A stretch of 55,912 nt of DNA from an uncultured bacterium (GTDB lineage Bacteria > Bacillota > Clostridia > Lachnospirales > Lachnospiraceae), in contig CANRWP010000019.1 in the NCBI GenBank assembly GCA_947643595.1, positions 1-55,912 of the forward strand, read 5' to 3'. Below are positions 1 through 55,912 of the stretch, in pieces (within the stretch, counting starts at the first letter, position 1; every line of letters begins with the position of its first letter). Both the position numbers and the translations under genes were made by a program. The notes under the pieces were generated by a model. It did not search any database. It was given only the letters and a program-made list of their open reading frames with translations, and was not told the origin of the DNA.

Positions 1-314
1 TACGAAGACTATGCCTGGGAGAAACAGCTTAGCTCAAAAGTTGTAAAGTGGTGTACTACTACTAATTTACTACAAAATAAATAGTTTTCCAATATCTGAT
101 TTTAAATGCTTATATACGCGTAACAAAAATAAAAATGGTATTTGCTATGTTAACCTTGAGGGTATTACGCTTCAATACTCTTATACGAGTAAAATATCCC
201 ATTCCGGACTGAATTTACAGACTTTCCCCTTTCTTTTTTTGATCGAACATATGTCCGATTACGTTTTTGATTACATTTTTTCAGCCACTTTTTCTATCCC
301 ATTTTCAAGAACAA
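1..314. other. AT-rich edge region, possible end of a truncated gene
   Basis: This stretch is clearly more AT-rich than the polC region that follows. The first 84 bases are open in plus frame 1 from the window edge to a TAG stop and would encode 27 residues ending in LLQNK, so it may be the tail of a plus-strand gene cut by the window. I do not recognise that peptide. No ribosome binding site plus start pair or other gene is visible in the remainder. The region faces the 3' end of the tRNA-Glu, a common side for element insertion, but I found no duplicated tRNA end here. Confidence 0.3.
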
Positions 315-358
315 TAAAAAAGTCCTGAACACCTTGTCTTACTGGGCTTTCAGAACTT
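315..358 (-). terminator. Intrinsic terminator of tRNA-Glu
   Basis: On the minus strand a 10-bp stem (arms 349-358 and 320-329, one G-T wobble) encloses a 19-nt loop and is followed by a run of T (plus-strand A at 315-320). It lies just downstream of the tRNA-Glu and fits a rho-independent terminator for that transcript. Confidence 0.75.
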
Positions 359-387
359 GTTGGGTTGGGCTGTTCACTTTTGAACAA

Positions 388-459
388 CAGCTGATAGGGG
401 AATCGAACCCCTGTTTCCGCCGTGAGAGGGCGGCGTCTTAACCGCTTGACCAATCAGCC
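388..459 (-). tRNA. tRNA-Glu (anticodon CTC)
   Basis: Reading the minus strand from 459 gives a full cloverleaf. The acceptor stem GGCTGAT pairs with ATCAGCT (first pair G-T). There is a D-arm with GGTCAAGCGGTTAAGAC, an anticodon stem CCGCC/GGCGG with loop CTCTCAC (anticodon CTC, glutamate GAG), and a T-arm with GGTTCGATTCC. CCA is not encoded; the discriminator base at 388 is G. It stands alone between polC and the window edge, with its own promoter upstream and terminator downstream. tRNA genes of this kind are frequent integration sites, but no element border is evident. Confidence 0.95.
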
Positions 460-515
460 ATATGCAATCTTTCTGCTGTGCAGAGACACAACGCACTTCT
501 GTCCTGCACTTGATT

Positions 516-544
516 ATTCTATTACAAATCCAGAAAGATTGCAA
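516..544 (-). promoter_or_regulatory. Promoter of tRNA-Glu
   Basis: The minus strand shows -35 TTGCAA (539-544) and -10 TAGAAT (516-521) with a 17-bp spacer, about 55 bp before the mature tRNA. A perfect 13-bp inverted repeat links the -35 region (531-543) with the tRNA leader (463-475), so the leader carries a copy complementary to the promoter edge. Confidence 0.65.
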
Positions 545-601
545 GTACTTTTTTTCATTCTCGCAAAATTTGTCAAAATTGCCCAATTTTTCAGCGGCAC
601 G

Positions 602-3600
602 CTATCCCACTTTCACAAAATCAAACAAGCTGATCTGATTGCTCTCCGGCAGATCTCCTAGAATCCCCAGATCACCCAGCTGATCCGCCAACGTCTTGCC
701 GACTTTCGCGCGCTCCTTAAAATCATCTTTGGACAGGAACGGTCCCTGTTTCGCCGCCTCGCAGATCGCGTAGGCGGCTTTCTCGCCGAGCCCGTCAATG
801 CTGCTGAAAGAGGGCAGCAGCTTTCCGTCCACGATCTGAAACAGCCTCGCGTCGGACTTATACAGATCGATAGGCAGAAATTCAAAGCCTCTGGCGTACA
901 TCTCCTGCACGATCTTCATATCCCGCATGGAGTCCTGCTCCTTTTTCGACAGCTGATCCTTACCCCGCTTTTTGTAATCGTTCAGTATACTTTCCAGATG
1001 TTCTTTTCCGCAGCACATGATCTCATAGGAAAATGCTGATGCCCTGATACTGAAAAACGCCGCATAATAGGCGAGGGGATAGTACACCTTGCAGTAGGCA
1101 ATGCGCCATGCCATCATGACGTACGCCGCCGCGTGGGCTTTCGGGAACATATACTTGATCTTTTTGCAGGACCAGATATACCAGTCCGGCACGTTGTTTT
1201 CCTTCATCGTCTCCTCCCACTCCGGCTTTAACCCTTTTCCCTTTCGCACGCTCTCCATGATCTTGAAGGAGAGCGCCGGATCAAGCCCCATGTGGATCAG
1301 ATAGATCATGATGTCGTCACGACAGCAGATCGCCGTGGAGATCGTCGCCTTCCCCTCCTCGATCAGCGTCTGAGCGTTCCCCACCCACACATCCGTCCCA
1401 TGTCCCAGGCCGGAGATCCGGATCAGGTCCGAAAAATGCTGTGGTTTTGTGTCAAGCAGCATTTGAATGACAAAATCCGTCCCGAACTCAGGGATACCCA
1501 GAGACCCCACCGGACATCCGCCTATATCCGAGGGCGCGATCCCCAGCGCCTCCGTGGAAGTAAACAGGCTCATCACCGCCTTGTCATCGAGTGAAATCGT
1601 TCTCGGGTCAAGCCCCGTCAAGTCCTGCAGCATACGGATCATGGTGGGATCATCATGCCCCAGAATATCTAACTTCAGCAGATTATGGTCGATGGAATGG
1701 TAGTCAAAATGGGTGGTGACGATGTCCGTCGTCATATCGTTGGCCGGATGCTGCACCGGCGTGAAAGAATTGATATCCTCCCCCACGGGCAACACTATGA
1801 TACCGCCGGGATGCTGCCCGGTGCTTCTTCGGATACCGGTACATCCCTGGACGATCCGATCAATCTCGCAGTTCCGCTTATGGATCTCGTGTTCGTCGTA
1901 GTAATTTTTCACATAACCGAAAGCAGTCTTGTCCGCCATCGTCGCGATCGTCCCCGCACGGTAAGTCTGTCCATGGCCGAAGATTACCTCCGTGTATTTA
2001 TGCGCCTTACTCTGGTACTCCCCGGAGAAATTCAGATCGATATCCGGCTCCTTATCCCCCATAAAGCCGAGGAAAGTCTCAAAAGGAATGTCAAAGCCAT
2101 CTTTCGCCAACATCTCTCCGCACTTCGGGCATTTCCGATCCGGCATATCACAGCCGGCGCCTCCCACAAAGGCCTTCACCTCCTCGGAGTCAAAATCATA
2201 ATAGAAGCAGTGGGGACACCTGTAGTGAGGGCTCAGGGAATTTACCTCTGTGATGCCGGCCAGGAACGCCACGAAGGAAGATCCCACAGAACCCCTGGAA
2301 CCTACCAGATATCCGTCCTCCACCGATTTCCACACTAACTTCTGGGCGATAATGTACATCACGGCAAAGCCATTGTTGATAATGGAATCCAGCTCTTTCT
2401 TCATCCTCGCTTCCACGATCCCCGGCAGTTTTTCCCCGTACAGTTCATGGGCTTTCTCATAGCAGATTCGGGTCAGTACCTTATCGGAATCGGGGATGAT
2501 CGGCGGACATTTATCCGGGCGCACCGGAGACATGGTGTCCACCATATCCGCGATCAGATTGGTGTTGGTGATCACGACTTCCTCCGCCTTGTCGTTGCCC
2601 AGATACTGAAACTCCTCCAGCATCTCCTCCGTGGTGCGCAGGTAGAGCGGCGCCTGGTTGTCCGCATTCTCGTACTTTCTCGCGGCCATGATGATCCGGC
2701 GGTAAATCTCGTCCTCCGGATCCAGAAAATGCACGTCGCAGGTAGCCACCACAGGTTTATGGAACGTCTCGCCGATCTCCACGACTTTTCTGTTTAAATT
2801 TTTGATATCCTCGAATGAGTGCACATTCTCGATCCGCTCCGACTCTATCATAAACTCATTGTTGGTCAGAGGCTGTATCTCCAGATAGTCGTAAAAATTC
2901 GCGATTCGGGCAAGCTCCGCCTCCTCTCTCCCGTCAAGCAGAGCCTTATACAGTTCCCCCGCCTCGCAGGCGCTTCCGACGATCAGTCCCTCCCTGTATT
3001 TTAACAGTTCGCTCTTCGGTATCCTGGGCCTTCTGTTAAAATATTCCAGATGGGCTTTGCTGACCAGCGTGTAGAGATTCATCCGGCCCACATTGTTTTT
3101 CGCCAGAATGATCACATGGTAGGTCGCCATCTTTTTGATGATCTCCGGGTTGGATTTTCCCGCCTCCTCCAGCTGGGTGAGACTTTTTATCCCTTTCTCC
3201 GCAAGCATTTTCAGAAACGCCAGATACATCTCGGCGGTGCATCCCGCATCGTCCACCGCCCTGTGATGGTTCTCCAGCGAGAGGTTCAGCGTCTTTGCCA
3301 CCGCATCCAGGGTATGTTTCGCCTGCCCCGGCAAAAGGAGCCTGGCGATGCCCATCGTATCCAGATAGGTAAACTCTTTGATCAGCCCCAGCCTCCTAGC
3401 ATTCTCCTTGATAAAACTCATGTCAAATCCGGCATTGTGGGCCGCTAACACCGCTTCCCCGCAAAAATCCAGAAATTCCGGCAGCACCTTCTCGATCGTG
3501 TCCGCGTCCACCACCATGCTGTCATGGATGCCCGTGAGCTGCTCTATCCGAAACGGTATGGGTCTCTCAGGGTTCACAAAGACCGAGAAACGGTCCGTGA

Positions 3601-5134
3601 TCTTCCCATCCTTCACCTTGACCGCCCCGATCTCTATGATGCGGTCGTTCACCGGGGAAAATCCTGTCGTCTCAATGTCAAATACCACGATCTCATCAGT
3701 CAGAAGCTGTCCCCTGTCCCGGCTGACAAGAGGGTTCAGGTCATCCACCAGATAGCCCTCCACGCCGTAGATCACCTTGAAAAAATCAAATTTGTCCGGC
3801 TCTGCCTCCCCGGCCTCTTTGCGCTTTGCCTTCTCCGCCTTCCACAGATCTTCCCACACATGGTTTGCGTCCGGGAAGGACTGCACGACGCCGTGGTCGG
3901 TGATCGCGATAGCCGGCATACCCCACTGATAGGCGCGTTTTACGATGTCCTTCACCTCGGAAACCCCATCCATATCGCTCATCTTTGTATGACAGTGCAG
4001 CTCCACCCTCTTTCTGACGCTGTTGTCCATCCGCCTGACCGTAAAATCGGGAATTTTTTTCATGCCGGCGATAGAGGAAAGTCCCAGCTCATGATCAAAT
4101 TTATCCGTCAGTGCCACACCTTTGATCTTCAGGAAATTTCCCTTCTGCAGAAATTCTTTTATCTCTCCGGCCTGCTCGGATTTTACAAAGATCTTTACAC
4201 CGATCGTATCCGTCATATCCGTGACCGTGAAGATCAGGATCGTCTTCCCTATCTTTTCTATCACTTTCTCCTCAAAATTGAGAACTTTCCCGCGGATGAT
4301 CACCTCGCCGATCTCATCGGTGATATTCTCGATGGGGATAGGATCCCCCTCAAAGTCTCTGCCGAAAATGACATCCGGATTCTCGGAGCGCCGCAGCGGC
4401 CGGAATGCATCCCTGTCCTGTTTTCTGCCGGCGCCTCTCAACATACGTCCGCCGTCTTTTTCCTCTGACACTTTTTTTGCGCTTTCCGCACTCTCGGGTC
4501 TGTTCGGCGCACCGTAAATCTCCTCCCCTGCAGAAGCGCCTGCCACGGCATGATTTCCCTTTGCCATGGAAAAAATCTCCGCCACCCGGTTTTCGATCTG
4601 CAGTTCCTGTTCCGCTCTGCGTTTTCTCTCTTTTTTCTCCCGGTAGTCCGTCTCGATCTGCACCTGCAGCCCACAGCGCTCCTGAAAGATCTTTTCCAGG
4701 ATCCGAACCAGCTCCCTCTCCTTCTCCCTGGCCAGGACAGACTCTTCCAATACGATCTTTACGGTCTGTTCATCCGGATAAGAAATCTTCGCATTCTTAA
4801 ACAGACTGTACTCCAGCGGAGACAATTCCCGCAGTTCCTGCATAATGCTTTTTTCGTAGACTTCCATCAGCTTCTCCGGGGTGTACAGGGAGGAGAGATG
4901 GAATCTCTCATATATTTTTACGATCGTCACAGCGTGGGGAAACAGCTGATTTTTTATCTCTCTCTCCAGCGCCCAGATCTTTTCCTTTTCTATCAGATGT
5001 TCGCTGCCCAGATATATGCGCAGAATACTCCTGTCCTTCGGTGCGGAGATCCGCTCCACCTGCGCTCGCCCGAACATTGCCTTCATATCGCCCTTCAGCT
5101 GCAGGCTCGGAAATACCTCTTCAAATGGTTTCAT
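602..5134 (-). CDS. polC: DNA polymerase III subunit alpha, PolC type
   Basis: This is the main replicative DNA polymerase of low-GC Gram-positives, with built-in 3'-5' proofreading, acting at the replication fork. The 1510-residue length is typical. Domains in order: N-terminal region (about 1-250, with a charged low-complexity linker near 165-250), OB fold (about 275-355), PHP domain opening with ELHCHTKMSDMDG near residue 378, the DEDD exonuclease inserted in PHP (starting at VVFDIETTGFS near 483), then the polymerase core with the catalytic motif PDIDLNFSG and a C-terminal helix-hairpin-helix region. I chose the ATG at 5134, preceded by GGGAAGGG; an upstream in-frame ATG would add 15 residues that overlap ispG. 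It lies 4 bp after ispG, so the two are almost surely cotranscribed. Confidence 0.97.
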   Translation of the reverse strand: MKPFEEVFPSLQLKGDMKAMFGRAQVERISAPKDRSILRIYLGSEHLIEKEKIWALEREIKNQLFPHAVTIVKIYERFHLSSLYTPEKLMEVYEKSIMQELRELSPLEYSLFKNAKISYPDEQTVKIVLEESVLAREKERELVRILEKIFQERCGLQVQIETDYREKKERKRRAEQELQIENRVAEIFSMAKGNHAVAGASAGEEIYGAPNRPESAESAKKVSEEKDGGRMLRGAGRKQDRDAFRPLRRSENPDVIFGRDFEGDPIPIENITDEIGEVIIRGKVLNFEEKVIEKIGKTILIFTVTDMTDTIGVKIFVKSEQAGEIKEFLQKGNFLKIKGVALTDKFDHELGLSSIAGMKKIPDFTVRRMDNSVRKRVELHCHTKMSDMDGVSEVKDIVKRAYQWGMPAIAITDHGVVQSFPDANHVWEDLWKAEKAKRKEAGEAEPDKFDFFKVIYGVEGYLVDDLNPLVSRDRGQLLTDEIVVFDIETTGFSPVNDRIIEIGAVKVKDGKITDRFSVFVNPERPIPFRIEQLTGIHDSMVVDADTIEKVLPEFLDFCGEAVLAAHNAGFDMSFIKENARRLGLIKEFTYLDTMGIARLLLPGQAKHTLDAVAKTLNLSLENHHRAVDDAGCTAEMYLAFLKMLAEKGIKSLTQLEEAGKSNPEIIKKMATYHVIILAKNNVGRMNLYTLVSKAHLEYFNRRPRIPKSELLKYREGLIVGSACEAGELYKALLDGREEAELARIANFYDYLEIQPLTNNEFMIESERIENVHSFEDIKNLNRKVVEIGETFHKPVVATCDVHFLDPEDEIYRRIIMAARKYENADNQAPLYLRTTEEMLEEFQYLGNDKAEEVVITNTNLIADMVDTMSPVRPDKCPPIIPDSDKVLTRICYEKAHELYGEKLPGIVEARMKKELDSIINNGFAVMYIIAQKLVWKSVEDGYLVGSRGSVGSSFVAFLAGITEVNSLSPHYRCPHCFYYDFDSEEVKAFVGGAGCDMPDRKCPKCGEMLAKDGFDIPFETFLGFMGDKEPDIDLNFSGEYQSKAHKYTEVIFGHGQTYRAGTIATMADKTAFGYVKNYYDEHEIHKRNCEIDRIVQGCTGIRRSTGQHPGGIIVLPVGEDINSFTPVQHPANDMTTDIVTTHFDYHSIDHNLLKLDILGHDDPTMIRMLQDLTGLDPRTISLDDKAVMSLFTSTEALGIAPSDIGGCPVGSLGIPEFGTDFVIQMLLDTKPQHFSDLIRISGLGHGTDVWVGNAQTLIEEGKATISTAICCRDDIMIYLIHMGLDPALSFKIMESVRKGKGLKPEWEETMKENNVPDWYIWSCKKIKYMFPKAHAAAYVMMAWRIAYCKVYYPLAYYAAFFSIRASAFSYEIMCCGKEHLESILNDYKKRGKDQLSKKEQDSMRDMKIVQEMYARGFEFLPIDLYKSDARLFQIVDGKLLPSFSSIDGLGEKAAYAICEAAKQGPFLSKDDFKERAKVGKTLADQLGDLGILGDLPESNQISLFDFVKVG

Positions 5135-5138
5135 TGTT

Positions 5139-6197
5139 TCACCCTTCCCACGAAAACAGCTCCTGCCGCAATGTCTCAAGAAGTTGCGTCTCCGGCACCT
5201 TTCTGACGATCTCGCCCTTTTTGATCAAAAGTCCTTCTCCGATCCCTCCGGCGATGCCGATATCCGCCTCCTTCGCTTCCCCCGGTCCGTTGACCACGCA
5301 GCCCATCACAGCCACCTTGATATCCAACGGAATATCCGCCACCATCTTCTCCACCTCGCCTGCCAGTCCGATCAGGTCGATCTTCGTCCGCCCGCAGGTC
5401 GGACAGGACACCACCTCAATACCGCCCTTGCGAAGCCCCAGCGTCCGCAGGATCAATTTTGCGGATCTGATCTCCTCCACCGGATCGCCGGTCAGGGAGA
5501 CCCGAATCGTGTCACCGATGCCCTGATTTAAGATCAGCGCCAGCCCGATGGCCGACTTGATGTTGCCGCTCGTCACCGTGCCGGACTCCGTGATCCCCAC
5601 ATGCAGCGGATAGGGTGTCTTATCCGCCAACAGTTCATGGGCTTTCACGCACATCATCACATCCGAAGATTTGATACTGATGACAAGGTTGTCATAATCC
5701 ATATCCTCGATCATATGTACCTTGTCCAACGCACTCTCCACGATCCCCTCCGCCGTGACGCCCCGGTACTTTTCCACCAGCTCCTTCTCCAGCGAACCGC
5801 TGTTTACCCCTATCCGGATCGGGATATTCCTCTCCCTCGCCGCTTCCACAACGGCTTTCACCTTCTCCCCGCCGCCGATATTGCCCGGATTGATGCGGAT
5901 CTTGTCCGCCCCGTTTTCGATCGCCGCGATCGCCATCCTGTGATCGAAATGGATATCCGCCACGAGGGGAATCGATATCTGTCTTTTGATCTCCGCAAGC
6001 GCCCTGGCCGCTTCCGCAGTGGGCACCGTGCAGCGGATGATCTCACAGCCAGCCGCTTCGAGTTTCCTTATCTGGGCCACTGTCGCCCCGACATCCTCCG
6101 TGGGCGTATTGGTCATGGACTGGATCGCGATCGGATTTCCTCCGCCGATCACTCTCCCGCCGATATTCACTGTTCTGGTTCGTTCTCTGTATGTCAT
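5139..6197 (-). CDS. ispG: 4-hydroxy-3-methylbut-2-enyl diphosphate synthase (flavodoxin)
   Basis: IspG (GcpE) reduces methylerythritol cyclodiphosphate to HMBPP in the MEP isoprenoid pathway and carries a [4Fe-4S] cluster in the cytosol. The 352 residues match the family length. The N-terminal TIM barrel opens with VNIGGRVIGGGNPIAIQSMT. The C-terminal part has the cluster cysteines in the CPTCGRTKID motif and in the later AVMGCVVNGPGEA motif. I start it at the ATG at 6197, with AGAGG nine bases upstream; a TTG nine bases further up is in frame but has no spacing for that site. Its usual partner genes dxr and rseP are present but about 28 kb away. Confidence 0.96.
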   Translation of the reverse strand: MTYRERTRTVNIGGRVIGGGNPIAIQSMTNTPTEDVGATVAQIRKLEAAGCEIIRCTVPTAEAARALAEIKRQISIPLVADIHFDHRMAIAAIENGADKIRINPGNIGGGEKVKAVVEAARERNIPIRIGVNSGSLEKELVEKYRGVTAEGIVESALDKVHMIEDMDYDNLVISIKSSDVMMCVKAHELLADKTPYPLHVGITESGTVTSGNIKSAIGLALILNQGIGDTIRVSLTGDPVEEIRSAKLILRTLGLRKGGIEVVSCPTCGRTKIDLIGLAGEVEKMVADIPLDIKVAVMGCVVNGPGEAKEADIGIAGGIGEGLLIKKGEIVRKVPETQLLETLRQELFSWEG

Positions 6198-6222
6198 ACT
6201 CTCCAACCTCTTTCTTCCACAA

Positions 6223-6627
6223 TTAACATGCGCTCCAGTTTTCCACTGTCAGACCCGGCACTCTCTCAAACTCTCTCACATTATTTGTGACAAGAATCAT
6301 GCCCTCCGCTTTCGCATGGGCCGCGATCAGCATATCCATCACCCCGATCGGCGCACCCTGCTTCCAGAGATACGCGCAGATCTTCCCGTACTCCACAGAC
6401 GCCATGTCATCGAAAGGCAACACCGTCAAAACAGAAAGAAACTGCATGAGCGCCAGCTCATTTTTCTCCGGGTACGCGCTCTTTTTCACTCCGTGTTCCA
6501 GTTCCGCCAGCGTGATTGCCGAAATACACAGGCCTTTTTCCAGATTCTTTTTCAGCCTTTCAAGCACCTCCGCCGGCCTCCTTTTTATCACATAGATACA
6601 AATATTCGTATCCAACATATACGTCAT
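6223..6627 (-). CDS. vapC: PIN-domain toxin, VapC family
   Basis: The 134-residue protein is a PIN-domain ribonuclease toxin of a type II toxin-antitoxin pair. The expected acidic active-site positions are visible: D in MLDTNICIYVI near the start, E in ITLAELEHG, D in GVMDMLIAAHA and the NN of LVTNNVREF. Its ATG overlaps the stop of the antitoxin gene (ATGA), so translation is coupled. Members of this group cut tRNA-fMet or rRNA; the target here cannot be told from sequence. An upstream in-frame start exists but would lie inside the antitoxin gene, so I reject it. Confidence 0.9.
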   Translation of the reverse strand: MTYMLDTNICIYVIKRRPAEVLERLKKNLEKGLCISAITLAELEHGVKKSAYPEKNELALMQFLSVLTVLPFDDMASVEYGKICAYLWKQGAPIGVMDMLIAAHAKAEGMILVTNNVREFERVPGLTVENWSAC

Positions 6628-6854
6628 AATACTTCCCTTTCTGCCTGATCTTCCGAGATTCTTCCATCCTCCAGAAAATCGTCGGAAAAGCTGTTTATCC
6701 CGTTCAAAAAAGTCTGCCAGCACTCTTCCTTCGGAACCAGCATCACCGCCTGTCCCAGTCTCTGCACCAGAACCTCCTCACCGGAAAAACGGAATTTTTT
6801 CGGCAGGCGCACAGCCTGGCTTCTGCCATTTTCAAATATTTTTGCTGTCTCCAT
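6624..6854 (-). CDS. vapB: Antitoxin, VapB/SpoVT-AbrB family
   Basis: This 76-residue protein starts with METAKIFENGRSQAVRLPKK, the swapped-hairpin AbrB DNA-binding fold typical of VapB antitoxins. Its acidic C-terminal part probably wraps the toxin. The ATG at 6854 is preceded by GGAGGTGA. The gene overlaps vapC by four bases. The promoter lies inside a perfect palindrome just upstream, so autorepression by the VapBC complex is likely. Both genes follow ispG on the same strand but have their own promoter. Confidence 0.9.
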   Translation of the reverse strand: METAKIFENGRSQAVRLPKKFRFSGEEVLVQRLGQAVMLVPKEECWQTFLNGINSFSDDFLEDGRISEDQAEREVL

Positions 6855-6867
6855 CTTTGTCACCTCC

Positions 6868-6903
6868 CACACAATATATATCACGATATATATTGTGTGT
6901 CAA
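6868..6903 (-). promoter_or_regulatory. vapBC promoter inside a perfect palindromic operator
   Basis: A perfect inverted repeat has 14-bp arms (6868-6881 and 6886-6899, left arm CACACAATATATAT) around 4 bp. The minus strand shows -35 TTGACA (6898-6903) and -10 TATATA (6875-6880) with a 17-bp spacer, so the palindrome covers nearly the whole promoter. This is the expected architecture for autoregulated vapBC genes. Confidence 0.8.
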
Positions 6904-6936
6904 CCGCTTCCCGGCTATACTTTTACTACTAAAATG

Positions 6937-7941
6937 TCACCCGGCACTTCTGCACCACACCGATCTCTTCTGCTCCCACTTCTCATTCCGCACCCGGTAG
7001 ATCCATTCCGCTGCTTTCAGCCAAAGATACCCCATCAGAAAATGCCCCGCCAAAGAAAGACACTCCGGTCTGTACCATATAATATATACCGCTGCATATA
7101 GAAATCCGATCTTCAATATTTCTTCCATCCGGAACATCAGGATCCTGCCTCTGCCCGCTCTCTTATACTGTCTCCAGTCCGTCAGAAATGCCCTTGCCGT
7201 GGCGTAGCGCTTCTCCCTCTCGGGGCTCAGGCACCTTCTCACCGCCCGGCGCATTCCTTCCGGCACGCCGCTCTTTTCCGTGAGATTCCCGGAAAACACC
7301 TGGCTTTTCAGTTTCTCCTCCCCCTCCATCACAGCGCAGAGGACAGCTCCCAGCCCGTAGATATCCGCCCGCTCATCTACAGACTTACCCTCCCACTGTT
7401 CGGGGGCAGCGTAGCCGGGAGTCCCCACCCGCTTTCTCTGGAAGGATCTCTCCGCCCCAAGGCGCACGGCCGCCCCCACATCCACAAACCGCAGGGTCTT
7501 ATCCGGCTGCACCATGATATTCTCCGGTTTTAGATCCCGGTAGAGCACCTTGGGATTTCCGTTGTGGAGTTTATCCAGAAATTCCCCCAGCTGCACCCCC
7601 CAGTCATAGATCTGCCTCTCCGGAATCTGCCGATGCAATGCCAGATATTCCTTTAAATTCTGTCCTTCCACATATTCCATGACAATGACACCCTCACCGC
7701 TCTCCTCCACCCAGGCGTCAAATACCGCCGGCAGCATCCGAAAACTCTGTCTTTGCAGCAGCGCGATCTCCTCCTCAAACTGCTCCGTCACCCGCTCCAG
7801 GATCTTGATCGCCACAGGCCGCCCCAGCCTCATATCCCGCGCCAGATACACCCGTCCCGTGCCGCCCTCCCCGAGGATCTCCTTTATCTCATACCTGTCA
7901 AACCAGACGCACGCCTGACAGGAAACTTCTCTTTCCGCCAT
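6937..7941 (-). CDS. Membrane-anchored Ser/Thr protein kinase (Hanks type)
   Basis: The 334-residue protein has a eukaryote-like kinase domain (about residues 15-265): glycine loop GEGGTGRVY (25-32), lysine K46 in VAIKIL, catalytic YRDLKPEN with D136 and N141, and APE-like YAAPEQW near 180. The metal-binding DFG is changed to DVG at 154-156, which keeps the aspartate. The C-terminus carries two hydrophobic segments (about 275-315), so it is probably membrane-bound with the kinase inside. There is no PASTA region, so it is not the usual PrkC. It follows a PP2C phosphatase gene by 45 bp, with which it should form a reversible phosphorylation switch. Its substrate is unknown; the unidentified upstream genes are candidates. 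Confidence 0.88.
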   Translation of the reverse strand: MAEREVSCQACVWFDRYEIKEILGEGGTGRVYLARDMRLGRPVAIKILERVTEQFEEEIALLQRQSFRMLPAVFDAWVEESGEGVIVMEYVEGQNLKEYLALHRQIPERQIYDWGVQLGEFLDKLHNGNPKVLYRDLKPENIMVQPDKTLRFVDVGAAVRLGAERSFQRKRVGTPGYAAPEQWEGKSVDERADIYGLGAVLCAVMEGEEKLKSQVFSGNLTEKSGVPEGMRRAVRRCLSPEREKRYATARAFLTDWRQYKRAGRGRILMFRMEEILKIGFLYAAVYIIWYRPECLSLAGHFLMGYLWLKAAEWIYRVRNEKWEQKRSVWCRSAG

Positions 7942-7986
7942 TTTTCTCCTCCTCCGATCTCATTTCGTAAATTACAGTTACATCTC

Positions 7987-8739
7987 TCATACACATACGA
8001 TCACTGCCGCCTGGTTATCCTTCTCCCCACGCACTCTCCCCGCTTCCCCGAGCTTGCCAAGTCTTTTCTCCAGCTGAACGTCGCCCGGATCTGCATCCCG
8101 AAACGATCTCTTCTTTCCAAAACTCTCCGCGATCTCACTTTCTTCCAGCTGACGCCAGAACCCGTCACTGCACAGAAGGATACTCTCCCCCCGGCGCAGA
8201 TGTCCCCGCTTTCTCTGCACTCCCCGCCAGGGAAAACTCCCGATGCATCTGTGCAGCGCATGATCCCCGAAACTGTCGTCCTTCGTCAACCCCCTGCATC
8301 CTCTCCCCGTCAGATAAGCCCTGCTGTCTCCCGCGTGAAAGAGCAGATATCCCGTGAAAATAAAAGGCGGACACCCCAAAAACAGGCGCCGCTCCTGCAG
8401 CAGCGCCATCGTCACGGTCGTTCCGAGTCTGATACCCCGCTCCTTTCCATAGCGCGTCAGATACCGGTTGCAATCATAGAGCATACCGGCACAGTCCCTC
8501 ACGATCCGCTTTGTGCTGTGCCGCCTCCTCAAGTGCCGCAGATACGAACCGTAAAACCAGTTCCGCACCTGCATCGTCACATAACTGCTGGCATACTCCC
8601 CCTCCGCAAGACCGCCGATCCCGTCGCATACCACCAACAGCGCCGCCTCCCTCTTTCCGAGCGCCGCAATCTCCAGGACCAGAGCGTCCTGCTGCACCGA
8701 CGCCGAGTCCCCTTTGTCATAATAAACTGCTGCCGTCAT
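7987..8739 (-). CDS. PP2C-family Ser/Thr protein phosphatase
   Basis: This 250-residue cytosolic phosphatase shows the PPM motifs in order: an N-terminal DSASVQQDA in place of the usual R-x-x-NQD, VVCDGIGGLAEGE with metal aspartate D39, FHAGDSRAYLTG in the middle, LTKDDSFGDH, and LLCSDGFW near the C-terminus. It would remove phosphates placed by the kinase encoded directly downstream. The start at 8739 follows AAGGAAGTT. The gap to the kinase is 45 bp, so they are one transcription unit. Confidence 0.88.
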   Translation of the reverse strand: MTAAVYYDKGDSASVQQDALVLEIAALGKREAALLVVCDGIGGLAEGEYASSYVTMQVRNWFYGSYLRHLRRRHSTKRIVRDCAGMLYDCNRYLTRYGKERGIRLGTTVTMALLQERRLFLGCPPFIFTGYLLFHAGDSRAYLTGRGCRGLTKDDSFGDHALHRCIGSFPWRGVQRKRGHLRRGESILLCSDGFWRQLEESEIAESFGKKRSFRDADPGDVQLEKRLGKLGEAGRVRGEKDNQAAVIVCV

Positions 8740-8823
8740 AACTTCCTTTCCGGTTCTTCGCAGTTCAGATCGCTGTGAAATGATCAGATGTTTGATCCTT
8801 GAATAACAGATAAAACAGATGTT

Positions 8824-9727
8824 TCAGATAGATTGATTATAACACAGGACGGGGAAAAAGCAACCTTTCTCCCTCAATTTTCTCTCCTGTTCCGCCGTCT
8901 GCTGATCTATCACAAGAGGCACAAACACCTCCTCATTCCCCCTCTCCAACAGACTTCTGTACAGCCTGTCGCACTCCATATCTCCGGGTTCCTTTCCGCT
9001 TCCCATTCCAAACAGGCTCTCCAGTTCCTCTCTCATCACGGGGACCACGATCGGATTGTCCTCAGCATACAGCGCCAGCTCCTCCAGGTTCCGGCAGAAA
9101 TGCTCCCTCTCCGAGAATGTGCTCCGCAGTTTTTCTTCCTCTCTCAGTTCTGCTATATCGAGCCCCTTCTCCTCCGCCCAGGCTAAAAACGCATCTCCCC
9201 ATCTCCCGCCGCGCTTCCTCCGCCTCGCGGTAAGGGTCCCTGAACGGCAGCCTGATCGTTCTCCCGGTAAACATATTGTAAAAAAGTTCCGCAAAATATA
9301 TCGTAAAACTGTCCAGGATCGCCCCGGTGTCAGCCCGAAAGACATCCGCCACATCTGAGAACGTTATTTTTTCAACCTCCCCTCCGGCAGGTATCACATT
9401 TCCATTCCGATAATCCGTGTAGCCCGACGCCAGTATCCTGAGCACACAGTACAACAGCTTTCGATAAAACGGAAGCTTCTGGGCATGCCGCTCAAAGTCC
9501 TTCCGATGCATTCTCGCATACCATTCCTCATTTACAATTTCCTCCACAAAGGTGACTGTCCGCGCCTCCGAATAGTTTCCCCAATGGTCCGACATATAGG
9601 GCCAGATCCGGACACTCCCGCCGTACATCAGCCTTTTCAGGCTCTCCATCTCCTTGTCAAACACAGCCCGCCTGCTTCTCACCGCGTAATCCCGGTCCTC
9701 ATGATAGATCTGCTTTTCTCTGTACAT
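8824..9727 (-). pseudogene. Unknown protein interrupted by a single-base frameshift
   Basis: Two overlapping reading frames together make one plausible protein of about 300 residues. Frame one runs from ATG 9727 (AGGAG eight bases upstream) through FRDPYREAEEARREMG. Frame two continues with DAFLAWAEEKGLDIAELREEE and ends at 8824. They join if one G is removed from the GGGG run (plus-strand C at 9197-9200). Without that change, frame one ends at 9062 after a low-quality tail. I do not recognise the family. The protein is soluble-looking and charged, with no signal peptide. It sits just upstream of the PP2C and kinase genes and may be their partner. Either the gene is broken or the read has an indel. 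Confidence 0.6.
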
Positions 9728-9833
9728 CAGCCCCTCTCCTTTTCGGCCGCCTCGTCTCCGCGCTCGGGCTTCGCCCTTCCCTTTTCCCACAAACGGCTTC
9801 CAGGGTTCAGTATACCAGATTCAGCCTGTTTCT

Positions 9834-10052
9834 TCAATAATCCCGCTCCGCCAGCTTTCTCCCGAAAAATATCACAAAGTCTTCCTCGCCGCCCGCAATG
9901 CACTCCTCCGCCCATCGGATCATTCGTTCTTTTATCTCCGGAAAGCCCAGATTCGGCAGAGAGTTTAAAGTTTCCGCGACGCCCCACATCCTTGCGAAAC
10001 AGATCGCAAGTTCATACACTTCGGCATCCTGTTTCCTGCTGCATCCTTCCAT
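9834..10052 (-). CDS. Small unknown protein (72 aa)
   Basis: The 72-residue protein has a balanced charged helical look (AEVYELAICFARMWGV, then IKERMIRWAEECIAGGEED) and no signal peptide. The ATG at 10052 has AGGAG nine bases upstream. It is the first gene of the run that leads into the frameshifted gene, PP2C phosphatase and kinase, and it is divergent from a small HTH regulator. I do not recognise the family. It could be a docking or adaptor protein of the phosphorylation system, but that is inference from position only. Confidence 0.55.
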   Translation of the reverse strand: MEGCSRKQDAEVYELAICFARMWGVAETLNSLPNLGFPEIKERMIRWAEECIAGGEEDFVIFFGRKLAERDY

Positions 10053-10098
10053 TACTCCATTCTCCTCACTCTGTCATTTTACATATTTTTACTTCATT

Positions 10099-10118
10099 AT
10101 GCTTAATATATTAAGTAT
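10099..10118. promoter_or_regulatory. Palindromic operator between divergent genes
   Basis: The sequence CTTAATATATTAAG (10102-10115) is a perfect 14-bp palindrome, extending to 10-bp arms with one mismatch over 10099-10118. It lies between the small gene ending upstream at 10052 and the HTH gene at 10193, both reading outward. It is a natural site for the HTH protein to control itself and the kinase/phosphatase operon. Confidence 0.5.
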
Positions 10119-10192
10119 GGTCAACAAATTAAATATGCTAATTTTTAAAATAAGAATCAAATATACAAGACAAGGAAAGAGAGATACCCGAC

Positions 10193-10396
10193 TTGATCAC
10201 CTACAAACCTTTTTATAATACCTTATTTCAAAAAGGAATCACCGAATACGAGCTGATCTTCAAGCACGGCATATCCGCCAACACCCTGTACCGGATGAAA
10301 AAGGGGGAAGCCATCACCACAAAGACACTCGACACACTGTGCTTTATTCTGGACTGTCCGGTCTCAGATGTTCTGGAATATGTAAAACCCGTATAA
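10193..10396 (+). CDS. Small Cro/C1-type HTH regulator
   Basis: This 67-residue protein is a stand-alone XRE helix-turn-helix of the YozG-like kind. It has the core ISANTLYRMKKGEAITTKTLDTLC followed by ILDCPVSDVLEY, which matches the five-helix fold with nothing attached. No ATG is in frame; the start is the TTG at 10193, as MITYKPFY is the usual N-terminus of such proteins. A purine-rich AAGGAAAGAGAG lies about 15 bases upstream, further than ideal. It is a plus-strand gene in a minus-strand region and is divergent from the kinase/phosphatase gene group, with a palindrome between them. Confidence 0.8.
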   Translation: MITYKPFYNTLFQKGITEYELIFKHGISANTLYRMKKGEAITTKTLDTLCFILDCPVSDVLEYVKPV

Positions 10397-10480
10397 GCCG
10401 TCTCTCTGGCCCGTCCTGTTTTTATCAGTATACAGCAGCGAAGATAATTTTTCGGAAATTTTCCGTATTTTTATGTATCA

Positions 10481-10530
10481 AAAAAGAGAGCACATTACCC
10501 CCGTTTCAGGGAAATAATGTGCTCTTTTTT
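10481..10530. terminator. Bidirectional intrinsic terminator
   Basis: A perfect 9-bp stem (AGCACATTA at 10489-10497 with TAATGTGCT at 10515-10523) is extended by A-rich and T-rich flanks on the two sides. It works in both directions and separates the HTH gene (plus) from the SGNH hydrolase gene (minus), which converge here. Confidence 0.85.
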
Positions 10531-10539
10531 GTCTGTTAT

Positions 10540-11532
10540 CTATGGATTCTCAAACAATCTGCGGTACACACAGTCGCCGATCAGCGCATGTCCGGTTTTA
10601 TTCGGATGCAGTCCGTCCACAAGATACGATGACTGCTTACCTGCAAAATCCAGCCCCGGTTCATTGTACAGATCGATCACGCGGATCCCCCAGAAAGCTG
10701 CTTCCTCCTGAATTGCCGCCGCATATTGACTCAGATCATAACCGATCTTATTTTTCCGTGTGTATCCCCAGCGTCTTGTCGGCGTCATAAACACGATCTC
10801 ACCGTCAGGATACATCTGTCTCAAACCGCACATCATCAGGTTCAGACCGCCATAGAACGTGTTCCCCGTCAAATCTCCGAATGCACCCAGCTGCGTGCCG
10901 TCCCGGTTCGCTCCGCCGTAATCATTGCTCCCTCCGAATACCAGGATAAGATTGGCGTCCCGCTCCATCGCCGGATATCTGTCGAGAAGCCTGGCGGGAT
11001 TCCCTCCCGCCACGCAGGAACCGTTCAGACCATACCCGTTCAAAACCGCCGCGCCGCATTTCGCGCTGACGACATTGGGGTAAGCCAGACTTCTGTCTTT
11101 CAGTTTATCCCCATAGGTTAGGCTGTCACCCAGCGCATTGATCTTTATGTCTCCCCGGATCTCCACATTCTGTCCGGAGACCGATTCCGGAATTTTATAT
11201 CCCGCCGCCGCATTTTCGGGGATATAGGCTGTCATACCGATATAGTATATCTGAATCCAGCCGTCCCCCGTCCTGCCGATGGCAATCGCAGGCTGCCCGG
11301 CGTACAGCACACCGAGAGGCATACTGGTCGTCCCGGGATTTGCATACACCTGTGTGTCTTTTTTTATCGTCAGATATGCCGTATATGCGGATACATCCGC
11401 CGTGCTGACCTGTGTCGCACCGTCTCCGCCTGTCGGCAGAGTCTCTTTCGCGCACACCTGTCCGCCTGTCCCCGGGAAACACCAGAGCCCGGCAAGTATT
11501 CCCCCGAGCAATAATGCCATTTTTTTCTTCAT
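10540..11532 (-). CDS. Secreted SGNH/GDSL esterase with SH3-like domain
   Basis: The 330-residue protein begins with a signal peptide (MKKKMALLLGGILAGLWCF, cleavage near residue 28). Residues about 50-115 look like a bacterial SH3 fold (VYANPGTTSMPLGVLYAGQ), and the rest is an SGNH hydrolase. Block I is NALGDSLTYGDK with the nucleophile Ser, block III is VFGGSNDYGG, and block V is DGLHPNKTGH with the Asp-His pair. Such enzymes remove acyl groups from polysaccharides outside the cell. It lies 34 bp after a secreted glycosidase-like gene on the same strand and is probably cotranscribed with it, which suggests joint work on an acetylated glycan. Confidence 0.87.
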   Translation of the reverse strand: MKKKMALLLGGILAGLWCFPGTGGQVCAKETLPTGGDGATQVSTADVSAYTAYLTIKKDTQVYANPGTTSMPLGVLYAGQPAIAIGRTGDGWIQIYYIGMTAYIPENAAAGYKIPESVSGQNVEIRGDIKINALGDSLTYGDKLKDRSLAYPNVVSAKCGAAVLNGYGLNGSCVAGGNPARLLDRYPAMERDANLILVFGGSNDYGGANRDGTQLGAFGDLTGNTFYGGLNLMMCGLRQMYPDGEIVFMTPTRRWGYTRKNKIGYDLSQYAAAIQEEAAFWGIRVIDLYNEPGLDFAGKQSSYLVDGLHPNKTGHALIGDCVYRRLFENP

Positions 11533-11566
11533 AGTTTCTCCAATATATAATATATACTATTATTTA

Positions 11567-13186
11567 TCATCTCGGATATACAACCTGCCCCAGATCAGAC
11601 ACACCGCGAAGTGCCAGCGCTCTCTGAATGTAGGATGATGCGTTCGGACCGTCGAGCTGTTTGAAGCAATCATAAGTGCCCTTATGACTGCCATCCACAT
11701 TGTTCAGTCCGAGAGCAAGCCCCTGCGCTATCTCCACCGGATGATCCGTCTGACCTGCCATGATCATGCCGTCGATATGCTGATTGTTCGCCGCCTGCTG
11801 ATAGCCGAGCACCATAGCCGCACATGCGTAGTCATCTCCCTGCGTTGTCGTATAGCCGACTTCCGTCAGAAGAATGGAACGAACCTGTCCGTCCGGCGCA
11901 AGGAGCTGAGGACTGCACATATAGTCCGTCATCACTTCGATGTTCTCCATCGTCATATAAGCGGTTGACACATTATGTTTTACAAGATTCTTATAATACG
12001 CGTCTCCTGTCCAGTATGCCGCCCATGTGAGAGGCACCGGATACGGATGGCTCGTAAGAGCCCAGTCGATATTGCCGCCCGCGGAAACGATGGCGTTGAA
12101 TGAGTCAATAAAATCCTTGCTGTCATACTTGCCGGCTTCCGGTCTGTTGCGGTCCCACTGCTGATCCATACAGATATAGACTTTCGCGTTGGCATTTCTG
12201 CTCTTGATAGCGTTGTAGCAGATGCGGAACCCTTCCGCATACTCATTTACATAAGCGTTCAAATCAGAGATCGCCACATAGTTCCACTCATGTCTCTTGT
12301 TCACTTCGTTGCCGATGATCCAGTTGTCCACTCTGCCGTGCTGTCCGTCGGAATAACGCTCGGCAATGAAAGCCATCGCTGCCGCCAGATAATCCGCGCC
12401 GTCCTTCTCCGCTGTATTGAACGTATAGTACTGGCACTGGAACCCGTCTTTCGCGAGAGGATGGATCAGCTGGGGCGCTCTTCCGTCATTGGGATTTAAC
12501 ACCTGCGCCGTAATCTGGATGCCGTTCCTCGTGAGCGTACCGAAAAGATTGTCGTATTCTGCCACGACAAGACCGTTGAACTGGTAGTTTCTTCCGTTGT
12601 AAGAGTAATTGACCGTAGGGTAGGTAGGATTCTCCGTAGGCCCGATAAATCTGCTCAGAGGAAGGGTGAGCGCTGTCTGCTTCACGCCGAGATCTCTGAG
12701 TTCACCGTTATTTAACTTGGCCGGATCGATGATCAGTCCCTTTTTACCTGCCTGCGTCCTTCCAAACGTCCTGTTGGCGATCGCTTCCGGGTTCACAATG
12801 TAAGCGCCGGTATTCAACGGCACATACTGTCCTCCCCGCACTGCCGCCACAATAAATTTGGAATACAGTCTGGAATCCGCGCTGTTCGCATTTAACGGTG
12901 TCGTAAATACCGCGTTTGCCGCCGCCGGCGAGCTGGCCAGTGCGCTTGTAGTGATCGCGTCCGAATAAACCGGCTCCGCAAACAGATAGAGCATCCCGTC
13001 ATCACTCGCCGGTACGCTCGTCCCGCTTGCCTTTACACTTACCTCCGTGCCGCTGATCACAGCCGTGACTGCCATACCCGGTCCTGCAGCCTGCACCGTG
13101 TCAGCGCCTCCTGCCACGCCGGTCAACACTAATAATGCCGCAGTAATAACGCCCGCGGCCAGCGTGCGTACATGTTTTAGTTTCAT
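11567..13186 (-). CDS. Secreted glycosidase-like protein (DUF5722 type)
   Basis: The 539-residue protein has a signal peptide (KLKHVRTLAAGVITAALLVL, cleavage after VQA). A beta-rich N-terminal part (to about residue 200) precedes a TIM-barrel-like region. Two motifs look like clan GH-A catalytic residues: WIIGNEVNKRHEW, with a Glu after Asn as acid/base, and ILLTEVGYTTTQGDD, with a Glu that could be the nucleophile. I recall this layout from the DUF5722 family of putative glycosidases; no substrate is known to me. The ATG at 13186 has GGAGGAG upstream. The SGNH esterase gene follows 34 bp downstream. Confidence 0.72.
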   Translation of the reverse strand: MKLKHVRTLAAGVITAALLVLTGVAGGADTVQAAGPGMAVTAVISGTEVSVKASGTSVPASDDGMLYLFAEPVYSDAITTSALASSPAAANAVFTTPLNANSADSRLYSKFIVAAVRGGQYVPLNTGAYIVNPEAIANRTFGRTQAGKKGLIIDPAKLNNGELRDLGVKQTALTLPLSRFIGPTENPTYPTVNYSYNGRNYQFNGLVVAEYDNLFGTLTRNGIQITAQVLNPNDGRAPQLIHPLAKDGFQCQYYTFNTAEKDGADYLAAAMAFIAERYSDGQHGRVDNWIIGNEVNKRHEWNYVAISDLNAYVNEYAEGFRICYNAIKSRNANAKVYICMDQQWDRNRPEAGKYDSKDFIDSFNAIVSAGGNIDWALTSHPYPVPLTWAAYWTGDAYYKNLVKHNVSTAYMTMENIEVMTDYMCSPQLLAPDGQVRSILLTEVGYTTTQGDDYACAAMVLGYQQAANNQHIDGMIMAGQTDHPVEIAQGLALGLNNVDGSHKGTYDCFKQLDGPNASSYIQRALALRGVSDLGQVVYPR

Positions 13187-13222
13187 AGTGTCTCTCCTCC
13201 TTATGTTTTTGTGCGCATTATT

Positions 13223-13251
13223 ATTGTATATATAATCCCAAAAGCGGTCAA
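13223..13251 (-). promoter_or_regulatory. Promoter of the DUF5722/SGNH gene pair
   Basis: The minus strand has -35 TTGACC (13246-13251) and -10 TACAAT (13223-13228) with a 17-bp spacer, about 35 bp before the start codon. Each hexamer differs from consensus by one base, so this should be a strong housekeeping promoter. Confidence 0.75.
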
Positions 13252-13303
13252 GCCTCTGGAATACTATTTTTGTATGCATTATACATATTTTTCTAATTCA
13301 CCT

Positions 13304-14239
13304 TCAAAAAAGACTCATCTGCGTATCCTTCAGCGATTTCACTTTCCGCTCCGTGATCTTATCCTCCGGATGAACGACTCCGCACAGCAGCGGAGATGCC
13401 GGATCGTAATCCTTTCTGTTCGCTCTCACCGCCTCATCGCTGAAATTCGCGTAACAATATCGGCATCCGTTTCCGCAAGTATTGTAGAGTCCCGTTTCCA
13501 CACTCTCGACACACCAGCACTCCCCCCTCTGGTTTTTGTCCTTCTTCACCGCCAGTCTGCAGCCGATGATCTCCTCGATCAGTTTTTTATCCATGCAGCT
13601 CCCGTGCTCTACGCCGACGCTCCGAAGGTCTATTCTCTCCGCACAGGATTCCACCGTCATATCATGCTTTGCGGCGATCTTCGCCATATGCTCCGCCAGA
13701 TAAAGCATCTCCTGATCCAAAAAACTTTTCACCTGCAGACCCGCCATATTCCGCTGCGTTTTGGCATAATAATCCAGAAAACTGATCACAGCCCTCCGCG
13801 TATATCCCGCGAGACTTTCCGCGATCTCTTCAAACGCTTTCAAGTGATATTCCACAGTATAGTTTTCATTCAGCAGAATCGGATCGTAGCGCCACACCAC
13901 TCTCCGGTTTCCGATCTTTTCAGACAGCTCCCGGAAGCGGGGAATCAACACCTCCCGTTTATCCGGCAGGTTCGGTTCCACATCTCTCCCGTATCCTGTC
14001 AGAGTAAACTGAAAATAGTAGGAATAGTCTTTCAGCTCATCCAGCCGCTCCATCATACCCACAGGATTCTTCGTCCAGAATACGATACAGTCCACAACTT
14101 CCGGAGACAGCCCGATCCGGCTGATCTGATGCGCGTTCATAGGGTTTCTCACGTAGAGAAACCCTTCCCGGATCCTGTTGCAGAACCAGTCCGCATAATA
14201 GTTTGGTATATCTGTTCTTCTGCTCACACTCAGTATCAT
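13304..14239 (-). CDS. DUF1848 family protein with cysteine cluster
   Basis: The 311-residue protein opens with MILSVSRRTDIPNYYADWF, the hallmark of DUF1848. The C-terminal part holds a dense cysteine set, CNTCGNGCRYCYANF, with another in GECWCVESV, which looks like an iron-sulfur or other metal site; the CxYCYAN end resembles radical-SAM type cluster loops. The family has no known function to me. The middle region (VVWRYDPILLNENYT) looks like a TIM barrel strand set. The start follows GGAAAGGAAAAAGT. Its 5' end abuts the IS1182 remnant, so it marks the edge of the mobile DNA. Confidence 0.78.
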   Translation of the reverse strand: MILSVSRRTDIPNYYADWFCNRIREGFLYVRNPMNAHQISRIGLSPEVVDCIVFWTKNPVGMMERLDELKDYSYYFQFTLTGYGRDVEPNLPDKREVLIPRFRELSEKIGNRRVVWRYDPILLNENYTVEYHLKAFEEIAESLAGYTRRAVISFLDYYAKTQRNMAGLQVKSFLDQEMLYLAEHMAKIAAKHDMTVESCAERIDLRSVGVEHGSCMDKKLIEEIIGCRLAVKKDKNQRGECWCVESVETGLYNTCGNGCRYCYANFSDEAVRANRKDYDPASPLLCGVVHPEDKITERKVKSLKDTQMSLF

Positions 14240-14517
14240 ACTTTTTCCTTTCCCAGTCTGATGACCTGGAATACGATATTTCCCACAGGTGGATTCCCGG
14301 GGTTAATTGTATAACCAAGAATCCAGCTGTTCTTATCACAGGCAGTTTCTATCGCGTAGACAAATACATTCTTGTGTTCCCCTTTGCGGAACCATCCACC
14401 TTCGGGATCACCTCCGGCCGATGGTGTACTGTTGTTATCATCACAGGATATTTGACCTCTCTTTCCTTTTGTCTTTTCCTTTTTTGTCATCGTACTCAAA
14501 TTTTTGAATACAGTCAA
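14236..14517 (-). pseudogene. Remnant of an IS1182-family transposase
   Basis: A 93-codon open stretch contains GGWFRKGEHKNVFVYAIE followed by TACDKNSWILGYTINPGN. This matches the central block of IS1182-type transposases (typically GWFHKGEHK...ACDK.GWILGY.VHPGN) as I know them. The sequence on both sides does not continue the family: the HDSRTF stretch that should follow PGN is absent, and the N-terminal half is missing. It is therefore a fragment, not an active element. It lies between the VirD4 remnant and the DUF1848 gene. Confidence 0.7.
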
Positions 14518-14531
14518 TAATTTAAGTGTTA

Positions 14532-15150
14532 TTATCTTTTTCCTCCTCTCTTGATGACAATGATACCATCAGGCATTTTCTATTGCGGAAATTTTCCATC
14601 CTGCCACCTTCTCCTACGGCTCCAATGTGCTGTAGAGTTTCACTTTATCCACCAGTTGTGCTTTCTCCCCACTCGTCAAAAGATATGCCTTATCCGCCGG
14701 TTTGCACAAAATCGCTTCCGGTGTCCGGTAGGCTCTGCAGCCGATAAACTCCGCAGTCCGCTGATCCTGAGCTCCCAGATACAACAGATGGTCGCAGTTG
14801 TTGATGATCGTCGCCGCCGCGGACACTCCCTACATACTCTCAAGCTGCGTCATGCTCTGCAGGATAAGGCTGACCGATATCTCTCTTGAGCGGATAACAG
14901 AGATCACCTTAGTCTTTTTCCGCCCCAGGGACTTTATGTCAAAAACTCCTTCCGCTCAAAGATATATTTTGTCTCCTTAAACTCAAAGAGTTCCAGCGCC
15001 CTGTTGGCGAATTCGACAATACAGTTCCAGGTTTTTTCGACCTGCCGGATCCCCTGAACCTTGTCATACCTCTTAGCCGCAAAGCTGTCCGGGTGCCCGC
15101 TGACCCATTCGGCAAAAGAAAGGTCTCCGTTATTTCTTAAGCCAAACGAT
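14532..15150 (-). pseudogene. Decayed VirD4/TraG conjugation coupling protein
   Basis: The stretch carries recognisable pieces of the ATPase that links relaxosomes to a type IV secretion channel. They include SFAEWVSGHPDSFAAKRYDK, NCIVEFANRALELFEFKET, VISVIRSREISVSLILQSM and NNCDHLLYLGAQDQRTAEFIG. The damage is clear. One G is missing near 14940, turning LDIKSLGRKK into LT-stop. About 50 codons are lost between GRKKT and VISVIRS. A TAG at about 14828-14830 replaces the Tyr of MYG. A frameshift near the end precedes the likely original C-terminus PDGIIVIKRGGKR. It begins right after vanT, so it is probably what remains of the conjugative element that brought the van genes. Confidence 0.8.
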
Positions 15151-15159
15151 AATAAACAT

Positions 15160-17370
15160 TCAACTCCCCCATGCCCTCTCAAGCCTGACCCCCATCCTGC
15201 TCACGATCTCATTTGTGATCGTCCCAGCCTTTTCCGCGATCTCATAGGCCGTGATCTCCTCATTGCCATCCCGCCCCATTATCGTGGCGGTCTCCCCGGC
15301 CTTCACACCCTCGATCCCGGTGATATCCACGATGGTCTGATCCATGCAGATCCGCCCCGCTATGGGGGCGCTCTTCCCGTGTATCAGTACCCTTCCGCAC
15401 CCGCAGGAAAGACTTCTCGGCAGCCCGTCCGCATAGCCTATGGCGAGCACCGCGATCTTTCGATCCTCCGCAGCCCTGTAGGAGAATCCGTAACCGGCGC
15501 TCTCCCCCTGATACAGATCTTTTACAACAGCGATGCGCACTTTCACCGACATGACAGGGCGCAGATCCGCTTTGCAGTTCTCAGCGCCCTGCCTGTCACT
15601 GAGCAGGCCGTAGAGCGCAATGCCGGCCCGCACATAGTCCCCGCCCAACTCCGGATAATTCAGCAGACCGTAACTTGCCAGCAGATGTGTTTTTATTTCG
15701 ATAATTCCCCTTTTATTCAGATATCCTGCTGCCTCATAAAAAAGTGATGCCTGTCCCTCCGTAAACGCCCGCTCCGCCGGATCCCTCGTCTCATCGGCAC
15801 TCAGATGCGTATAGAGCCCCTCCGCCCGCAGATTTTTTAACCGGAATATCCTGCGGATCTCCTTTTTCTTCTCCGCCCGCTCCCCCAGCCTGTGCATTCC
15901 CGTATCGATCTTGACATGCACTCTGACTTTTTTTCCGCAGCTGTCGAGCAATCGTCCGTAGGCGTAATCTACCACCGTCTGGATCAGATCATACTTCCGC
16001 AGCAGCGGAAAATCCATCGGATGTGTGTAGCCCAGCACCAAGATCTCCCCAGTGACGCCGCCTTTCCTAAGTTCCACTCCCTCCGCCACACAGGCCACAC
16101 AGAAAGAACGGATCCCCACATTCTGCAGTTCTTTCGCGACCGTCACAGCGCCGTGTCCGTAGGCGTTCGCTTTCATCGCGGGCATAAGGAGCTGTCCCGG
16201 TGAGAGCAGACTTTCCAGCATCCGTACATTCTCCCTGAGATGCTCTCTGTTCAACTCGATCCACGCGCGGCCTTCTGCGAATCTCCGCTTTTGCTTTCCG
16301 ACAGTGAAACCGGTGATTCCTGCTGCTTTTCTTTTCGACGCAATCCTCTCTGCCACCGTCTTTCCCGCAAACGCGACCACACAAGCACAGAAGCAGGACA
16401 CCACGCAGACGACAAGATAATGCGCCAACGAATTTTCCACAAACAGGCTCTCCATGCGGACCGCTTTCGCCCCGCCCCGCACCAGAATAATACAGAGGGG
16501 ATGGAGCAGATATATCCACATGGAGATCATACGAAGCCTCTTCGCAGACTCCGCCCGGAAAGTGAGCAGAAGTCGAAACAGAAAGAACATCGCCGGCGGC
16601 AGCATTATGTACATACTGTCATGCCTCTGTATACCAAACCTGTGAAGCAACAGGCCTTCCGCTGTCATCAGCCCGAGAGAAATAACAAATCCTGCAGCGA
16701 TGCGCGCTCTCTCCACATGCAAAATGCCGCTTTGATTTCCCAGACGCGATATCCCCGCCCCCATCACCAAAAACACCGGCGCGTAGAAAATCCCGTTTCT
16801 CGTATAAGAAGAGATCGAAAACAGCACGCCATACGCCGCCCTCAACGCCGGTACCTGTTCCGCAAACCCGTAATAGCTGTCCCCGAACAGTCCGATCAGA
16901 TATAAAAAAATTGACACCCCTGTCACAGCAGTCCAAGGCAGTCCTCTGCTCAAAAACCGGACAAGCACAGCCCCCCACATCACCGCCGGCAGATACCACA
17001 GATGGTAGAACGTCCCATCCATCCACACCATCCTCAGAACTCCGCCGATTCCAGCGCCCTCAAACTGCCCTGCATACAGATTGACAGGCAGATACAGAAG
17101 TATCGCTATCCCATACAGTAAAAAAAGCTTTTTCAACAGACGCCGCAGCGGGCGGTTATCCATAGAGTGTCCAAACAGATACTGCGGCAGCAGAAAAAAT
17201 CCTGTCGCCATAAAGAAAAAGGGCACAGCCACCCTGGCTGCCACCCTCGTCAGCACAAAATCCGCCTCCGTGCTGAACGAGGCTAACGGCGATGTGTGGA
17301 TCGCTGCCACCAGAAATGCCGCCGCCATTCTGAAATAGTCCAGGCCGCCGTACTGTTTTTCTTCTGCCAT
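15160..17370 (-). CDS. vanT: Membrane-bound serine racemase VanT
   Basis: The 736-residue protein joins two parts. Residues 1 to about 355 form an acyltransferase-3-like membrane domain with around ten helices (opening GLDYFRMAAAFLVAAIHTSP), thought to import L-Ser. The rest is an alanine-racemase fold with the PLP lysine in PAMKANAYGHG, the AGYGFSYRA tyrosine region and GRICMDQTIVDIT. In VanC/E/G resistance it makes D-Ser for the ligase. I chose the ATG at 17370, about ten bases after GGAGG; the ATG at 17379 overlaps the vanXY stop but sits too close to the site. Last gene of the vanG cluster; conjugation-gene wreckage follows at once. Confidence 0.93.
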   Translation of the reverse strand: MAEEKQYGGLDYFRMAAAFLVAAIHTSPLASFSTEADFVLTRVAARVAVPFFFMATGFFLLPQYLFGHSMDNRPLRRLLKKLFLLYGIAILLYLPVNLYAGQFEGAGIGGVLRMVWMDGTFYHLWYLPAVMWGAVLVRFLSRGLPWTAVTGVSIFLYLIGLFGDSYYGFAEQVPALRAAYGVLFSISSYTRNGIFYAPVFLVMGAGISRLGNQSGILHVERARIAAGFVISLGLMTAEGLLLHRFGIQRHDSMYIMLPPAMFFLFRLLLTFRAESAKRLRMISMWIYLLHPLCIILVRGGAKAVRMESLFVENSLAHYLVVCVVSCFCACVVAFAGKTVAERIASKRKAAGITGFTVGKQKRRFAEGRAWIELNREHLRENVRMLESLLSPGQLLMPAMKANAYGHGAVTVAKELQNVGIRSFCVACVAEGVELRKGGVTGEILVLGYTHPMDFPLLRKYDLIQTVVDYAYGRLLDSCGKKVRVHVKIDTGMHRLGERAEKKKEIRRIFRLKNLRAEGLYTHLSADETRDPAERAFTEGQASLFYEAAGYLNKRGIIEIKTHLLASYGLLNYPELGGDYVRAGIALYGLLSDRQGAENCKADLRPVMSVKVRIAVVKDLYQGESAGYGFSYRAAEDRKIAVLAIGYADGLPRSLSCGCGRVLIHGKSAPIAGRICMDQTIVDITGIEGVKAGETATIMGRDGNEEITAYEIAEKAGTITNEIVSRMGVRLERAWGS

Positions 17371-17375
17371 CTCTT

Positions 17376-17981
17376 TCATTCCTCCGTATCTAACTGAAAC
17401 TTTACCCCCATCTCCCAATACTCCTCCAGACAAAGGCCATGCCGCTCCATAAACTCCGCATGAGGTGTGCCCACATACCGGAAATGCCATGGCTCCTGGG
17501 AGATGCCTGTGATGACCTCTTTCTCCCTTCGGTACCTCTCGATAAATCCGAAAGCCGCCGCTCTCTCCCGAAACTTCTGACAGATCCCCGTGTACGGAAA
17601 CTCCGGGCAAATGAAATCCACCTTTTCCTTCTTCAGAGCGAGATCGATCGCAAGCCCCGTCTGGTGCTCACTGCAGCCCGGCAGCGCCACAAACTTTCTG
17701 GTGAACTCCTCCCCGCTCTCCCGGATGGAAGTATCGAAAATTTCCTGTTGCTCCTGCAACGAGCGCCACCCGCTGACGGGCACGATGCCCTCCCAGCCCC
17801 CTATCTCCTCCATCAGAAGAGACAACTGCCTCTGCGCCCGCTCTTCCAGCAGGATGTCCGGTTCCCCGGGGCAGACCGGAAGCAGTCGGATGCTCTTCTC
17901 CTCGGAGTAAGGATGCGAGGCATTTACCAGAACAAGATACCTGTCGTATAACATTTCATTTTTCCAATATAACCTGTTCAT
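17376..17981 (-). CDS. vanXY: D,D-dipeptidase/D,D-carboxypeptidase VanXY
   Basis: This 201-residue zinc peptidase (M15 family) hydrolyses D-Ala-D-Ala and trims pentapeptides that end in D-Ala, so that D-Ala-D-Ser precursors prevail. The zinc ligands are in SEHQTGLAIDL (H106, D113) and EPWHFRYVG (H166), with E163 as catalytic base. The SGWRSLQEQQ arginine motif that binds substrate is at about 70-79. There is no signal peptide, as expected for a cytosolic VanXY. The ATG at 17981 follows AGAGGG, ten bases after the vanG stop. An upstream in-frame ATG would overlap vanG. Confidence 0.94.
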   Translation of the reverse strand: MNRLYWKNEMLYDRYLVLVNASHPYSEEKSIRLLPVCPGEPDILLEERAQRQLSLLMEEIGGWEGIVPVSGWRSLQEQQEIFDTSIRESGEEFTRKFVALPGCSEHQTGLAIDLALKKEKVDFICPEFPYTGICQKFRERAAAFGFIERYRREKEVITGISQEPWHFRYVGTPHAEFMERHGLCLEEYWEMGVKFQLDTEE

Positions 17982-17991
17982 ATGCGCCCTC

Positions 17992-19047
17992 TCATAACAC
18001 CTCGTCGAGAATCCTCGAGATAACCTCCTCAAAGGAAACTCCCGCTGCCTTCATCATATTCGGGAAACGGCTGTGCGCCGTAAATCCGGGAATCGTATTC
18101 ACTTCATTGAATACGATCTCCCCCTCCTTTGTCAGAAACATATCCACCCGCGCAAAACTCCCGCAGTCCAGAGCCCTGTAGATCGTCTTCGCCGTCTCTT
18201 TGACGCGGTCGGACATCTCCCGCGGAATTCTCGCCGGCACATGGATCGCCGAAGTTTTCAGGGTATACTTCTCCGTGAAGTCAAAAAAGCCCTTCGACAG
18301 TTCGATCTCGTCCACCTCCCCCACCGTCAGCTCTTCCGTTCCCATAACGGCACAGCCCACCTCGAATCCGGGGATGCACTCCTCGACGATGATCCTGTCA
18401 TCGTAGGCAAAGGCAAGTTCCATCGCCCGCGCCAGACCGCTCTCCTTTGCCACCTTTGTGATCCCGTAGGAGGATCCGGCCTTCACCGGTTTGACAAACA
18501 GCGGATAGCCGATCCTTTCCGCTTCCCGAAAGACGCTCTCCGCATCCTCGCCCCTTCCGTGCACACAGGATACCGGCACGCGGACTCCCGCCTCCTTCGC
18601 CAGCCTGTGCGCCCTGTCCTTATCCATGCACAGAGCGGAGGAGAGCACACCGCAACCAGCCACCGGAATTCCCGCCAGCTCAAATATCCCCTGCACCGTT
18701 CCGTCTTCCCCGTTTCTGCCGTGCAGGACCGGAAAGACCGCATCGATCTCCAGACGCTCCGCACATCCTTCCCGCATCAGCAGCAGACTGCGCTCACCGC
18801 GCCTCAGGGAGACCGTCACCGGAACGCAGTCTCCCGACCCGCTCCAGCTGTCATCTATGATCCGCTCCGTCCCCCCCGCATAATAAAACCAGTCCCCGGT
18901 GTGAGTGATGCCGATCGCCGCCGGCTCATACTTTCTTTTGTCCATGTGATCGATGACTGCCGCCGCGGACTGCAGGGAAACCCCATACTCCGGCGAACTG
19001 CCCCCGAAGAGCACCGCTATCTTTTTCCGTTTAAATCCCTGTTCCAT
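17992..19047 (-). CDS. vanG: D-alanine--D-serine ligase, VanG type
   Basis: The 351-residue ATP-grasp ligase forms D-Ala-D-Ser for peptidoglycan precursors with low vancomycin affinity. It opens with KKIAVLFGGSSPEYGVSLQSA. It has the VFPVLHGRNGEDGTVQGIFELAG stretch and GCGVLSSALCMDKDRAHRLA, and the EKYTLKTSAIHVPARI loop typical of VanG-like D-Ser ligases rather than housekeeping Ddl or VanA-type D-Lac ligases. FNEVNTIPGFTAHSRFP near the end is the Mg-binding region. The start at 19047 has AGAGGG upstream. The gene is preceded by a VanR-like box array and a terminator-like hairpin. Similar genes are widespread in Clostridioides difficile and gut Lachnospiraceae. Confidence 0.93.
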   Translation of the reverse strand: MEQGFKRKKIAVLFGGSSPEYGVSLQSAAAVIDHMDKRKYEPAAIGITHTGDWFYYAGGTERIIDDSWSGSGDCVPVTVSLRRGERSLLLMREGCAERLEIDAVFPVLHGRNGEDGTVQGIFELAGIPVAGCGVLSSALCMDKDRAHRLAKEAGVRVPVSCVHGRGEDAESVFREAERIGYPLFVKPVKAGSSYGITKVAKESGLARAMELAFAYDDRIIVEECIPGFEVGCAVMGTEELTVGEVDEIELSKGFFDFTEKYTLKTSAIHVPARIPREMSDRVKETAKTIYRALDCGSFARVDMFLTKEGEIVFNEVNTIPGFTAHSRFPNMMKAAGVSFEEVISRILDEVL

Positions 19048-19095
19048 TTTTACATTCCCTCTTTCTTTACCGTTTTACGTACAAGCTTCACACAA

Positions 19096-19138
19096 AAAAA
19101 CTCCCGCCTGACAATCATTCTATCAGACAGGAGTTTTT
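19096..19138 (-). terminator. Terminator-like hairpin in the vanG leader
   Basis: On the minus strand a 16-bp stem (arms 19123-19138 and 19096-19111, two G-T wobbles) has an 11-nt loop and is followed by a T run. It is more stable on the minus strand than on the plus strand, where the wobbles become mismatches. It lies between the VanR boxes and vanG. It may stop read-through from vanS, or attenuate vanG transcription, because the predicted vanG start site falls at its 5' edge. Confidence 0.65.
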
Positions 19139-19203
19139 CATACTTTAACGGGAACTTAGTATCCTGTTAACGCCCGACTAAAATTTTATTAATATTTTAC
19201 TAA
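19138..19203 (-). promoter_or_regulatory. Tandem 11-bp VanR-like boxes and vanG promoter
   Basis: Read on the minus strand from 19203, six consecutive 11-bp units begin TTAGT, TTAAT, TTAGT, TTAAC, CTAAG and TTAAA. This in-phase direct repeat is the usual format for OmpR-family response regulators, here most likely VanR. The fourth unit also gives -35 TTAACA (19165-19170), 17 bp before a weak -10 TAAAGT (19142-19147). A matching array lies upstream of vanR. Activator-dependent transcription of vanG-vanXY-vanT fits this layout. Confidence 0.65.
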
Positions 19204-19234
19204 TCCGTCACTGTTCAATCAGTATTTTATATGG

Positions 19235-19240
19235 TATAGT
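19235..19240 (+). promoter_or_regulatory. Extended -10 promoter of the small toxin gene
   Basis: The plus strand has TGG directly before TATAGT (19235-19240), an extended -10 element, with no convincing -35. A transcript would start near 19247, leaving about 80 nt of GC-rich leader before the 27-residue toxin-like gene. Confidence 0.45.
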
Positions 19241-19327
19241 TTTAATACAAAACACATAATATGCTTAACCGGGCAGCCGGGGACGTGCTCCATTCCCGTT
19301 CCGAGTCTTGCGGAAAGGGGTGGTATT

Positions 19328-19411
19328 ATGAGTACATATGAAGAATTCATGGTGATATTGACTGTGGCTTTGCTGATTGTAGCAGTTCTGAATTATACAC
19401 ATAAAAAATAG
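19328..19411 (+). CDS. Holin-like toxin peptide (27 aa)
   Basis: The 27-residue peptide starts MSTYEEFMVILTVALLIVAV and ends NYTHKK. It is one hydrophobic helix with a short charged tail, like the Hol-Tox (putative holin-like toxin) peptides common in Firmicutes. AAAGGGGTGGT lies seven bases before the ATG. The stop codon is inside the terminator stem. The GC-rich leader and tight terminator resemble type I toxin mRNAs that are silenced by an antisense RNA, although I could not identify that RNA. It is the only plus-strand gene inside the van cluster, between vanS and vanG, and too short for most gene callers. Confidence 0.65.
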   Translation: MSTYEEFMVILTVALLIVAVLNYTHKK

Positions 19412-19446
19412 CCGTCCTGACTTTGGCGAGTTGGCGGCTATTTTTT
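19403..19446 (+). terminator. Terminator of the holin-like peptide gene
   Basis: A perfect 12-bp stem pairs AAAAAATAGCCG (19403-19414) with CGGCTATTTTTT (19435-19446). The TAG in the left arm is the stop codon of the peptide gene. The symmetric A and T runs mean it can also stop minus-strand transcription coming from vanS. Confidence 0.85.
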
Positions 19447-19552
19447 ATTAGTTTGATATTTCACCGGAGCGGATGATGTGCATTCACCTTCCGGCTGCTC
19501 TGTTAAACATATTATAACTTTTCCCTCCGACCACTGTCAAGAAAAAAATCCT

Positions 19553-20656
19553 TTATCCATCCTGTCCCGTAAAACAAAACCCATCCTCCGCTGGGATCCG
19601 TATCGTAAACTCCACCCTGTCATCCGCGCTCTCCGCCGTGATACTCCCTCCGTGCAGCATCACGATCTCCTTCGCGATGGCGAGCCCCAGCCCGGAACCG
19701 CCCGTGTACGAATTTCTGCCCTCGTCCAGCCGGTAAAATTCCTTAAAAATATCGTTCAGTTTTTCCTTCGGGATCGTATGCCCCTCATTCCCGAAAATGA
19801 TTTCAACCGCCCCCCCGTTTTCCCTCGCGCGGATTTCGATCTTCGTCCCCGGAAAACTGTATGAGACGGCATTTCGCAGAACATTCTGAAAGACCCTCGC
19901 CAGCTTGTCCGCATCCCCGTATACCGTAAGATCCTCATTCGCCTGCAGTAAAACTTTATTGTCCTTCTCCGTCAGAAGCGGCGTCATCTCATCGATCAGT
20001 TGCACCAGCATGTAATAGAGATCGATCCTCTCCCTGTACAGAGTGGTCTCCTGCAGGTTATATCTTGTGATCTCAAAAAATTCATTAACCATCTTCTCCA
20101 GACGGTAGGCTTTTTCAAGAGAAATGTGCACATAGCTCTCTCTCTGTTTCTCCGGAAGTTCCGGCGCCTCCTCCAGCAGATTCAGATAGCCGATCACGGA
20201 AGTCAGCGGTGTGCGTATATCGTGCGCCAGATACATGACCAGCTGGTTTTTGCGCTGCTCCGCCAGCCTGGCCTCCAGCGTGCGCTGCTTTAAACTTCGC
20301 TTTACGGCATTCAGCTTCTGTTCTGTGGCATGCAGTTCCTCCGGCAGGCGGATCTCTCCATCCTCCTGAAGGAGCGCATGGATTCCCCGGTTTACCTGAT
20401 CAAAATACTTTGTAAAACCGTTCAGCATGATCCGCAGCAGCCAAAAAAATATGATGCTCACCGACGTCATCCAGATCAGCGTCGTATGGTTGCGGAATAC
20501 CTGCTGGTAGATGGAACAGGCCGCATCATAATCTATCTTGCAGACAGACTGCAGTATCGCTACCGTCCAGTCCCCGCCCTTCCCAAACCATATGATTTCA
20601 TATATATAATATATTGCGAGGACCGCTACCGCTGCCGTCTCCATCAGCCGGAACAT
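19553..20656 (-). CDS. vanS: Sensor histidine kinase VanS
   Basis: Membrane sensor of the VanRS pair. Two hydrophobic helices (starting near TAAVAVLAIYYIYEIIW and TSVSIIFFWLLRIML) bracket a short outer loop of about 40 residues, followed by the H-box YLAHDIRTPLTSVIG, N-box RVFQNVLRNAVSY and G-boxes ending GGSGLGLAIAKE. The start is uncertain. I give the ATG at 20656 (367 residues), which leaves a very short N-terminus and has no good ribosome site. An ATG at 20779 has GGAGAAG but would overlap vanR by 68 bp. No GTG or TTG lies between. It should phosphorylate VanR on contact with glycopeptide or stressed cell wall. Confidence 0.9.
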   Translation of the reverse strand: MFRLMETAAVAVLAIYYIYEIIWFGKGGDWTVAILQSVCKIDYDAACSIYQQVFRNHTTLIWMTSVSIIFFWLLRIMLNGFTKYFDQVNRGIHALLQEDGEIRLPEELHATEQKLNAVKRSLKQRTLEARLAEQRKNQLVMYLAHDIRTPLTSVIGYLNLLEEAPELPEKQRESYVHISLEKAYRLEKMVNEFFEITRYNLQETTLYRERIDLYYMLVQLIDEMTPLLTEKDNKVLLQANEDLTVYGDADKLARVFQNVLRNAVSYSFPGTKIEIRARENGGAVEIIFGNEGHTIPKEKLNDIFKEFYRLDEGRNSYTGGSGLGLAIAKEIVMLHGGSITAESADDRVEFTIRIPAEDGFCFTGQDG

Positions 20657-20711
20657 GATTTTTATTCGAAGGTGCGAATAACTGCTCCGAATCCTCTTAC
20701 TGTTTTCCCTC

Positions 20712-21416
20712 TCACGTCTCCATCCTGTAGCCCACGCCCCAGATCGTTCGAATATATTTCGGATTTTCTGCCGTATCATTCATCTTCTCCCTCAAATGCC
20801 GTATGTGTACGGTAATACTGTTGCCCGCCTTGCTGTAGTACTCATCCTTCCAGATCTCATGAAACAGACTCTCCGTGCTGACCACCTCCCCCTTTCTCTC
20901 CAGCAGAATGCGCAGGATCTCAAACTCCGTGGGCGTCAGCACAAGTTCCCTCTCATTTAAACAGCAGATGTGTGTCTTCACGTTCATTACCAGCCCGCCG
21001 TGCAGGAGAACCTCCGCCTCTTCCTCTCTCTGCAGAGAATTCTGATTGTACCTTTTATACCGCCGAAGCTGCGCCTTTACCCTGGCCACCATCTCCAGCG
21101 GCCGAAACGGTTTGGTTATGTAATCATCCGCCCCCAGGGAGAGCCCGGTGATCTTGTCGATCTCCTCATCCTTCGCCGTCAGCATGATGATCGGATAAGT
21201 GTATTTCTCCCGAATCTTCTGACAGACCGTAAACCCGTTTATATCCGGCAGCATGATATCCAGAAGGGCAAGGTCCATTTCTTCCTTCTCCGTACACGCG
21301 AGCGCCTCCCTCCCCGTATAAAACTTATATACTTCATAGTTCTCATTCCGCAGGTAGACTTCTATCAGATCCGCGATCTCTTTCTCGTCATCCACCACAA
21401 GTATCCTGTCAGACAT
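20712..21416 (-). CDS. vanR: Response regulator VanR (OmpR family)
   Basis: The 234-residue regulator has a receiver domain (MSDRILVVDDEKEIADLIE, phospho-acceptor in LALLDIMLPDINGF, switch lysine in DDYITKPFRP) and an OmpR-type winged helix ending YIRTIWGVGYRME. The ATG at 21416 follows GGAGGAGAG; upstream in-frame starts lack a site. It heads the van cluster and should bind the 11-bp repeat arrays upstream of itself and of vanG. Identification as VanR rests on linkage to vanS, vanG, vanXY and vanT as well as on similarity to VanR sequences I know. Confidence 0.92.
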   Translation of the reverse strand: MSDRILVVDDEKEIADLIEVYLRNENYEVYKFYTGREALACTEKEEMDLALLDIMLPDINGFTVCQKIREKYTYPIIMLTAKDEEIDKITGLSLGADDYITKPFRPLEMVARVKAQLRRYKRYNQNSLQREEEAEVLLHGGLVMNVKTHICCLNERELVLTPTEFEILRILLERKGEVVSTESLFHEIWKDEYYSKAGNSITVHIRHLREKMNDTAENPKYIRTIWGVGYRMET

Positions 21417-21480
21417 GATTCTCTCCTCCATCCCGCCGCTGTAATGCCTGCGTATCTCCATAATAACATATTTTCATTTT

Positions 21481-21524
21481 TATTTTCCTAATTTCCCATA
21501 GCGGAAAGCTTAAGATTTCCTTAA
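21481..21524 (-). promoter_or_regulatory. Tandem 11-bp VanR-like boxes upstream of vanR
   Basis: Read on the minus strand, 11-bp units begin TTAAG (21514-21524), TTAAG (21503-21513), GCTAT (21492-21502, degenerate) and TTAGG (21481-21491). Three of four carry the same TTAR start seen in the array before vanG, with the same 11-bp phase. This supports VanR autoregulation of vanRS. Confidence 0.55.
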
Positions 21525-21544
21525 TTTACAAAGGTTCGCTTTTA

Positions 21545-21573
21545 TTGACAAATCGGACATCCTTTTGTATGAT
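21545..21573 (+). promoter_or_regulatory. Promoter of the TIR-domain gene
   Basis: The plus strand has consensus -35 TTGACA (21545-21550) and -10 TATGAT (21568-21573) with a 17-bp spacer, about 40 bp before the start codon. It is divergent from vanR and only 20 bp from the VanR-like boxes, so VanR binding could influence it. Confidence 0.8.
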
Positions 21574-21612
21574 ATTTTAGTAATGCGTTTTTTACAGGAG
21601 GAGATGTGAATT

Positions 21613-22920
21613 ATGTTAGAATGCCCCAATTGTCATGCCAAGCTGGAGGATGGATCCAGATTTTGTGACCTGTGCGGCGCCCCGATTCCGGAAGCTGCCT
21701 CGAATATACCGCCGAAGGTAAAAATGCCCACGATAAGTCCCGCTATTTTTCAGCTGAAGCAGGACATCAGCCCGCTTGCGCCTTACAAAGGCGATCAGCC
21801 CTACATATTTATCAGCTATGCCCACGCTGACGCCAAAAAGGTATACCCTATCATTAAAAAGCTCCAGGAGGACGGATTCCGCATCTGGTACGACGACGGT
21901 ATAGATCCCGGCACGGAGTGGGATCAGTCCATCGCCGATTCCATTCAGAAATGCCGTTACTTCTTCGCGTTCTTAAGCCGCAGTTACCTGCAGTCCGAAA
22001 ACTGCAAGGACGAGATGAACTACGCCAGGGATTTAAATCCCGCCCCAAAACGTCTTCTGCTCTATCTGGAGGATGTCAGCTTAAACGGCGGCATGGAGCT
22101 GCGTCAGAGCCGGATCCAGGCGATCCACTGTTACAAATACCAGTCGCTGACCCAGATGTATTCTCGCATCTATGAGGCGCCGGAACTGGAAAAATGCCAT
22201 GAAAAGGGGAAGAAACCCCTCGTCTCCATCCTGATGGGGAAGGATTCCTCTCCCCTGTACAAGCCCGGAGCCAAAATAAAACGTTCCAGACCGGATCACC
22301 GCAAGGGCAGAGTAAACCCCAAACTGATCCTGGGAGGAGCCGGGGCAGTGATCGTCCTGATCCTCGCACTGGTCCTCATCCCGAAAATTGCCGGACTCTT
22401 TTCGGGAGATAAAGAGGAGGACAACGTGGAAGCCCTCGCACAGACCGAACAGCAGCAGGAGAACGGAGAAATGCAGGCTGCTGAGGAGAGCGTGGAGACC
22501 GACGTCGAAGAGACTGCTCCCACGGAAGATTTGAAGCTCATCTCCATCCAGGAGCCGGTGGAATATCAGAATTTCAGCATCGCGGAGGATGTCGCAAACA
22601 CCATGGGCACCACCTATCCGAAAGCGGTCCTCCTCTACGACTGGAACTCCGCCTACGTCCGCTACAATGTCAGCGATTACAGCCGCCTCACCGCGACCTA
22701 CAGCGTTCCCACGGAAGGGATGGAATCCGGTTCAGAGTTCACCCTCTGGATCTACCTCGATGAGAACGAGGATGAGCCGTGGTTAAAAGAAAAGCTGAGC
22801 CGCTCCACCGTGGAGACCGAACTTGACATTGATGTCAGCGACGCTCACTTTATCACTTTCAAGGTGGAGGGAAACCGGAGCTGCGGACTGCTGTTGTCGG
22901 ACGCGGTTTTGACGCAGTGA
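21613..22920 (+). CDS. Zinc-ribbon, TIR-domain and transmembrane protein
   Basis: The 435-residue protein starts with a zinc ribbon (CPNC at 4-7, CDLC at 18-21). A TIR domain follows (about 60-200) with PYIFISYAHADAKKVYPI and SYLQSENCKDEMNYARD, where the Glu of KDEM is at the position of the catalytic Glu in NAD-cleaving TIR enzymes. A basic linker, one membrane helix (LILGGAGAVIVLILALVLI, about 237-255), an acidic linker and a C-terminal beta-rich domain of about 120 residues come next. The topology suggests TIR inside and the C-terminal domain outside. AGGAGGAG precedes the start. Bacterial TIR proteins often act in defence or signalling; no Thoeris partner is nearby, so the role is open. 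Confidence 0.8.
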   Translation: MLECPNCHAKLEDGSRFCDLCGAPIPEAASNIPPKVKMPTISPAIFQLKQDISPLAPYKGDQPYIFISYAHADAKKVYPIIKKLQEDGFRIWYDDGIDPGTEWDQSIADSIQKCRYFFAFLSRSYLQSENCKDEMNYARDLNPAPKRLLLYLEDVSLNGGMELRQSRIQAIHCYKYQSLTQMYSRIYEAPELEKCHEKGKKPLVSILMGKDSSPLYKPGAKIKRSRPDHRKGRVNPKLILGGAGAVIVLILALVLIPKIAGLFSGDKEEDNVEALAQTEQQQENGEMQAAEESVETDVEETAPTEDLKLISIQEPVEYQNFSIAEDVANTMGTTYPKAVLLYDWNSAYVRYNVSDYSRLTATYSVPTEGMESGSEFTLWIYLDENEDEPWLKEKLSRSTVETELDIDVSDAHFITFKVEGNRSCGLLLSDAVLTQ

Positions 22921-22967
22921 AATAACTCAAAAAGATACAACACTGATACAGAGCAGCACTATACTGG

Positions 22968-23094
22968 GGCTTGCGAAACATTATGCCAACCTGCGGGAGG
23001 GGCAACACAGCCAAAAAAGGCGACTTGCCACCGCATCGGAGCCTGTTTTGGCAGTGTTGCCCCCTCGTCACTTTGGGATAACCTCTCGCAAGCC
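22968..23094 (-). repeat. Structured repeat, copy 1 (conserved core, variable stem)
   Basis: A long imperfect palindrome. Outer arms GGCTTGCGA/TCGCAAGCC lie at 22968-22976 and 23086-23094. An inner stem of 18 bp with one mismatch pairs 22999-23016 with 23046-23063. The 25-nt core is at 23019-23043. In minus-strand reading the core begins GGCTCCGATGC and ends GGCAAGTCGCC, and it matches copy 2 at 46773-46797 in 24 of 25 positions. The ends (TTGCGA, GTTATC) are also shared, but the inner stem sequence is entirely different. It fills the space between the TIR gene and the lysozyme gene. Confidence 0.75.
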
Positions 23095-23115
23095 ATACAT
23101 ATTAAGGAGAACTTT

Positions 23116-24876
23116 ATGAAAAAATTGAACAAACTGTTTCGACTCACCAAAACGATTCTTGCGCTGTCGCTTGTCGCCGTGCTCTCTCTTTCCTCCACCG
23201 TCGTCGTAAACGCGGCGTCTCTGGGGATCGATGTGTCCAAGTATCAGGGCGGCATCAACTGGGGGGCAGTTCCCTCCTCAGGCGTTACCTACGCTTTCAT
23301 CAAGGCCGGCAGCACCAAGAGCGGCGTGGACCCCGCTTTTGCCGCCAACGTGACTGGCGCCCAGGCGGCTGGCATCCGGACCGGCGTCTATATCTATTCC
23401 TACGCGACCAGCGTGGAGGGCGCCATCAACGAGGCCAATCTGCTCTTACAGTGGATCGAAGGTTACAACATCAACTTCCCCGTGGCTTTCGATATCGAAG
23501 ACAAAGTGCAGAAAGGACTGGACGCAAACACCGTCACCGCAATGTGTAATGCCTTCTGTGATGTGATCGCCGCGGCGGGATACCACCCCATCGTCTACAC
23601 CGGGGCAAACTTTTACCGCGCCCACATGACGCCTGCACTGCGCTACGATATCTGGATCGCGCAGTACGGCAAAGCCTGTGAGATCCCGGGACACGCCATC
23701 TGGCAGTCCACCCATCAGGGTTCCATCGCCGGCATAGCGGGAAACGTAGATATCAACTATATGTACAAGGATTACCACAACATGATCATCCCCGTGGGCT
23801 TCGCCCAGCGCGACGGCTTCACTTACTTTTACAACAATTACCGCATCCAGTTCGGCTGGGTGGATTTCAACGGCGCCCGCTACCACATGGACGCCCAGGG
23901 TCACATGAACACCGACTGGTTCACGGATGAATCCGGCACCTATTACCTCGCTGCGGACGGACACGCCCTCGTGGGACAAAACCAGGTAGGCCCCGACCGC
24001 TACTACTTTGACGAGGCGGGCCGCATCCAGAGCGGCTGGATCACAGTCGCGGACAATCAGTATTTCTACGACGGAAACAACGGCTGCCGCATGGTGACAG
24101 GCTGGTACAACGACGAGACCGGAAGACACTATCTCTTCCCGGCTGACGGTCATCTTGTGAAGGGCAGTATCAACATTGACAACAAAGATTACCTGTTCAG
24201 CGCTGAGGGCAGCATGCTGACCGACTGGCAGACTGTCAATGGCCTGAAATTCTACTACAACCCCGCCGACGGCGCTATGGTCAGAGGATGGCTGGGCGAT
24301 ATCGCGAACCGCTACTACCTCTCCCCTGTGGACGGCCACATGGTGACAGGCTACCAGAATATCGAGAACGCGAACTATTACTTCAATGAGAACGGCGTTA
24401 TGCAGACAGGTATGGTTAAGATCGCGGACGGCACTTTCTATTTTGATCCGAACACGGGCGCACAGCAGACCGGCTTCATCGGCGATATGACAAACCGCTA
24501 TTACTTCAACACGGCGGACGGCCGCATGGTGACAGGAGTCCAGACGATAAACGGCCAGACTTACTGCTTCGATGGAAACGGCAAAATGACCGTAGGCTGG
24601 CAGAATATCGGCGGTGCAAACTTCTATTTCAATCCCGCTGACGGCGCCATGGTAAAAGGCCTGATCCAGGGACCTGACGGCGTATACGGGACCTCCGAGG
24701 CGGACGGACATCAGCTGGTCAACGAGGCGGCAGTCATCGCTGGCGTAGCCAGATGCTTCGGCGGAGACGGAAAGCTGGTGATCAACGCTCCTTACACGAT
24801 CGGCGAAGCAGTCTATATCTGCGATGCCAACGGCGTGGCGGTTCCTGTAACCCCTCCCGCGCCTGCAGCACAGTAA
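23116..24876 (+). CDS. GH25 lysozyme with cell-wall-binding repeats
   Basis: The 586-residue secreted muramidase has a signal peptide (about 1-33, ending VVVNA). A GH25 domain (about 34-225) shows GIDVSKYQGGINWGAV with the N-terminal Asp and VAFDIEDKV with the catalytic acidic pair. About fifteen choline-binding-like repeats follow (WF-Y-AADGHALVG, GW-Y-DGHMVTG type). Some repeats are nearly identical at DNA level (ATGGTGACAGGC recurs near 24092, 24340 and 24524). It would cut peptidoglycan while anchored to wall polymers. AAGGAGAAC precedes the start. A strong terminator follows. It lies beside the van cluster, but I see no direct tie. Confidence 0.93.
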   Translation: MKKLNKLFRLTKTILALSLVAVLSLSSTVVVNAASLGIDVSKYQGGINWGAVPSSGVTYAFIKAGSTKSGVDPAFAANVTGAQAAGIRTGVYIYSYATSVEGAINEANLLLQWIEGYNINFPVAFDIEDKVQKGLDANTVTAMCNAFCDVIAAAGYHPIVYTGANFYRAHMTPALRYDIWIAQYGKACEIPGHAIWQSTHQGSIAGIAGNVDINYMYKDYHNMIIPVGFAQRDGFTYFYNNYRIQFGWVDFNGARYHMDAQGHMNTDWFTDESGTYYLAADGHALVGQNQVGPDRYYFDEAGRIQSGWITVADNQYFYDGNNGCRMVTGWYNDETGRHYLFPADGHLVKGSINIDNKDYLFSAEGSMLTDWQTVNGLKFYYNPADGAMVRGWLGDIANRYYLSPVDGHMVTGYQNIENANYYFNENGVMQTGMVKIADGTFYFDPNTGAQQTGFIGDMTNRYYFNTADGRMVTGVQTINGQTYCFDGNGKMTVGWQNIGGANFYFNPADGAMVKGLIQGPDGVYGTSEADGHQLVNEAAVIAGVARCFGGDGKLVINAPYTIGEAVYICDANGVAVPVTPPAPAAQ

Positions 24877-24891
24877 TCATGTAATGTAATA

Positions 24892-24923
24892 AAAAGCCGC
24901 GGGATTGTTGTCTCGCGGCTTTT
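24892..24923 (+). terminator. Terminator after the lysozyme gene
   Basis: A 10-bp GC-rich stem, AAAAGCCGCG (24892-24901) with CGCGGCTTTT (24914-24923), has a 12-nt loop and a terminal T run. It separates the lysozyme gene from the downstream Crp/Fnr-type gene, although read-through could still feed the latter. Confidence 0.88.
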
Positions 24924-24952
24924 ACAGGCTCTCAATCTATCGGAGGTTCTCC

Positions 24953-25654
24953 ATGCGACTGGAAGAATTATGGTTACAATACAGTTCCTACAATCAGTTT
25001 AATTACTCCATACTGCCGGAAGAGTTAAAGGAGAAGGGCATCACCGTCAAATTCCGTCCCAATGAGGTGATCATCAGCCAGGGAGACTTCCCGCGGTACA
25101 TCTATTTTATCATGGAGGGGATCGCTTTCGGCACAAGAAACTACAATGATGGAAATAACTACCGTTATTTTACACTGACTCCCTCCACCGGATCCATCGG
25201 CCTTCTGGAAGTTGTCGCCCACAAACCGAGAGCCGTGGCGACAGTGATCGCCGCCACGGATATGAAAATGCTGAAACTGGATTCAGCCATCGCCTATGAA
25301 TATATCACGAATCACACCGAAATGCTCAGACGCTGTGCCTATATCGTGGCGGATGACCTCTACCAGCGCTCCGGAAACGACGGCTTTTTATATTACAAGA
25401 GAGGACTCGACCGCGTGCGCTACTATCTGGTGCAATATTACCTCATGCACTCCTCCGATGAAAAGACGCTGGTCGTGGAACCGGACTATCAGACCCTCGC
25501 CAGCAACATCGGCCTCAGCGTCCGCACCGTGGTCCGCTGCGTCCAAAAATTAAAACAGGCGGACGAAGTCTCCTCCTTCCGCCGCAAACTGACGATCACA
25601 TCCGCCCAGCACGCCAGAAGCATGGCTGAAATACAGCCGCTTCTGCCCTCTTAA
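24953..25654 (+). CDS. Crp/Fnr-family transcription regulator
   Basis: The 233-residue protein has a cyclic-nucleotide-binding-type beta barrel (about 30-120: VKFRPNEVIISQGDFPRYIYFIMEG) and a C-terminal winged helix with the recognition region QTLASNIGLSVRTVVRCVQKLKQ. It lacks the N-terminal cysteines of FNR, so it is not an obvious oxygen sensor, and the ligand pocket lacks the RSA motif of true CRP. The start at 24953 has GGAGG six bases upstream; a longer reading would run into the terminator. It converges with yjjW, with stops 9 bp apart. Confidence 0.85.
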   Translation: MRLEELWLQYSSYNQFNYSILPEELKEKGITVKFRPNEVIISQGDFPRYIYFIMEGIAFGTRNYNDGNNYRYFTLTPSTGSIGLLEVVAHKPRAVATVIAATDMKMLKLDSAIAYEYITNHTEMLRRCAYIVADDLYQRSGNDGFLYYKRGLDRVRYYLVQYYLMHSSDEKTLVVEPDYQTLASNIGLSVRTVVRCVQKLKQADEVSSFRRKLTITSAQHARSMAEIQPLLPS

Positions 25655-25663
25655 AAACGATTG

Positions 25664-26521
25664 TCACGTGATGACGATCTCTCTCACACCGTTCTTCCTC
25701 GCCAGATCACCGAGCTCTTCCATCTCCTGATCCGAGGGCTCCGGAATATTCAAATATTCCTCCCTCACCCCGAAATGACGGAATTTGATCAGCTTATAGC
25801 GCACCTCCGGACAGGCGGCGATCAGGCTGCTCCCGAGTTCCACCGTCCGTCTATTGTCCACCACCCCGGGCACTACCACGGTGCGTATCTCATACAGCTT
25901 CCCAAGCTCCGCCATCCGCTTTATATTTTCCACAGGATTATGGAGCCCCATACCGGTCAGTTTCCTGTGATCTTTCTCCGTCCCCGCCTTCAGATCGATC
26001 ATCGTCTTATCCGTCACACGCAGGAAATCCTCCTTATTCCACAGCGGGACCTGCCCGTTGGTATCCGCATAGGCAGTCTTCCCCTCCTTTTTCACCAGCC
26101 CGTAGAGTTCTGTCAGAAAATCGAGATGCAGCGTGCACTCCCCGCCGGATGTAGTGATACCGTCGATAAACGGAAAATACGGCAGGATCTCCTCCATCAC
26201 TTCCTCGGCCGTCATATTTCTTATTTTCGGGGAGGCGCTGTTCCCGCAGGTCCTGATACAGGTATCACAGTTACAGCACTTTGAGATATCATACGCCACA
26301 TAGCGCTCTCCTGCCTCCTCCGCCATCTGAATCGCCCCCGCAGGACAGGCTTCCACGCATGCCCCACAGGCTCTGCAGGGATGAATCGTCTCCGGATTAT
26401 GACAGTAGAGACAGTTCTGATTGCACCCCTGCAAAAAGATCGCCGTACGGTTCCCGAAACCGTCCACCGCACTGAACGAAATAATTTTATTGACAGGCGC
26501 CGTACCGGCTGTTTTTCTCAT
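25664..26521 (-). CDS. yjjW: Glycyl radical enzyme activase, YjjW family
   Basis: The 285-residue radical SAM enzyme installs the glycyl radical on its partner, YjjI. The SAM cluster motif is in GCNQNCLYCHNPE. An inserted ferredoxin-like domain with eight cysteines (CRACGACVEACPAGA and CCNCDTCIRTCGNSA) follows at about 45-95. The TSGGECTLH motif binds SAM. AGAGGTG precedes the start, 15 bp after yjjI. It is the last gene of the seven-gene nucleoside operon. Confidence 0.9.
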   Translation of the reverse strand: MRKTAGTAPVNKIISFSAVDGFGNRTAIFLQGCNQNCLYCHNPETIHPCRACGACVEACPAGAIQMAEEAGERYVAYDISKCCNCDTCIRTCGNSASPKIRNMTAEEVMEEILPYFPFIDGITTSGGECTLHLDFLTELYGLVKKEGKTAYADTNGQVPLWNKEDFLRVTDKTMIDLKAGTEKDHRKLTGMGLHNPVENIKRMAELGKLYEIRTVVVPGVVDNRRTVELGSSLIAACPEVRYKLIKFRHFGVREEYLNIPEPSDQEMEELGDLARKNGVREIVIT

Positions 26522-26536
26522 TTTTTACACCTCTGT

Positions 26537-28039
26537 TCACTCTTTTGCTTCCCCGCGCACCTTTCGGTCCAACAGATGCAGATTCCTGTGCACCTCCGAC
26601 CCGTTCACGGTCGCCTCGTTCAGCGTCGCCTCGTTATTGCGGAACTTCTCGATATCCGACTTCTTCACCAGATACCCGGTCACCCGGACCAGATCGGAAT
26701 CGCTTCCATAGAAGGAGAGATATCTTGCCCCGGATCGGAAAGCCCCCTTCATAATATCCGCCAGATACTGCGGATTTCTCTTCACCGTCTCCTCAAACGG
26801 AAACAACTCGCCGCACCCCGCGTCGCAGTCCTGGTGCATCCGGATAAAGTTCATGATCTGGAACGGCAGTTCCGGCTCCTCCCCGATGGGAATCCTTCCG
26901 CCGGGCGTTCCCCCGCTGTCCTCCATCACGCCGACCTGGGCGTGAAGGCCGTACTTTCCGTACCTGCAGGGCCGCTTATCGATCTCCTCCCTGAGACGCC
27001 GCATGATCTTCTCGCCGAAGGCATCCGCCTCCTTCCCTTTCCCGAAGCGCTCCTCCGGCCTGTGAAGTCCCAGCACACCGTTGACGCACTCAGCCAGCCC
27101 CACAAAGCCGAACATACCGATCATATGATCCCTGTCCTTTTTAATCAGGCCCTCGTCGTACAGGAAAGTATTCTCATAGTAACTGCAGTCGTCCACGATA
27201 AACTCACAGCGGCTGTCGATCGCGTCGCAGACCGCCGTCACCGCGTCGGGGATCACCCTGTCCAAAAGATCCTCCGGGCTCTCTGCCAGCTCCGGCAGCT
27301 TATGCATGTTGAGCCGCACCAGCGTCAGCCCGCAGCCCCCGATGGGCAGCACATTATAGCAGCTCACCACCGCGTAGTTTCCCATATCCTTCCGGTACAG
27401 CGCATCATTGGCGAAACTCGGTTTCGCCGCCGTCATCGCCGTATCCAGAGCCGCGCGCAGGTAATCGTCCGGCGTATCCTCTCTGTACAGCAATGTCATA
27501 TTCGGACATGGTCTCTGCATCTCGGCAGTCAGCTTCAGGATGATCCGTCCGGCTTTTGAATCCCGGGGGCCTAAATTCGCATGACAAAAAGCATTGGAGA
27601 TCGTCCGGTCCACGTGGGTGAGCAGGAAGCGGATCGCTTTCTCCGCCTCCGCCTCCTCCCTGACAAAAGGTTCCAGGAGTTCATCCAGACAGCCGATATA
27701 GACCGGCAGCCCGCCGTCCGCCGGGATATTGTGGTAGAGACACAAAAGATTCCCCACCGCGTCCCAGATGTCCTTCGGCGGCTCCAACATCAGAAATTTG
27801 CTTCCCTGCCTCAGAAAGAGTTCATAGTCCGGCACGCAGTAGCGGGTGCGGTAGGGCGTCTTCCCTTCAAACATATCCATCATCGCGCCATTTTCAAAAT
27901 ACTCTCTCGATTTCTCCGTATACCGCACCAGCTCCACCGAATTCTCCGCGATCTTCGCCATATCCTTCAGGCGCTGCCTGAACGTGACTCTCGGGTTCTT
28001 GATCGTATACAAAATATCCTGTGTCATATCATTTGTCAT
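26537..28039 (-). CDS. yjjI: Glycyl radical enzyme of unknown substrate, YjjI family
   Basis: The 500-residue protein is a compact member of the pyruvate formate-lyase superfamily. The radical site is RVTGY with Gly near 455, and the cysteines of VSCYNVLPIGGCGLT (near 255-270) are the likely thiyl region. Its reaction is not known to me. I chose the ATG at 28039; longer readings overlap the permease gene upstream. It lies between ABC nucleoside transporter genes and its activase, with 15-16 bp gaps. In Escherichia coli yjjI-yjjW lie next to the deo nucleoside genes, so both contexts point to nucleoside or pentose breakdown. Confidence 0.9.
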   Translation of the reverse strand: MTNDMTQDILYTIKNPRVTFRQRLKDMAKIAENSVELVRYTEKSREYFENGAMMDMFEGKTPYRTRYCVPDYELFLRQGSKFLMLEPPKDIWDAVGNLLCLYHNIPADGGLPVYIGCLDELLEPFVREEAEAEKAIRFLLTHVDRTISNAFCHANLGPRDSKAGRIILKLTAEMQRPCPNMTLLYREDTPDDYLRAALDTAMTAAKPSFANDALYRKDMGNYAVVSCYNVLPIGGCGLTLVRLNMHKLPELAESPEDLLDRVIPDAVTAVCDAIDSRCEFIVDDCSYYENTFLYDEGLIKKDRDHMIGMFGFVGLAECVNGVLGLHRPEERFGKGKEADAFGEKIMRRLREEIDKRPCRYGKYGLHAQVGVMEDSGGTPGGRIPIGEEPELPFQIMNFIRMHQDCDAGCGELFPFEETVKRNPQYLADIMKGAFRSGARYLSFYGSDSDLVRVTGYLVKKSDIEKFRNNEATLNEATVNGSEVHRNLHLLDRKVRGEAKE

Positions 28040-28055
28040 AACATGTTGCCCCTTT

Positions 28056-28973
28056 CTAAACATTCTTGCTCTTCTTATACGCCCTGACTGAGAAGATCGC
28101 CAGCCCGGCCAGTGTAGCACAGTAAGGGATTGTCTTTACCAGGTCGGAAGGCCACCCTAACGTCGCCACCGCGTTGGAGAGAGCGTCCGCCACTCCGAAC
28201 AACAGGGAAGTCGCCGCTGTCCCCAGGGGATGCTGCATTCCCATGGCCTCCGCCGCAAGCGCGATCCATCCGCGCCCGCTGACCATATCCCTGGAAAACC
28301 ACGATACGTAGCCCATGGACATGAACGCTCCGCCGAAACCGCACATCAGCCCGCTTAAAAGCAGAGCGATCGTCTGCGTCTTTATCACGCTGATTCCCAC
28401 AGAATCAGCCGCCTCCTTCTTTTCACCTACCGCCCGCAGGTGATATCCCAGGGGCGTCTTCTTCAACAGATACCAGGTGAAGATCACCGCTATGACCGCC
28501 ACATAGGTCAAAACGTTATGTCCCGATATGACGGGCCCGATGATCGGGATATCTCCGATGATCGGAATATTGATATTGGGCAGCACTTTGCTCGGCAGGG
28601 ACACGCTGGTTCCCTTGTCGTGAGCCGCCAGATACAGGAAAAATACCGTCCCGCCGCTGGCAAGGCTGTTGATGGCGATACCTCCCAGAATGATGTTTGT
28701 CTTATAGTACAGTGTAAAGAACGCCATCACGCCCGCTGCCGCCACCGCAAACAGAATAGCGCACAAAAGTCCCAAAAACGCACTGCCGAATACATAACTG
28801 AAATACATACCCGCGAAGGCCGCTATCAGCATCATACCTTCCAGCGCAATGTTCGGCACGCCCGCTATATCCGATAATACGGCTCCCATGGATGCAAAGA
28901 GCAGGGGCGTGGTCACACGGAAAATAGAATAAAAGAAATCACTTGTAAAAATAAGTCTCATAAACGCATTCAT
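28056..28973 (-). CDS. Nucleoside ABC transporter permease (YufQ/RnsD-like)
   Basis: The 305-residue membrane protein is one of two BranchedAA-type permeases of a BMP-family nucleoside importer. It opens FMRLIFTSDFFYSIFRVTTP and has about eight to ten hydrophobic helices, with GVPNIALEGMMLIAAFAG near the start, a typical motif of this permease type. The ATG at 28973 overlaps the stop of the other permease gene (ATGA) and has GGGGGAG upstream. The product would form the channel with the next permease. Confidence 0.9.
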   Translation of the reverse strand: MNAFMRLIFTSDFFYSIFRVTTPLLFASMGAVLSDIAGVPNIALEGMMLIAAFAGMYFSYVFGSAFLGLLCAILFAVAAAGVMAFFTLYYKTNIILGGIAINSLASGGTVFFLYLAAHDKGTSVSLPSKVLPNINIPIIGDIPIIGPVISGHNVLTYVAVIAVIFTWYLLKKTPLGYHLRAVGEKKEAADSVGISVIKTQTIALLLSGLMCGFGGAFMSMGYVSWFSRDMVSGRGWIALAAEAMGMQHPLGTAATSLLFGVADALSNAVATLGWPSDLVKTIPYCATLAGLAIFSVRAYKKSKNV

Positions 28974-30013
28974 TTCTTCTCCCCCTTCTCGATCCAACGC
29001 TGTTTATATTTGTGCAGGAAACGCTCCGCTGAGATCAACAGGATGATGATACTCTGCAGGATCGCGATCATCTCCGTCGGAATATCGGACGAACGGTTCA
29101 CCAGGTCAGCTCCGACACGCAGATAGCTGACGAAGAACGCTGCGCCGATCACGCCCAGGGGATTGTTGCCCGCCAGCATCGCGATCATCGCTCCGTCAAA
29201 ACCGTAGCCCGGAAGAGCCGTCCACTCAAACCGTTTGTGCAGGCCGATACACTCTATGATACCGCCCGCGCCGGCGATGGCTCCTGCCACCATATGTACA
29301 ACCAAAATAACTTTCGCCACGTTTATGCCGGAGTAGGAGGCGAACTTCGCATTGTTGCCCGTCATCCTGATCTCATATCCCCACTTGCTCTTGTACATAA
29401 AAAGATATACCAGTACGGCACATGCTATGGCGATCAGGAACCCCGCATGGATCCTTGTCCCGGGCACGATCGTCGCAAGCAGCGCTTTCTTTCTGTATTT
29501 GTAGGATACCAAAGAGGCAACTGTCGGGTCGCGCAGCGCGTTGTTCAAAAGGTATAACCCCACGCCCAACAGGATATTGTTCATCATCAGCGATGTAACC
29601 ATCTCGTTGGCGCCGTATTTTGCCTTCAGGCCGCCGGGCACCATCATCACCACCATACCCACCAGAGCGCCCACCACGATCGCCGCAAGGGGCGCAAGCA
29701 CGGACGGAAATTTCGGCCAGATCGCCACAAAAGATCCCACCGCTCCCGCGATAAAGAAGATCCCCTCCCCGCCCAGATTGAACAGGTTTGCCTTAAACAT
29801 CACCGCCATGGCGAGGCCGGAAAAGATGAGCGGCACCGCCGTCTCCACTATATTGCCCAGATAGCTTCCCGAGGAAAAGGGCATCACCAAAAAAATCTTG
29901 ATGGATTCCACAGGCTGGTCGCTGACAAGAAGAATGATGACAAAAGCGACTAAAATCGCCACCAGCATGGAAACCACAGTTCTTATCATATTAAAAGAAC
30001 GCTCTCTGCTCAC
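28970..30013 (-). CDS. Nucleoside ABC transporter permease (YufP/RnsC-like)
   Basis: The 347-residue permease has about ten helices and the family stretch LIFSGLAMAVMFKANLFNLG followed by GEGIFF, plus GYGFDGAMIAMLAGNNPLGV near the C-terminus. The start is a GTG at 30013 that overlaps the stop of the ATPase gene (GTGA), with GGAGGG seven bases upstream, so translation is coupled. With the partner permease, ATPase and lipoprotein it completes a nucleoside importer. Confidence 0.9.
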   Translation of the reverse strand: MSRERSFNMIRTVVSMLVAILVAFVIILLVSDQPVESIKIFLVMPFSSGSYLGNIVETAVPLIFSGLAMAVMFKANLFNLGGEGIFFIAGAVGSFVAIWPKFPSVLAPLAAIVVGALVGMVVMMVPGGLKAKYGANEMVTSLMMNNILLGVGLYLLNNALRDPTVASLVSYKYRKKALLATIVPGTRIHAGFLIAIACAVLVYLFMYKSKWGYEIRMTGNNAKFASYSGINVAKVILVVHMVAGAIAGAGGIIECIGLHKRFEWTALPGYGFDGAMIAMLAGNNPLGVIGAAFFVSYLRVGADLVNRSSDIPTEMIAILQSIIILLISAERFLHKYKQRWIEKGEKK

Positions 30014-31560
30014 TGCACCGCCCTCCTTATCTGCTCCTCCTCATGGCGCTCAAGCCCCAGCATAAAGAGCCCCAGTTTTTCCTCGTTCAGCCCTTCAGTC
30101 TGGTCGAAGAATGCCACGATCTCTCCCTCGTACATCACCGCCACCACATCAGACAGCTTTAAGACTTCGCTCAAGTCCGCCGATACCAGCAGGACGGCAC
30201 AGCCGTCATCCCGCAGCTCCATGATCTTTTTGTGGATGATATGCGCCGCGCCAACGTCCACGCCTCTGGTAGGCTGTTCGGCGATCAGCACCTTCGGTTC
30301 ATGGCTGCATTCTCTCGCCACAACGACCTTCTGCATATTTCCGCCGGAGAGCATTCCCACCGGATGTCTGCCCCCAGAACAGCGGATCTCATAACTCTCG
30401 ATATTCTTTTTCGCGAACTCCGCGATCTTCTTATAATTTAAAAGGATCTTATTGCAGAACTCTTTTGTACTGTACCGGTTGGAGATCATGTTTTCCTCGA
30501 TGGACTCATGCCCCGCGATGCCCTGCTCGATACGGTCCTCCGGCACATAGCCGAACTGCGTTTTACGGATATCCTGAATCTTCATCTTCTCTATGGACGC
30601 TCCGCCCAGGCGGATATCCCCGTTTTTCAGGCTGCGCTTTTTGGTCATCAGGTCGATCAGCTCCACCTGACCGTTTCCCTGTACGCCGGCAATGCCGAAT
30701 ACCATGCCCTGGCGCACGCTGAAACTGAAGTCCTTCAAAACCTCCACGCCGTTTTTGTCGGTGTAGGACACCTTGTCCACGGCGATCCCCACCTCTCCCT
30801 TTTTGCAGGGTGTCCTTGTGATGGTCGTGTCCATCTCACAGCCCATGATCATGCTGGAGATCTCCTTCTCCGTCACATCCGCCGTATTGCGGCAGCCGAC
30901 AGTCTTTCCCGCTCTCATGACCGTGATCCGGTCGGAAATCTTTTTGATCTCCGGGATCTTGTGGGAGATAAAGACAATGGTATGTCCCTGCTCCTTTAAA
31001 TTGGTCAGCTCCTCAAAAAGCTGATCTGTCTCCTGAGGCGTCAGCACAGCCGTGGGCTCATCGAGGATCAGGATCTCCGCTCCTCTTGCCAGCGCTTTCA
31101 GGATCTCTATTTTTTGTTTGATACCCACCGGAAGGGTTCTTGTCACCGCTTTCGCGTCCACTTCCAGGTTATATTTTTTGCTGATCTCCTCGGTGAAGCG
31201 CACCGCCTCCTCCTCGTTGACGGAAAATCCCTTCTTCGGCTCCATGCCAAGGATAATATTCTGTGCCGCCGTAAAGGATTCCACCAGCATAAAATGCTGG
31301 TGGACCATGCCGATGCCATGCGCGATGGCATCCTTGGATGATGAGAACCTGACAGGCTCCCCCCTCAAGGTTATCGTTCCCGAAGACGGCGCTTCCATGC
31401 CGAACAATATCTTCATCAACGTGGATTTTCCGGCGCCGTTCTCACCGACCAGCGCATGTACTTCTCCCTTTTTCAGGTTAAAATTTACGATCTCATTGGC
31501 GACGATGCCGTTGCCGTAAATTTTAGAAATATCTTTCATCTCTAAAAGATAATTTTCCAT
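30010..31560 (-). CDS. Nucleoside ABC transporter ATP-binding protein (YufO/RnsB-like)
   Basis: The 516-residue protein has two fused ABC domains, as in sugar and nucleoside importers. The first has Walker A GENGAGKST and Walker B ILILDEPTAVLTP. The second has a degenerate Walker A (GVQGNGQVE), a signature LSGGNMQKVVVARE, and AEQPTRGVDVGA in place of the usual Walker B. GGAGGGG precedes the ATG. It lies 18 bp after the lipoprotein gene. Confidence 0.92.
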   Translation of the reverse strand: MENYLLEMKDISKIYGNGIVANEIVNFNLKKGEVHALVGENGAGKSTLMKILFGMEAPSSGTITLRGEPVRFSSSKDAIAHGIGMVHQHFMLVESFTAAQNIILGMEPKKGFSVNEEEAVRFTEEISKKYNLEVDAKAVTRTLPVGIKQKIEILKALARGAEILILDEPTAVLTPQETDQLFEELTNLKEQGHTIVFISHKIPEIKKISDRITVMRAGKTVGCRNTADVTEKEISSMIMGCEMDTTITRTPCKKGEVGIAVDKVSYTDKNGVEVLKDFSFSVRQGMVFGIAGVQGNGQVELIDLMTKKRSLKNGDIRLGGASIEKMKIQDIRKTQFGYVPEDRIEQGIAGHESIEENMISNRYSTKEFCNKILLNYKKIAEFAKKNIESYEIRCSGGRHPVGMLSGGNMQKVVVARECSHEPKVLIAEQPTRGVDVGAAHIIHKKIMELRDDGCAVLLVSADLSEVLKLSDVVAVMYEGEIVAFFDQTEGLNEEKLGLFMLGLERHEEEQIRRAVQ

Positions 31561-31578
31561 CAGGTCCCCCTCCGTAAT

Positions 31579-32745
31579 TTATGGACGAACTGCGTCACGG
31601 ATCTCGTTGATCTTATCCGTGGTAATGCCCTCGTTAGGTGTCATTGTCACTTCGCCTTTTACCACTTGCTCTTTCAGCTCCTCGATCCTCGCACGCGCGT
31701 CGTCAGAGAGAAGTTTCTCATAAAACTCGTTCTCCGCAATACCCACAGCGCCGGTCTCAATGCCGAACACTTCCCTCTTGCCGTAATTGACATCGCCCTT
31801 CATCGCTCTGTCCACAACGTTGACAGCGTTCTGGGGAATGTTTTTGATCGCGGATGTGATGATCACGTTCGCCATCTCAGGCTTCGTGTCCTTCAGAGCC
31901 TCCGCCTGGTCGGAATCCACACCGATGGCGAATTTGCCCTGCTGCACTGCCGCGTCGATCACACCGAGACCGGACTGTCCTGCCGCCGCAAAGACAACGG
32001 ATACATCGTTGTAGAGCAAAAGCCCGTTCTCCTTGCCCTTCGCCGTATCGGTAAAGCTGCCCACATAGGATGTGGCTACTTTGATATCGGGGTTGATCGC
32101 CTGCGCGCCCTCGATATAGCCTACCAGGAACTCGTTGATGCCCGGGATATCCATACCGCCCACAAAGCCGATCGCATCCTCGCCGAGCTCTTCCGCTTTC
32201 AAAGCAGCCGCCGCGCCCGCAAGGTAACACATCTCGTTGTTCTTCGTACCCATGATATAGACGTTTGCAGGGGGCTCAGCCATCTCGTCATCCAGATTGA
32301 TGAACTTCTGGTCAGGATATTCCTCCGCCACCTGTACCAACGCGTCATCATTGTTGCTGGAGATCGTAAGGATCAGGTCGTAATCCTTTTTGCACATATC
32401 CACAAGTGCCGGATAGTATTTGGAAGTATCGGTTCCCGCTTCCACGTACTCCACTTCCACGCCGAGCTCTGATTTCAGTGGTTCGATCGATGCGAATGCC
32501 GCGTCAAAGAAGGATTTATCTCCCAGTGTGCCGGGGATCATCAGACCTACTCTGTAGGTGCCGCCCTCAGCCGCTCCTTCCGCCGCCGCTTCCGGCGCTT
32601 CCTCAGTCTCCGCCTCCGCGGCAGTCTCCTCAGCCGGCGCTTCCGCAGTTGTCTCCACCTCATCGGGTTCCGGCGCGCCGCAGCCGACGAGCAGCCCGGC
32701 AGTCATGCAAAATGCCAGTACCGTTGCAATAACTTTTCTCTTCAT
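31579..32745 (-). CDS. BMP-family nucleoside-binding lipoprotein
   Basis: The 388-residue lipoprotein has the lipobox LLVGC (Cys22) followed by an acidic, Ala/Glu-rich tether (about 23-62). The BMP/PnrA binding domain opens with YRVGLMIPGTLGDKSFFDAA and has VVFAAAGQSGLGVIDAA and FAIGVDSDQAEAL. It would capture nucleosides outside the membrane for the permeases encoded next. GGAGG precedes the start. It is the second gene of the operon, 60 bp after the nucleoside hydrolase gene. Confidence 0.92.
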   Translation of the reverse strand: MKRKVIATVLAFCMTAGLLVGCGAPEPDEVETTAEAPAEETAAEAETEEAPEAAAEGAAEGGTYRVGLMIPGTLGDKSFFDAAFASIEPLKSELGVEVEYVEAGTDTSKYYPALVDMCKKDYDLILTISSNNDDALVQVAEEYPDQKFINLDDEMAEPPANVYIMGTKNNEMCYLAGAAAALKAEELGEDAIGFVGGMDIPGINEFLVGYIEGAQAINPDIKVATSYVGSFTDTAKGKENGLLLYNDVSVVFAAAGQSGLGVIDAAVQQGKFAIGVDSDQAEALKDTKPEMANVIITSAIKNIPQNAVNVVDRAMKGDVNYGKREVFGIETGAVGIAENEFYEKLLSDDARARIEELKEQVVKGEVTMTPNEGITTDKINEIRDAVRP

Positions 32746-32805
32746 GTCTCTTTTTCCTCCGTTTTTTTTGTTTATCTCAACCGCAGGACGCGGTTTACGA
32801 TCTCT

Positions 32806-33735
32806 TTAGAAATATCGCTCCATCACGCTCCAGAAACGCTCCAGATCCACTTCCTCTGCAAACCGGAAATTTCCCTGCACCGGCGGGTCGATCTCATAAT
32901 AATTCGTCCGATCCACCATGGTGCCTCTGGTGAGGTTTCCCGCAAGTTCCACCGAAAAGCGCCCTCTTTTCAGCGTCACCACCTGCGGATCGATCAGATA
33001 TGCCACGAGAAGCACATCGTGCAGGGTGATCGGATAGCCCGTCTTTTTCTGAAAGATGTCAATCCCCCGCAGATAGTAATCCATCGTCTCCGATCCTTTG
33101 CCGTGCCATTCCTCCAGGCGCTCGGGGGAAACCTTCAGATATTTTGTCACGTCCAACCCCATCATCACCAGATTGTCCGCCTGCTCCGCAACGATGGACA
33201 CCGCCTCGGGATCGCAGACGATATTCCACTCCGGCGCCGTGTTGAAAAAAGCCCCTCCCATGGCGATGATCCTCACTTTTTTCATGCGCTCCGGCTCCCG
33301 CAAAAAAGCCAGCGCCAGATTTGTCATACAGCCCATCTCCAGGATCACGAGCTCCGGCTCTCTTCTCACGGTATCCAGCATAAAATCCACCGCCGTCTCA
33401 GAGCACTGCTCCGCTCCCGTTTCATCTTCCCCAGAGCCGCCCGCTCCTGCCGTCGGAATCTCCCTGCCGAGAAGCTCATACTGCAACGGCTCCTCCACGG
33501 CTCCTCCCGGCGGCTCCAGGAGGGCTCTGCCCCTGCCCGCATGTACCGGGATCTCCGTGCGCCCCCAATGCCGCAGCAGATCTTCCACCATCTTCCTCCG
33601 TTTTCCGGTATCCTTATAGACCGTCGTAATGCCCAGGATCTCAAGATCGGGACAATTAAGTGCCAGCATCAGCGCGGCTGTGTCATCTACATCATCCCCA
33701 AGGTCCGTATCGATCAATATCTTATACTTTTCCAT
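32806..33735 (-). CDS. Inosine/uridine-preferring nucleoside hydrolase
   Basis: The 309-residue enzyme splits nucleosides into base and ribose. The calcium-binding N-terminus ILIDTDLGDDVDDTAALML is diagnostic, and the catalytic histidine lies in PITLHDVLLVAYLIDP. I start it at the ATG at 33735, six bases after GGGGTG; a GTG three codons upstream is possible. It is the first gene of the operon, so imported nucleosides would be cleaved at once, leaving ribose or deoxyribose for later steps and perhaps for YjjI. Confidence 0.92.
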   Translation of the reverse strand: MEKYKILIDTDLGDDVDDTAALMLALNCPDLEILGITTVYKDTGKRRKMVEDLLRHWGRTEIPVHAGRGRALLEPPGGAVEEPLQYELLGREIPTAGAGGSGEDETGAEQCSETAVDFMLDTVRREPELVILEMGCMTNLALAFLREPERMKKVRIIAMGGAFFNTAPEWNIVCDPEAVSIVAEQADNLVMMGLDVTKYLKVSPERLEEWHGKGSETMDYYLRGIDIFQKKTGYPITLHDVLLVAYLIDPQVVTLKRGRFSVELAGNLTRGTMVDRTNYYEIDPPVQGNFRFAEEVDLERFWSVMERYF

Positions 33736-33795
33736 AATCTGCACCCCAAATGTACTTCATTACAGGTAGTATACGTGCAGATTGCCTTTTCGTAA

Positions 33796-33876
33796 AGGAC
33801 AAATGTCCTCTTCTCTTCTGGCAATATAGCAAAATATTCGACTTGTTTTTCATGCAATTTGCATAATATTTGCATA
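33796..33876 (-). promoter_or_regulatory. Control region of the nucleoside operon
   Basis: Three sites stand out. ATGCAA-T-TTGCAT (33853-33865) is a perfect inverted repeat. A second ATTTGCAT lies at 33869-33876, 11 bp after the first ATTTGCAT. AGGACA-AA-TGTCCT (33796-33809) is a second, unrelated palindrome downstream. A candidate -10 TATATT on the minus strand lies between them near 33823. No clear -35 is visible. Repressor binding by a nucleoside-responsive protein is plausible but unproven. Confidence 0.45.
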
Positions 33877-33877
33877 T

Positions 33878-33925
33878 AAAAAGGACATTGCTGTCGGTAT
33901 TTAAAACCGTCAGCAAATGTCCTTC
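33878..33925 (-). terminator. Terminator of the long cell-envelope operon
   Basis: An 18-19 bp stem (33882-33899 with 33907-33925, one bulge and one mismatch) with a 7-nt loop is followed on the minus strand by a T run (plus-strand A, 33878-33883). It overlaps the last codons of the PilZ gene and closes the transcript that comes from rseP. The nucleoside operon promoter lies just beyond. Confidence 0.82.
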
Positions 33926-34581
33926 CTTCTGCTCTGGATCGCAAACATAATCTGTGTGATATTCTGCTCCTCTTCCTCTGTTATATCCAGGAAACGGCAG
34001 CCGTACTCATAGCCTGCCCCCTCGTCTTTTTCTATGATGCGCAGTACCTCGCAATATAAAACGGATTCAGGACTTTCTTCAAGCAACTTAACCCTCAGCT
34101 GAAATCTGCTGCCCTTTGCATATTTCTCCTCCGAGAATATACAGACTCCGCCAATACTGATATTCAGCAATCTACAGGTCTTTTCTGCCCCCTCAGTTCC
34201 ACTGTATCTGATAATCACTGCATCCATATTCACATTCAGCCGGAAAAACGCACGATCATTTTCCACCTTTGTGATAACCAGATTCTCCGCCCTCCATACA
34301 TTTTTTAACTCAGGTGTGATAATCCCTTCCATATAAACTGCTTTTCTTTTGTACCCGCTGTATCCGCGGATCCTGACACGGACAGATCCGCCTTTCAGTG
34401 GAACTCTGTTTTCGGAATACTGCTGCAGCTGTGCGGAATCTCCCGCTGGTTCCAACAGCTTTGCGAAAAAAAGCAAACGTTCATCAAAGGTCGTTACCTC
34501 CACCCGTATGCCGGAATAAACTTCAATCCCCTCCTCGGGTGCCTCCAAATCGGCCTTTTTCCCAAACAAATCAAACAGCAC
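33910..34581 (-). CDS. PilZ-domain cyclic-di-GMP receptor (YcgR-like)
   Basis: The 223-residue protein has an N-terminal YcgR-like barrel and a C-terminal PilZ domain. The c-di-GMP motif is intact: RAFFR (RxxxR) followed about 30 residues later by NISIGG (NxSxxG). YcgR-type proteins slow flagella or control surface traits on c-di-GMP binding; no motility gene is in this window. The start is GTG at 34581 with AGGAGG nine bases upstream. It is the last gene after rseP (gap 50 bp), and a strong terminator overlaps its end. Confidence 0.87.
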   Translation of the reverse strand: MLFDLFGKKADLEAPEEGIEVYSGIRVEVTTFDERLLFFAKLLEPAGDSAQLQQYSENRVPLKGGSVRVRIRGYSGYKRKAVYMEGIITPELKNVWRAENLVITKVENDRAFFRLNVNMDAVIIRYSGTEGAEKTCRLLNISIGGVCIFSEEKYAKGSRFQLRVKLLEESPESVLYCEVLRIIEKDEGAGYEYGCRFLDITEEEEQNITQIMFAIQSRRKDIC

Positions 34582-34631
34582 TACTATATTCCTCCTGCTC
34601 TCATCAGTATTTTTTTAGTCTTTTGATATCC

Positions 34632-35708
34632 CTAGCGAAACAGCCGCATGATATCATTGTACATCACAAATATCATCAGAATGAAAAACAGGATCAGGCC
34701 CGCCATATGGACAAACCCCTCCTTCTCCGGCGGCACCGGTTTCCCCCTCACCACTTCCAGAAACATAAATACCAGTCTTCCACCGTCGAGCGCCGGAAGC
34801 GGCAGCAGATTCATCACGCCGATATTGATCGAAAGGATGACTACCAGCTCCAGCATACTCATCACCACGGTGAGAAACCCGTATTCCTTAGCGGTCTCAT
34901 AGGTCTCCCCCACATAGCTTGCCACCCCTACCGGACCTGACACATCATCTTTTCCCAGTTTTCCGGTGACTAACATCTGTAAACTCTTTATCGTGTTTTT
35001 CAGTACATACTCTGACTCATAGAAGCCATACTTGATGATGGAAAATCCTCTGCAGGGCATATATTCCCCTACTCCCATAAGGCCGATATAGTAGCGGTCA
35101 TCCTCCGCGCTGTAGGTCGGCGTCAGCACCACGGAATATTCCTCACCGTCCCGCAGATAGGAGATGGAGAAATCCTTTCCGTCGCTGTTCAACATCGAAT
35201 TGAGGCGGACTTCCCGGTAGACGTGGATCTTCTCCCCGTTCATCCGCGTGATCACATCCCCCGCCATCAGCCCGGCCTCCTGCGCTGCCGAGCCCTCGGA
35301 AACCATCTGGATCACAGGCAGATCGGTCCCCCTGTACGCCACCAGGATCAGCGCGATCAAAAATCCTAACAGAAGATTGACAAAGGGACCCGCAAAGACC
35401 GTAGCGATCCTTGACCAGACCGGGGCGTCCAGAAAGGAGCCCCCTTCGCCTTCCCGCCGCAGATACCTCTCGGTCTCCTCCCTCTCCGCGGAAAGTCCAT
35501 CCTCCCCCTCAAATATGCAGGCGCCGCCGAAGGGAAGCAGTTTTATGGAATATTTTGTCCCTCCTCTGTCGATGTGATAGAGCGTCGGCCCCATGCCGAT
35601 CGCGAATTCCACCACATGGATGCCGTTTTTTTTCGCCACAAGGAAATGTCCGAATTCATGAGATAATACGATGATGCCGAATATGATAACAAATAGAATG
35701 ATTGTCAC
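34632..35708 (-). CDS. rseP: Site-2 zinc metalloprotease RseP
   Basis: The 358-residue membrane protease cuts within the membrane, for example anti-sigma factors and signal peptide remnants. It shows the zinc site VLSHEFGHF near residue 17, a PDZ domain (about 150-240, with GDVITRMNGEKIHVYREV) and the third ligand region NLLPLPALDGGRL near 300, with four membrane helices. The start is GTG at 35708 with AGGAAA upstream. It follows dxr in the usual order, but ispG, which often comes next, is far away. Confidence 0.94.
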   Translation of the reverse strand: MTIILFVIIFGIIVLSHEFGHFLVAKKNGIHVVEFAIGMGPTLYHIDRGGTKYSIKLLPFGGACIFEGEDGLSAEREETERYLRREGEGGSFLDAPVWSRIATVFAGPFVNLLLGFLIALILVAYRGTDLPVIQMVSEGSAAQEAGLMAGDVITRMNGEKIHVYREVRLNSMLNSDGKDFSISYLRDGEEYSVVLTPTYSAEDDRYYIGLMGVGEYMPCRGFSIIKYGFYESEYVLKNTIKSLQMLVTGKLGKDDVSGPVGVASYVGETYETAKEYGFLTVVMSMLELVVILSINIGVMNLLPLPALDGGRLVFMFLEVVRGKPVPPEKEGFVHMAGLILFFILMIFVMYNDIMRLFR

Positions 35709-35736
35709 TGATGTTTCCTGTCTTTCTCATTTATTT

Positions 35737-36891
35737 TTAATAGTTTATGTTATTTTCCACGGATTCATGTGCCGCCGCTTCCGCTTCCAGAATCTGCTCC
35801 ACATTCGGATCGCTCACCACCTTATGTTCCTCCATGGCTGCAGCGATCACCTCCGCGATCTGCAGAAAGCGGATCTTATTGTGCAGAAACAGCTCTACCG
35901 CCCGCTCATTCGCCGCATTGAATACCGTAGGCATCGTGCCGCCGGTCTTCGCCGCCTCAAAGGCCAGTCTCAATCCGGTGAAGGTCTCCATATCCGGCTT
36001 CTCAAAAGTCAGTTTCGCCACGTCGAACAGATCAAGCTGCCTGTTTCCCGGCACCGGATACCGGTCGGGGTAGAACAGCGCATACTGGATCGGCAGTTTC
36101 ATATCCGGAACGCCGAGCTGCCCTATCACAGCCCCGTCCTGATACTCCACGGCGGAGTGAAGAATGCTCTCCGGATGGATCACTACCCGGATATCCTCCA
36201 GCCCCACTCCGAAAAGCCATCTCGCCTCCATCACCTCCAGTCCTTTGTTCACCAGGGTGGAGGAATCGATCGTCACCTTCTTTCCCATGGACCAGTTGGG
36301 ATGTCTCAACGCATCCTCCGCCCTCATCTGTTCCAGATCCTTCCTCTTCTTTCCCCGGAAAGGTCCGCCGGAGGCCGTCAGCAGAATCTTTTTGATCTGA
36401 CTCTTTTTCTCCCCCTGCATGGACTGAAAGATGGCGCTGTGCTCGCTGTCCACCGGCAGGATCGACACCCCGTTCTCCTGCGCAAGCGGCATGATGATAT
36501 GCCCCGCCGTCACCAGTGTCTCCTTATTGGCCAGAGCGATATCCTTGTGCGCTCTGATCGCCTCGATCGTCGGCTGTATCCCGATCATCCCCACGATCGC
36601 CGTCACCAGAATATCCATCTCCCGCAGGCCCGCCATCCGCAAAAGTCCATCCATCCCGCAGGCGACCTCGACATCCAGATCGGACACTCTTCCCCGCAGA
36701 TCTGCCGCCGCCTCCTCGGACCACATCACCGCAAACTTCGGCCGAAACTCCCTGATCTGTTCCTCCAGCAGTTTCACGTTGCTTCCCGCCGCCACTGCAG
36801 CCACCTGCAGCCTGTCCGGATACTTCCTCGCGATCTCCAGGGTCTGTGTCCCGATCGATCCCGTAGATCCCATCACCCCTATTTTCTTCAT
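35737..36891 (-). CDS. dxr: 1-deoxy-D-xylulose 5-phosphate reductoisomerase
   Basis: The 384-residue enzyme makes methylerythritol 4-phosphate, the first committed MEP pathway step, using NADPH. The Rossmann start is MKKIGVMGSTGSIGTQTLEI. Metal and substrate motifs are LPVDSEHSAIFQSM, LTASGGPFRGK and TIDSSTLVNKGLEVMEA. Full length. It belongs to the pyrH-frr-uppS-cdsA-dxr-rseP block, so isoprenoid supply, lipid and translation genes are cotranscribed. Confidence 0.96.
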   Translation of the reverse strand: MKKIGVMGSTGSIGTQTLEIARKYPDRLQVAAVAAGSNVKLLEEQIREFRPKFAVMWSEEAAADLRGRVSDLDVEVACGMDGLLRMAGLREMDILVTAIVGMIGIQPTIEAIRAHKDIALANKETLVTAGHIIMPLAQENGVSILPVDSEHSAIFQSMQGEKKSQIKKILLTASGGPFRGKKRKDLEQMRAEDALRHPNWSMGKKVTIDSSTLVNKGLEVMEARWLFGVGLEDIRVVIHPESILHSAVEYQDGAVIGQLGVPDMKLPIQYALFYPDRYPVPGNRQLDLFDVAKLTFEKPDMETFTGLRLAFEAAKTGGTMPTVFNAANERAVELFLHNKIRFLQIAEVIAAAMEEHKVVSDPNVEQILEAEAAAHESVENNINY

Positions 36892-36935
36892 GTTCTCTCT
36901 CCGTTTCCTCCAAAGATTCCAACGCTTTTTCCGCT

Positions 36936-37805
36936 CTATCCCAGCAGAAACACCGCCATAAAATAGATCACCGGCGCCGTAAAGATCACACTGTCAAAGC
37001 GGTCCATCACCCCGCCGTGCCCTGGGATCAAATTCCCGTAATCCTTTATCCCGGCATTTCTCTTCACTGCGGAGGCCGCCAGATCCCCGACCATGGAGAT
37101 CAGGGAACCCACGCCGCAGATCAGCGCAAAAAACAGGACAATTCTCTCATCCGCCACCATCTCTCTCACAAAAAAACCGTACAGAGCTCCCAGCGCCGCC
37201 GCCCCAGCAACACCGCCCACGGCTCCCTCCACCGATTTCTTTGGACTGAGCACCGGCGACATTTTATGCTTTCCAAGGAGCATTCCCACACAGTAGGCGC
37301 AGGTGTCGCATCCCCAGGAAGCTATCAGAATAAGCCATACGATAAACAGCCCCGTCTCCGCTTTATCGCCGGCTGCCCCCCTGCCAAACTCTCTTGTCAG
37401 ATAGATAAACGACAGGCATACCGGACCGTAAAAAAAGCCGAAAAATGCCGCCATCACCTGAGAAGCCTGAAATTTCGGAAACCCGAACACATAGACGAAC
37501 ATCCCCCCCATAAAGACGCAGATCAATGTGAAAAGAATCGCTGTCTCCACAGGTATCACCTCTGTCTCCATGCTCAGGGACAACAGAAGGTAATAAAAAA
37601 TAATACCGATGATACCGACGATTTCCAGTCCGTTCTTTTTCCCGGACTTTTCCCCCACACTGACTCCCGCCGCCCCGGCCAGTTCCCGGTAAGCCATCAG
37701 CGACAAAAAAACCATGGCCGCCAGCAAAACATACCCGCCGGCGAACATCGTGACAAGCGCAAGGACAATCAATATGATACTGCTCCTGAGTCTGACCCAA
37801 AACAT
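36936..37805 (-). CDS. cdsA: Phosphatidate cytidylyltransferase
   Basis: The 289-residue membrane enzyme makes CDP-diacylglycerol from phosphatidate and CTP for phospholipid synthesis. It has about seven or eight helices and the C-terminal CdsA signature KRNAGIKDYGNLIPGHGGVMDRFDS in two parts (SAVKRNAGIKD, IPGHGGVMDR). I start it at the ATG at 37805, with AGGCGG nine bases upstream; a GTG two codons before is too near the site. It lies 17 bp after uppS. Confidence 0.94.
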   Translation of the reverse strand: MFWVRLRSSIILIVLALVTMFAGGYVLLAAMVFLSLMAYRELAGAAGVSVGEKSGKKNGLEIVGIIGIIFYYLLLSLSMETEVIPVETAILFTLICVFMGGMFVYVFGFPKFQASQVMAAFFGFFYGPVCLSFIYLTREFGRGAAGDKAETGLFIVWLILIASWGCDTCAYCVGMLLGKHKMSPVLSPKKSVEGAVGGVAGAAALGALYGFFVREMVADERIVLFFALICGVGSLISMVGDLAASAVKRNAGIKDYGNLIPGHGGVMDRFDSVIFTAPVIYFMAVFLLG

Positions 37806-37822
37806 CTGCACATTCCGCCTTT

Positions 37823-38536
37823 CTATACCATTCCGAACCGTCTGTCTCTCTGTCTGTAGGCCTCCACCGCCTTTTGCAGTTCCTCCTCGTCAAAATCCGG
37901 CCAGGGTACTTCCGTAAAATAGAATTCCGAGTAGGCAAGCTGCCACAACAGATAATTGCTGATGCGAAGCTCATAGGAAGTGCGGATCATCAGATCCGGA
38001 TCCGGCAGTCCGGCCGTATCGAGTGCAGCGGAGATCCGCTCCTCGGTGATCTCATCCGGCGATATCTCGCCGTCTTTCACGGAGCGGGCAATATTTTTGA
38101 CCGCTCTGGTCAACTCATCTCTCCCGCCATAGTTCAGCGCTATCGTAAAGTTTAAGCCGTCATACGTCTTCGTCGCCTCCTCCAGCTGCGCGATATCCCT
38201 CTGAATCGCCTCGCTTAGCCCGCTCTTATCGCCTATGACCCTCACCCGCATATTGTTCTTCTTCGCCGTCCTCTGACAGTTTTTCATATACTGATTCAGA
38301 AGCTTCATCAGCGCGTCCACCTCATCCTGCGGCCTCCTCCAGTTTTCTGTGGAAAAAGCGTACACGGTCAGATATTTAATTCCCATGTTCCAGGCGGCCC
38401 GGCAGATCACCTCCACGTTCTTCGCCCCCTGCGCGTGTCCGTAATTTCTCGGCATTCCCCGCTTTTTGGCCCATCTCCCGTTTCCATCCAGTATGATCGC
38501 TACATGCTGCGGTACATTTTTATTCTTCTCTTCCAT
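37823..38536 (-). CDS. uppS: Undecaprenyl diphosphate synthase
   Basis: The 237-residue cis-prenyltransferase makes the C55 carrier for peptidoglycan and wall polymers. Motifs in order: HVAIILDGNGRWAKKRGMPR with the catalytic Asp, GHAQGAKNV, TVYAFSTENWRRP, NYGGRDEL and the C-terminal PDLMIRTSYELRISNYLLWQ in two parts (DLMIRTS, RISNYLLWQ). Most family members have MDGNGRWA and RTSGE; here the latter reads RTSYE, a minor variation of a well-kept motif. The ribosome site GAAGAG is weak. Confidence 0.95.
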   Translation of the reverse strand: MEEKNKNVPQHVAIILDGNGRWAKKRGMPRNYGHAQGAKNVEVICRAAWNMGIKYLTVYAFSTENWRRPQDEVDALMKLLNQYMKNCQRTAKKNNMRVRVIGDKSGLSEAIQRDIAQLEEATKTYDGLNFTIALNYGGRDELTRAVKNIARSVKDGEISPDEITEERISAALDTAGLPDPDLMIRTSYELRISNYLLWQLAYSEFYFTEVPWPDFDEEELQKAVEAYRQRDRRFGMV

Positions 38537-38619
38537 CTCTTCACACTCTTCACGCTCGAAGGCGGCAACAGATACTTCTCCTGTGCCGCCCCTTTATTTT
38601 ACCGTTTAAACTATAATTT

Positions 38620-39171
38620 TTATACTTTCATGATCTCTTTGGACTTTTCATCCATCAGCTTTTCCATATCCTTGATATATCTGTCCGTCATCTTCTGCAG
38701 CTTATCCTGCAATTCTTTGATCTCGTCCTCCGACACATCCTGCTTGGAGAGCTTTTTGAAAGCTTCGTTGCCGTCCCTTCTGATATTGCGGACAGCCACT
38801 TTTCCTTCCTCCGCTTTCTTTTTGATCTCCTTCACCAGATCTTTTCTGCGCTCCTCCGTCAGCTCCGGGAACACCAGCCTGATCACCGCCCCGTCGTTGG
38901 AAGGGGTGATCCCCACATCGGAGGCCATGATCGCTTTCTCGATCTCCTTGATCAGCGTCTTCTCCCAGGGCGCGATCTGCAGCATTCTGGGTTCCGGCAC
39001 TGTTACGTTTCCCACCTGCTGGATCGGCGTGGGCGTTCCGTAGTAGTTCACTTTCACCTTGTCCAGCACATGGGGATTGGCACGCCCAGCGCGTATCGTC
39101 TGGTAATCTCCCTCCAGATACTTATACGCCTTCTGCATCTTATCATCATATACTTTTAACCGTTCATCCAT
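38620..39171 (-). CDS. frr: Ribosome recycling factor
   Basis: The 183-residue two-domain protein splits post-termination ribosomes together with EF-G. The family core is clear: TIRAGRANPHVLDKVKVNYYG, TPIQQVGNVTVPEPRML, LVFPELTEERRKDLVKEIKK and the long C-terminal helix. Full length, 16 bp after pyrH, in the standard order. Confidence 0.97.
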   Translation of the reverse strand: MDERLKVYDDKMQKAYKYLEGDYQTIRAGRANPHVLDKVKVNYYGTPTPIQQVGNVTVPEPRMLQIAPWEKTLIKEIEKAIMASDVGITPSNDGAVIRLVFPELTEERRKDLVKEIKKKAEEGKVAVRNIRRDGNEAFKKLSKQDVSEDEIKELQDKLQKMTDRYIKDMEKLMDEKSKEIMKV

Positions 39172-39187
39172 AACTTTTTCCCTTCTC

Positions 39188-39883
39188 TTATACTATCACT
39201 TTTGTCCCGGTAAAACTGCCTTTTACCGTATTCACAATACTGTCCTTTTCGCTCAGCCCGAACACCCACATCGGCATCTTATTGTCCCTGGCCAGAATGG
39301 AAGCCGTCATATCCACCACCTGCAGATTCTTTTCAATGACTTCCCCGATCGTAACCTCTGCGTATTTTCTGGCCTCCGGATTCTTTCTCGGATCATCGTC
39401 GTAGACCCCGTCCACCGCTTTCGCCAGCAGGATCACATCCGCCTCCACTTCCACCGCCCGCAGAACGACACCGGTATCCGTGGAAAAATAGGGATGTCCT
39501 GTGCCTCCCGCAAAAAATACCACCTGACCGTGGGCAAAGTACTTATTCGCCCTGTCCTTGGAAAACAGCTTCGTAAAAGAACCGCATTCAAAGGGCGTCA
39601 GGATATTGGTCATCATACCCACGCTGCGGAAGATCTCCGACACGTAAATACAGTTCATCACCGTAGCCAGCATGCCGATCTGATCCGCCTTCGTCCTGTC
39701 AATATTCTCACTGGAACGCCCGCGCCAGAAATTGCCGCCGCCGATCACAATGCCGACCTCGATACCGTCATCCACAAGCTGTTTCACCTGCAGAGCCACA
39801 CCCCTGACAGTCTCCTCGTCAAACCCTGTTTTCTTCTCGCCGGCCAGCGCTTCCCCGCTGAGTTTCAGCATGATTCTCTTCAT
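39188..39883 (-). CDS. pyrH: Uridylate kinase
   Basis: The 231-residue amino-acid-kinase-fold enzyme phosphorylates UMP to UDP. It shows MLKLSGEALAGE, VIGGGNFWRG, QIGMLATVMNC, FFAGGTGHPYFSTDT and ILLAKAVDGVYDDDP. Full length. It lies 12 bp after a bactofilin gene, so the essential block is fed by transcription from envelope genes upstream. Confidence 0.97.
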   Translation of the reverse strand: MKRIMLKLSGEALAGEKKTGFDEETVRGVALQVKQLVDDGIEVGIVIGGGNFWRGRSSENIDRTKADQIGMLATVMNCIYVSEIFRSVGMMTNILTPFECGSFTKLFSKDRANKYFAHGQVVFFAGGTGHPYFSTDTGVVLRAVEVEADVILLAKAVDGVYDDDPRKNPEARKYAEVTIGEVIEKNLQVVDMTASILARDNKMPMWVFGLSEKDSIVNTVKGSFTGTKVIV

Positions 39884-39894
39884 AAAGATCTCTC

Positions 39895-40896
39895 CTATTT
39901 TCTGGCCTTCTTGATGTCCTCAAAGAAGGAAGAAGGACTGACATCCGCATAGCACTGCGAGCAGAGACCCTCGATCACCGCGCCGTTGTTGATCTGAACG
40001 GACTTGGACTTGATATTGCCCATCACAATGGCGGAAGTGTCCAGAATGACGGGACCCTTCACATCGATATCGCCTTTCACCGCGCCCGCGATCACCGCGC
40101 TGGTCGCAAAAATGTTTCCGATAATGATCGTATTCTGTCCGATCTTGATGCTGGCGGTACTGTGGATATCGCCGTTGATACGCGCTTTCTCCGCATACAC
40201 ATCAGCCGCCTTGGACGCTCCTTCGATCGTCCCTGTAATATTCAATTTTCCGAGAACATCAATATTTCCGATTACTGTTCCGATGACGTCCATAGACCCC
40301 TGGGAAGCGATATCTCCCCGGATTGTCATTCCCGCCGTGATCAGGGCTGTCTCTTCTACAACCTCCCCCTCCAATTCTGTTCTCTCTGTCTCCATTTCCA
40401 TGTACTGTGTCTCTTCCACCTGAACTTCCTCCTCCTGTTTTTCATTTATTTCCTCTACCGTCTCCGGTTCCCCATACGCATCCTCCACCACTGCCTGGGG
40501 CTCCTCATACGGTATTTCCGGAATTTCTTCCACTTCCGTCTCCGGTACGATCTCCGGTATCACTTCCGGTATTACCGCCGGTTCCTCCTCTGCCGCTTCC
40601 GGCACGATCTCCGGCACCACTTCCGACGCGATCTCCGGTATCGCTTCCGGCTCTTCCTCCGGTATTGTCACCGTTTCTTCCGCCATTGTCTCCGATTCCA
40701 CATCCAGATTCAGATCCATGTTGTCAAGCATCCTGCTCAAATCTTCCGCAGTCTCCGGGGCCAAACTGTCTCCCGCGCTCTGTTCCGGGACATTTACTTT
40801 CTCCACCGCTTTCCTCTCTGCCGCCTGCGCTTCCTCCGGCACAAGCTCGTTCACGGCCTGCGACAGATCTTCTTTCAGTTCAGAAAAAAAGCCCAT
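39895..40896 (-). CDS. Bactofilin with long acidic N-terminal region
   Basis: The 333-residue protein has a polymer-forming cytoskeletal bactofilin domain at about 190-310 (LITAGMTIRGDIASQGSMDV, GNIDVLGKLNITGTIEGAS, INGDIHSTASIKIGQNT, VKGDIDVKGPVILDTSA), a triangular beta helix. The N-terminal half is unusually long and acidic, with degenerate PE-I/V repeats (PEIVPEAAEEE, PEVIPEIVPE) at about 80-180. Bactofilins place cell-wall enzymes, and the gene directly upstream encodes a polysaccharide deacetylase. The ATG at 40896 has GGAGG upstream. It is 12 bp before pyrH. Confidence 0.9.
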   Translation of the reverse strand: MGFFSELKEDLSQAVNELVPEEAQAAERKAVEKVNVPEQSAGDSLAPETAEDLSRMLDNMDLNLDVESETMAEETVTIPEEEPEAIPEIASEVVPEIVPEAAEEEPAVIPEVIPEIVPETEVEEIPEIPYEEPQAVVEDAYGEPETVEEINEKQEEEVQVEETQYMEMETERTELEGEVVEETALITAGMTIRGDIASQGSMDVIGTVIGNIDVLGKLNITGTIEGASKAADVYAEKARINGDIHSTASIKIGQNTIIIGNIFATSAVIAGAVKGDIDVKGPVILDTSAIVMGNIKSKSVQINNGAVIEGLCSQCYADVSPSSFFEDIKKARK

Positions 40897-40942
40897 TTCT
40901 ATTTTCCTCCGTATTTCTATATCTGATATTGTATTTTCCCTT

Positions 40943-41944
40943 CTACTCGTTCGCCACATGCTGAATCAGCATGGTCTCTTTTGTGATCGGCACGATCTCC
41001 GTATCTTCCAGCTCCTGAATCTCTTCGATCAGCTTCGGCAGCGCCTCCACTGTGGAATGTTTGTCCGCCGCGTCGTGCAGCAGCACCATCGCTACACGGT
41101 GGGACGGCACCTGATTCATCACACGGTTCACTATCTGTCCGCTGTTCAAATAAACACTCGTCGCATCCCCCGCCGAGACATTCCAGTCGAAATACTCGAT
41201 ATCCATGGCTTTCAGATAGGCTGTTATCTCACGGATATCCGTCCGGCTGACATTGTTGCTGCTTCCGCCTGGGAAACGGTAAAAATGGCTGACCACTCCT
41301 GTCTCATTATAGAGAAAGTTTCGCAGCGTTTCCAGATCCTTCTGAAAATTTTCCAGAGACGCATAGATATTGCCGTACTCATGGCTGTAGGAATGCATCC
41401 CCAGGGTGTGCCCCTCGTCCACAATTCTGCGATAGACATCGCCGTAGCCTTCTTTTCCCTTTCCTGTCACAAAAAAGGTCGCCTTCACATTATACTGCGC
41501 CAGAATATCGAGGATTTCCTCCGTATAAATGCTGGGGCCGTCGTCGAACGTGAGATACACCTTTCTCGTATCTTCCGTCCCGGAAGCCGCCTCTTCTCCC
41601 GCCTCCTCCTCCGCATCCGCCGGGGGAGCGGTTCTCCCGGAAGCTCCGGCACTCTGACGGAGCTCCTCATTGATCCGCAGAAGCGCCTCTGCCCTGTCAG
41701 TGGCATCCACGGAATCCTGCAGCGCACCTTCCAGAAAATAGATCTGCCACTCCATGCTCTCCGCGTATTGCCTCGCCCGATGCAGTTTTATGCCAAGAAT
41801 AATGCAGCCCGTCGTCGGAAGTAATATCATAAGCACCACCGCGCGTACAATCATCTTTTTCAGGCGATCGATCCTCTTTCGCCTCCCAGGTGTCATCTCA
41901 CGATTTTGCCCCTTTTTTGTCTCTTCCACTCGTTCCGTGCTCAT
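40943..41944 (-). CDS. Membrane-anchored polysaccharide deacetylase (CE4)
   Basis: The 333-residue protein has a short basic cytosolic tail, one membrane helix (AVVLMILLPTTGCIILGIKL, about 36-55), a coiled-coil-like stalk and an outer NodB domain. Catalytic motifs are TFDDGPS, HSYSHEY, RFPGGSS, FDWNVSA and VLLHDAAD. It would deacetylate peptidoglycan, which lowers lysozyme sensitivity. The start at 41944 has no ribosome site; the predicted promoter puts the transcript start only about 3 nt away, so it may be leaderless, or the ATG at 41896 is used. Confidence 0.9.
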   Translation of the reverse strand: MSTERVEETKKGQNREMTPGRRKRIDRLKKMIVRAVVLMILLPTTGCIILGIKLHRARQYAESMEWQIYFLEGALQDSVDATDRAEALLRINEELRQSAGASGRTAPPADAEEEAGEEAASGTEDTRKVYLTFDDGPSIYTEEILDILAQYNVKATFFVTGKGKEGYGDVYRRIVDEGHTLGMHSYSHEYGNIYASLENFQKDLETLRNFLYNETGVVSHFYRFPGGSSNNVSRTDIREITAYLKAMDIEYFDWNVSAGDATSVYLNSGQIVNRVMNQVPSHRVAMVLLHDAADKHSTVEALPKLIEEIQELEDTEIVPITKETMLIQHVANE

Positions 41945-41953
41945 ATCTCATAT

Positions 41954-41982
41954 ATTTTATCACATTTCTATCTTCTTGTAAA
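41954..41982 (-). promoter_or_regulatory. Promoter before the deacetylase gene
   Basis: The minus strand has -35 TTTACA (41977-41982) and -10 TAAAAT (41954-41959) with a 17-bp spacer. It would start a transcript covering deacetylase, bactofilin, pyrH and the rest of the block, independent of argJ. The start site falls almost on the first ATG. Confidence 0.6.
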
Positions 41983-42026
41983 AAAGAATCTTTGGTAATT
42001 TTCTTCAAAATATTGACATTCTCGCC

Positions 42027-43295
42027 TCAGGATCGATAATCTCCGTTAATTTTCACGTAATCATAGGTGAGATCGCATCCGAATGCCCGCGCGCCGGCTT
42101 TCCCCTGTCCCAGATCCACCTGAAACGTGATCTCGTCCGCCGCCAGCACCTCTTTTGCCGTCTCCTCTGAAAACGGAATGCCCGCGCCGTCTCTGCACAC
42201 TTCCACCGCACCGTTTTTGCTGGAGATACTGACGCCCACTCTGGCGATCCGGAAATCGGCGTCCGCGTAGCCGATCGCGCAAAGCACTCTGCCCCAGTTC
42301 GCATCCTCCCCGAATACGGCACATTTTAAGAGCGGCGAAGAGATCACGCTCTTTGCCACGATTCTGGCGCACTCTTCGTCCGGTGCGCCCGCCACGCTGC
42401 ACTCCAGAAGTTTTGTCGCGCCCTCCCCGTCCTTCGCCAGCATTCTGGTCAGATGCAGCATGACCAGATAGAGCGCCTTTTTGAACTTCCGGTAAGCTTC
42501 GCCGCCCGTCTCGATCTCCTCGTTCCCCGCAAGCCCGTTCGCCAGAAGCAGCACCATGTCGTTCGTGGAGGTATCCCCATCTATGCTGAGGCAGTTGTAA
42601 GTCACCTGCACGATCTCGTCGAGAGCCTCCTGCAGCATCTTCGCCGAGATCCGGCAGTCCGTCGTGATAAAATTCAGCGTGGTCGCCATATTGGGGCAGA
42701 TCATACCGCTGCCCTTTGCCATGCCGCCCACCCGGCAGAGTTTTCCCTCCAGCTCAAACTCCACAGCCGCCTCCTTCTTCACGGTATCCGTGGTCATGAT
42801 GGCCTTCGCCGCCTCCATATTTCCCGTCCTGCTCAGTCCCGCAGCCAGCTCTTTTATATGGCTCTCGATGGGCTCGATCGGCAGGATCTCCCCGATCACT
42901 CCGGTAGATGCCGCCAGCACCTCCTCCGGTCTGATCTGCAGCTCCCCTGCCGCCAGAGCGCACATTCTTTCCGCCTTCTCCTCGCCGTCCGCGTTGCAGG
43001 TGTTGGCATTCTTGCTGTTGGCGATCACCGCCCTCGCCGTATTCGCTGTCTTTGCGAGATGCCGTCTACAGACAAGGATGGGGGCTCCCTTTACCTTGTT
43101 GGTCGTATAGACCGCCGCTGCTCTCGCCGGCACTTCGCTGACAAAAAGAGCCAGATCGTTCTTCTCCTTCACAGGGTTCAAACCGCAGTTCAAACCGTTT
43201 GCCAGATATCCTTTTGCCGCACAGATACCGCCCTCCACATAGCGATACCCCTCTGCCTGCTCAAAACTCACTTCTTTGGAAATGACCTTATCCAT
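42027..43295 (-). CDS. argJ: Bifunctional ornithine acetyltransferase/N-acetylglutamate synthase
   Basis: The 422-residue enzyme runs the acetyl cycle of arginine synthesis. The autocleavage site is present: GMAKGSGMICPNMATTLNF, with the Thr after MAT as the new N-terminal nucleophile of the beta chain. Family usually has KGSGMIHPNMAT; here the His is Cys. The C-terminal NWGRVLCAIGYADADF is typical. It lies 39 bp after a glycyl radical enzyme gene. No other arg gene is in the window, so its position here is unusual for arginine operons. Confidence 0.95.
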   Translation of the reverse strand: MDKVISKEVSFEQAEGYRYVEGGICAAKGYLANGLNCGLNPVKEKNDLALFVSEVPARAAAVYTTNKVKGAPILVCRRHLAKTANTARAVIANSKNANTCNADGEEKAERMCALAAGELQIRPEEVLAASTGVIGEILPIEPIESHIKELAAGLSRTGNMEAAKAIMTTDTVKKEAAVEFELEGKLCRVGGMAKGSGMICPNMATTLNFITTDCRISAKMLQEALDEIVQVTYNCLSIDGDTSTNDMVLLLANGLAGNEEIETGGEAYRKFKKALYLVMLHLTRMLAKDGEGATKLLECSVAGAPDEECARIVAKSVISSPLLKCAVFGEDANWGRVLCAIGYADADFRIARVGVSISSKNGAVEVCRDGAGIPFSEETAKEVLAADEITFQVDLGQGKAGARAFGCDLTYDYVKINGDYRS

Positions 43296-43334
43296 ATCGT
43301 TTCTTCCTCTTTTCGTCTCTTTCTGTTCCCGATC

Positions 43335-45710
43335 CTACACCCGCGTGGAATTCAGATCCAGTCTCTTGATGATATCCTGCTGGATTGCCGGCGACAGATC
43401 CAGGAAATTCACAAAAGTACCGTGGATCCGCATAATGTAGACACCGCTGGGCGCATACTTTTTGGGATTTGCCAGCACGGCCCGCAGAATCTCCGGCGTC
43501 GTCACATTCACATACAGATAGAAAGGCGCGATCCCCCGGTTCTCCTCGTTGAAGAACGTCGGCGTCAGCACTCTGCGCTTAAACTGCAGCCCTCTCTCCT
43601 CACAGGTCGGCGCCGTGAACAGTTTCGGGTCTATCCCATAATGGGAAGCATAGCCGCCCCTGAACTTTTCGTAGGGGAGCTGCATCGCGGACAGGATCCG
43701 AAACCCGAGCCCCTGCCCCGCTTCCCCGTAGAGAGGATCCACGCCGTAGTTCAGCATCTCGCGGGATTTTCTTCCCTCCGGTGTGGCGCCGGTCCAGTAG
43801 CCGTACAGCAGATGGGTGGACGGCGTCGCGAAATCCGGGCGGAAACTGTTGCCGAGATAATTTTTCCTCGCCGCCACCATATCGGATATCCTGACCGCGA
43901 TCTCCCGCGCCTCCCTGTCCACCTCCGGAATATTGTTTCCGAATTTCGGCGCAGAAAGAAGGAAATCTTGCAAATCCTCATATCCGGCAAAGTCCGCTTG
44001 CAGGGCTTCCATCATTTTCTCTGCCTGCTCCGGTCTCTCCGCCAGCAGCTTATCTATCGCGAGGAAAGAGTCCGCCACCACCGCAAGGCCGTGGATCAGA
44101 CAGCCGCTGCCGTTGTATTTTGTGCCCTGCTCCTCCGTGTCCCGCATGTCCACACCGCTGTCCATTCCGCCCATAAAAACGGACAGGAAGGGCACGGGCT
44201 CCCTGGAGATCGCCTCGGATGCGCCGTTGGCCGCATCGGTCATTTTTTCGATATAGAAGGCGGCCGCCTCATAAAATTTATCCCGGATCTGAGCAAGCAT
44301 CTCCTCCGCGGACATATCTTTCGTGAAATCCGGCCCCATCTTCTTTCCGGTGATCAGAGACTTCCCGTGATGCAGGGTGAGCTCCAGTATCTTCGCCAGA
44401 TTCAGCCAGCTGTTCGTAGTGTTTCCGTTGTCCTTGCCCATGATCAGCGGCTCCTGACATCCGGCCACTGAGTAATCCGGCAGGTCGCAGTCCTCCACAC
44501 CGCCCTGGCGCAGAATCTCAAAAATTGAATCGTCATTAAACAAAGAAGGTGTCAGCACGCCCGGCGAGAAGAAAAATTTCCCCATGTACTCATACAGTTC
44601 ATCCGGCGTGTTTTTATGTAATTTGACCGACAGGATCGGCTGCGGAAAATTCATCTCGTAGTAGGCGTCCATAATGGCATAACTCATCTCGCAGGTCAGG
44701 TCGTTCCCCGCCAGATCTCTTCCGCTGATCAGCACGTTCTGGGAGATCGCCCAGCTTCTGTCCCCGATGTTGAAGAACACGAGAAAATGTTTGAACAGGT
44801 CCGCGGCCTCCCCACGGCTCAGGCCATCCTTCGCGCGGTAAGGCTCAAAGATTCTGTCCGCATTTCCCACGGAAAAGGCGTACGGATTGGGCGCCTGTTC
44901 CAGACACATCACCTGCCACAGGATCAGATAGGACTGGATCGCTTCGTAGAGGCTGTCAGCCCCCTTCGCCGGCACTTTGCGCAGAGTCTGTTCCATCAGC
45001 GCAAGCTGCGCCTTTCGGCCGGGATCTGCACTCTTCTGCAGTTCCTTCGCCAGATCCGCATAGCGTCCCGCCAGTTTCACCGCTGTCTGCAGCGTCCTCT
45101 TCATCGCCGCAAAATTCACGCGGTACTTGTCGTTCTGTGCCTCTTTTTCTTTTTTCTCAAGACTGAGGATCATGGCGTCCACACCGAAGGCAAGCGCCCC
45201 CCTGAAATCCGCTATCACGTGCCCCGTCACCTGCTCAATGAAAAAGGCGACCTCGCCGGTGTAATCTTCATATTCGTCGTATACTTCCTTCAGTTTCCGC
45301 ACATAGGGCGTCCGCTCCATGTGATCCTTGACAGCCGCGATCCTCTCCCTCGTAAATTCCTCGTTCGGCACAATGTCGTCGAACACGGCCGTCGCGTCAC
45401 AGTATCCGCAGAAAGTCTCCACCTCAAACGCCGGATTGATCAGCGCGTACGTTCTCGCAAAGGCATCCCTCTGCGTCCCGGCGAAAACGGCATGTTCGCT
45501 GATGGATAAAGGCATAACATCGATCACCTTATCCAGTTTCACCGCCGCTGCCATCTCAGCCGGAAGCCTGCCCAGTTCTTCTTCGTTCAGATAAGCCGTC
45601 TCCCTCGCCAGAAACCAGCCGTCCAGCCTCTGAAGCGAGCGCTCTTCCCGAAACAGCTTCTCCGCCTTCTTTCCGATTTCTCCCTCCTTGTAAACCTCAA
45701 AAATCCCCAT
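43335..45710 (-). CDS. Glycyl radical enzyme, pyruvate formate-lyase family
   Basis: The 791-residue enzyme has the ten-strand barrel typical of the family. The thiyl cysteine is Cys418 in VAGCQEP, followed by Glu420, the C-x-E arrangement of dehydratase and lyase types rather than the CC of true pyruvate formate-lyase. The glycyl loop near the C-terminus reads MRIHGTFVNF (Gly764), whereas most members have RVxGY/F/W. The substrate cannot be assigned. The activase gene lies directly upstream. AGAGGG precedes the start. No microcompartment gene is nearby. Confidence 0.88.
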   Translation of the reverse strand: MGIFEVYKEGEIGKKAEKLFREERSLQRLDGWFLARETAYLNEEELGRLPAEMAAAVKLDKVIDVMPLSISEHAVFAGTQRDAFARTYALINPAFEVETFCGYCDATAVFDDIVPNEEFTRERIAAVKDHMERTPYVRKLKEVYDEYEDYTGEVAFFIEQVTGHVIADFRGALAFGVDAMILSLEKKEKEAQNDKYRVNFAAMKRTLQTAVKLAGRYADLAKELQKSADPGRKAQLALMEQTLRKVPAKGADSLYEAIQSYLILWQVMCLEQAPNPYAFSVGNADRIFEPYRAKDGLSRGEAADLFKHFLVFFNIGDRSWAISQNVLISGRDLAGNDLTCEMSYAIMDAYYEMNFPQPILSVKLHKNTPDELYEYMGKFFFSPGVLTPSLFNDDSIFEILRQGGVEDCDLPDYSVAGCQEPLIMGKDNGNTTNSWLNLAKILELTLHHGKSLITGKKMGPDFTKDMSAEEMLAQIRDKFYEAAAFYIEKMTDAANGASEAISREPVPFLSVFMGGMDSGVDMRDTEEQGTKYNGSGCLIHGLAVVADSFLAIDKLLAERPEQAEKMMEALQADFAGYEDLQDFLLSAPKFGNNIPEVDREAREIAVRISDMVAARKNYLGNSFRPDFATPSTHLLYGYWTGATPEGRKSREMLNYGVDPLYGEAGQGLGFRILSAMQLPYEKFRGGYASHYGIDPKLFTAPTCEERGLQFKRRVLTPTFFNEENRGIAPFYLYVNVTTPEILRAVLANPKKYAPSGVYIMRIHGTFVNFLDLSPAIQQDIIKRLDLNSTRV

Positions 45711-45790
45711 ATTTTCCCTCTTTTCCGCACCCCGAGCCGGTGCTGTTCTTTGTGATGATATAATATTAAAAGTAAATTTGATTTTTATTT

Positions 45791-46561
45791 CTATGTATGG
45801 ATCACTGAGATCCCTGCCCTCCGGAAAGCTTCCTCAAAACGCTTTACGGTCTCCTCCGACACATATCCGTCCTCCACCCGGTATGCCATCCGGCACTGCT
45901 CCCACTTTTCTTTCCCGTACTCATGGTATGGCAGTATTTCCAACGTCATCCTCTCTGAAGAATGCGCCTCAAAAAAGGCCAGAAATCCCTGCAGAGCCTC
46001 CTCCGTATCGTTAAATCCGTGGATAAGCGGAATCCGAACCGCGATCTGCCTGCCGCTCTCCAGTATCTTTTCCAGATTATCCGCCACCGTCTTATTGGAA
46101 ACACCCGTTATTTTTTTGTGGATCTCCTCCGACGGATGTTTAAAGTCCATAATCAGATAGTCGATACAGGGAAGCAGCTCCGTAAGCCTCGGATTTGTGC
46201 CGTTGTTTTCCATGGCGATATGAATTTTTTCCAGGTGCAGTCTCTCCAGCAGAGCTTTCAGCTCCTGAAACTGCACGGTGGGCTCCCCTCCGGTAAAGGT
46301 GACGCCGCCGCCTTCAAAAAACATCGCCCGGCTGCGCAGCACTTCCTCCACAAGCTCTTCCACGCTGTATTCTTTGCAGGAAAACTTCTCCTTCACCCTT
46401 CCACTGTCCCTGTCCTCCACATACATCCGGACTCCCTCCAGGGAGATCCCTTCCGGGTTGGCGCACCAGGGACAATGCATGTTGCACCCCTGCATATGAT
46501 AGACCAGACGATTTCCGGGGCCATCCTGAGAATAATTAAATCCTTTTTGAATAATTTTCAT
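45791..46561 (-). CDS. Glycyl radical enzyme activase (radical SAM)
   Basis: The 256-residue protein generates the glycyl radical on the partner enzyme encoded next. SAM cluster: GCNMHCPWCANPEG. It has TFTGGEPTVQ for SAM binding. Unlike YjjW it has no eight-cysteine ferredoxin insert; only one extra Cys (FSCKEYS) follows, as in the short pyruvate formate-lyase activase. The ATG at 46561 has AGGAG nine bases upstream; an earlier start lacks a site. First gene of the long minus-strand block. Confidence 0.9.
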   Translation of the reverse strand: MKIIQKGFNYSQDGPGNRLVYHMQGCNMHCPWCANPEGISLEGVRMYVEDRDSGRVKEKFSCKEYSVEELVEEVLRSRAMFFEGGGVTFTGGEPTVQFQELKALLERLHLEKIHIAMENNGTNPRLTELLPCIDYLIMDFKHPSEEIHKKITGVSNKTVADNLEKILESGRQIAVRIPLIHGFNDTEEALQGFLAFFEAHSSERMTLEILPYHEYGKEKWEQCRMAYRVEDGYVSEETVKRFEEAFRRAGISVIHT

Positions 46562-46720
46562 TCTATGATCTCCTGACATCAGGCAGAACTTACTGCTACT
46601 CTGTATTTTACCATACATATATCCGTTTGCGCTATATAAATTTCACATGTTTTCTTTTCCTGACATTCGGGCAAAAAAAGGTTTCCTTTTTCTCCTTTCC
46701 GACTTATAATATATAGATGA

Positions 46721-46850
46721 TTGCGAAGCGTTATCTGCAAAATGACGGAAATGGTCCATCCGGGCAAAAACGGGCTCCGATGCAGTGGCAAGTCGCCCTT
46801 ATTTTGTCCGGATGGACCATTTCCTGTATATTTGGAAGTAACTTTGCGAA
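46721..46850 (+). repeat. Structured repeat, copy 2 (conserved core, variable stem)
   Basis: A hairpin element with a 23-bp inner stem: 46747-46769 pairs with 46802-46824 with one G-T wobble. The 25-nt core lies at 46773-46797, beginning GGCTCCGATGC and ending GGCAAGTCGCC, and is 24/25 identical to copy 1 (23019-23043, opposite strand). The ends TTGCGA...GTTATC and the following TGACG are shared, but the stem sequence (GGAAATGGTCCATCCGG) has no likeness to the stem of copy 1. It lies just before the ligase fusion gene. Confidence 0.78.
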
Positions 46851-46886
46851 TAAAAAATAGAAACAGTAGGAACGGAGCAGTTTGAC

Positions 46887-49409
46887 ATGAACAACATAGA
46901 CAGAATAGAGGCATTCATAGAGAGCGGTAAAAATACATCACGGCGGATCGGATTGGAACTGGAGCATTTCGTCTGCGACCGGGATTACCGCGTCATCTCC
47001 TACCCGGAAATGGCACAGTGTCTGGAAAAAATATGTGGGATCCTGCAGGGGGAACCCGTGCGGGAACACGGAGAGATCTTAGGCATCTCCTGTGATAACT
47101 TCACTTTTTCCCTGGAGCCCGGCTGCCAGCTGGAAATCAGCATTTCCCCCCAGAAAGATCCCGGAACGATCCGGGATATCTATCTGCGTTTCAGGGAGGT
47201 CTGCGATCAGGTTTTTGGAAGCAGAGGATTCTCGCTTCTGGAAAAGGGTGTCTTCCCTTTGATCGAAAACGGGGATATCACCGCGGACGAGCTTCCTCTG
47301 ATCCCTAAGGAGCGTTACGCCCTGATGGATGCTCATTTTTCCTCCACTGGCAGGCTGGGCCGCTGCATGATGCGCGCCAGCGCGGCCACTCAGGTTTCCG
47401 TCGACTTTTCTTCCGAGGAAGACGCCCTGCAGAAAATGCGGGTTCTGATCCGGCTCGCCCCTGTTATCTCTCTCCTGACAGAAAATAAAAACGGGCTGGG
47501 CCGCGCTTTAAAGTGGAAACCCCATCTGATCCGAAATCAGATCTGGCGGGATGTGGACCCTGTGCGCTGCGGCTATTTTGAGCGTTCCATGTCGGAGGAT
47601 TACTCTTTCCGGGCTTATGCGGAATATATCTATGCCGCTCCATGTATTCTTCTGCAGCACGACGAACAGGTGGTGGACATGCAGGGACATTCCGCCGCGG
47701 ATTACTATAAAGAGAGACAGATCGATACGATCGAACATCTACTCTCCATGTTTTTCCCCATGGTGAGGCTGAAAAAATATATCGAATACCGCGTGGCAGA
47801 CAGTATGCCCATCGAAGCGGCCCTCGGATACGCGGCCTTTATCAAGGCGATCGTCTACAACAGGACCCTGCTGGAAAAACTGGACCGGGAACTATCAGAC
47901 GTTCAGAGCGCCGCCGCTGTCCTTGCCGCCGAAAATTCCGTTATTTCCATGGGCTATCAGGCGGACGTATACGGGAAACCGGTGATGGAATGGATGACAC
48001 AACTGCTGGAAGCCGCTCTCAGAGAAGCGCCCGAAAACGAGCAGCTCCTCATCCGCCGGATCATACCTCTTCCTGTGATGAACAACCAGTACCGGAATCT
48101 GGTGGCAGGAAAAGAGGCGCTGCACAGGGAGAGCGCCGCGGCTATTCGGAAGTATCTGCTCTCTTCCACCGCCAAATATCACAACCGTGTCGTGAAAACC
48201 CTGTATCTCCCGAAACTGTTTTCACAGAAAGAAATTCGGGTATTCGACAACGCAGTCTCCGTTCTCTATGGGATCTTCGACAAAGTGATCGCCGAGTATG
48301 AGCGGAGCGAAGCCTACCGGCGTCTGTTCGGCTATCCGAAGGAGCTGGAAGAACTGATCTTGCGCAGACCGAAATACGATTGTAATATTCCGATCTCCAG
48401 GATCGATATCTTTTACCAGGAGGAGACCGGTGATTTCCGGTTCTGCGAATTTAATACGGACGGCACAAGCGCCATGAACGAGGATCGGGAACTGAATACG
48501 GCCTTTGAATCCTCCGAAGCTTACCGTGAATTTCACAGGACCTATTCTCTGCATAAGTTTGAACTGTTTGACACCTGGGTGGAGGAAGCCATCCGACTTT
48601 ATCGTCAATACGCTGGCGACGTTTCCGCGCTCCCCTCCGTCGCCATCGTGGATTTCATGGAGCACGCAACCACGAACGAGTTTTTGATCTTCCGGGACCG
48701 TTTTGAAAAAAGAGGCTGCCATGCGCAGCTAAACGACATCCGGAAGCTTATCTGGGACGGGAAATACTGTTATGCCGAGGACGGGACAAAAATCGACCTG
48801 ATCTACCGCAGGGCCGTCACATCGGACATCCTGGCTCATTACCGGGAAGTCGAAAACTTTTTGAGTGCGGTCAAAGCCGGCGCGGTCTGTCTTCTGGGAG
48901 ATTTCCGGACCCAGATCGTCCACAACAAAATTCTTTTCAAGATCCTGCACAAACCGGAAACCCTTCATCTGCTCACCCGGGAAGAGCAGACCTTTGTCAA
49001 AGCGCATGTCCCTCTGACGATCTCACTGGATGAACTGGACAGGCCGGAATACGAGTGGGTAAAGAAAGACGCCTGCTCCGCAAAGGATAACTGGATCATA
49101 AAGCCTGAGGATTCCTACGGCTCTCAGGGCGTCCACGCGGGCGTGGAGCTGGCCGACCAGGAAAAATGGAACGATCTTCTCCGGGAACTTCGGGGACAGC
49201 ACTATATCCTGCAGCAGTTTAACGATCCCTACCGCCTGCCCAATATCGACCTGTTGTCGGAGGACGCGGAATGGGTGAGCACCGGCAATCTGACAGGACT
49301 CTTTGTGTACAATGGCAGATTCCGCGGAGTCTACTCCCGGATCAGTTTTGATAAAATGATATCCACACAGTACAATGAAATGTCTCTGCCGACCATTGTC
49401 GTAGAATAA
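46887..49409 (+). CDS. Glutamate-cysteine ligase (GCS2) fused to a circularly permuted ATP-grasp
   Basis: The 840-residue protein joins two ligase-like halves. Residues 1 to about 390 resemble GCS2-type glutamate-cysteine ligases: RRIGLELEHFVCD, FSLEPGCQLEISISPQKD, MRASAATQVSVDFSSEEDAL and WRDVDPVRCGYF. Residues about 440-840 resemble circularly permuted ATP-grasp enzymes near glutathionylspermidine synthase: RFCEFNTDGTSAMNEDRE and WIIKPEDSYGSQGV. The known fused glutathione enzyme GshF uses different families (GCS1 plus a Ddl-like ATP-grasp), so this is a distinct build. It probably makes gamma-glutamylcysteine and then adds a second amine, but the product is unknown. Start ATG 46887 follows GGAACGGAG. 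Confidence 0.82.
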   Translation: MNNIDRIEAFIESGKNTSRRIGLELEHFVCDRDYRVISYPEMAQCLEKICGILQGEPVREHGEILGISCDNFTFSLEPGCQLEISISPQKDPGTIRDIYLRFREVCDQVFGSRGFSLLEKGVFPLIENGDITADELPLIPKERYALMDAHFSSTGRLGRCMMRASAATQVSVDFSSEEDALQKMRVLIRLAPVISLLTENKNGLGRALKWKPHLIRNQIWRDVDPVRCGYFERSMSEDYSFRAYAEYIYAAPCILLQHDEQVVDMQGHSAADYYKERQIDTIEHLLSMFFPMVRLKKYIEYRVADSMPIEAALGYAAFIKAIVYNRTLLEKLDRELSDVQSAAAVLAAENSVISMGYQADVYGKPVMEWMTQLLEAALREAPENEQLLIRRIIPLPVMNNQYRNLVAGKEALHRESAAAIRKYLLSSTAKYHNRVVKTLYLPKLFSQKEIRVFDNAVSVLYGIFDKVIAEYERSEAYRRLFGYPKELEELILRRPKYDCNIPISRIDIFYQEETGDFRFCEFNTDGTSAMNEDRELNTAFESSEAYREFHRTYSLHKFELFDTWVEEAIRLYRQYAGDVSALPSVAIVDFMEHATTNEFLIFRDRFEKRGCHAQLNDIRKLIWDGKYCYAEDGTKIDLIYRRAVTSDILAHYREVENFLSAVKAGAVCLLGDFRTQIVHNKILFKILHKPETLHLLTREEQTFVKAHVPLTISLDELDRPEYEWVKKDACSAKDNWIIKPEDSYGSQGVHAGVELADQEKWNDLLRELRGQHYILQQFNDPYRLPNIDLLSEDAEWVSTGNLTGLFVYNGRFRGVYSRISFDKMISTQYNEMSLPTIVVE

Positions 49410-49433
49410 CACATAATATCTTATATCAAAATA

Positions 49434-49460
49434 TGGGCGCGCCGGTCATACCGACGCGTC
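49434..49460 (-). terminator. Possible convergent terminator
   Basis: A GC-rich inverted repeat of about 12 bp with two imperfect pairs (49434-49445 with 49449-49460) lies between the convergent ligase fusion and coiled-coil genes, overlapping the last codons of the latter. The following T-rich stretch is broken, so activity is uncertain. Confidence 0.35.
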
Positions 49461-50252
49461 CACAGTGCTTCCCTCCGCCGCCGCGGGCGCTGCTGCCGCC
49501 AGAGAGACACCGGCGGGAGCGTTTGTCGCCATCGCGCTGCTGATCTCCAGGATCGCCGCGTTTGTCGTCTCCTGCTGCTCCTGCATCATCCGCTGGAACA
49601 TGGCTTTCAGGTATTTCATATCCGCTTCCACGATCTGTCTCATCTCATCACAGCGATGTTTTTTTTTCACCTGCTTCAGCTCTTCCTCGCTCATCGTACC
49701 GCCCGAGCCCAGGCATTCATCCGTCAATTCATCCAAGCTGTTTTCCGCCATCAGCTCCTGCAGTTCCTTCTCCATCCTGCGTATCAATTCCCGCAGTTTC
49801 TCCTCACTCATCTCACCGCTGTCGGACTGCGTCTCCTCCATCTCGGAAGTATTTTCTTCCTCGCGCTCCTCCTCCAGCTTCTCTGCCTCCGAAGTGCGTC
49901 TGGCCAGCTCCTCCGATTTCAGGTTCTTCAGTTTCTTCTTGGCGATCCGGACCATCTTCTCCGCATGTACGATCGCGATCTCCAAATCCCTGTCATTGTA
50001 TTCCCCGCAGCCGTACCGCCTGCGCAACATCGCCACCATCGTGCGCGCATGCGTCACCACCTGCCTTGCGCTGACAGAAGTTTTCGCCCGGATAATCCTT
50101 CCTGATACATCTCTATAATTATAATTTAACTTTTTGTATTTCTTTTTTTTATTTGTCGTCTTCCGCACAGCGCTCACACCACTGTTTTTCTTCGCCCCAT
50201 AAGGATCCGCTGTCCTTATTACGGCACCGTTTGCCCCCACCATCATTCCCAT
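49446..50252 (-). CDS. Unknown coiled-coil protein
   Basis: The 268-residue protein has no signal peptide and no known domain that I recognise. A basic N-terminal region (KKKKYKKLNYNYRDVSGRII) is followed by a helical central part with strong heptad-like charge patterns (about 90-170, LRELIRRMEKELQELMAEN), then a C-terminal helix with MQEQQETTNAAIL and an Ala-rich tail. Proteins of this style recur in Lachnospiraceae genomes. GGAGG lies 11 bases before the ATG. A 20-bp palindrome lies 28 bp upstream. A structural or DNA-associated role is possible but not supported by a motif. Confidence 0.6.
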   Translation of the reverse strand: MGMMVGANGAVIRTADPYGAKKNSGVSAVRKTTNKKKKYKKLNYNYRDVSGRIIRAKTSVSARQVVTHARTMVAMLRRRYGCGEYNDRDLEIAIVHAEKMVRIAKKKLKNLKSEELARRTSEAEKLEEEREEENTSEMEETQSDSGEMSEEKLRELIRRMEKELQELMAENSLDELTDECLGSGGTMSEEELKQVKKKHRCDEMRQIVEADMKYLKAMFQRMMQEQQETTNAAILEISSAMATNAPAGVSLAAAAPAAAEGSTVDASV

Positions 50253-50279
50253 ATTTTATCTATCCTCCGTGACTTCTTC

Positions 50280-50299
50280 CACTGAAATCCGTTTCAGTG
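50280..50299. promoter_or_regulatory. Perfect palindrome upstream of the coiled-coil gene
   Basis: CACTGAAA (50280-50287) and TTTCAGTG (50292-50299) form perfect 8-bp arms around TCCG. It lies in the 118-bp gap between recD2 and the coiled-coil gene, 28 bp before the latter's start. It could be an operator or a leader hairpin; there is no T run. Confidence 0.4.
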
Positions 50300-50370
50300 A
50301 GTGTGCATTAATAAGTATAAAGAACGCTTATTATAATTATCGGATAAAATATGGAGATAGTTAACAGATG

Positions 50371-52638
50371 TTATCCCTTTTTTGATTTTAGGGAATATTT
50401 AACCGAATACCCCTCCCCGCCTCCCGCAGGCAGTTCTCCGTTTAGCCTCTCCCGCAGCATCGTATTCCGCCTTGTCACAGTCAGATTCCTCACCGCGCAG
50501 GCGATCGCCTTCTTTGTTCCCACTATGACAAGGGCCTTCTTCGCCCGCGTGATCCCCGTGTAGATCAGATTCCTCTGCAGCATCACAAAATGCGTCATCA
50601 GAACCGGCATGACCACGATCGGATATTCGCTTCCCTGCGCCTTGTGGATCGTCGTCGCGTAGGCGTGTACCAGCTCGTCCAACTCAGAAATGTCGTAAGT
50701 GACAAGCCTTGCGTCGAAGCGGACACTCAGTTCCCTCTCCTCGGTATCCACCGCCTCGATAATGCCGATATCCCCGTTGAAGACCTCTTTGTCGTAGTTG
50801 TTCTTCATCTGCATCACCTTGTCGTTCACGCGAAAATCCATTCCGCTGCGGCGCAGCCCCACTCCGACCGGGTTTAACGCCTCCTGCAGGGCAATATTCA
50901 GATTTGCCGCACCAACCACGCCCCTCTGCATGGGGGTCAGCACCTGGATCTGTGCAGGGGGCGTCCGATAGTATCGGGAGAGCCTATTTTTCACCAGATC
51001 GACAATCTCAGGCAGCGCTGCCTCGGGATCCTCCCGCTCCAAAAAGAAAAAGTCCGATTCCTTCCCATTGGAAATATCCGGCATCTTTCCCTCGTTGATC
51101 CGGTGAGCGTTCATGATGATCCGGCTCGACTGCGCCTGTCTAAAGATCCTTGTCAGCCGGATCACCGGAAAGCGCCCCGAATCGATGATATCCCGCAGTA
51201 CATTTCCCGCCCCCACGGACGGCAGCTGGTCGATATCCCCCACCAGGATCAGACGCATCCCGGGCGGTACCGCCTTCAGCAGGGAATTCATCAAAATGAT
51301 GTCGATCATCGAACACTCATCCACGATCAACACATCGCCCTCCAGCGGATTCTCCTCATTCCTCTGGTACCCTTCCGGCGGCTTGCATTCCAGCAGCCTG
51401 TGGATCGTCTTCGCCTCCAGGCCGGTCGCCTCCGTCATCCTCTGCGCCGCCCGTCCTGTCGGAGCCGCCAGCAATATCTTTAAACCATAGGCGCGAAAGG
51501 CGGCGATGATCCCCTGCGTAGTCGTCGTCTTCCCGGTTCCCGGTCCTCCTGTCAACACCATCACCTTGGAGACTGCCGCCCGGCGGATCACATCCCGCTG
51601 CACCTCGTCGTATTCCATGCGAACGATCTGTTCAATGCGGGCAATATCCACAGACAGATTCTCATTTCCCGTCTCCTCCCTGGCCTTCTGCAGCCTGCTC
51701 CACAGCCTGTCGGAGGCCGGTGCATCCTGCAGTCTCCGCAATTTACCTGCCGTCCCCACCTCCGCAAAGAAAAAAGGCGGCAGATAAATGGCATCTGTCC
51801 GTACCTCATCCCCGACTTCCTCCTGAAAGCTGATCTTTGTATCCTGAATCAGATCTCTGTCCTTTAACATCTGGTCCATCGTCATGATCACGGAAGACTC
51901 CTCCGCCTCCAGGAGCTTCGCCGCATGTGTGACAAGCTGATACTTTTCCCCGTAGACATGCCCCTCCTCCGCCAGATCGCTGAGAGCGTACATAATACCG
52001 CTGCGGAGACGCACATAGGCTTCTCTCTGCATGCCCAGCTTCTGTGCGATCTGATCCGCCGTCCGAAACCCGATACCCCAGATATCGTCCGCCAGGCGAA
52101 ACGGATTTTCCTTCACAATGCTGATGCTCTCATTTCCGTACTGCTTATAAATCTTCGCCGCGTAGGAGGTGTTGACACCGTGATCCTGCAAAAACAGCAT
52201 CACATTCTTGATCTCTTTCTGTCTCTCCCAGCTCTCGGCGATCTGCTCCACCCTTTTCCTGCCAATACCCTCCACCTCTAAAAGCCTGTGTATATCGCTC
52301 TCAATGATCTCTATTGTCTCCGTGCCGAACTTCCTCACGATCCGACTGGCAAACTTCGGTCCCACTCCCTTGATCATTCCGGAGCCCAGATACTTCTCAA
52401 TGCCATAGACTGTCGCAGGCAGCGTCTCCTCCCAGGAGTCCGCCATAAACTGCCGCCCGTACCGGGCATCCACTTTCCAGTTCCCCTCCACCAGAAGGAC
52501 GGCTCCCACATGGACATCAAAAAGATTCCCGACAAGCGCCACAAGGTCGGCATACCCCTTGACACGCACCTTCAGGACGGAATATCCGTTGTCCGGATTC
52601 TGATATGTAATTCTCTCCACGACGCAACGTATTTTCAT
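50371..52638 (-). CDS. recD2: RecD2-type ATP-dependent DNA helicase
   Basis: The 755-residue 5'-3' helicase belongs to the RecD2 group found in bacteria without RecBC. It has an N-terminal OB-like and helix-hairpin-helix region (IKGVGPKFASRIVRKFG, LLEVEGIGRKRVEQIAES), then superfamily 1 motifs: Walker A LTGGPGTGKTTTTQG, motif II VLIVDECSMID, motif III LILVGDIDQLPSVGAG and motif VI AYATTIHKAQGSEYP. The ATG at 52638 has GGAGG eight bases upstream; a longer reading adds 26 doubtful residues. It acts in DNA repair. No neighbour suggests more. Confidence 0.95.
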   Translation of the reverse strand: MKIRCVVERITYQNPDNGYSVLKVRVKGYADLVALVGNLFDVHVGAVLLVEGNWKVDARYGRQFMADSWEETLPATVYGIEKYLGSGMIKGVGPKFASRIVRKFGTETIEIIESDIHRLLEVEGIGRKRVEQIAESWERQKEIKNVMLFLQDHGVNTSYAAKIYKQYGNESISIVKENPFRLADDIWGIGFRTADQIAQKLGMQREAYVRLRSGIMYALSDLAEEGHVYGEKYQLVTHAAKLLEAEESSVIMTMDQMLKDRDLIQDTKISFQEEVGDEVRTDAIYLPPFFFAEVGTAGKLRRLQDAPASDRLWSRLQKAREETGNENLSVDIARIEQIVRMEYDEVQRDVIRRAAVSKVMVLTGGPGTGKTTTTQGIIAAFRAYGLKILLAAPTGRAAQRMTEATGLEAKTIHRLLECKPPEGYQRNEENPLEGDVLIVDECSMIDIILMNSLLKAVPPGMRLILVGDIDQLPSVGAGNVLRDIIDSGRFPVIRLTRIFRQAQSSRIIMNAHRINEGKMPDISNGKESDFFFLEREDPEAALPEIVDLVKNRLSRYYRTPPAQIQVLTPMQRGVVGAANLNIALQEALNPVGVGLRRSGMDFRVNDKVMQMKNNYDKEVFNGDIGIIEAVDTEERELSVRFDARLVTYDISELDELVHAYATTIHKAQGSEYPIVVMPVLMTHFVMLQRNLIYTGITRAKKALVIVGTKKAIACAVRNLTVTRRNTMLRERLNGELPAGGGEGYSVKYSLKSKKG

Positions 52639-52742
52639 GCTGTTTGCCTCCGGCTGCTCAGGAATATATTTCAAAATATTCATCCAGAGAATGAATTTCT
52701 GCATTCCGCTTAACAACCTGTAAAGCTTAAAAATATTATGTG

Positions 52743-53423
52743 TTATCCTTCCATAAAAGAGTGACTCATAATATAAAAATCATCCTGGCTTGGCAGGTAT
52801 TTCTTCTCCAACTTTTCAAGGGTATTATCATAATTTTGTGCCTGCTCTTCACTGACAGCCATAATATCACTTTCCTGATAAATCCATTTATGTCCGGCAA
52901 GAACATTGGGAATTAACTCTTTTACCATCATTGGGGACGGAAATTTTCCGTTTTCAATACATACATTATATTTTTTACAGCTTTTGAAACCACGGCTGAC
53001 ATAATTAACAGGGCTTCCAAATATAACGATTGCATCGTAACCTAATCTCACAGCCTCTTTAAAAGAATGCTCCATAAGCATCTTACCATATCCCCTTCTC
53101 TGATAAGCTGGCAAAATACTTACCGGGCCAAATGTTAAAATTTCTTTCATACGTCCGTTTTCATCCATTAACTTCGCCTTTGTATACATAATATTTCCAA
53201 TAATGTTTCCATTTAACTCTAAAACAAAATCTAATTCTGGAACGAAGTCTTTATGGTCACGCATGATATGGACTAAATAATGCTCCACACACCCTGGAAT
53301 GTAAAGATTATAAAAGGCTTCTCTTGTTATTTTTTCTACGATATTGGTAATTTTTCCCGTTTTCCATACAGGAACTGCACACCCCGGCTCACCGGAATGT
53401 GCACAATTCCTAAGGCATATCAC
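52743..53423 (-). CDS. GNAT acetyltransferase, probably 5'-truncated
   Basis: The 226-residue reading contains a clear GNAT fold: EKITREAFYNLYIPGCVEHY, LDFVLELNGNIIGNIMYTKA, ILTFGPVSILPAYQRRGYGKML (acetyl-CoA loop QRRGYG) and AIVIFGSPVNYVSRGFKSCK. Family members normally begin about 15 residues before ITREAF with an M-x-IR start. Here that part reads ICLRNCAHSGEPGCAVPVW, which does not fit, and the only in-frame start is a GTG overlapping the previous stop with no ribosome site. The gene is much more AT-rich than its neighbours. It looks acquired and possibly cut at the 5' end. Substrate unknown. Confidence 0.7.
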   Translation of the reverse strand: MICLRNCAHSGEPGCAVPVWKTGKITNIVEKITREAFYNLYIPGCVEHYLVHIMRDHKDFVPELDFVLELNGNIIGNIMYTKAKLMDENGRMKEILTFGPVSILPAYQRRGYGKMLMEHSFKEAVRLGYDAIVIFGSPVNYVSRGFKSCKKYNVCIENGKFPSPMMVKELIPNVLAGHKWIYQESDIMAVSEEQAQNYDNTLEKLEKKYLPSQDDFYIMSHSFMEG

Positions 53424-54517
53424 GGATGCATCGGGGTGGAGAGCCCGTCTGTGAATATATCAAATTCCACGCGCATCATTGGTTGGTTATAGGTGCCTTT
53501 GCGTTTCGATTTCGGAATGCGGTTATTGCCGAAATAAATATGCGAGCAGCCAAAATATTTATATTTTGACTTTATCATGGCTTCATAATGCTCCGTTGAA
53601 TAGCGGTAATTGATATAGAAGGAGGTGTATACATGCTGACTGCTGTCCTTTACGCCGCAATCCACCGTATTCTCGCCTAACAGACTCATGTCGAGCAATT
53701 CCATCAGGGCATCGGCTCTCTCCCCGTTTGCCTCATCATTCAACCAGTCATGGCCTCCGTAACCTTCGCTGATATCGACCCAGCTCCTGTAACAGGCAAC
53801 AGCTGCCAGTTCAGAGTCAAATTCCAGTGGCTCGATGCCGGCCTCAGCGCGATACTCGTTGACTTTCTCAAATTCCAGCGCCTGCACGTAGGTCATTTTT
53901 ACGCCGAGCTGCAGCGGGTAATTTTTGCCCGATGTCGTGATGTCTTTCTGGGAATTCTGGTTCAGCATCCAGTAGAAATAATAGCACTCATAGTGGTCGC
54001 CGAAGGCATCGCGCAGCTCCTTTTTACAGTTCTTCTGATAAGCTGCCACATTGAAGTCTTCGTTTCCCTGGCGGCCTTCGTGGATTCCCACGGTCTGGAA
54101 ATGCTCCAGCAGAAGCTCCTCATCATTATGGTACAAAAACGCAAGGGCCGGGAAGGATTCCATATAAAAATCCGCATCGAACACCAATGACCAGTCGGCT
54201 TTCTCTATATAGGCGTCGTACAACTCGCCGTAGTCCCACTCCACATCATAGGGATTGTGTCCATTCTCCACATCCACCACGAAGGCGGCGCTGTTCGTGT
54301 AAAATGGCTCCTCAACCCCTGCCTTGAGCTCACCAAGCCCGACGATGGCAGCAATGTCCGGGGAAACAACTGGAACTTCAGACTCATAGCCGGCCTTTGG
54401 ACTAACGGCGGGACCATTTCTTCTGCCAGCAGCCTGGACGGGCATGGCAGCGCAAGCTATGAACAGGCCGACTGCCAACATTGCAAATACGGGATAAACA
54501 AGCATATTTTTTTTCAT
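53420..54517 (-). CDS. Secreted CAP-domain protein
   Basis: The 365-residue protein has a signal peptide (MKKNMLVYPVFAMLAVGLFI, cleavage near QAA). A middle segment (about 105-160: ADFYMESFPALAFLYHNDEELLLEHFQTVGIHEGRQG in two motifs, DADFYMESFPAL and HFQTVGIHEGR) matches a surface motif I have seen often in Lachnospiraceae. The C-terminal half is a CAP/SCP domain (EKVNEYRAEAGIEPLEFDSEL, AACYRSWVDISEGYGGH). CAP proteins are often extracellular, but their activity is unsettled. Its stop overlaps the GTG of the acetyltransferase reading. Confidence 0.8.
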   Translation of the reverse strand: MKKNMLVYPVFAMLAVGLFIACAAMPVQAAGRRNGPAVSPKAGYESEVPVVSPDIAAIVGLGELKAGVEEPFYTNSAAFVVDVENGHNPYDVEWDYGELYDAYIEKADWSLVFDADFYMESFPALAFLYHNDEELLLEHFQTVGIHEGRQGNEDFNVAAYQKNCKKELRDAFGDHYECYYFYWMLNQNSQKDITTSGKNYPLQLGVKMTYVQALEFEKVNEYRAEAGIEPLEFDSELAAVACYRSWVDISEGYGGHDWLNDEANGERADALMELLDMSLLGENTVDCGVKDSSQHVYTSFYINYRYSTEHYEAMIKSKYKYFGCSHIYFGNNRIPKSKRKGTYNQPMMRVEFDIFTDGLSTPMHP

Positions 54518-54839
54518 ATCAGATACCTCCTTCTTCCGGCAGCACCATGTCGTTGATTTTTAAGGTGCGTGCCTTACTGGAAATAGTATAGCAGACTCCA
54601 ACTGGTAAGTTCGTAATTATTACATACATCTCCGCATTTCCCGTCGATCACATTTTCCTGTAATGCATATATACAGATACCCCTGTTCTGCATATAATTG
54701 CGGTCTGCTTTATGCAAGATACGGGGTATTCTTATCTACAATATTTTTAATGCACGATAATCAAACATATTTACAGCCTCAACCCAATTTGGATTATATT
54801 TATTGTCTCAGTTTTATTCGTTCATACTTTCTACATGTT
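54518..54839. other. AT-rich intergenic region without a supported gene
   Basis: About 320 bp of AT-rich DNA lies upstream of the CAP gene. On the minus strand TATACT near 54583-54588 could be the -10 of the CAP gene, without a convincing -35. Short inverted repeats (ATACCCC near 54678, GGGGTAT near 54724) are present. No reading frame has a ribosome site or recognisable sequence. Confidence 0.4.
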
Positions 54840-55034
54840 TTAATTCGGTGACTTTTGAACTTTCTTCTTACGGTTTCGTTGTACAACTGCACTTTTAAAT
54901 GCTTTCATCATAGCTGGTGACAATTCCCGACAATCATCATCAAAATTTATAGAGGTTTTTTTCGCCGCCTCAACCTCTTTCAATTGTTCTTCCGCAGGTT
55001 TTTGTCCACTCTCAATAATTAATGTTCTGGTCAT
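54840..55034 (-). CDS. Small antitoxin-like protein
   Basis: The 64-residue protein starts MTRTLIIESGQKPAEEQLKE and ends with ELSPAMMKAFKSAVVQRNRKKK. The acidic middle (NFDDDCRE) and the SPAMMKAF motif recur in small Lachnospiraceae proteins that I believe serve as antitoxins, usually next to a toxin gene. No intact toxin gene lies beside it here. The ribosome site is weak (GAAGC). I chose the second ATG because the conserved part starts there. Function remains inference. Confidence 0.55.
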   Translation of the reverse strand: MTRTLIIESGQKPAEEQLKEVEAAKKTSINFDDDCRELSPAMMKAFKSAVVQRNRKKKVQKSPN

Positions 55035-55212
55035 AATAAAGCTTCTTTTCTGCATTTTTGCAAGTATCTATCCTCATTAACACTATGCTCAAAACTATTC
55101 CCTCTTATATTATTCTGTGTTAATAGTATATCAACAAATAACAGAGCAATCAATCACATTTTCCCTAATCACTTTTCAACGTTTTTCATACTCTCTAATT
55201 TTGCAAATGGTC

Positions 55213-55848
55213 TTACCTGGTCTCTCTTTTCTTCTTTAAAGCTTTTTGAATAATCTCATCCATATTACTTTCCTTTACTTTTTCCCCTTCATACTTTTGA
55301 ACTTGAAGTACCGCATGTTTTGATAATGCCTCTTCACGCTCCTGCTCCAGAAATAATTCTTTTAGATTTTTTGAATCTAAAGCCGCTTTCAAAACCTATA
55401 CTGCATATTCAGAAATATGATCCCATCCACCATACAGATTTCTTACTGCGCAATCAATCTGCTGGTAACTTAAAGACTCTCCCATTCTTTCTTGTTCGCT
55501 CAAGATGCCAATAATATCAGACAAATCCTTCTTGTAACGTCTTCTGGACATTAATTTCATGGCAATAAGATATTCCGCGCTAATTGTCCTGATATTCAAC
55601 ACATTAGAACAGGTACAGTAATACTTAGAGTATTGCGATAATTTAGGACTATATGAACTCGTATTCTTAAAGTCCGCATTTATATCATATGTCATTTCAC
55701 GAAATCCATAATTGGCTAGGATTGCTGCACCTCCAACTAACACAATCTCAGCGGGCATATTTTTTCCATTTCTCTTTCGAAACTCCTTTGCCAGTTCCTT
55801 CAAATAGTAATCCAGATTTTCTTTGGTAAAACCTTTCTCAACAGACAT
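55213..55848 (-). pseudogene. Decayed DUF6036/AbiEii-like nucleotidyltransferase
   Basis: The frame opens with MSVEKGFTKENLDYYLKELA and has AEIVLVGGAAILANYGFREM and TISAEYLIAMKLMSRRRYKKD, features of DUF6036 nucleotidyltransferase-like proteins. Two defects show. After MTYDI, about 30 residues expected in the family are missing: the text jumps to NADFKNTSSYSPKL. An in-frame TAG at 55396-55398 interrupts the protein after SEYAV, yet the same frame stays open for about 60 more family-like codons to TAA at 55213. It is therefore most likely a dead copy of an abortive-infection-type toxin. Without the deletion and stop it would be about 240 residues. Confidence 0.7.
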
Positions 55849-55912
55849 TCCTTATCCCGCTTTCTATAATATTAAACCTCAGAAATTCGGGAATCGCTTC
55901 TTTTAAACATTG
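55838..55912 (-). CDS. C-terminal end of a gene cut by the window
   Basis: The minus strand is open from the window edge to a TGA at 55838-55840, encoding a tail ending EFLRFNIIESGIRNVC. It overlaps the start of the nucleotidyltransferase gene by 11 bp, which suggests an operon partner, possibly the AbiEi-like or DUF6577-like antitoxin often next to such genes. The piece is too short to identify. Confidence 0.4.
   Translation of the reverse strand, partial: QCLKEAIPEFLRFNIIESGIRNVC

Follow-up and report, generated by a model that had tools for sequence, protein, structure and literature searches.

A probable MITE family in Lachnospiraceae with hairpin arms that stay complementary and placement next to Shine-Dalgarno motifs

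Two hairpins in the window

The window, that is, the whole analysed stretch of 55,912 nucleotides from an uncultured Lachnospiraceae bacterium (contig CANRWP010000019.1), carries two long hairpins that an original prediction had described as copies of one repeat, and both were located by sequence at the places it had given. Copy 1 lies between two co-directional ORFs and copy 2 between divergent ORFs, with the following features.

22968..22979, no strand assigned: left arm GGCTTGCGAAAC of the outer inverted repeat of copy 1 (sequence and fold)
22989..23074, minus strand: inner hairpin of copy 1 (fold; core on the minus strand)
23019..23044, minus strand: conserved core of copy 1 (pattern match, 2 mismatches to the 26-mer)
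23086..23094, no strand assigned: right arm TCGCAAGCC of the outer inverted repeat of copy 1 (sequence and fold)
23104..23109, plus strand: AAGGAG, likely Shine-Dalgarno sequence of the gene starting at 23116 (sequence; ORF 23116-24876)
46714..46729, plus strand: left terminal repeat TAGATGATTGCGAAGC of copy 2 (2 differences from TAGGTGATTGCGAAAC of young copies)
46742..46829, plus strand: inner hairpin of copy 2 (by fold: a stem of 23 pairs with an internal loop, a GC clamp of 4 bp and the core at the apex)
46772..46797, plus strand: conserved core of copy 2 (exact pattern match)
46842..46857, plus strand: predicted right terminal repeat of copy 2, decayed (CGC of the repeat reads GCG)
46874..46877, plus strand: GGAG, likely Shine-Dalgarno sequence of the gene starting at 46887 (sequence; ORF 46887-49409)

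The 25-nt core, predicted to differ at one position between the copies, showed 0 and 1 mismatches to its pattern, the end motifs TTGCGA, GTTATC and TGACG were all recovered in both copies, and their opposite orientation was reproduced, with the core on the plus strand in copy 2 and on the minus strand in copy 1. The self-complementarity of both stems was borne out by folding: on either strand the copies form long hairpins (z -6.4 to -9.0), and 0 of 200 shuffles were as stable in each of the four folds. A covariance model that had both copies among its own training copies matched copy 2 with E 2.2e-25 and copy 1, at 22991-23071, with E 4.2e-14.

In copy 2, 16 nt lie between the predicted right end, placed by reference to young copies, and the GGAG at 46874..46877, and the start codon at 46887 is 29 nt past this end. 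A similar Shine-Dalgarno-like motif is also found near the left end, without a start codon. In copy 1 the distance between the AAGGAG and the outer repeat is just 9 nt, and this copy therefore lacks the 16-17 nt spacing described below. At 46842-46851 of the window, CTTTGCGAAT stands in the right repeat of copy 2 instead of the expected GTTTCGCAAT, with the inner CGC apparently inverted, which is the pattern that a template-switch inversion would give. The terminal repeats of both window copies are decayed, and target duplications are not reliable there. Both hairpins are probably old copies of a Lachnospiraceae MITE family.

Distribution of the hairpin

With up to 3 mismatches allowed, the core matched 7 loci in the genome of origin, and its reversed control matched none. 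The same 7 loci gave 13 matches to the covariance model, the remainder being the same loci on the other strand; match counts of this model can in general include one locus on both strands. At the same threshold, the core was present in 2 of 98 genomes including its own, both of one genus. A search of 84,980 species genomes with the exact core pattern returned 84 stretches, 80 of which, listed by title, came from Lachnospiraceae, Acetatifactor, Butyrivibrio or unplaced bacteria. After merging of duplicates, 90 copies were retained; six loci, from Bacterium 1XD8-76, repeat copies that were already in the set.

The covariance model, trained on 62 pattern-found copies, matched all 18 genomes that had been picked for holding copies and 4 of 9 genomes of the genus of origin. 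Of 61 genomes surrounding the Butyrivibrio genome G449, it matched 9, counting G449, which alone gave 94 matches. Core conservation among pattern-found copies is biased, because the pattern itself fixes the core, and covariance-model searches made after the pattern searches turned up other cores. A different apex was seen in two genomes of the genus of origin and still others in further genomes, with GGGGC-TC and TC-GCCCC as recurring parts and a last clamp pair that alternates between C-G and T-A.

A structured RNA had been among the options of the original prediction, but no known one was recognised: Rfam returned only tRNA for the window, and for six loci with copies it returned 12 matches, all under the gathering score and 11 of them microRNA models. 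The best of these (E 9.8e-10, 57 of 200 bits) was at a locus with two facing hairpins. A phage or plasmid home of the copies was also considered and set aside: copy 2 had no match in the phage and plasmid collections, and the core pattern had no exact match in viral contigs.

Structure of the element and its insertion sequences

The young copies of this element (A) are mostly 142-143 bp long, with an insertion variant of 165 bp, and have 16-bp terminal repeats, ends of the form TAG..ATTGCGAAAC, and target duplications of 10-12 bp. A target duplication score of at least 9, with free end positions, was reached by 19 of 87 copies compared with 4 of 257 shuffled-flank controls. Paired terminal repeats together with a 10-12 bp duplication (at most 1 mismatch) were found in 17 elements, 16 of which have the A core.

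Insertion sequences of 1.76-1.80 kb with the same ends were identified at L181, L170 and L194, in genome G491 (two) and in genome G467 (one), and the MITE-rich genome G098 has a full-length transposase at a contig end with one visible element end. By eye, 5 of 7 two-ended insertion-sequence copies (L181, L170, L184, L450 and L456) showed a duplication of 10-14 bp and L194 and L451 showed none; a second transposase lies within L184. The four transposases that were aligned have lengths of 485-490 aa, with 64-85% identity to the first. All four matched the Pfam domain DUF772 (PF05598; 43.7 bits against a gathering score of 23.1 for the transposase tested), along with weaker DDE models at E values up to 1. 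They resemble the IS1182 family in the DUF772 domain and in a distant similarity to NCBIfam model NF033551; however, the one transposase tested scored 72.8 bits, under the curated cut-off of 270, and is not classed as IS1182.

A transposase profile search of 23 MITE-bearing genomes or relatives found full-length genes in three (G098, G491 and G467), fragments or weak matches in four, and nothing in 16, including the assembled genome of origin. In the latter (G000), six contig ends (C2, C24, C38, C43, C62 and C90, at L113, L118, L123, L128, L133 and L138) start with TAGGTGATTGCGAAAC, after which all six share one identical sequence, as would be expected of an unassembled repeat, and they probably represent an insertion sequence lost from the assembly. 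The end of this presumed insertion sequence was found in 2 of 397 genomes of the bacterial family, its own included, and was absent from the plasmids and viral contigs searched.

The A elements are short and non-coding, with terminal inverted repeats, target duplications and an autonomous element with the same ends, in agreement with the mobile miniature element that had been one of the predicted identities; their mobility is predicted from these sequence features. A transposase of the DUF772/DDE type would mobilise them in trans.

Spacing to Shine-Dalgarno motifs

A Shine-Dalgarno-like motif was found within 60 nt outside 59 of 128 parsed ends (79 elements), starting at 16 nt in 13 ends and at 17 nt in 17, that is, at exactly 16 or 17 nt in 30 of the 59, counts that are inflated by orthologues, copies and orthologues being dependent events. 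On some side, the motif lay 12-22 nt out in 42 of 79 elements, compared with 11.7% of 5000 random positions. Forty of the 90 copies had the motif at 14-20 nt, and in this motif-filtered set purines made up 87-100% at offsets 16 to 22 and ATG, GTG or TTG occurred at 25-34 in 34 copies. Among 25 terminal repeats found independently of the core, the motif was present in 14, in 10 of these at 15-19 nt.

The insertion sequences showed the same arrangement, with a motif at 16-19 nt in 5 of 8 copies by motif scan and L451 and L456 added by eye. In the viral set, the spacing was seen in 3 of 35 repeat matches, which are the three true insertion sequences only, and a Shine-Dalgarno motif was absent from all six contig-end repeats visible in the genome of origin. 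The inward control for the A-core set also gave a motif at 15-19 nt (11 of 12), which is explained by a motif of this kind present within the arm of the element itself in all copies. When the right end of A is read inward, a Shine-Dalgarno-like AGGGA lies about 16 nt inside, matching the distance of the outward motif.

Because the 1.8-kb insertion sequences show this outward spacing as well, it is better read as target choice than as selective survival of hairpins, although survival may contribute. Targeted placement is well supported as a pattern; as to its mechanism, the sequences suggest that the transposase might use the Shine-Dalgarno sequence, or a position next to it, to pick the insertion site.

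A second hairpin element (B), about 230 bp long with the core CATAAGCAGACCCTTGCT and terminal repeats similar to those of A, lies downstream of A on the same strand at 27 loci (including L030, L033, L041, L062, L068, L092 and L100), mostly 140-155 bp past the A core. By eye, the stems of B also differ between copies yet stay paired. Several loci with A and B have target sequence on both sides of A, and at L030 and L033 it recurs imperfectly past B (both by eye); repeated insertion at a site set by distance from a Shine-Dalgarno motif would give this arrangement. A composite of A and B moving as one unit is not favoured (by eye), because the spacer between them differs by locus and in several corresponds to the local flank. 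Modular variants were seen at L117 and L137 (genome G099) and at L135 (genome G098): in one, A has an extra apex hairpin; in another, a short hairpin takes the place of the inner stem; and one element is about 70 bp long. Moreover, a 90-bp element on a viral contig (L160, 7667-7756) has terminal repeats of a similar type and contains a GTAGGGGACGNCGTCCCCTAC palindrome, which suggests that such a transposase also serves other hairpin families.

Concerted change of the two arms

The inner stems of the two window copies had been regarded as unrelated in sequence, a point that needs revision, as they are diverged versions of one stem with intermediate forms in other copies. The accompanying proposal that pairing is kept while the stem sequence changes was demonstrated across copies. 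In alignment A1, 96.6% of cells pair compared with 84.3% after shuffling, and 172 cells are changed on both sides compared with 35, with 0 of 500 shuffles as high in either case; one-side changes that still pair make up 11 cells. A core present only twice in the genome, or stems decaying at random, had been named as signs against a maintained structure; what was found was 7 copies in the genome of origin and kept pairing.

Short regions were taken for 80 of the 94 matches in G449, from which 75 copies were parsed and 73 used (L334 and L347 being left out). In these copies, 96.3% of 1971 cells are Watson-Crick pairs, and pairing of the variable mid-stem is 0.920 compared with 0.554 when the 3' arms are shuffled, with 58 distinct mid-stems. 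Changes on both sides comprise 75 transitions and 86 transversions in the mid-stem, and 159 and 94, respectively, in the whole stem. Among orthologous copies, in 17 comparisons, 20 of 387 pairs had changed in both arms and were still Watson-Crick (10 transitions and 10 transversions), 3 had changed in both arms without kept pairing, and 21 had changed in one arm. The 20 both-arm changes come from 5 comparisons, and another 5 comparisons are without any change; 5 pairs changed between L071 and L084, and 7 between L447 and L352. L041 was used twice in this count, and L038/L052, misregistered by an indel, was left out, having alone contributed 11 of the 31 both-arm changes before its removal.

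The internal loop of genome G492 was also informative. It was parsed at 23 of 24 loci, giving 19 distinct copies with the forms AAAAAC/GTTTTT (8), AAAAAA/TTTTTT (6), AAAAAC/TTTTTT (4) and AAAAAC/TTATTTT (1). The last is taken as ancestral because it is the common form elsewhere, and full pairing of the loop arose by two opposite routes, in 8 and 6 copies.

One account of such covariation is a structured cis-acting RNA whose transcript fold is kept by selection and compensatory mutation. The strong covariation itself and the recurrence of the clamp and the apex-closing parts across genera are compatible with it, but the Rfam gathering score was not reached, transversions and transitions are about equally frequent both within the mid-stem and in comparisons of orthologues, and the core strand is without an excess of G-U. 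Its non-Watson-Crick cells in the 73 G449 copies are GT 15, AC 31 (p 0.03) and other 26; a second tally gave GT 17 and AC 44, with N-containing rows left out and part of AC coming from non-aligning insertion variants, and over 77 G449 copies, with two poorly paired rows left out, AC was 38 and GT 16. Most of the excess of AC falls in the clamp and foot, whereas the two kinds of mismatch are balanced in the mid-stem (15 and 13). Relative to the core strand, A-C thus outnumbers G-T in G449 by about 2:1, and these cells would be G-U pairs on the other strand, where the internal loop is a tandem GA. This 2:1 bias is unexplained.

Quasipalindrome correction is a process that occurs in bacteria. The half share of transversions, the absence of a plus-strand G-U excess and the two-way closure of the loop argue for arm-to-arm correction at the DNA level rather than selection on an RNA fold, and template switching is the simplest account of the both-arm changes and their most likely cause. 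The arms would be kept complementary by template switching during DNA replication, a mutation in one arm being copied into the other. A mechanism rewriting both arms at once, as originally suggested, is thereby supported, as judged from the orthologous both-arm changes and the loop closure in G492. Arms copied from the target, another suggestion made at the outset, were not supported: a 17-nt arm piece of copy 2 is nowhere else in its own genome (at most 2 mismatches), and a 10-mer was shared with a copy's own flanks in 2 of 79 Butyrivibrio copies, compared with a mean of 2.0 for the flanks of other copies.

In rRNA stems, PMC8794818 describes multi-base compensatory events by template switching, with transitions making up 61.0% of instantaneous changes and G-U pairs affected in 78.5% of two-step changes. 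The events described there are like the present ones in that multi-base compensatory changes make the arms complementary in one event and the loop is retained, whereas the hairpin studied here is dispersed and mobile, with dozens of natural replicates within a single genome.

Not every part of the element changes in this way. The A tract and the T tract flanking the clamp are nearly invariant, and one T-C mismatch is constant in 31 of 65 distinct arm pairs. The constancy of the core, the A/T tract and the T-C mismatch goes beyond simple correction and is not explained by it; some further constraint may keep the core, tracts and clamp.

Placement and possible role in Butyrivibrio and Acetatifactor

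Conservation in G449 covers the hairpin and about 10 nt past its foot. Among 75 copies, terminal repeats (at most 1 mismatch) were found in 5 left and 2 right flanks, compared with 2 and 1 for the reversed motif, and target duplications showed no excess over controls. Such a pattern would agree with a DNA hairpin mobilised via its own folded form, the stem being the substrate, as in REP or attC systems. The REPIN/RAYT system combines a GTAG foot with a Y1 transposase, and integron attC sites combine R' and R'' boxes with the integron integrase; unlike in attC, the apex and not the ends is the most conserved part here. Young copies elsewhere, however, have clear terminal repeats and duplications of 10-12 bp at a different boundary, and mobility through the folded form is considered very improbable.

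Of 79 G449 copies with long flanks, 51 lie between genes both running with the core strand and 15 between genes both running against it (p 1e-5), the others being in mixed settings (11) or inside ORFs (2), with genes called by a simple ORF script. A core-strand gene end is found within 60 nt on the left in 49 copies, compared with 18 for the mirror position. This orientation bias argues for a role at the transcript level, and in Butyrivibrio the hairpin has probably acquired a function in the transcript between genes after the decay of its transposon ends. The original argument that opposite orientations speak against a riboswitch is fair as far as the window genome goes; the Butyrivibrio copies, by contrast, have a strong orientation bias.

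For the structured cis-acting RNA, the agreement of core and coding strand in 51 of 66 co-directional Butyrivibrio placements is a favourable point. In the Acetatifactor group, however, both orientations occur near genes (14 and 20) without bias, and the mismatch load shows no clear dependence on gene orientation. Mismatches per copy by orientation to genes were 1.18 (49 copies), 1.80 (15) and 0.38 (13), the first two groups differing at p 0.07, so that pairing is not clearly protected by the direction of transcription. Maintenance of the stem as a transcript fold therefore appears quite improbable.

Two further transcript-level readings were weighed. A mobile bidirectional intrinsic terminator of the SPRITE type, with a clamp and T-rich tract on both strands and kept at gene ends, would account for the near-invariant A and T tracts beside the clamp and for a foot 3-26 nt past the stop codon in 33 of 51 co-directional Butyrivibrio copies (simple ORF script). 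On its core strand, copy 1 gave terminator-like hits in a terminator scan, but no hit was obtained within copy 2, many copies (promoters unmapped) stand directly upstream of a start codon, a position at which termination would presumably shut the gene off, and the long outer stem is superfluous for termination, making this reading rather doubtful. A hairpin for intercistronic mRNA processing or stabilisation of the RNase III type, as in Correia elements, would fit a long, near-perfect and sequence-variable stem between a stop codon and the next gene, as well as the orientation of the Butyrivibrio copies with transcription; nevertheless, G-U is not preferred over A-C on the core strand, and we regard it as unlikely. 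The preferred reading, likely on the sequence evidence, is a MITE family with a trans-acting transposase, Shine-Dalgarno-adjacent placement and arms kept paired by template switching.

Relation to known systems and implications

Bacterial MITEs, as presented in the main text of PMC10969869, are likewise short, with terminal repeats, target duplications, strong secondary structure and an autonomous relative elsewhere; the terms Lachnospir and Butyrivibrio are absent from that main text. Compared with the elements covered there, the present family adds a precise Shine-Dalgarno spacing and an internal hairpin with a covarying stem. SPRITE, RUP and BOX of Streptococcus pneumoniae are also small interspersed hairpins in the account of PMC3049150, where SPRITE is terminator-like and near gene ends, with AAAA/TTTT ends and no established duplication, in contrast to the 16-bp ends, 10-12 bp duplications and transposase found here. 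Correia and ERIC are similar as mobile elements transcribed with genes, and RNase III processing is reported for Correia in passages of PMC10969869 and PMC2649163; Shine-Dalgarno spacing and stem covariation do not come up in these passages on Correia and ERIC.

A literature search of titles and abstracts found no description of the element, of its insertion sequence or of a transposon aimed at Shine-Dalgarno sequences; most subscription journals lay outside its coverage, so that this negative is weak evidence of novelty, and this large family of gut bacteria is apparently undescribed. It is best seen as a MITE family of an ordinary class in an unusual variant, the interest of which lies in its targeted placement and its concerted arms. 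A more extended scenario, in which a transposase selects Shine-Dalgarno targets and so seeds leaders and intercistronic gaps throughout the Lachnospiraceae with hairpins, their arms changing in concert and tens of them being kept in Butyrivibrio as transcript-level parts after loss of the ends, is proposed tentatively, as nearly evenly balanced but short of probable.

Covariation alone is not proof of a functional RNA, being strong here but without a sign of plus-strand G-U tolerance. The presence of many copies per genome with different yet paired stems provides natural replicates for measuring the rate of arm correction. If the targeting is true, a transposon using the ribosome-binding site as its address would represent an unusual form of target choice and would offer a ready way of placing regulatory DNA at gene starts.
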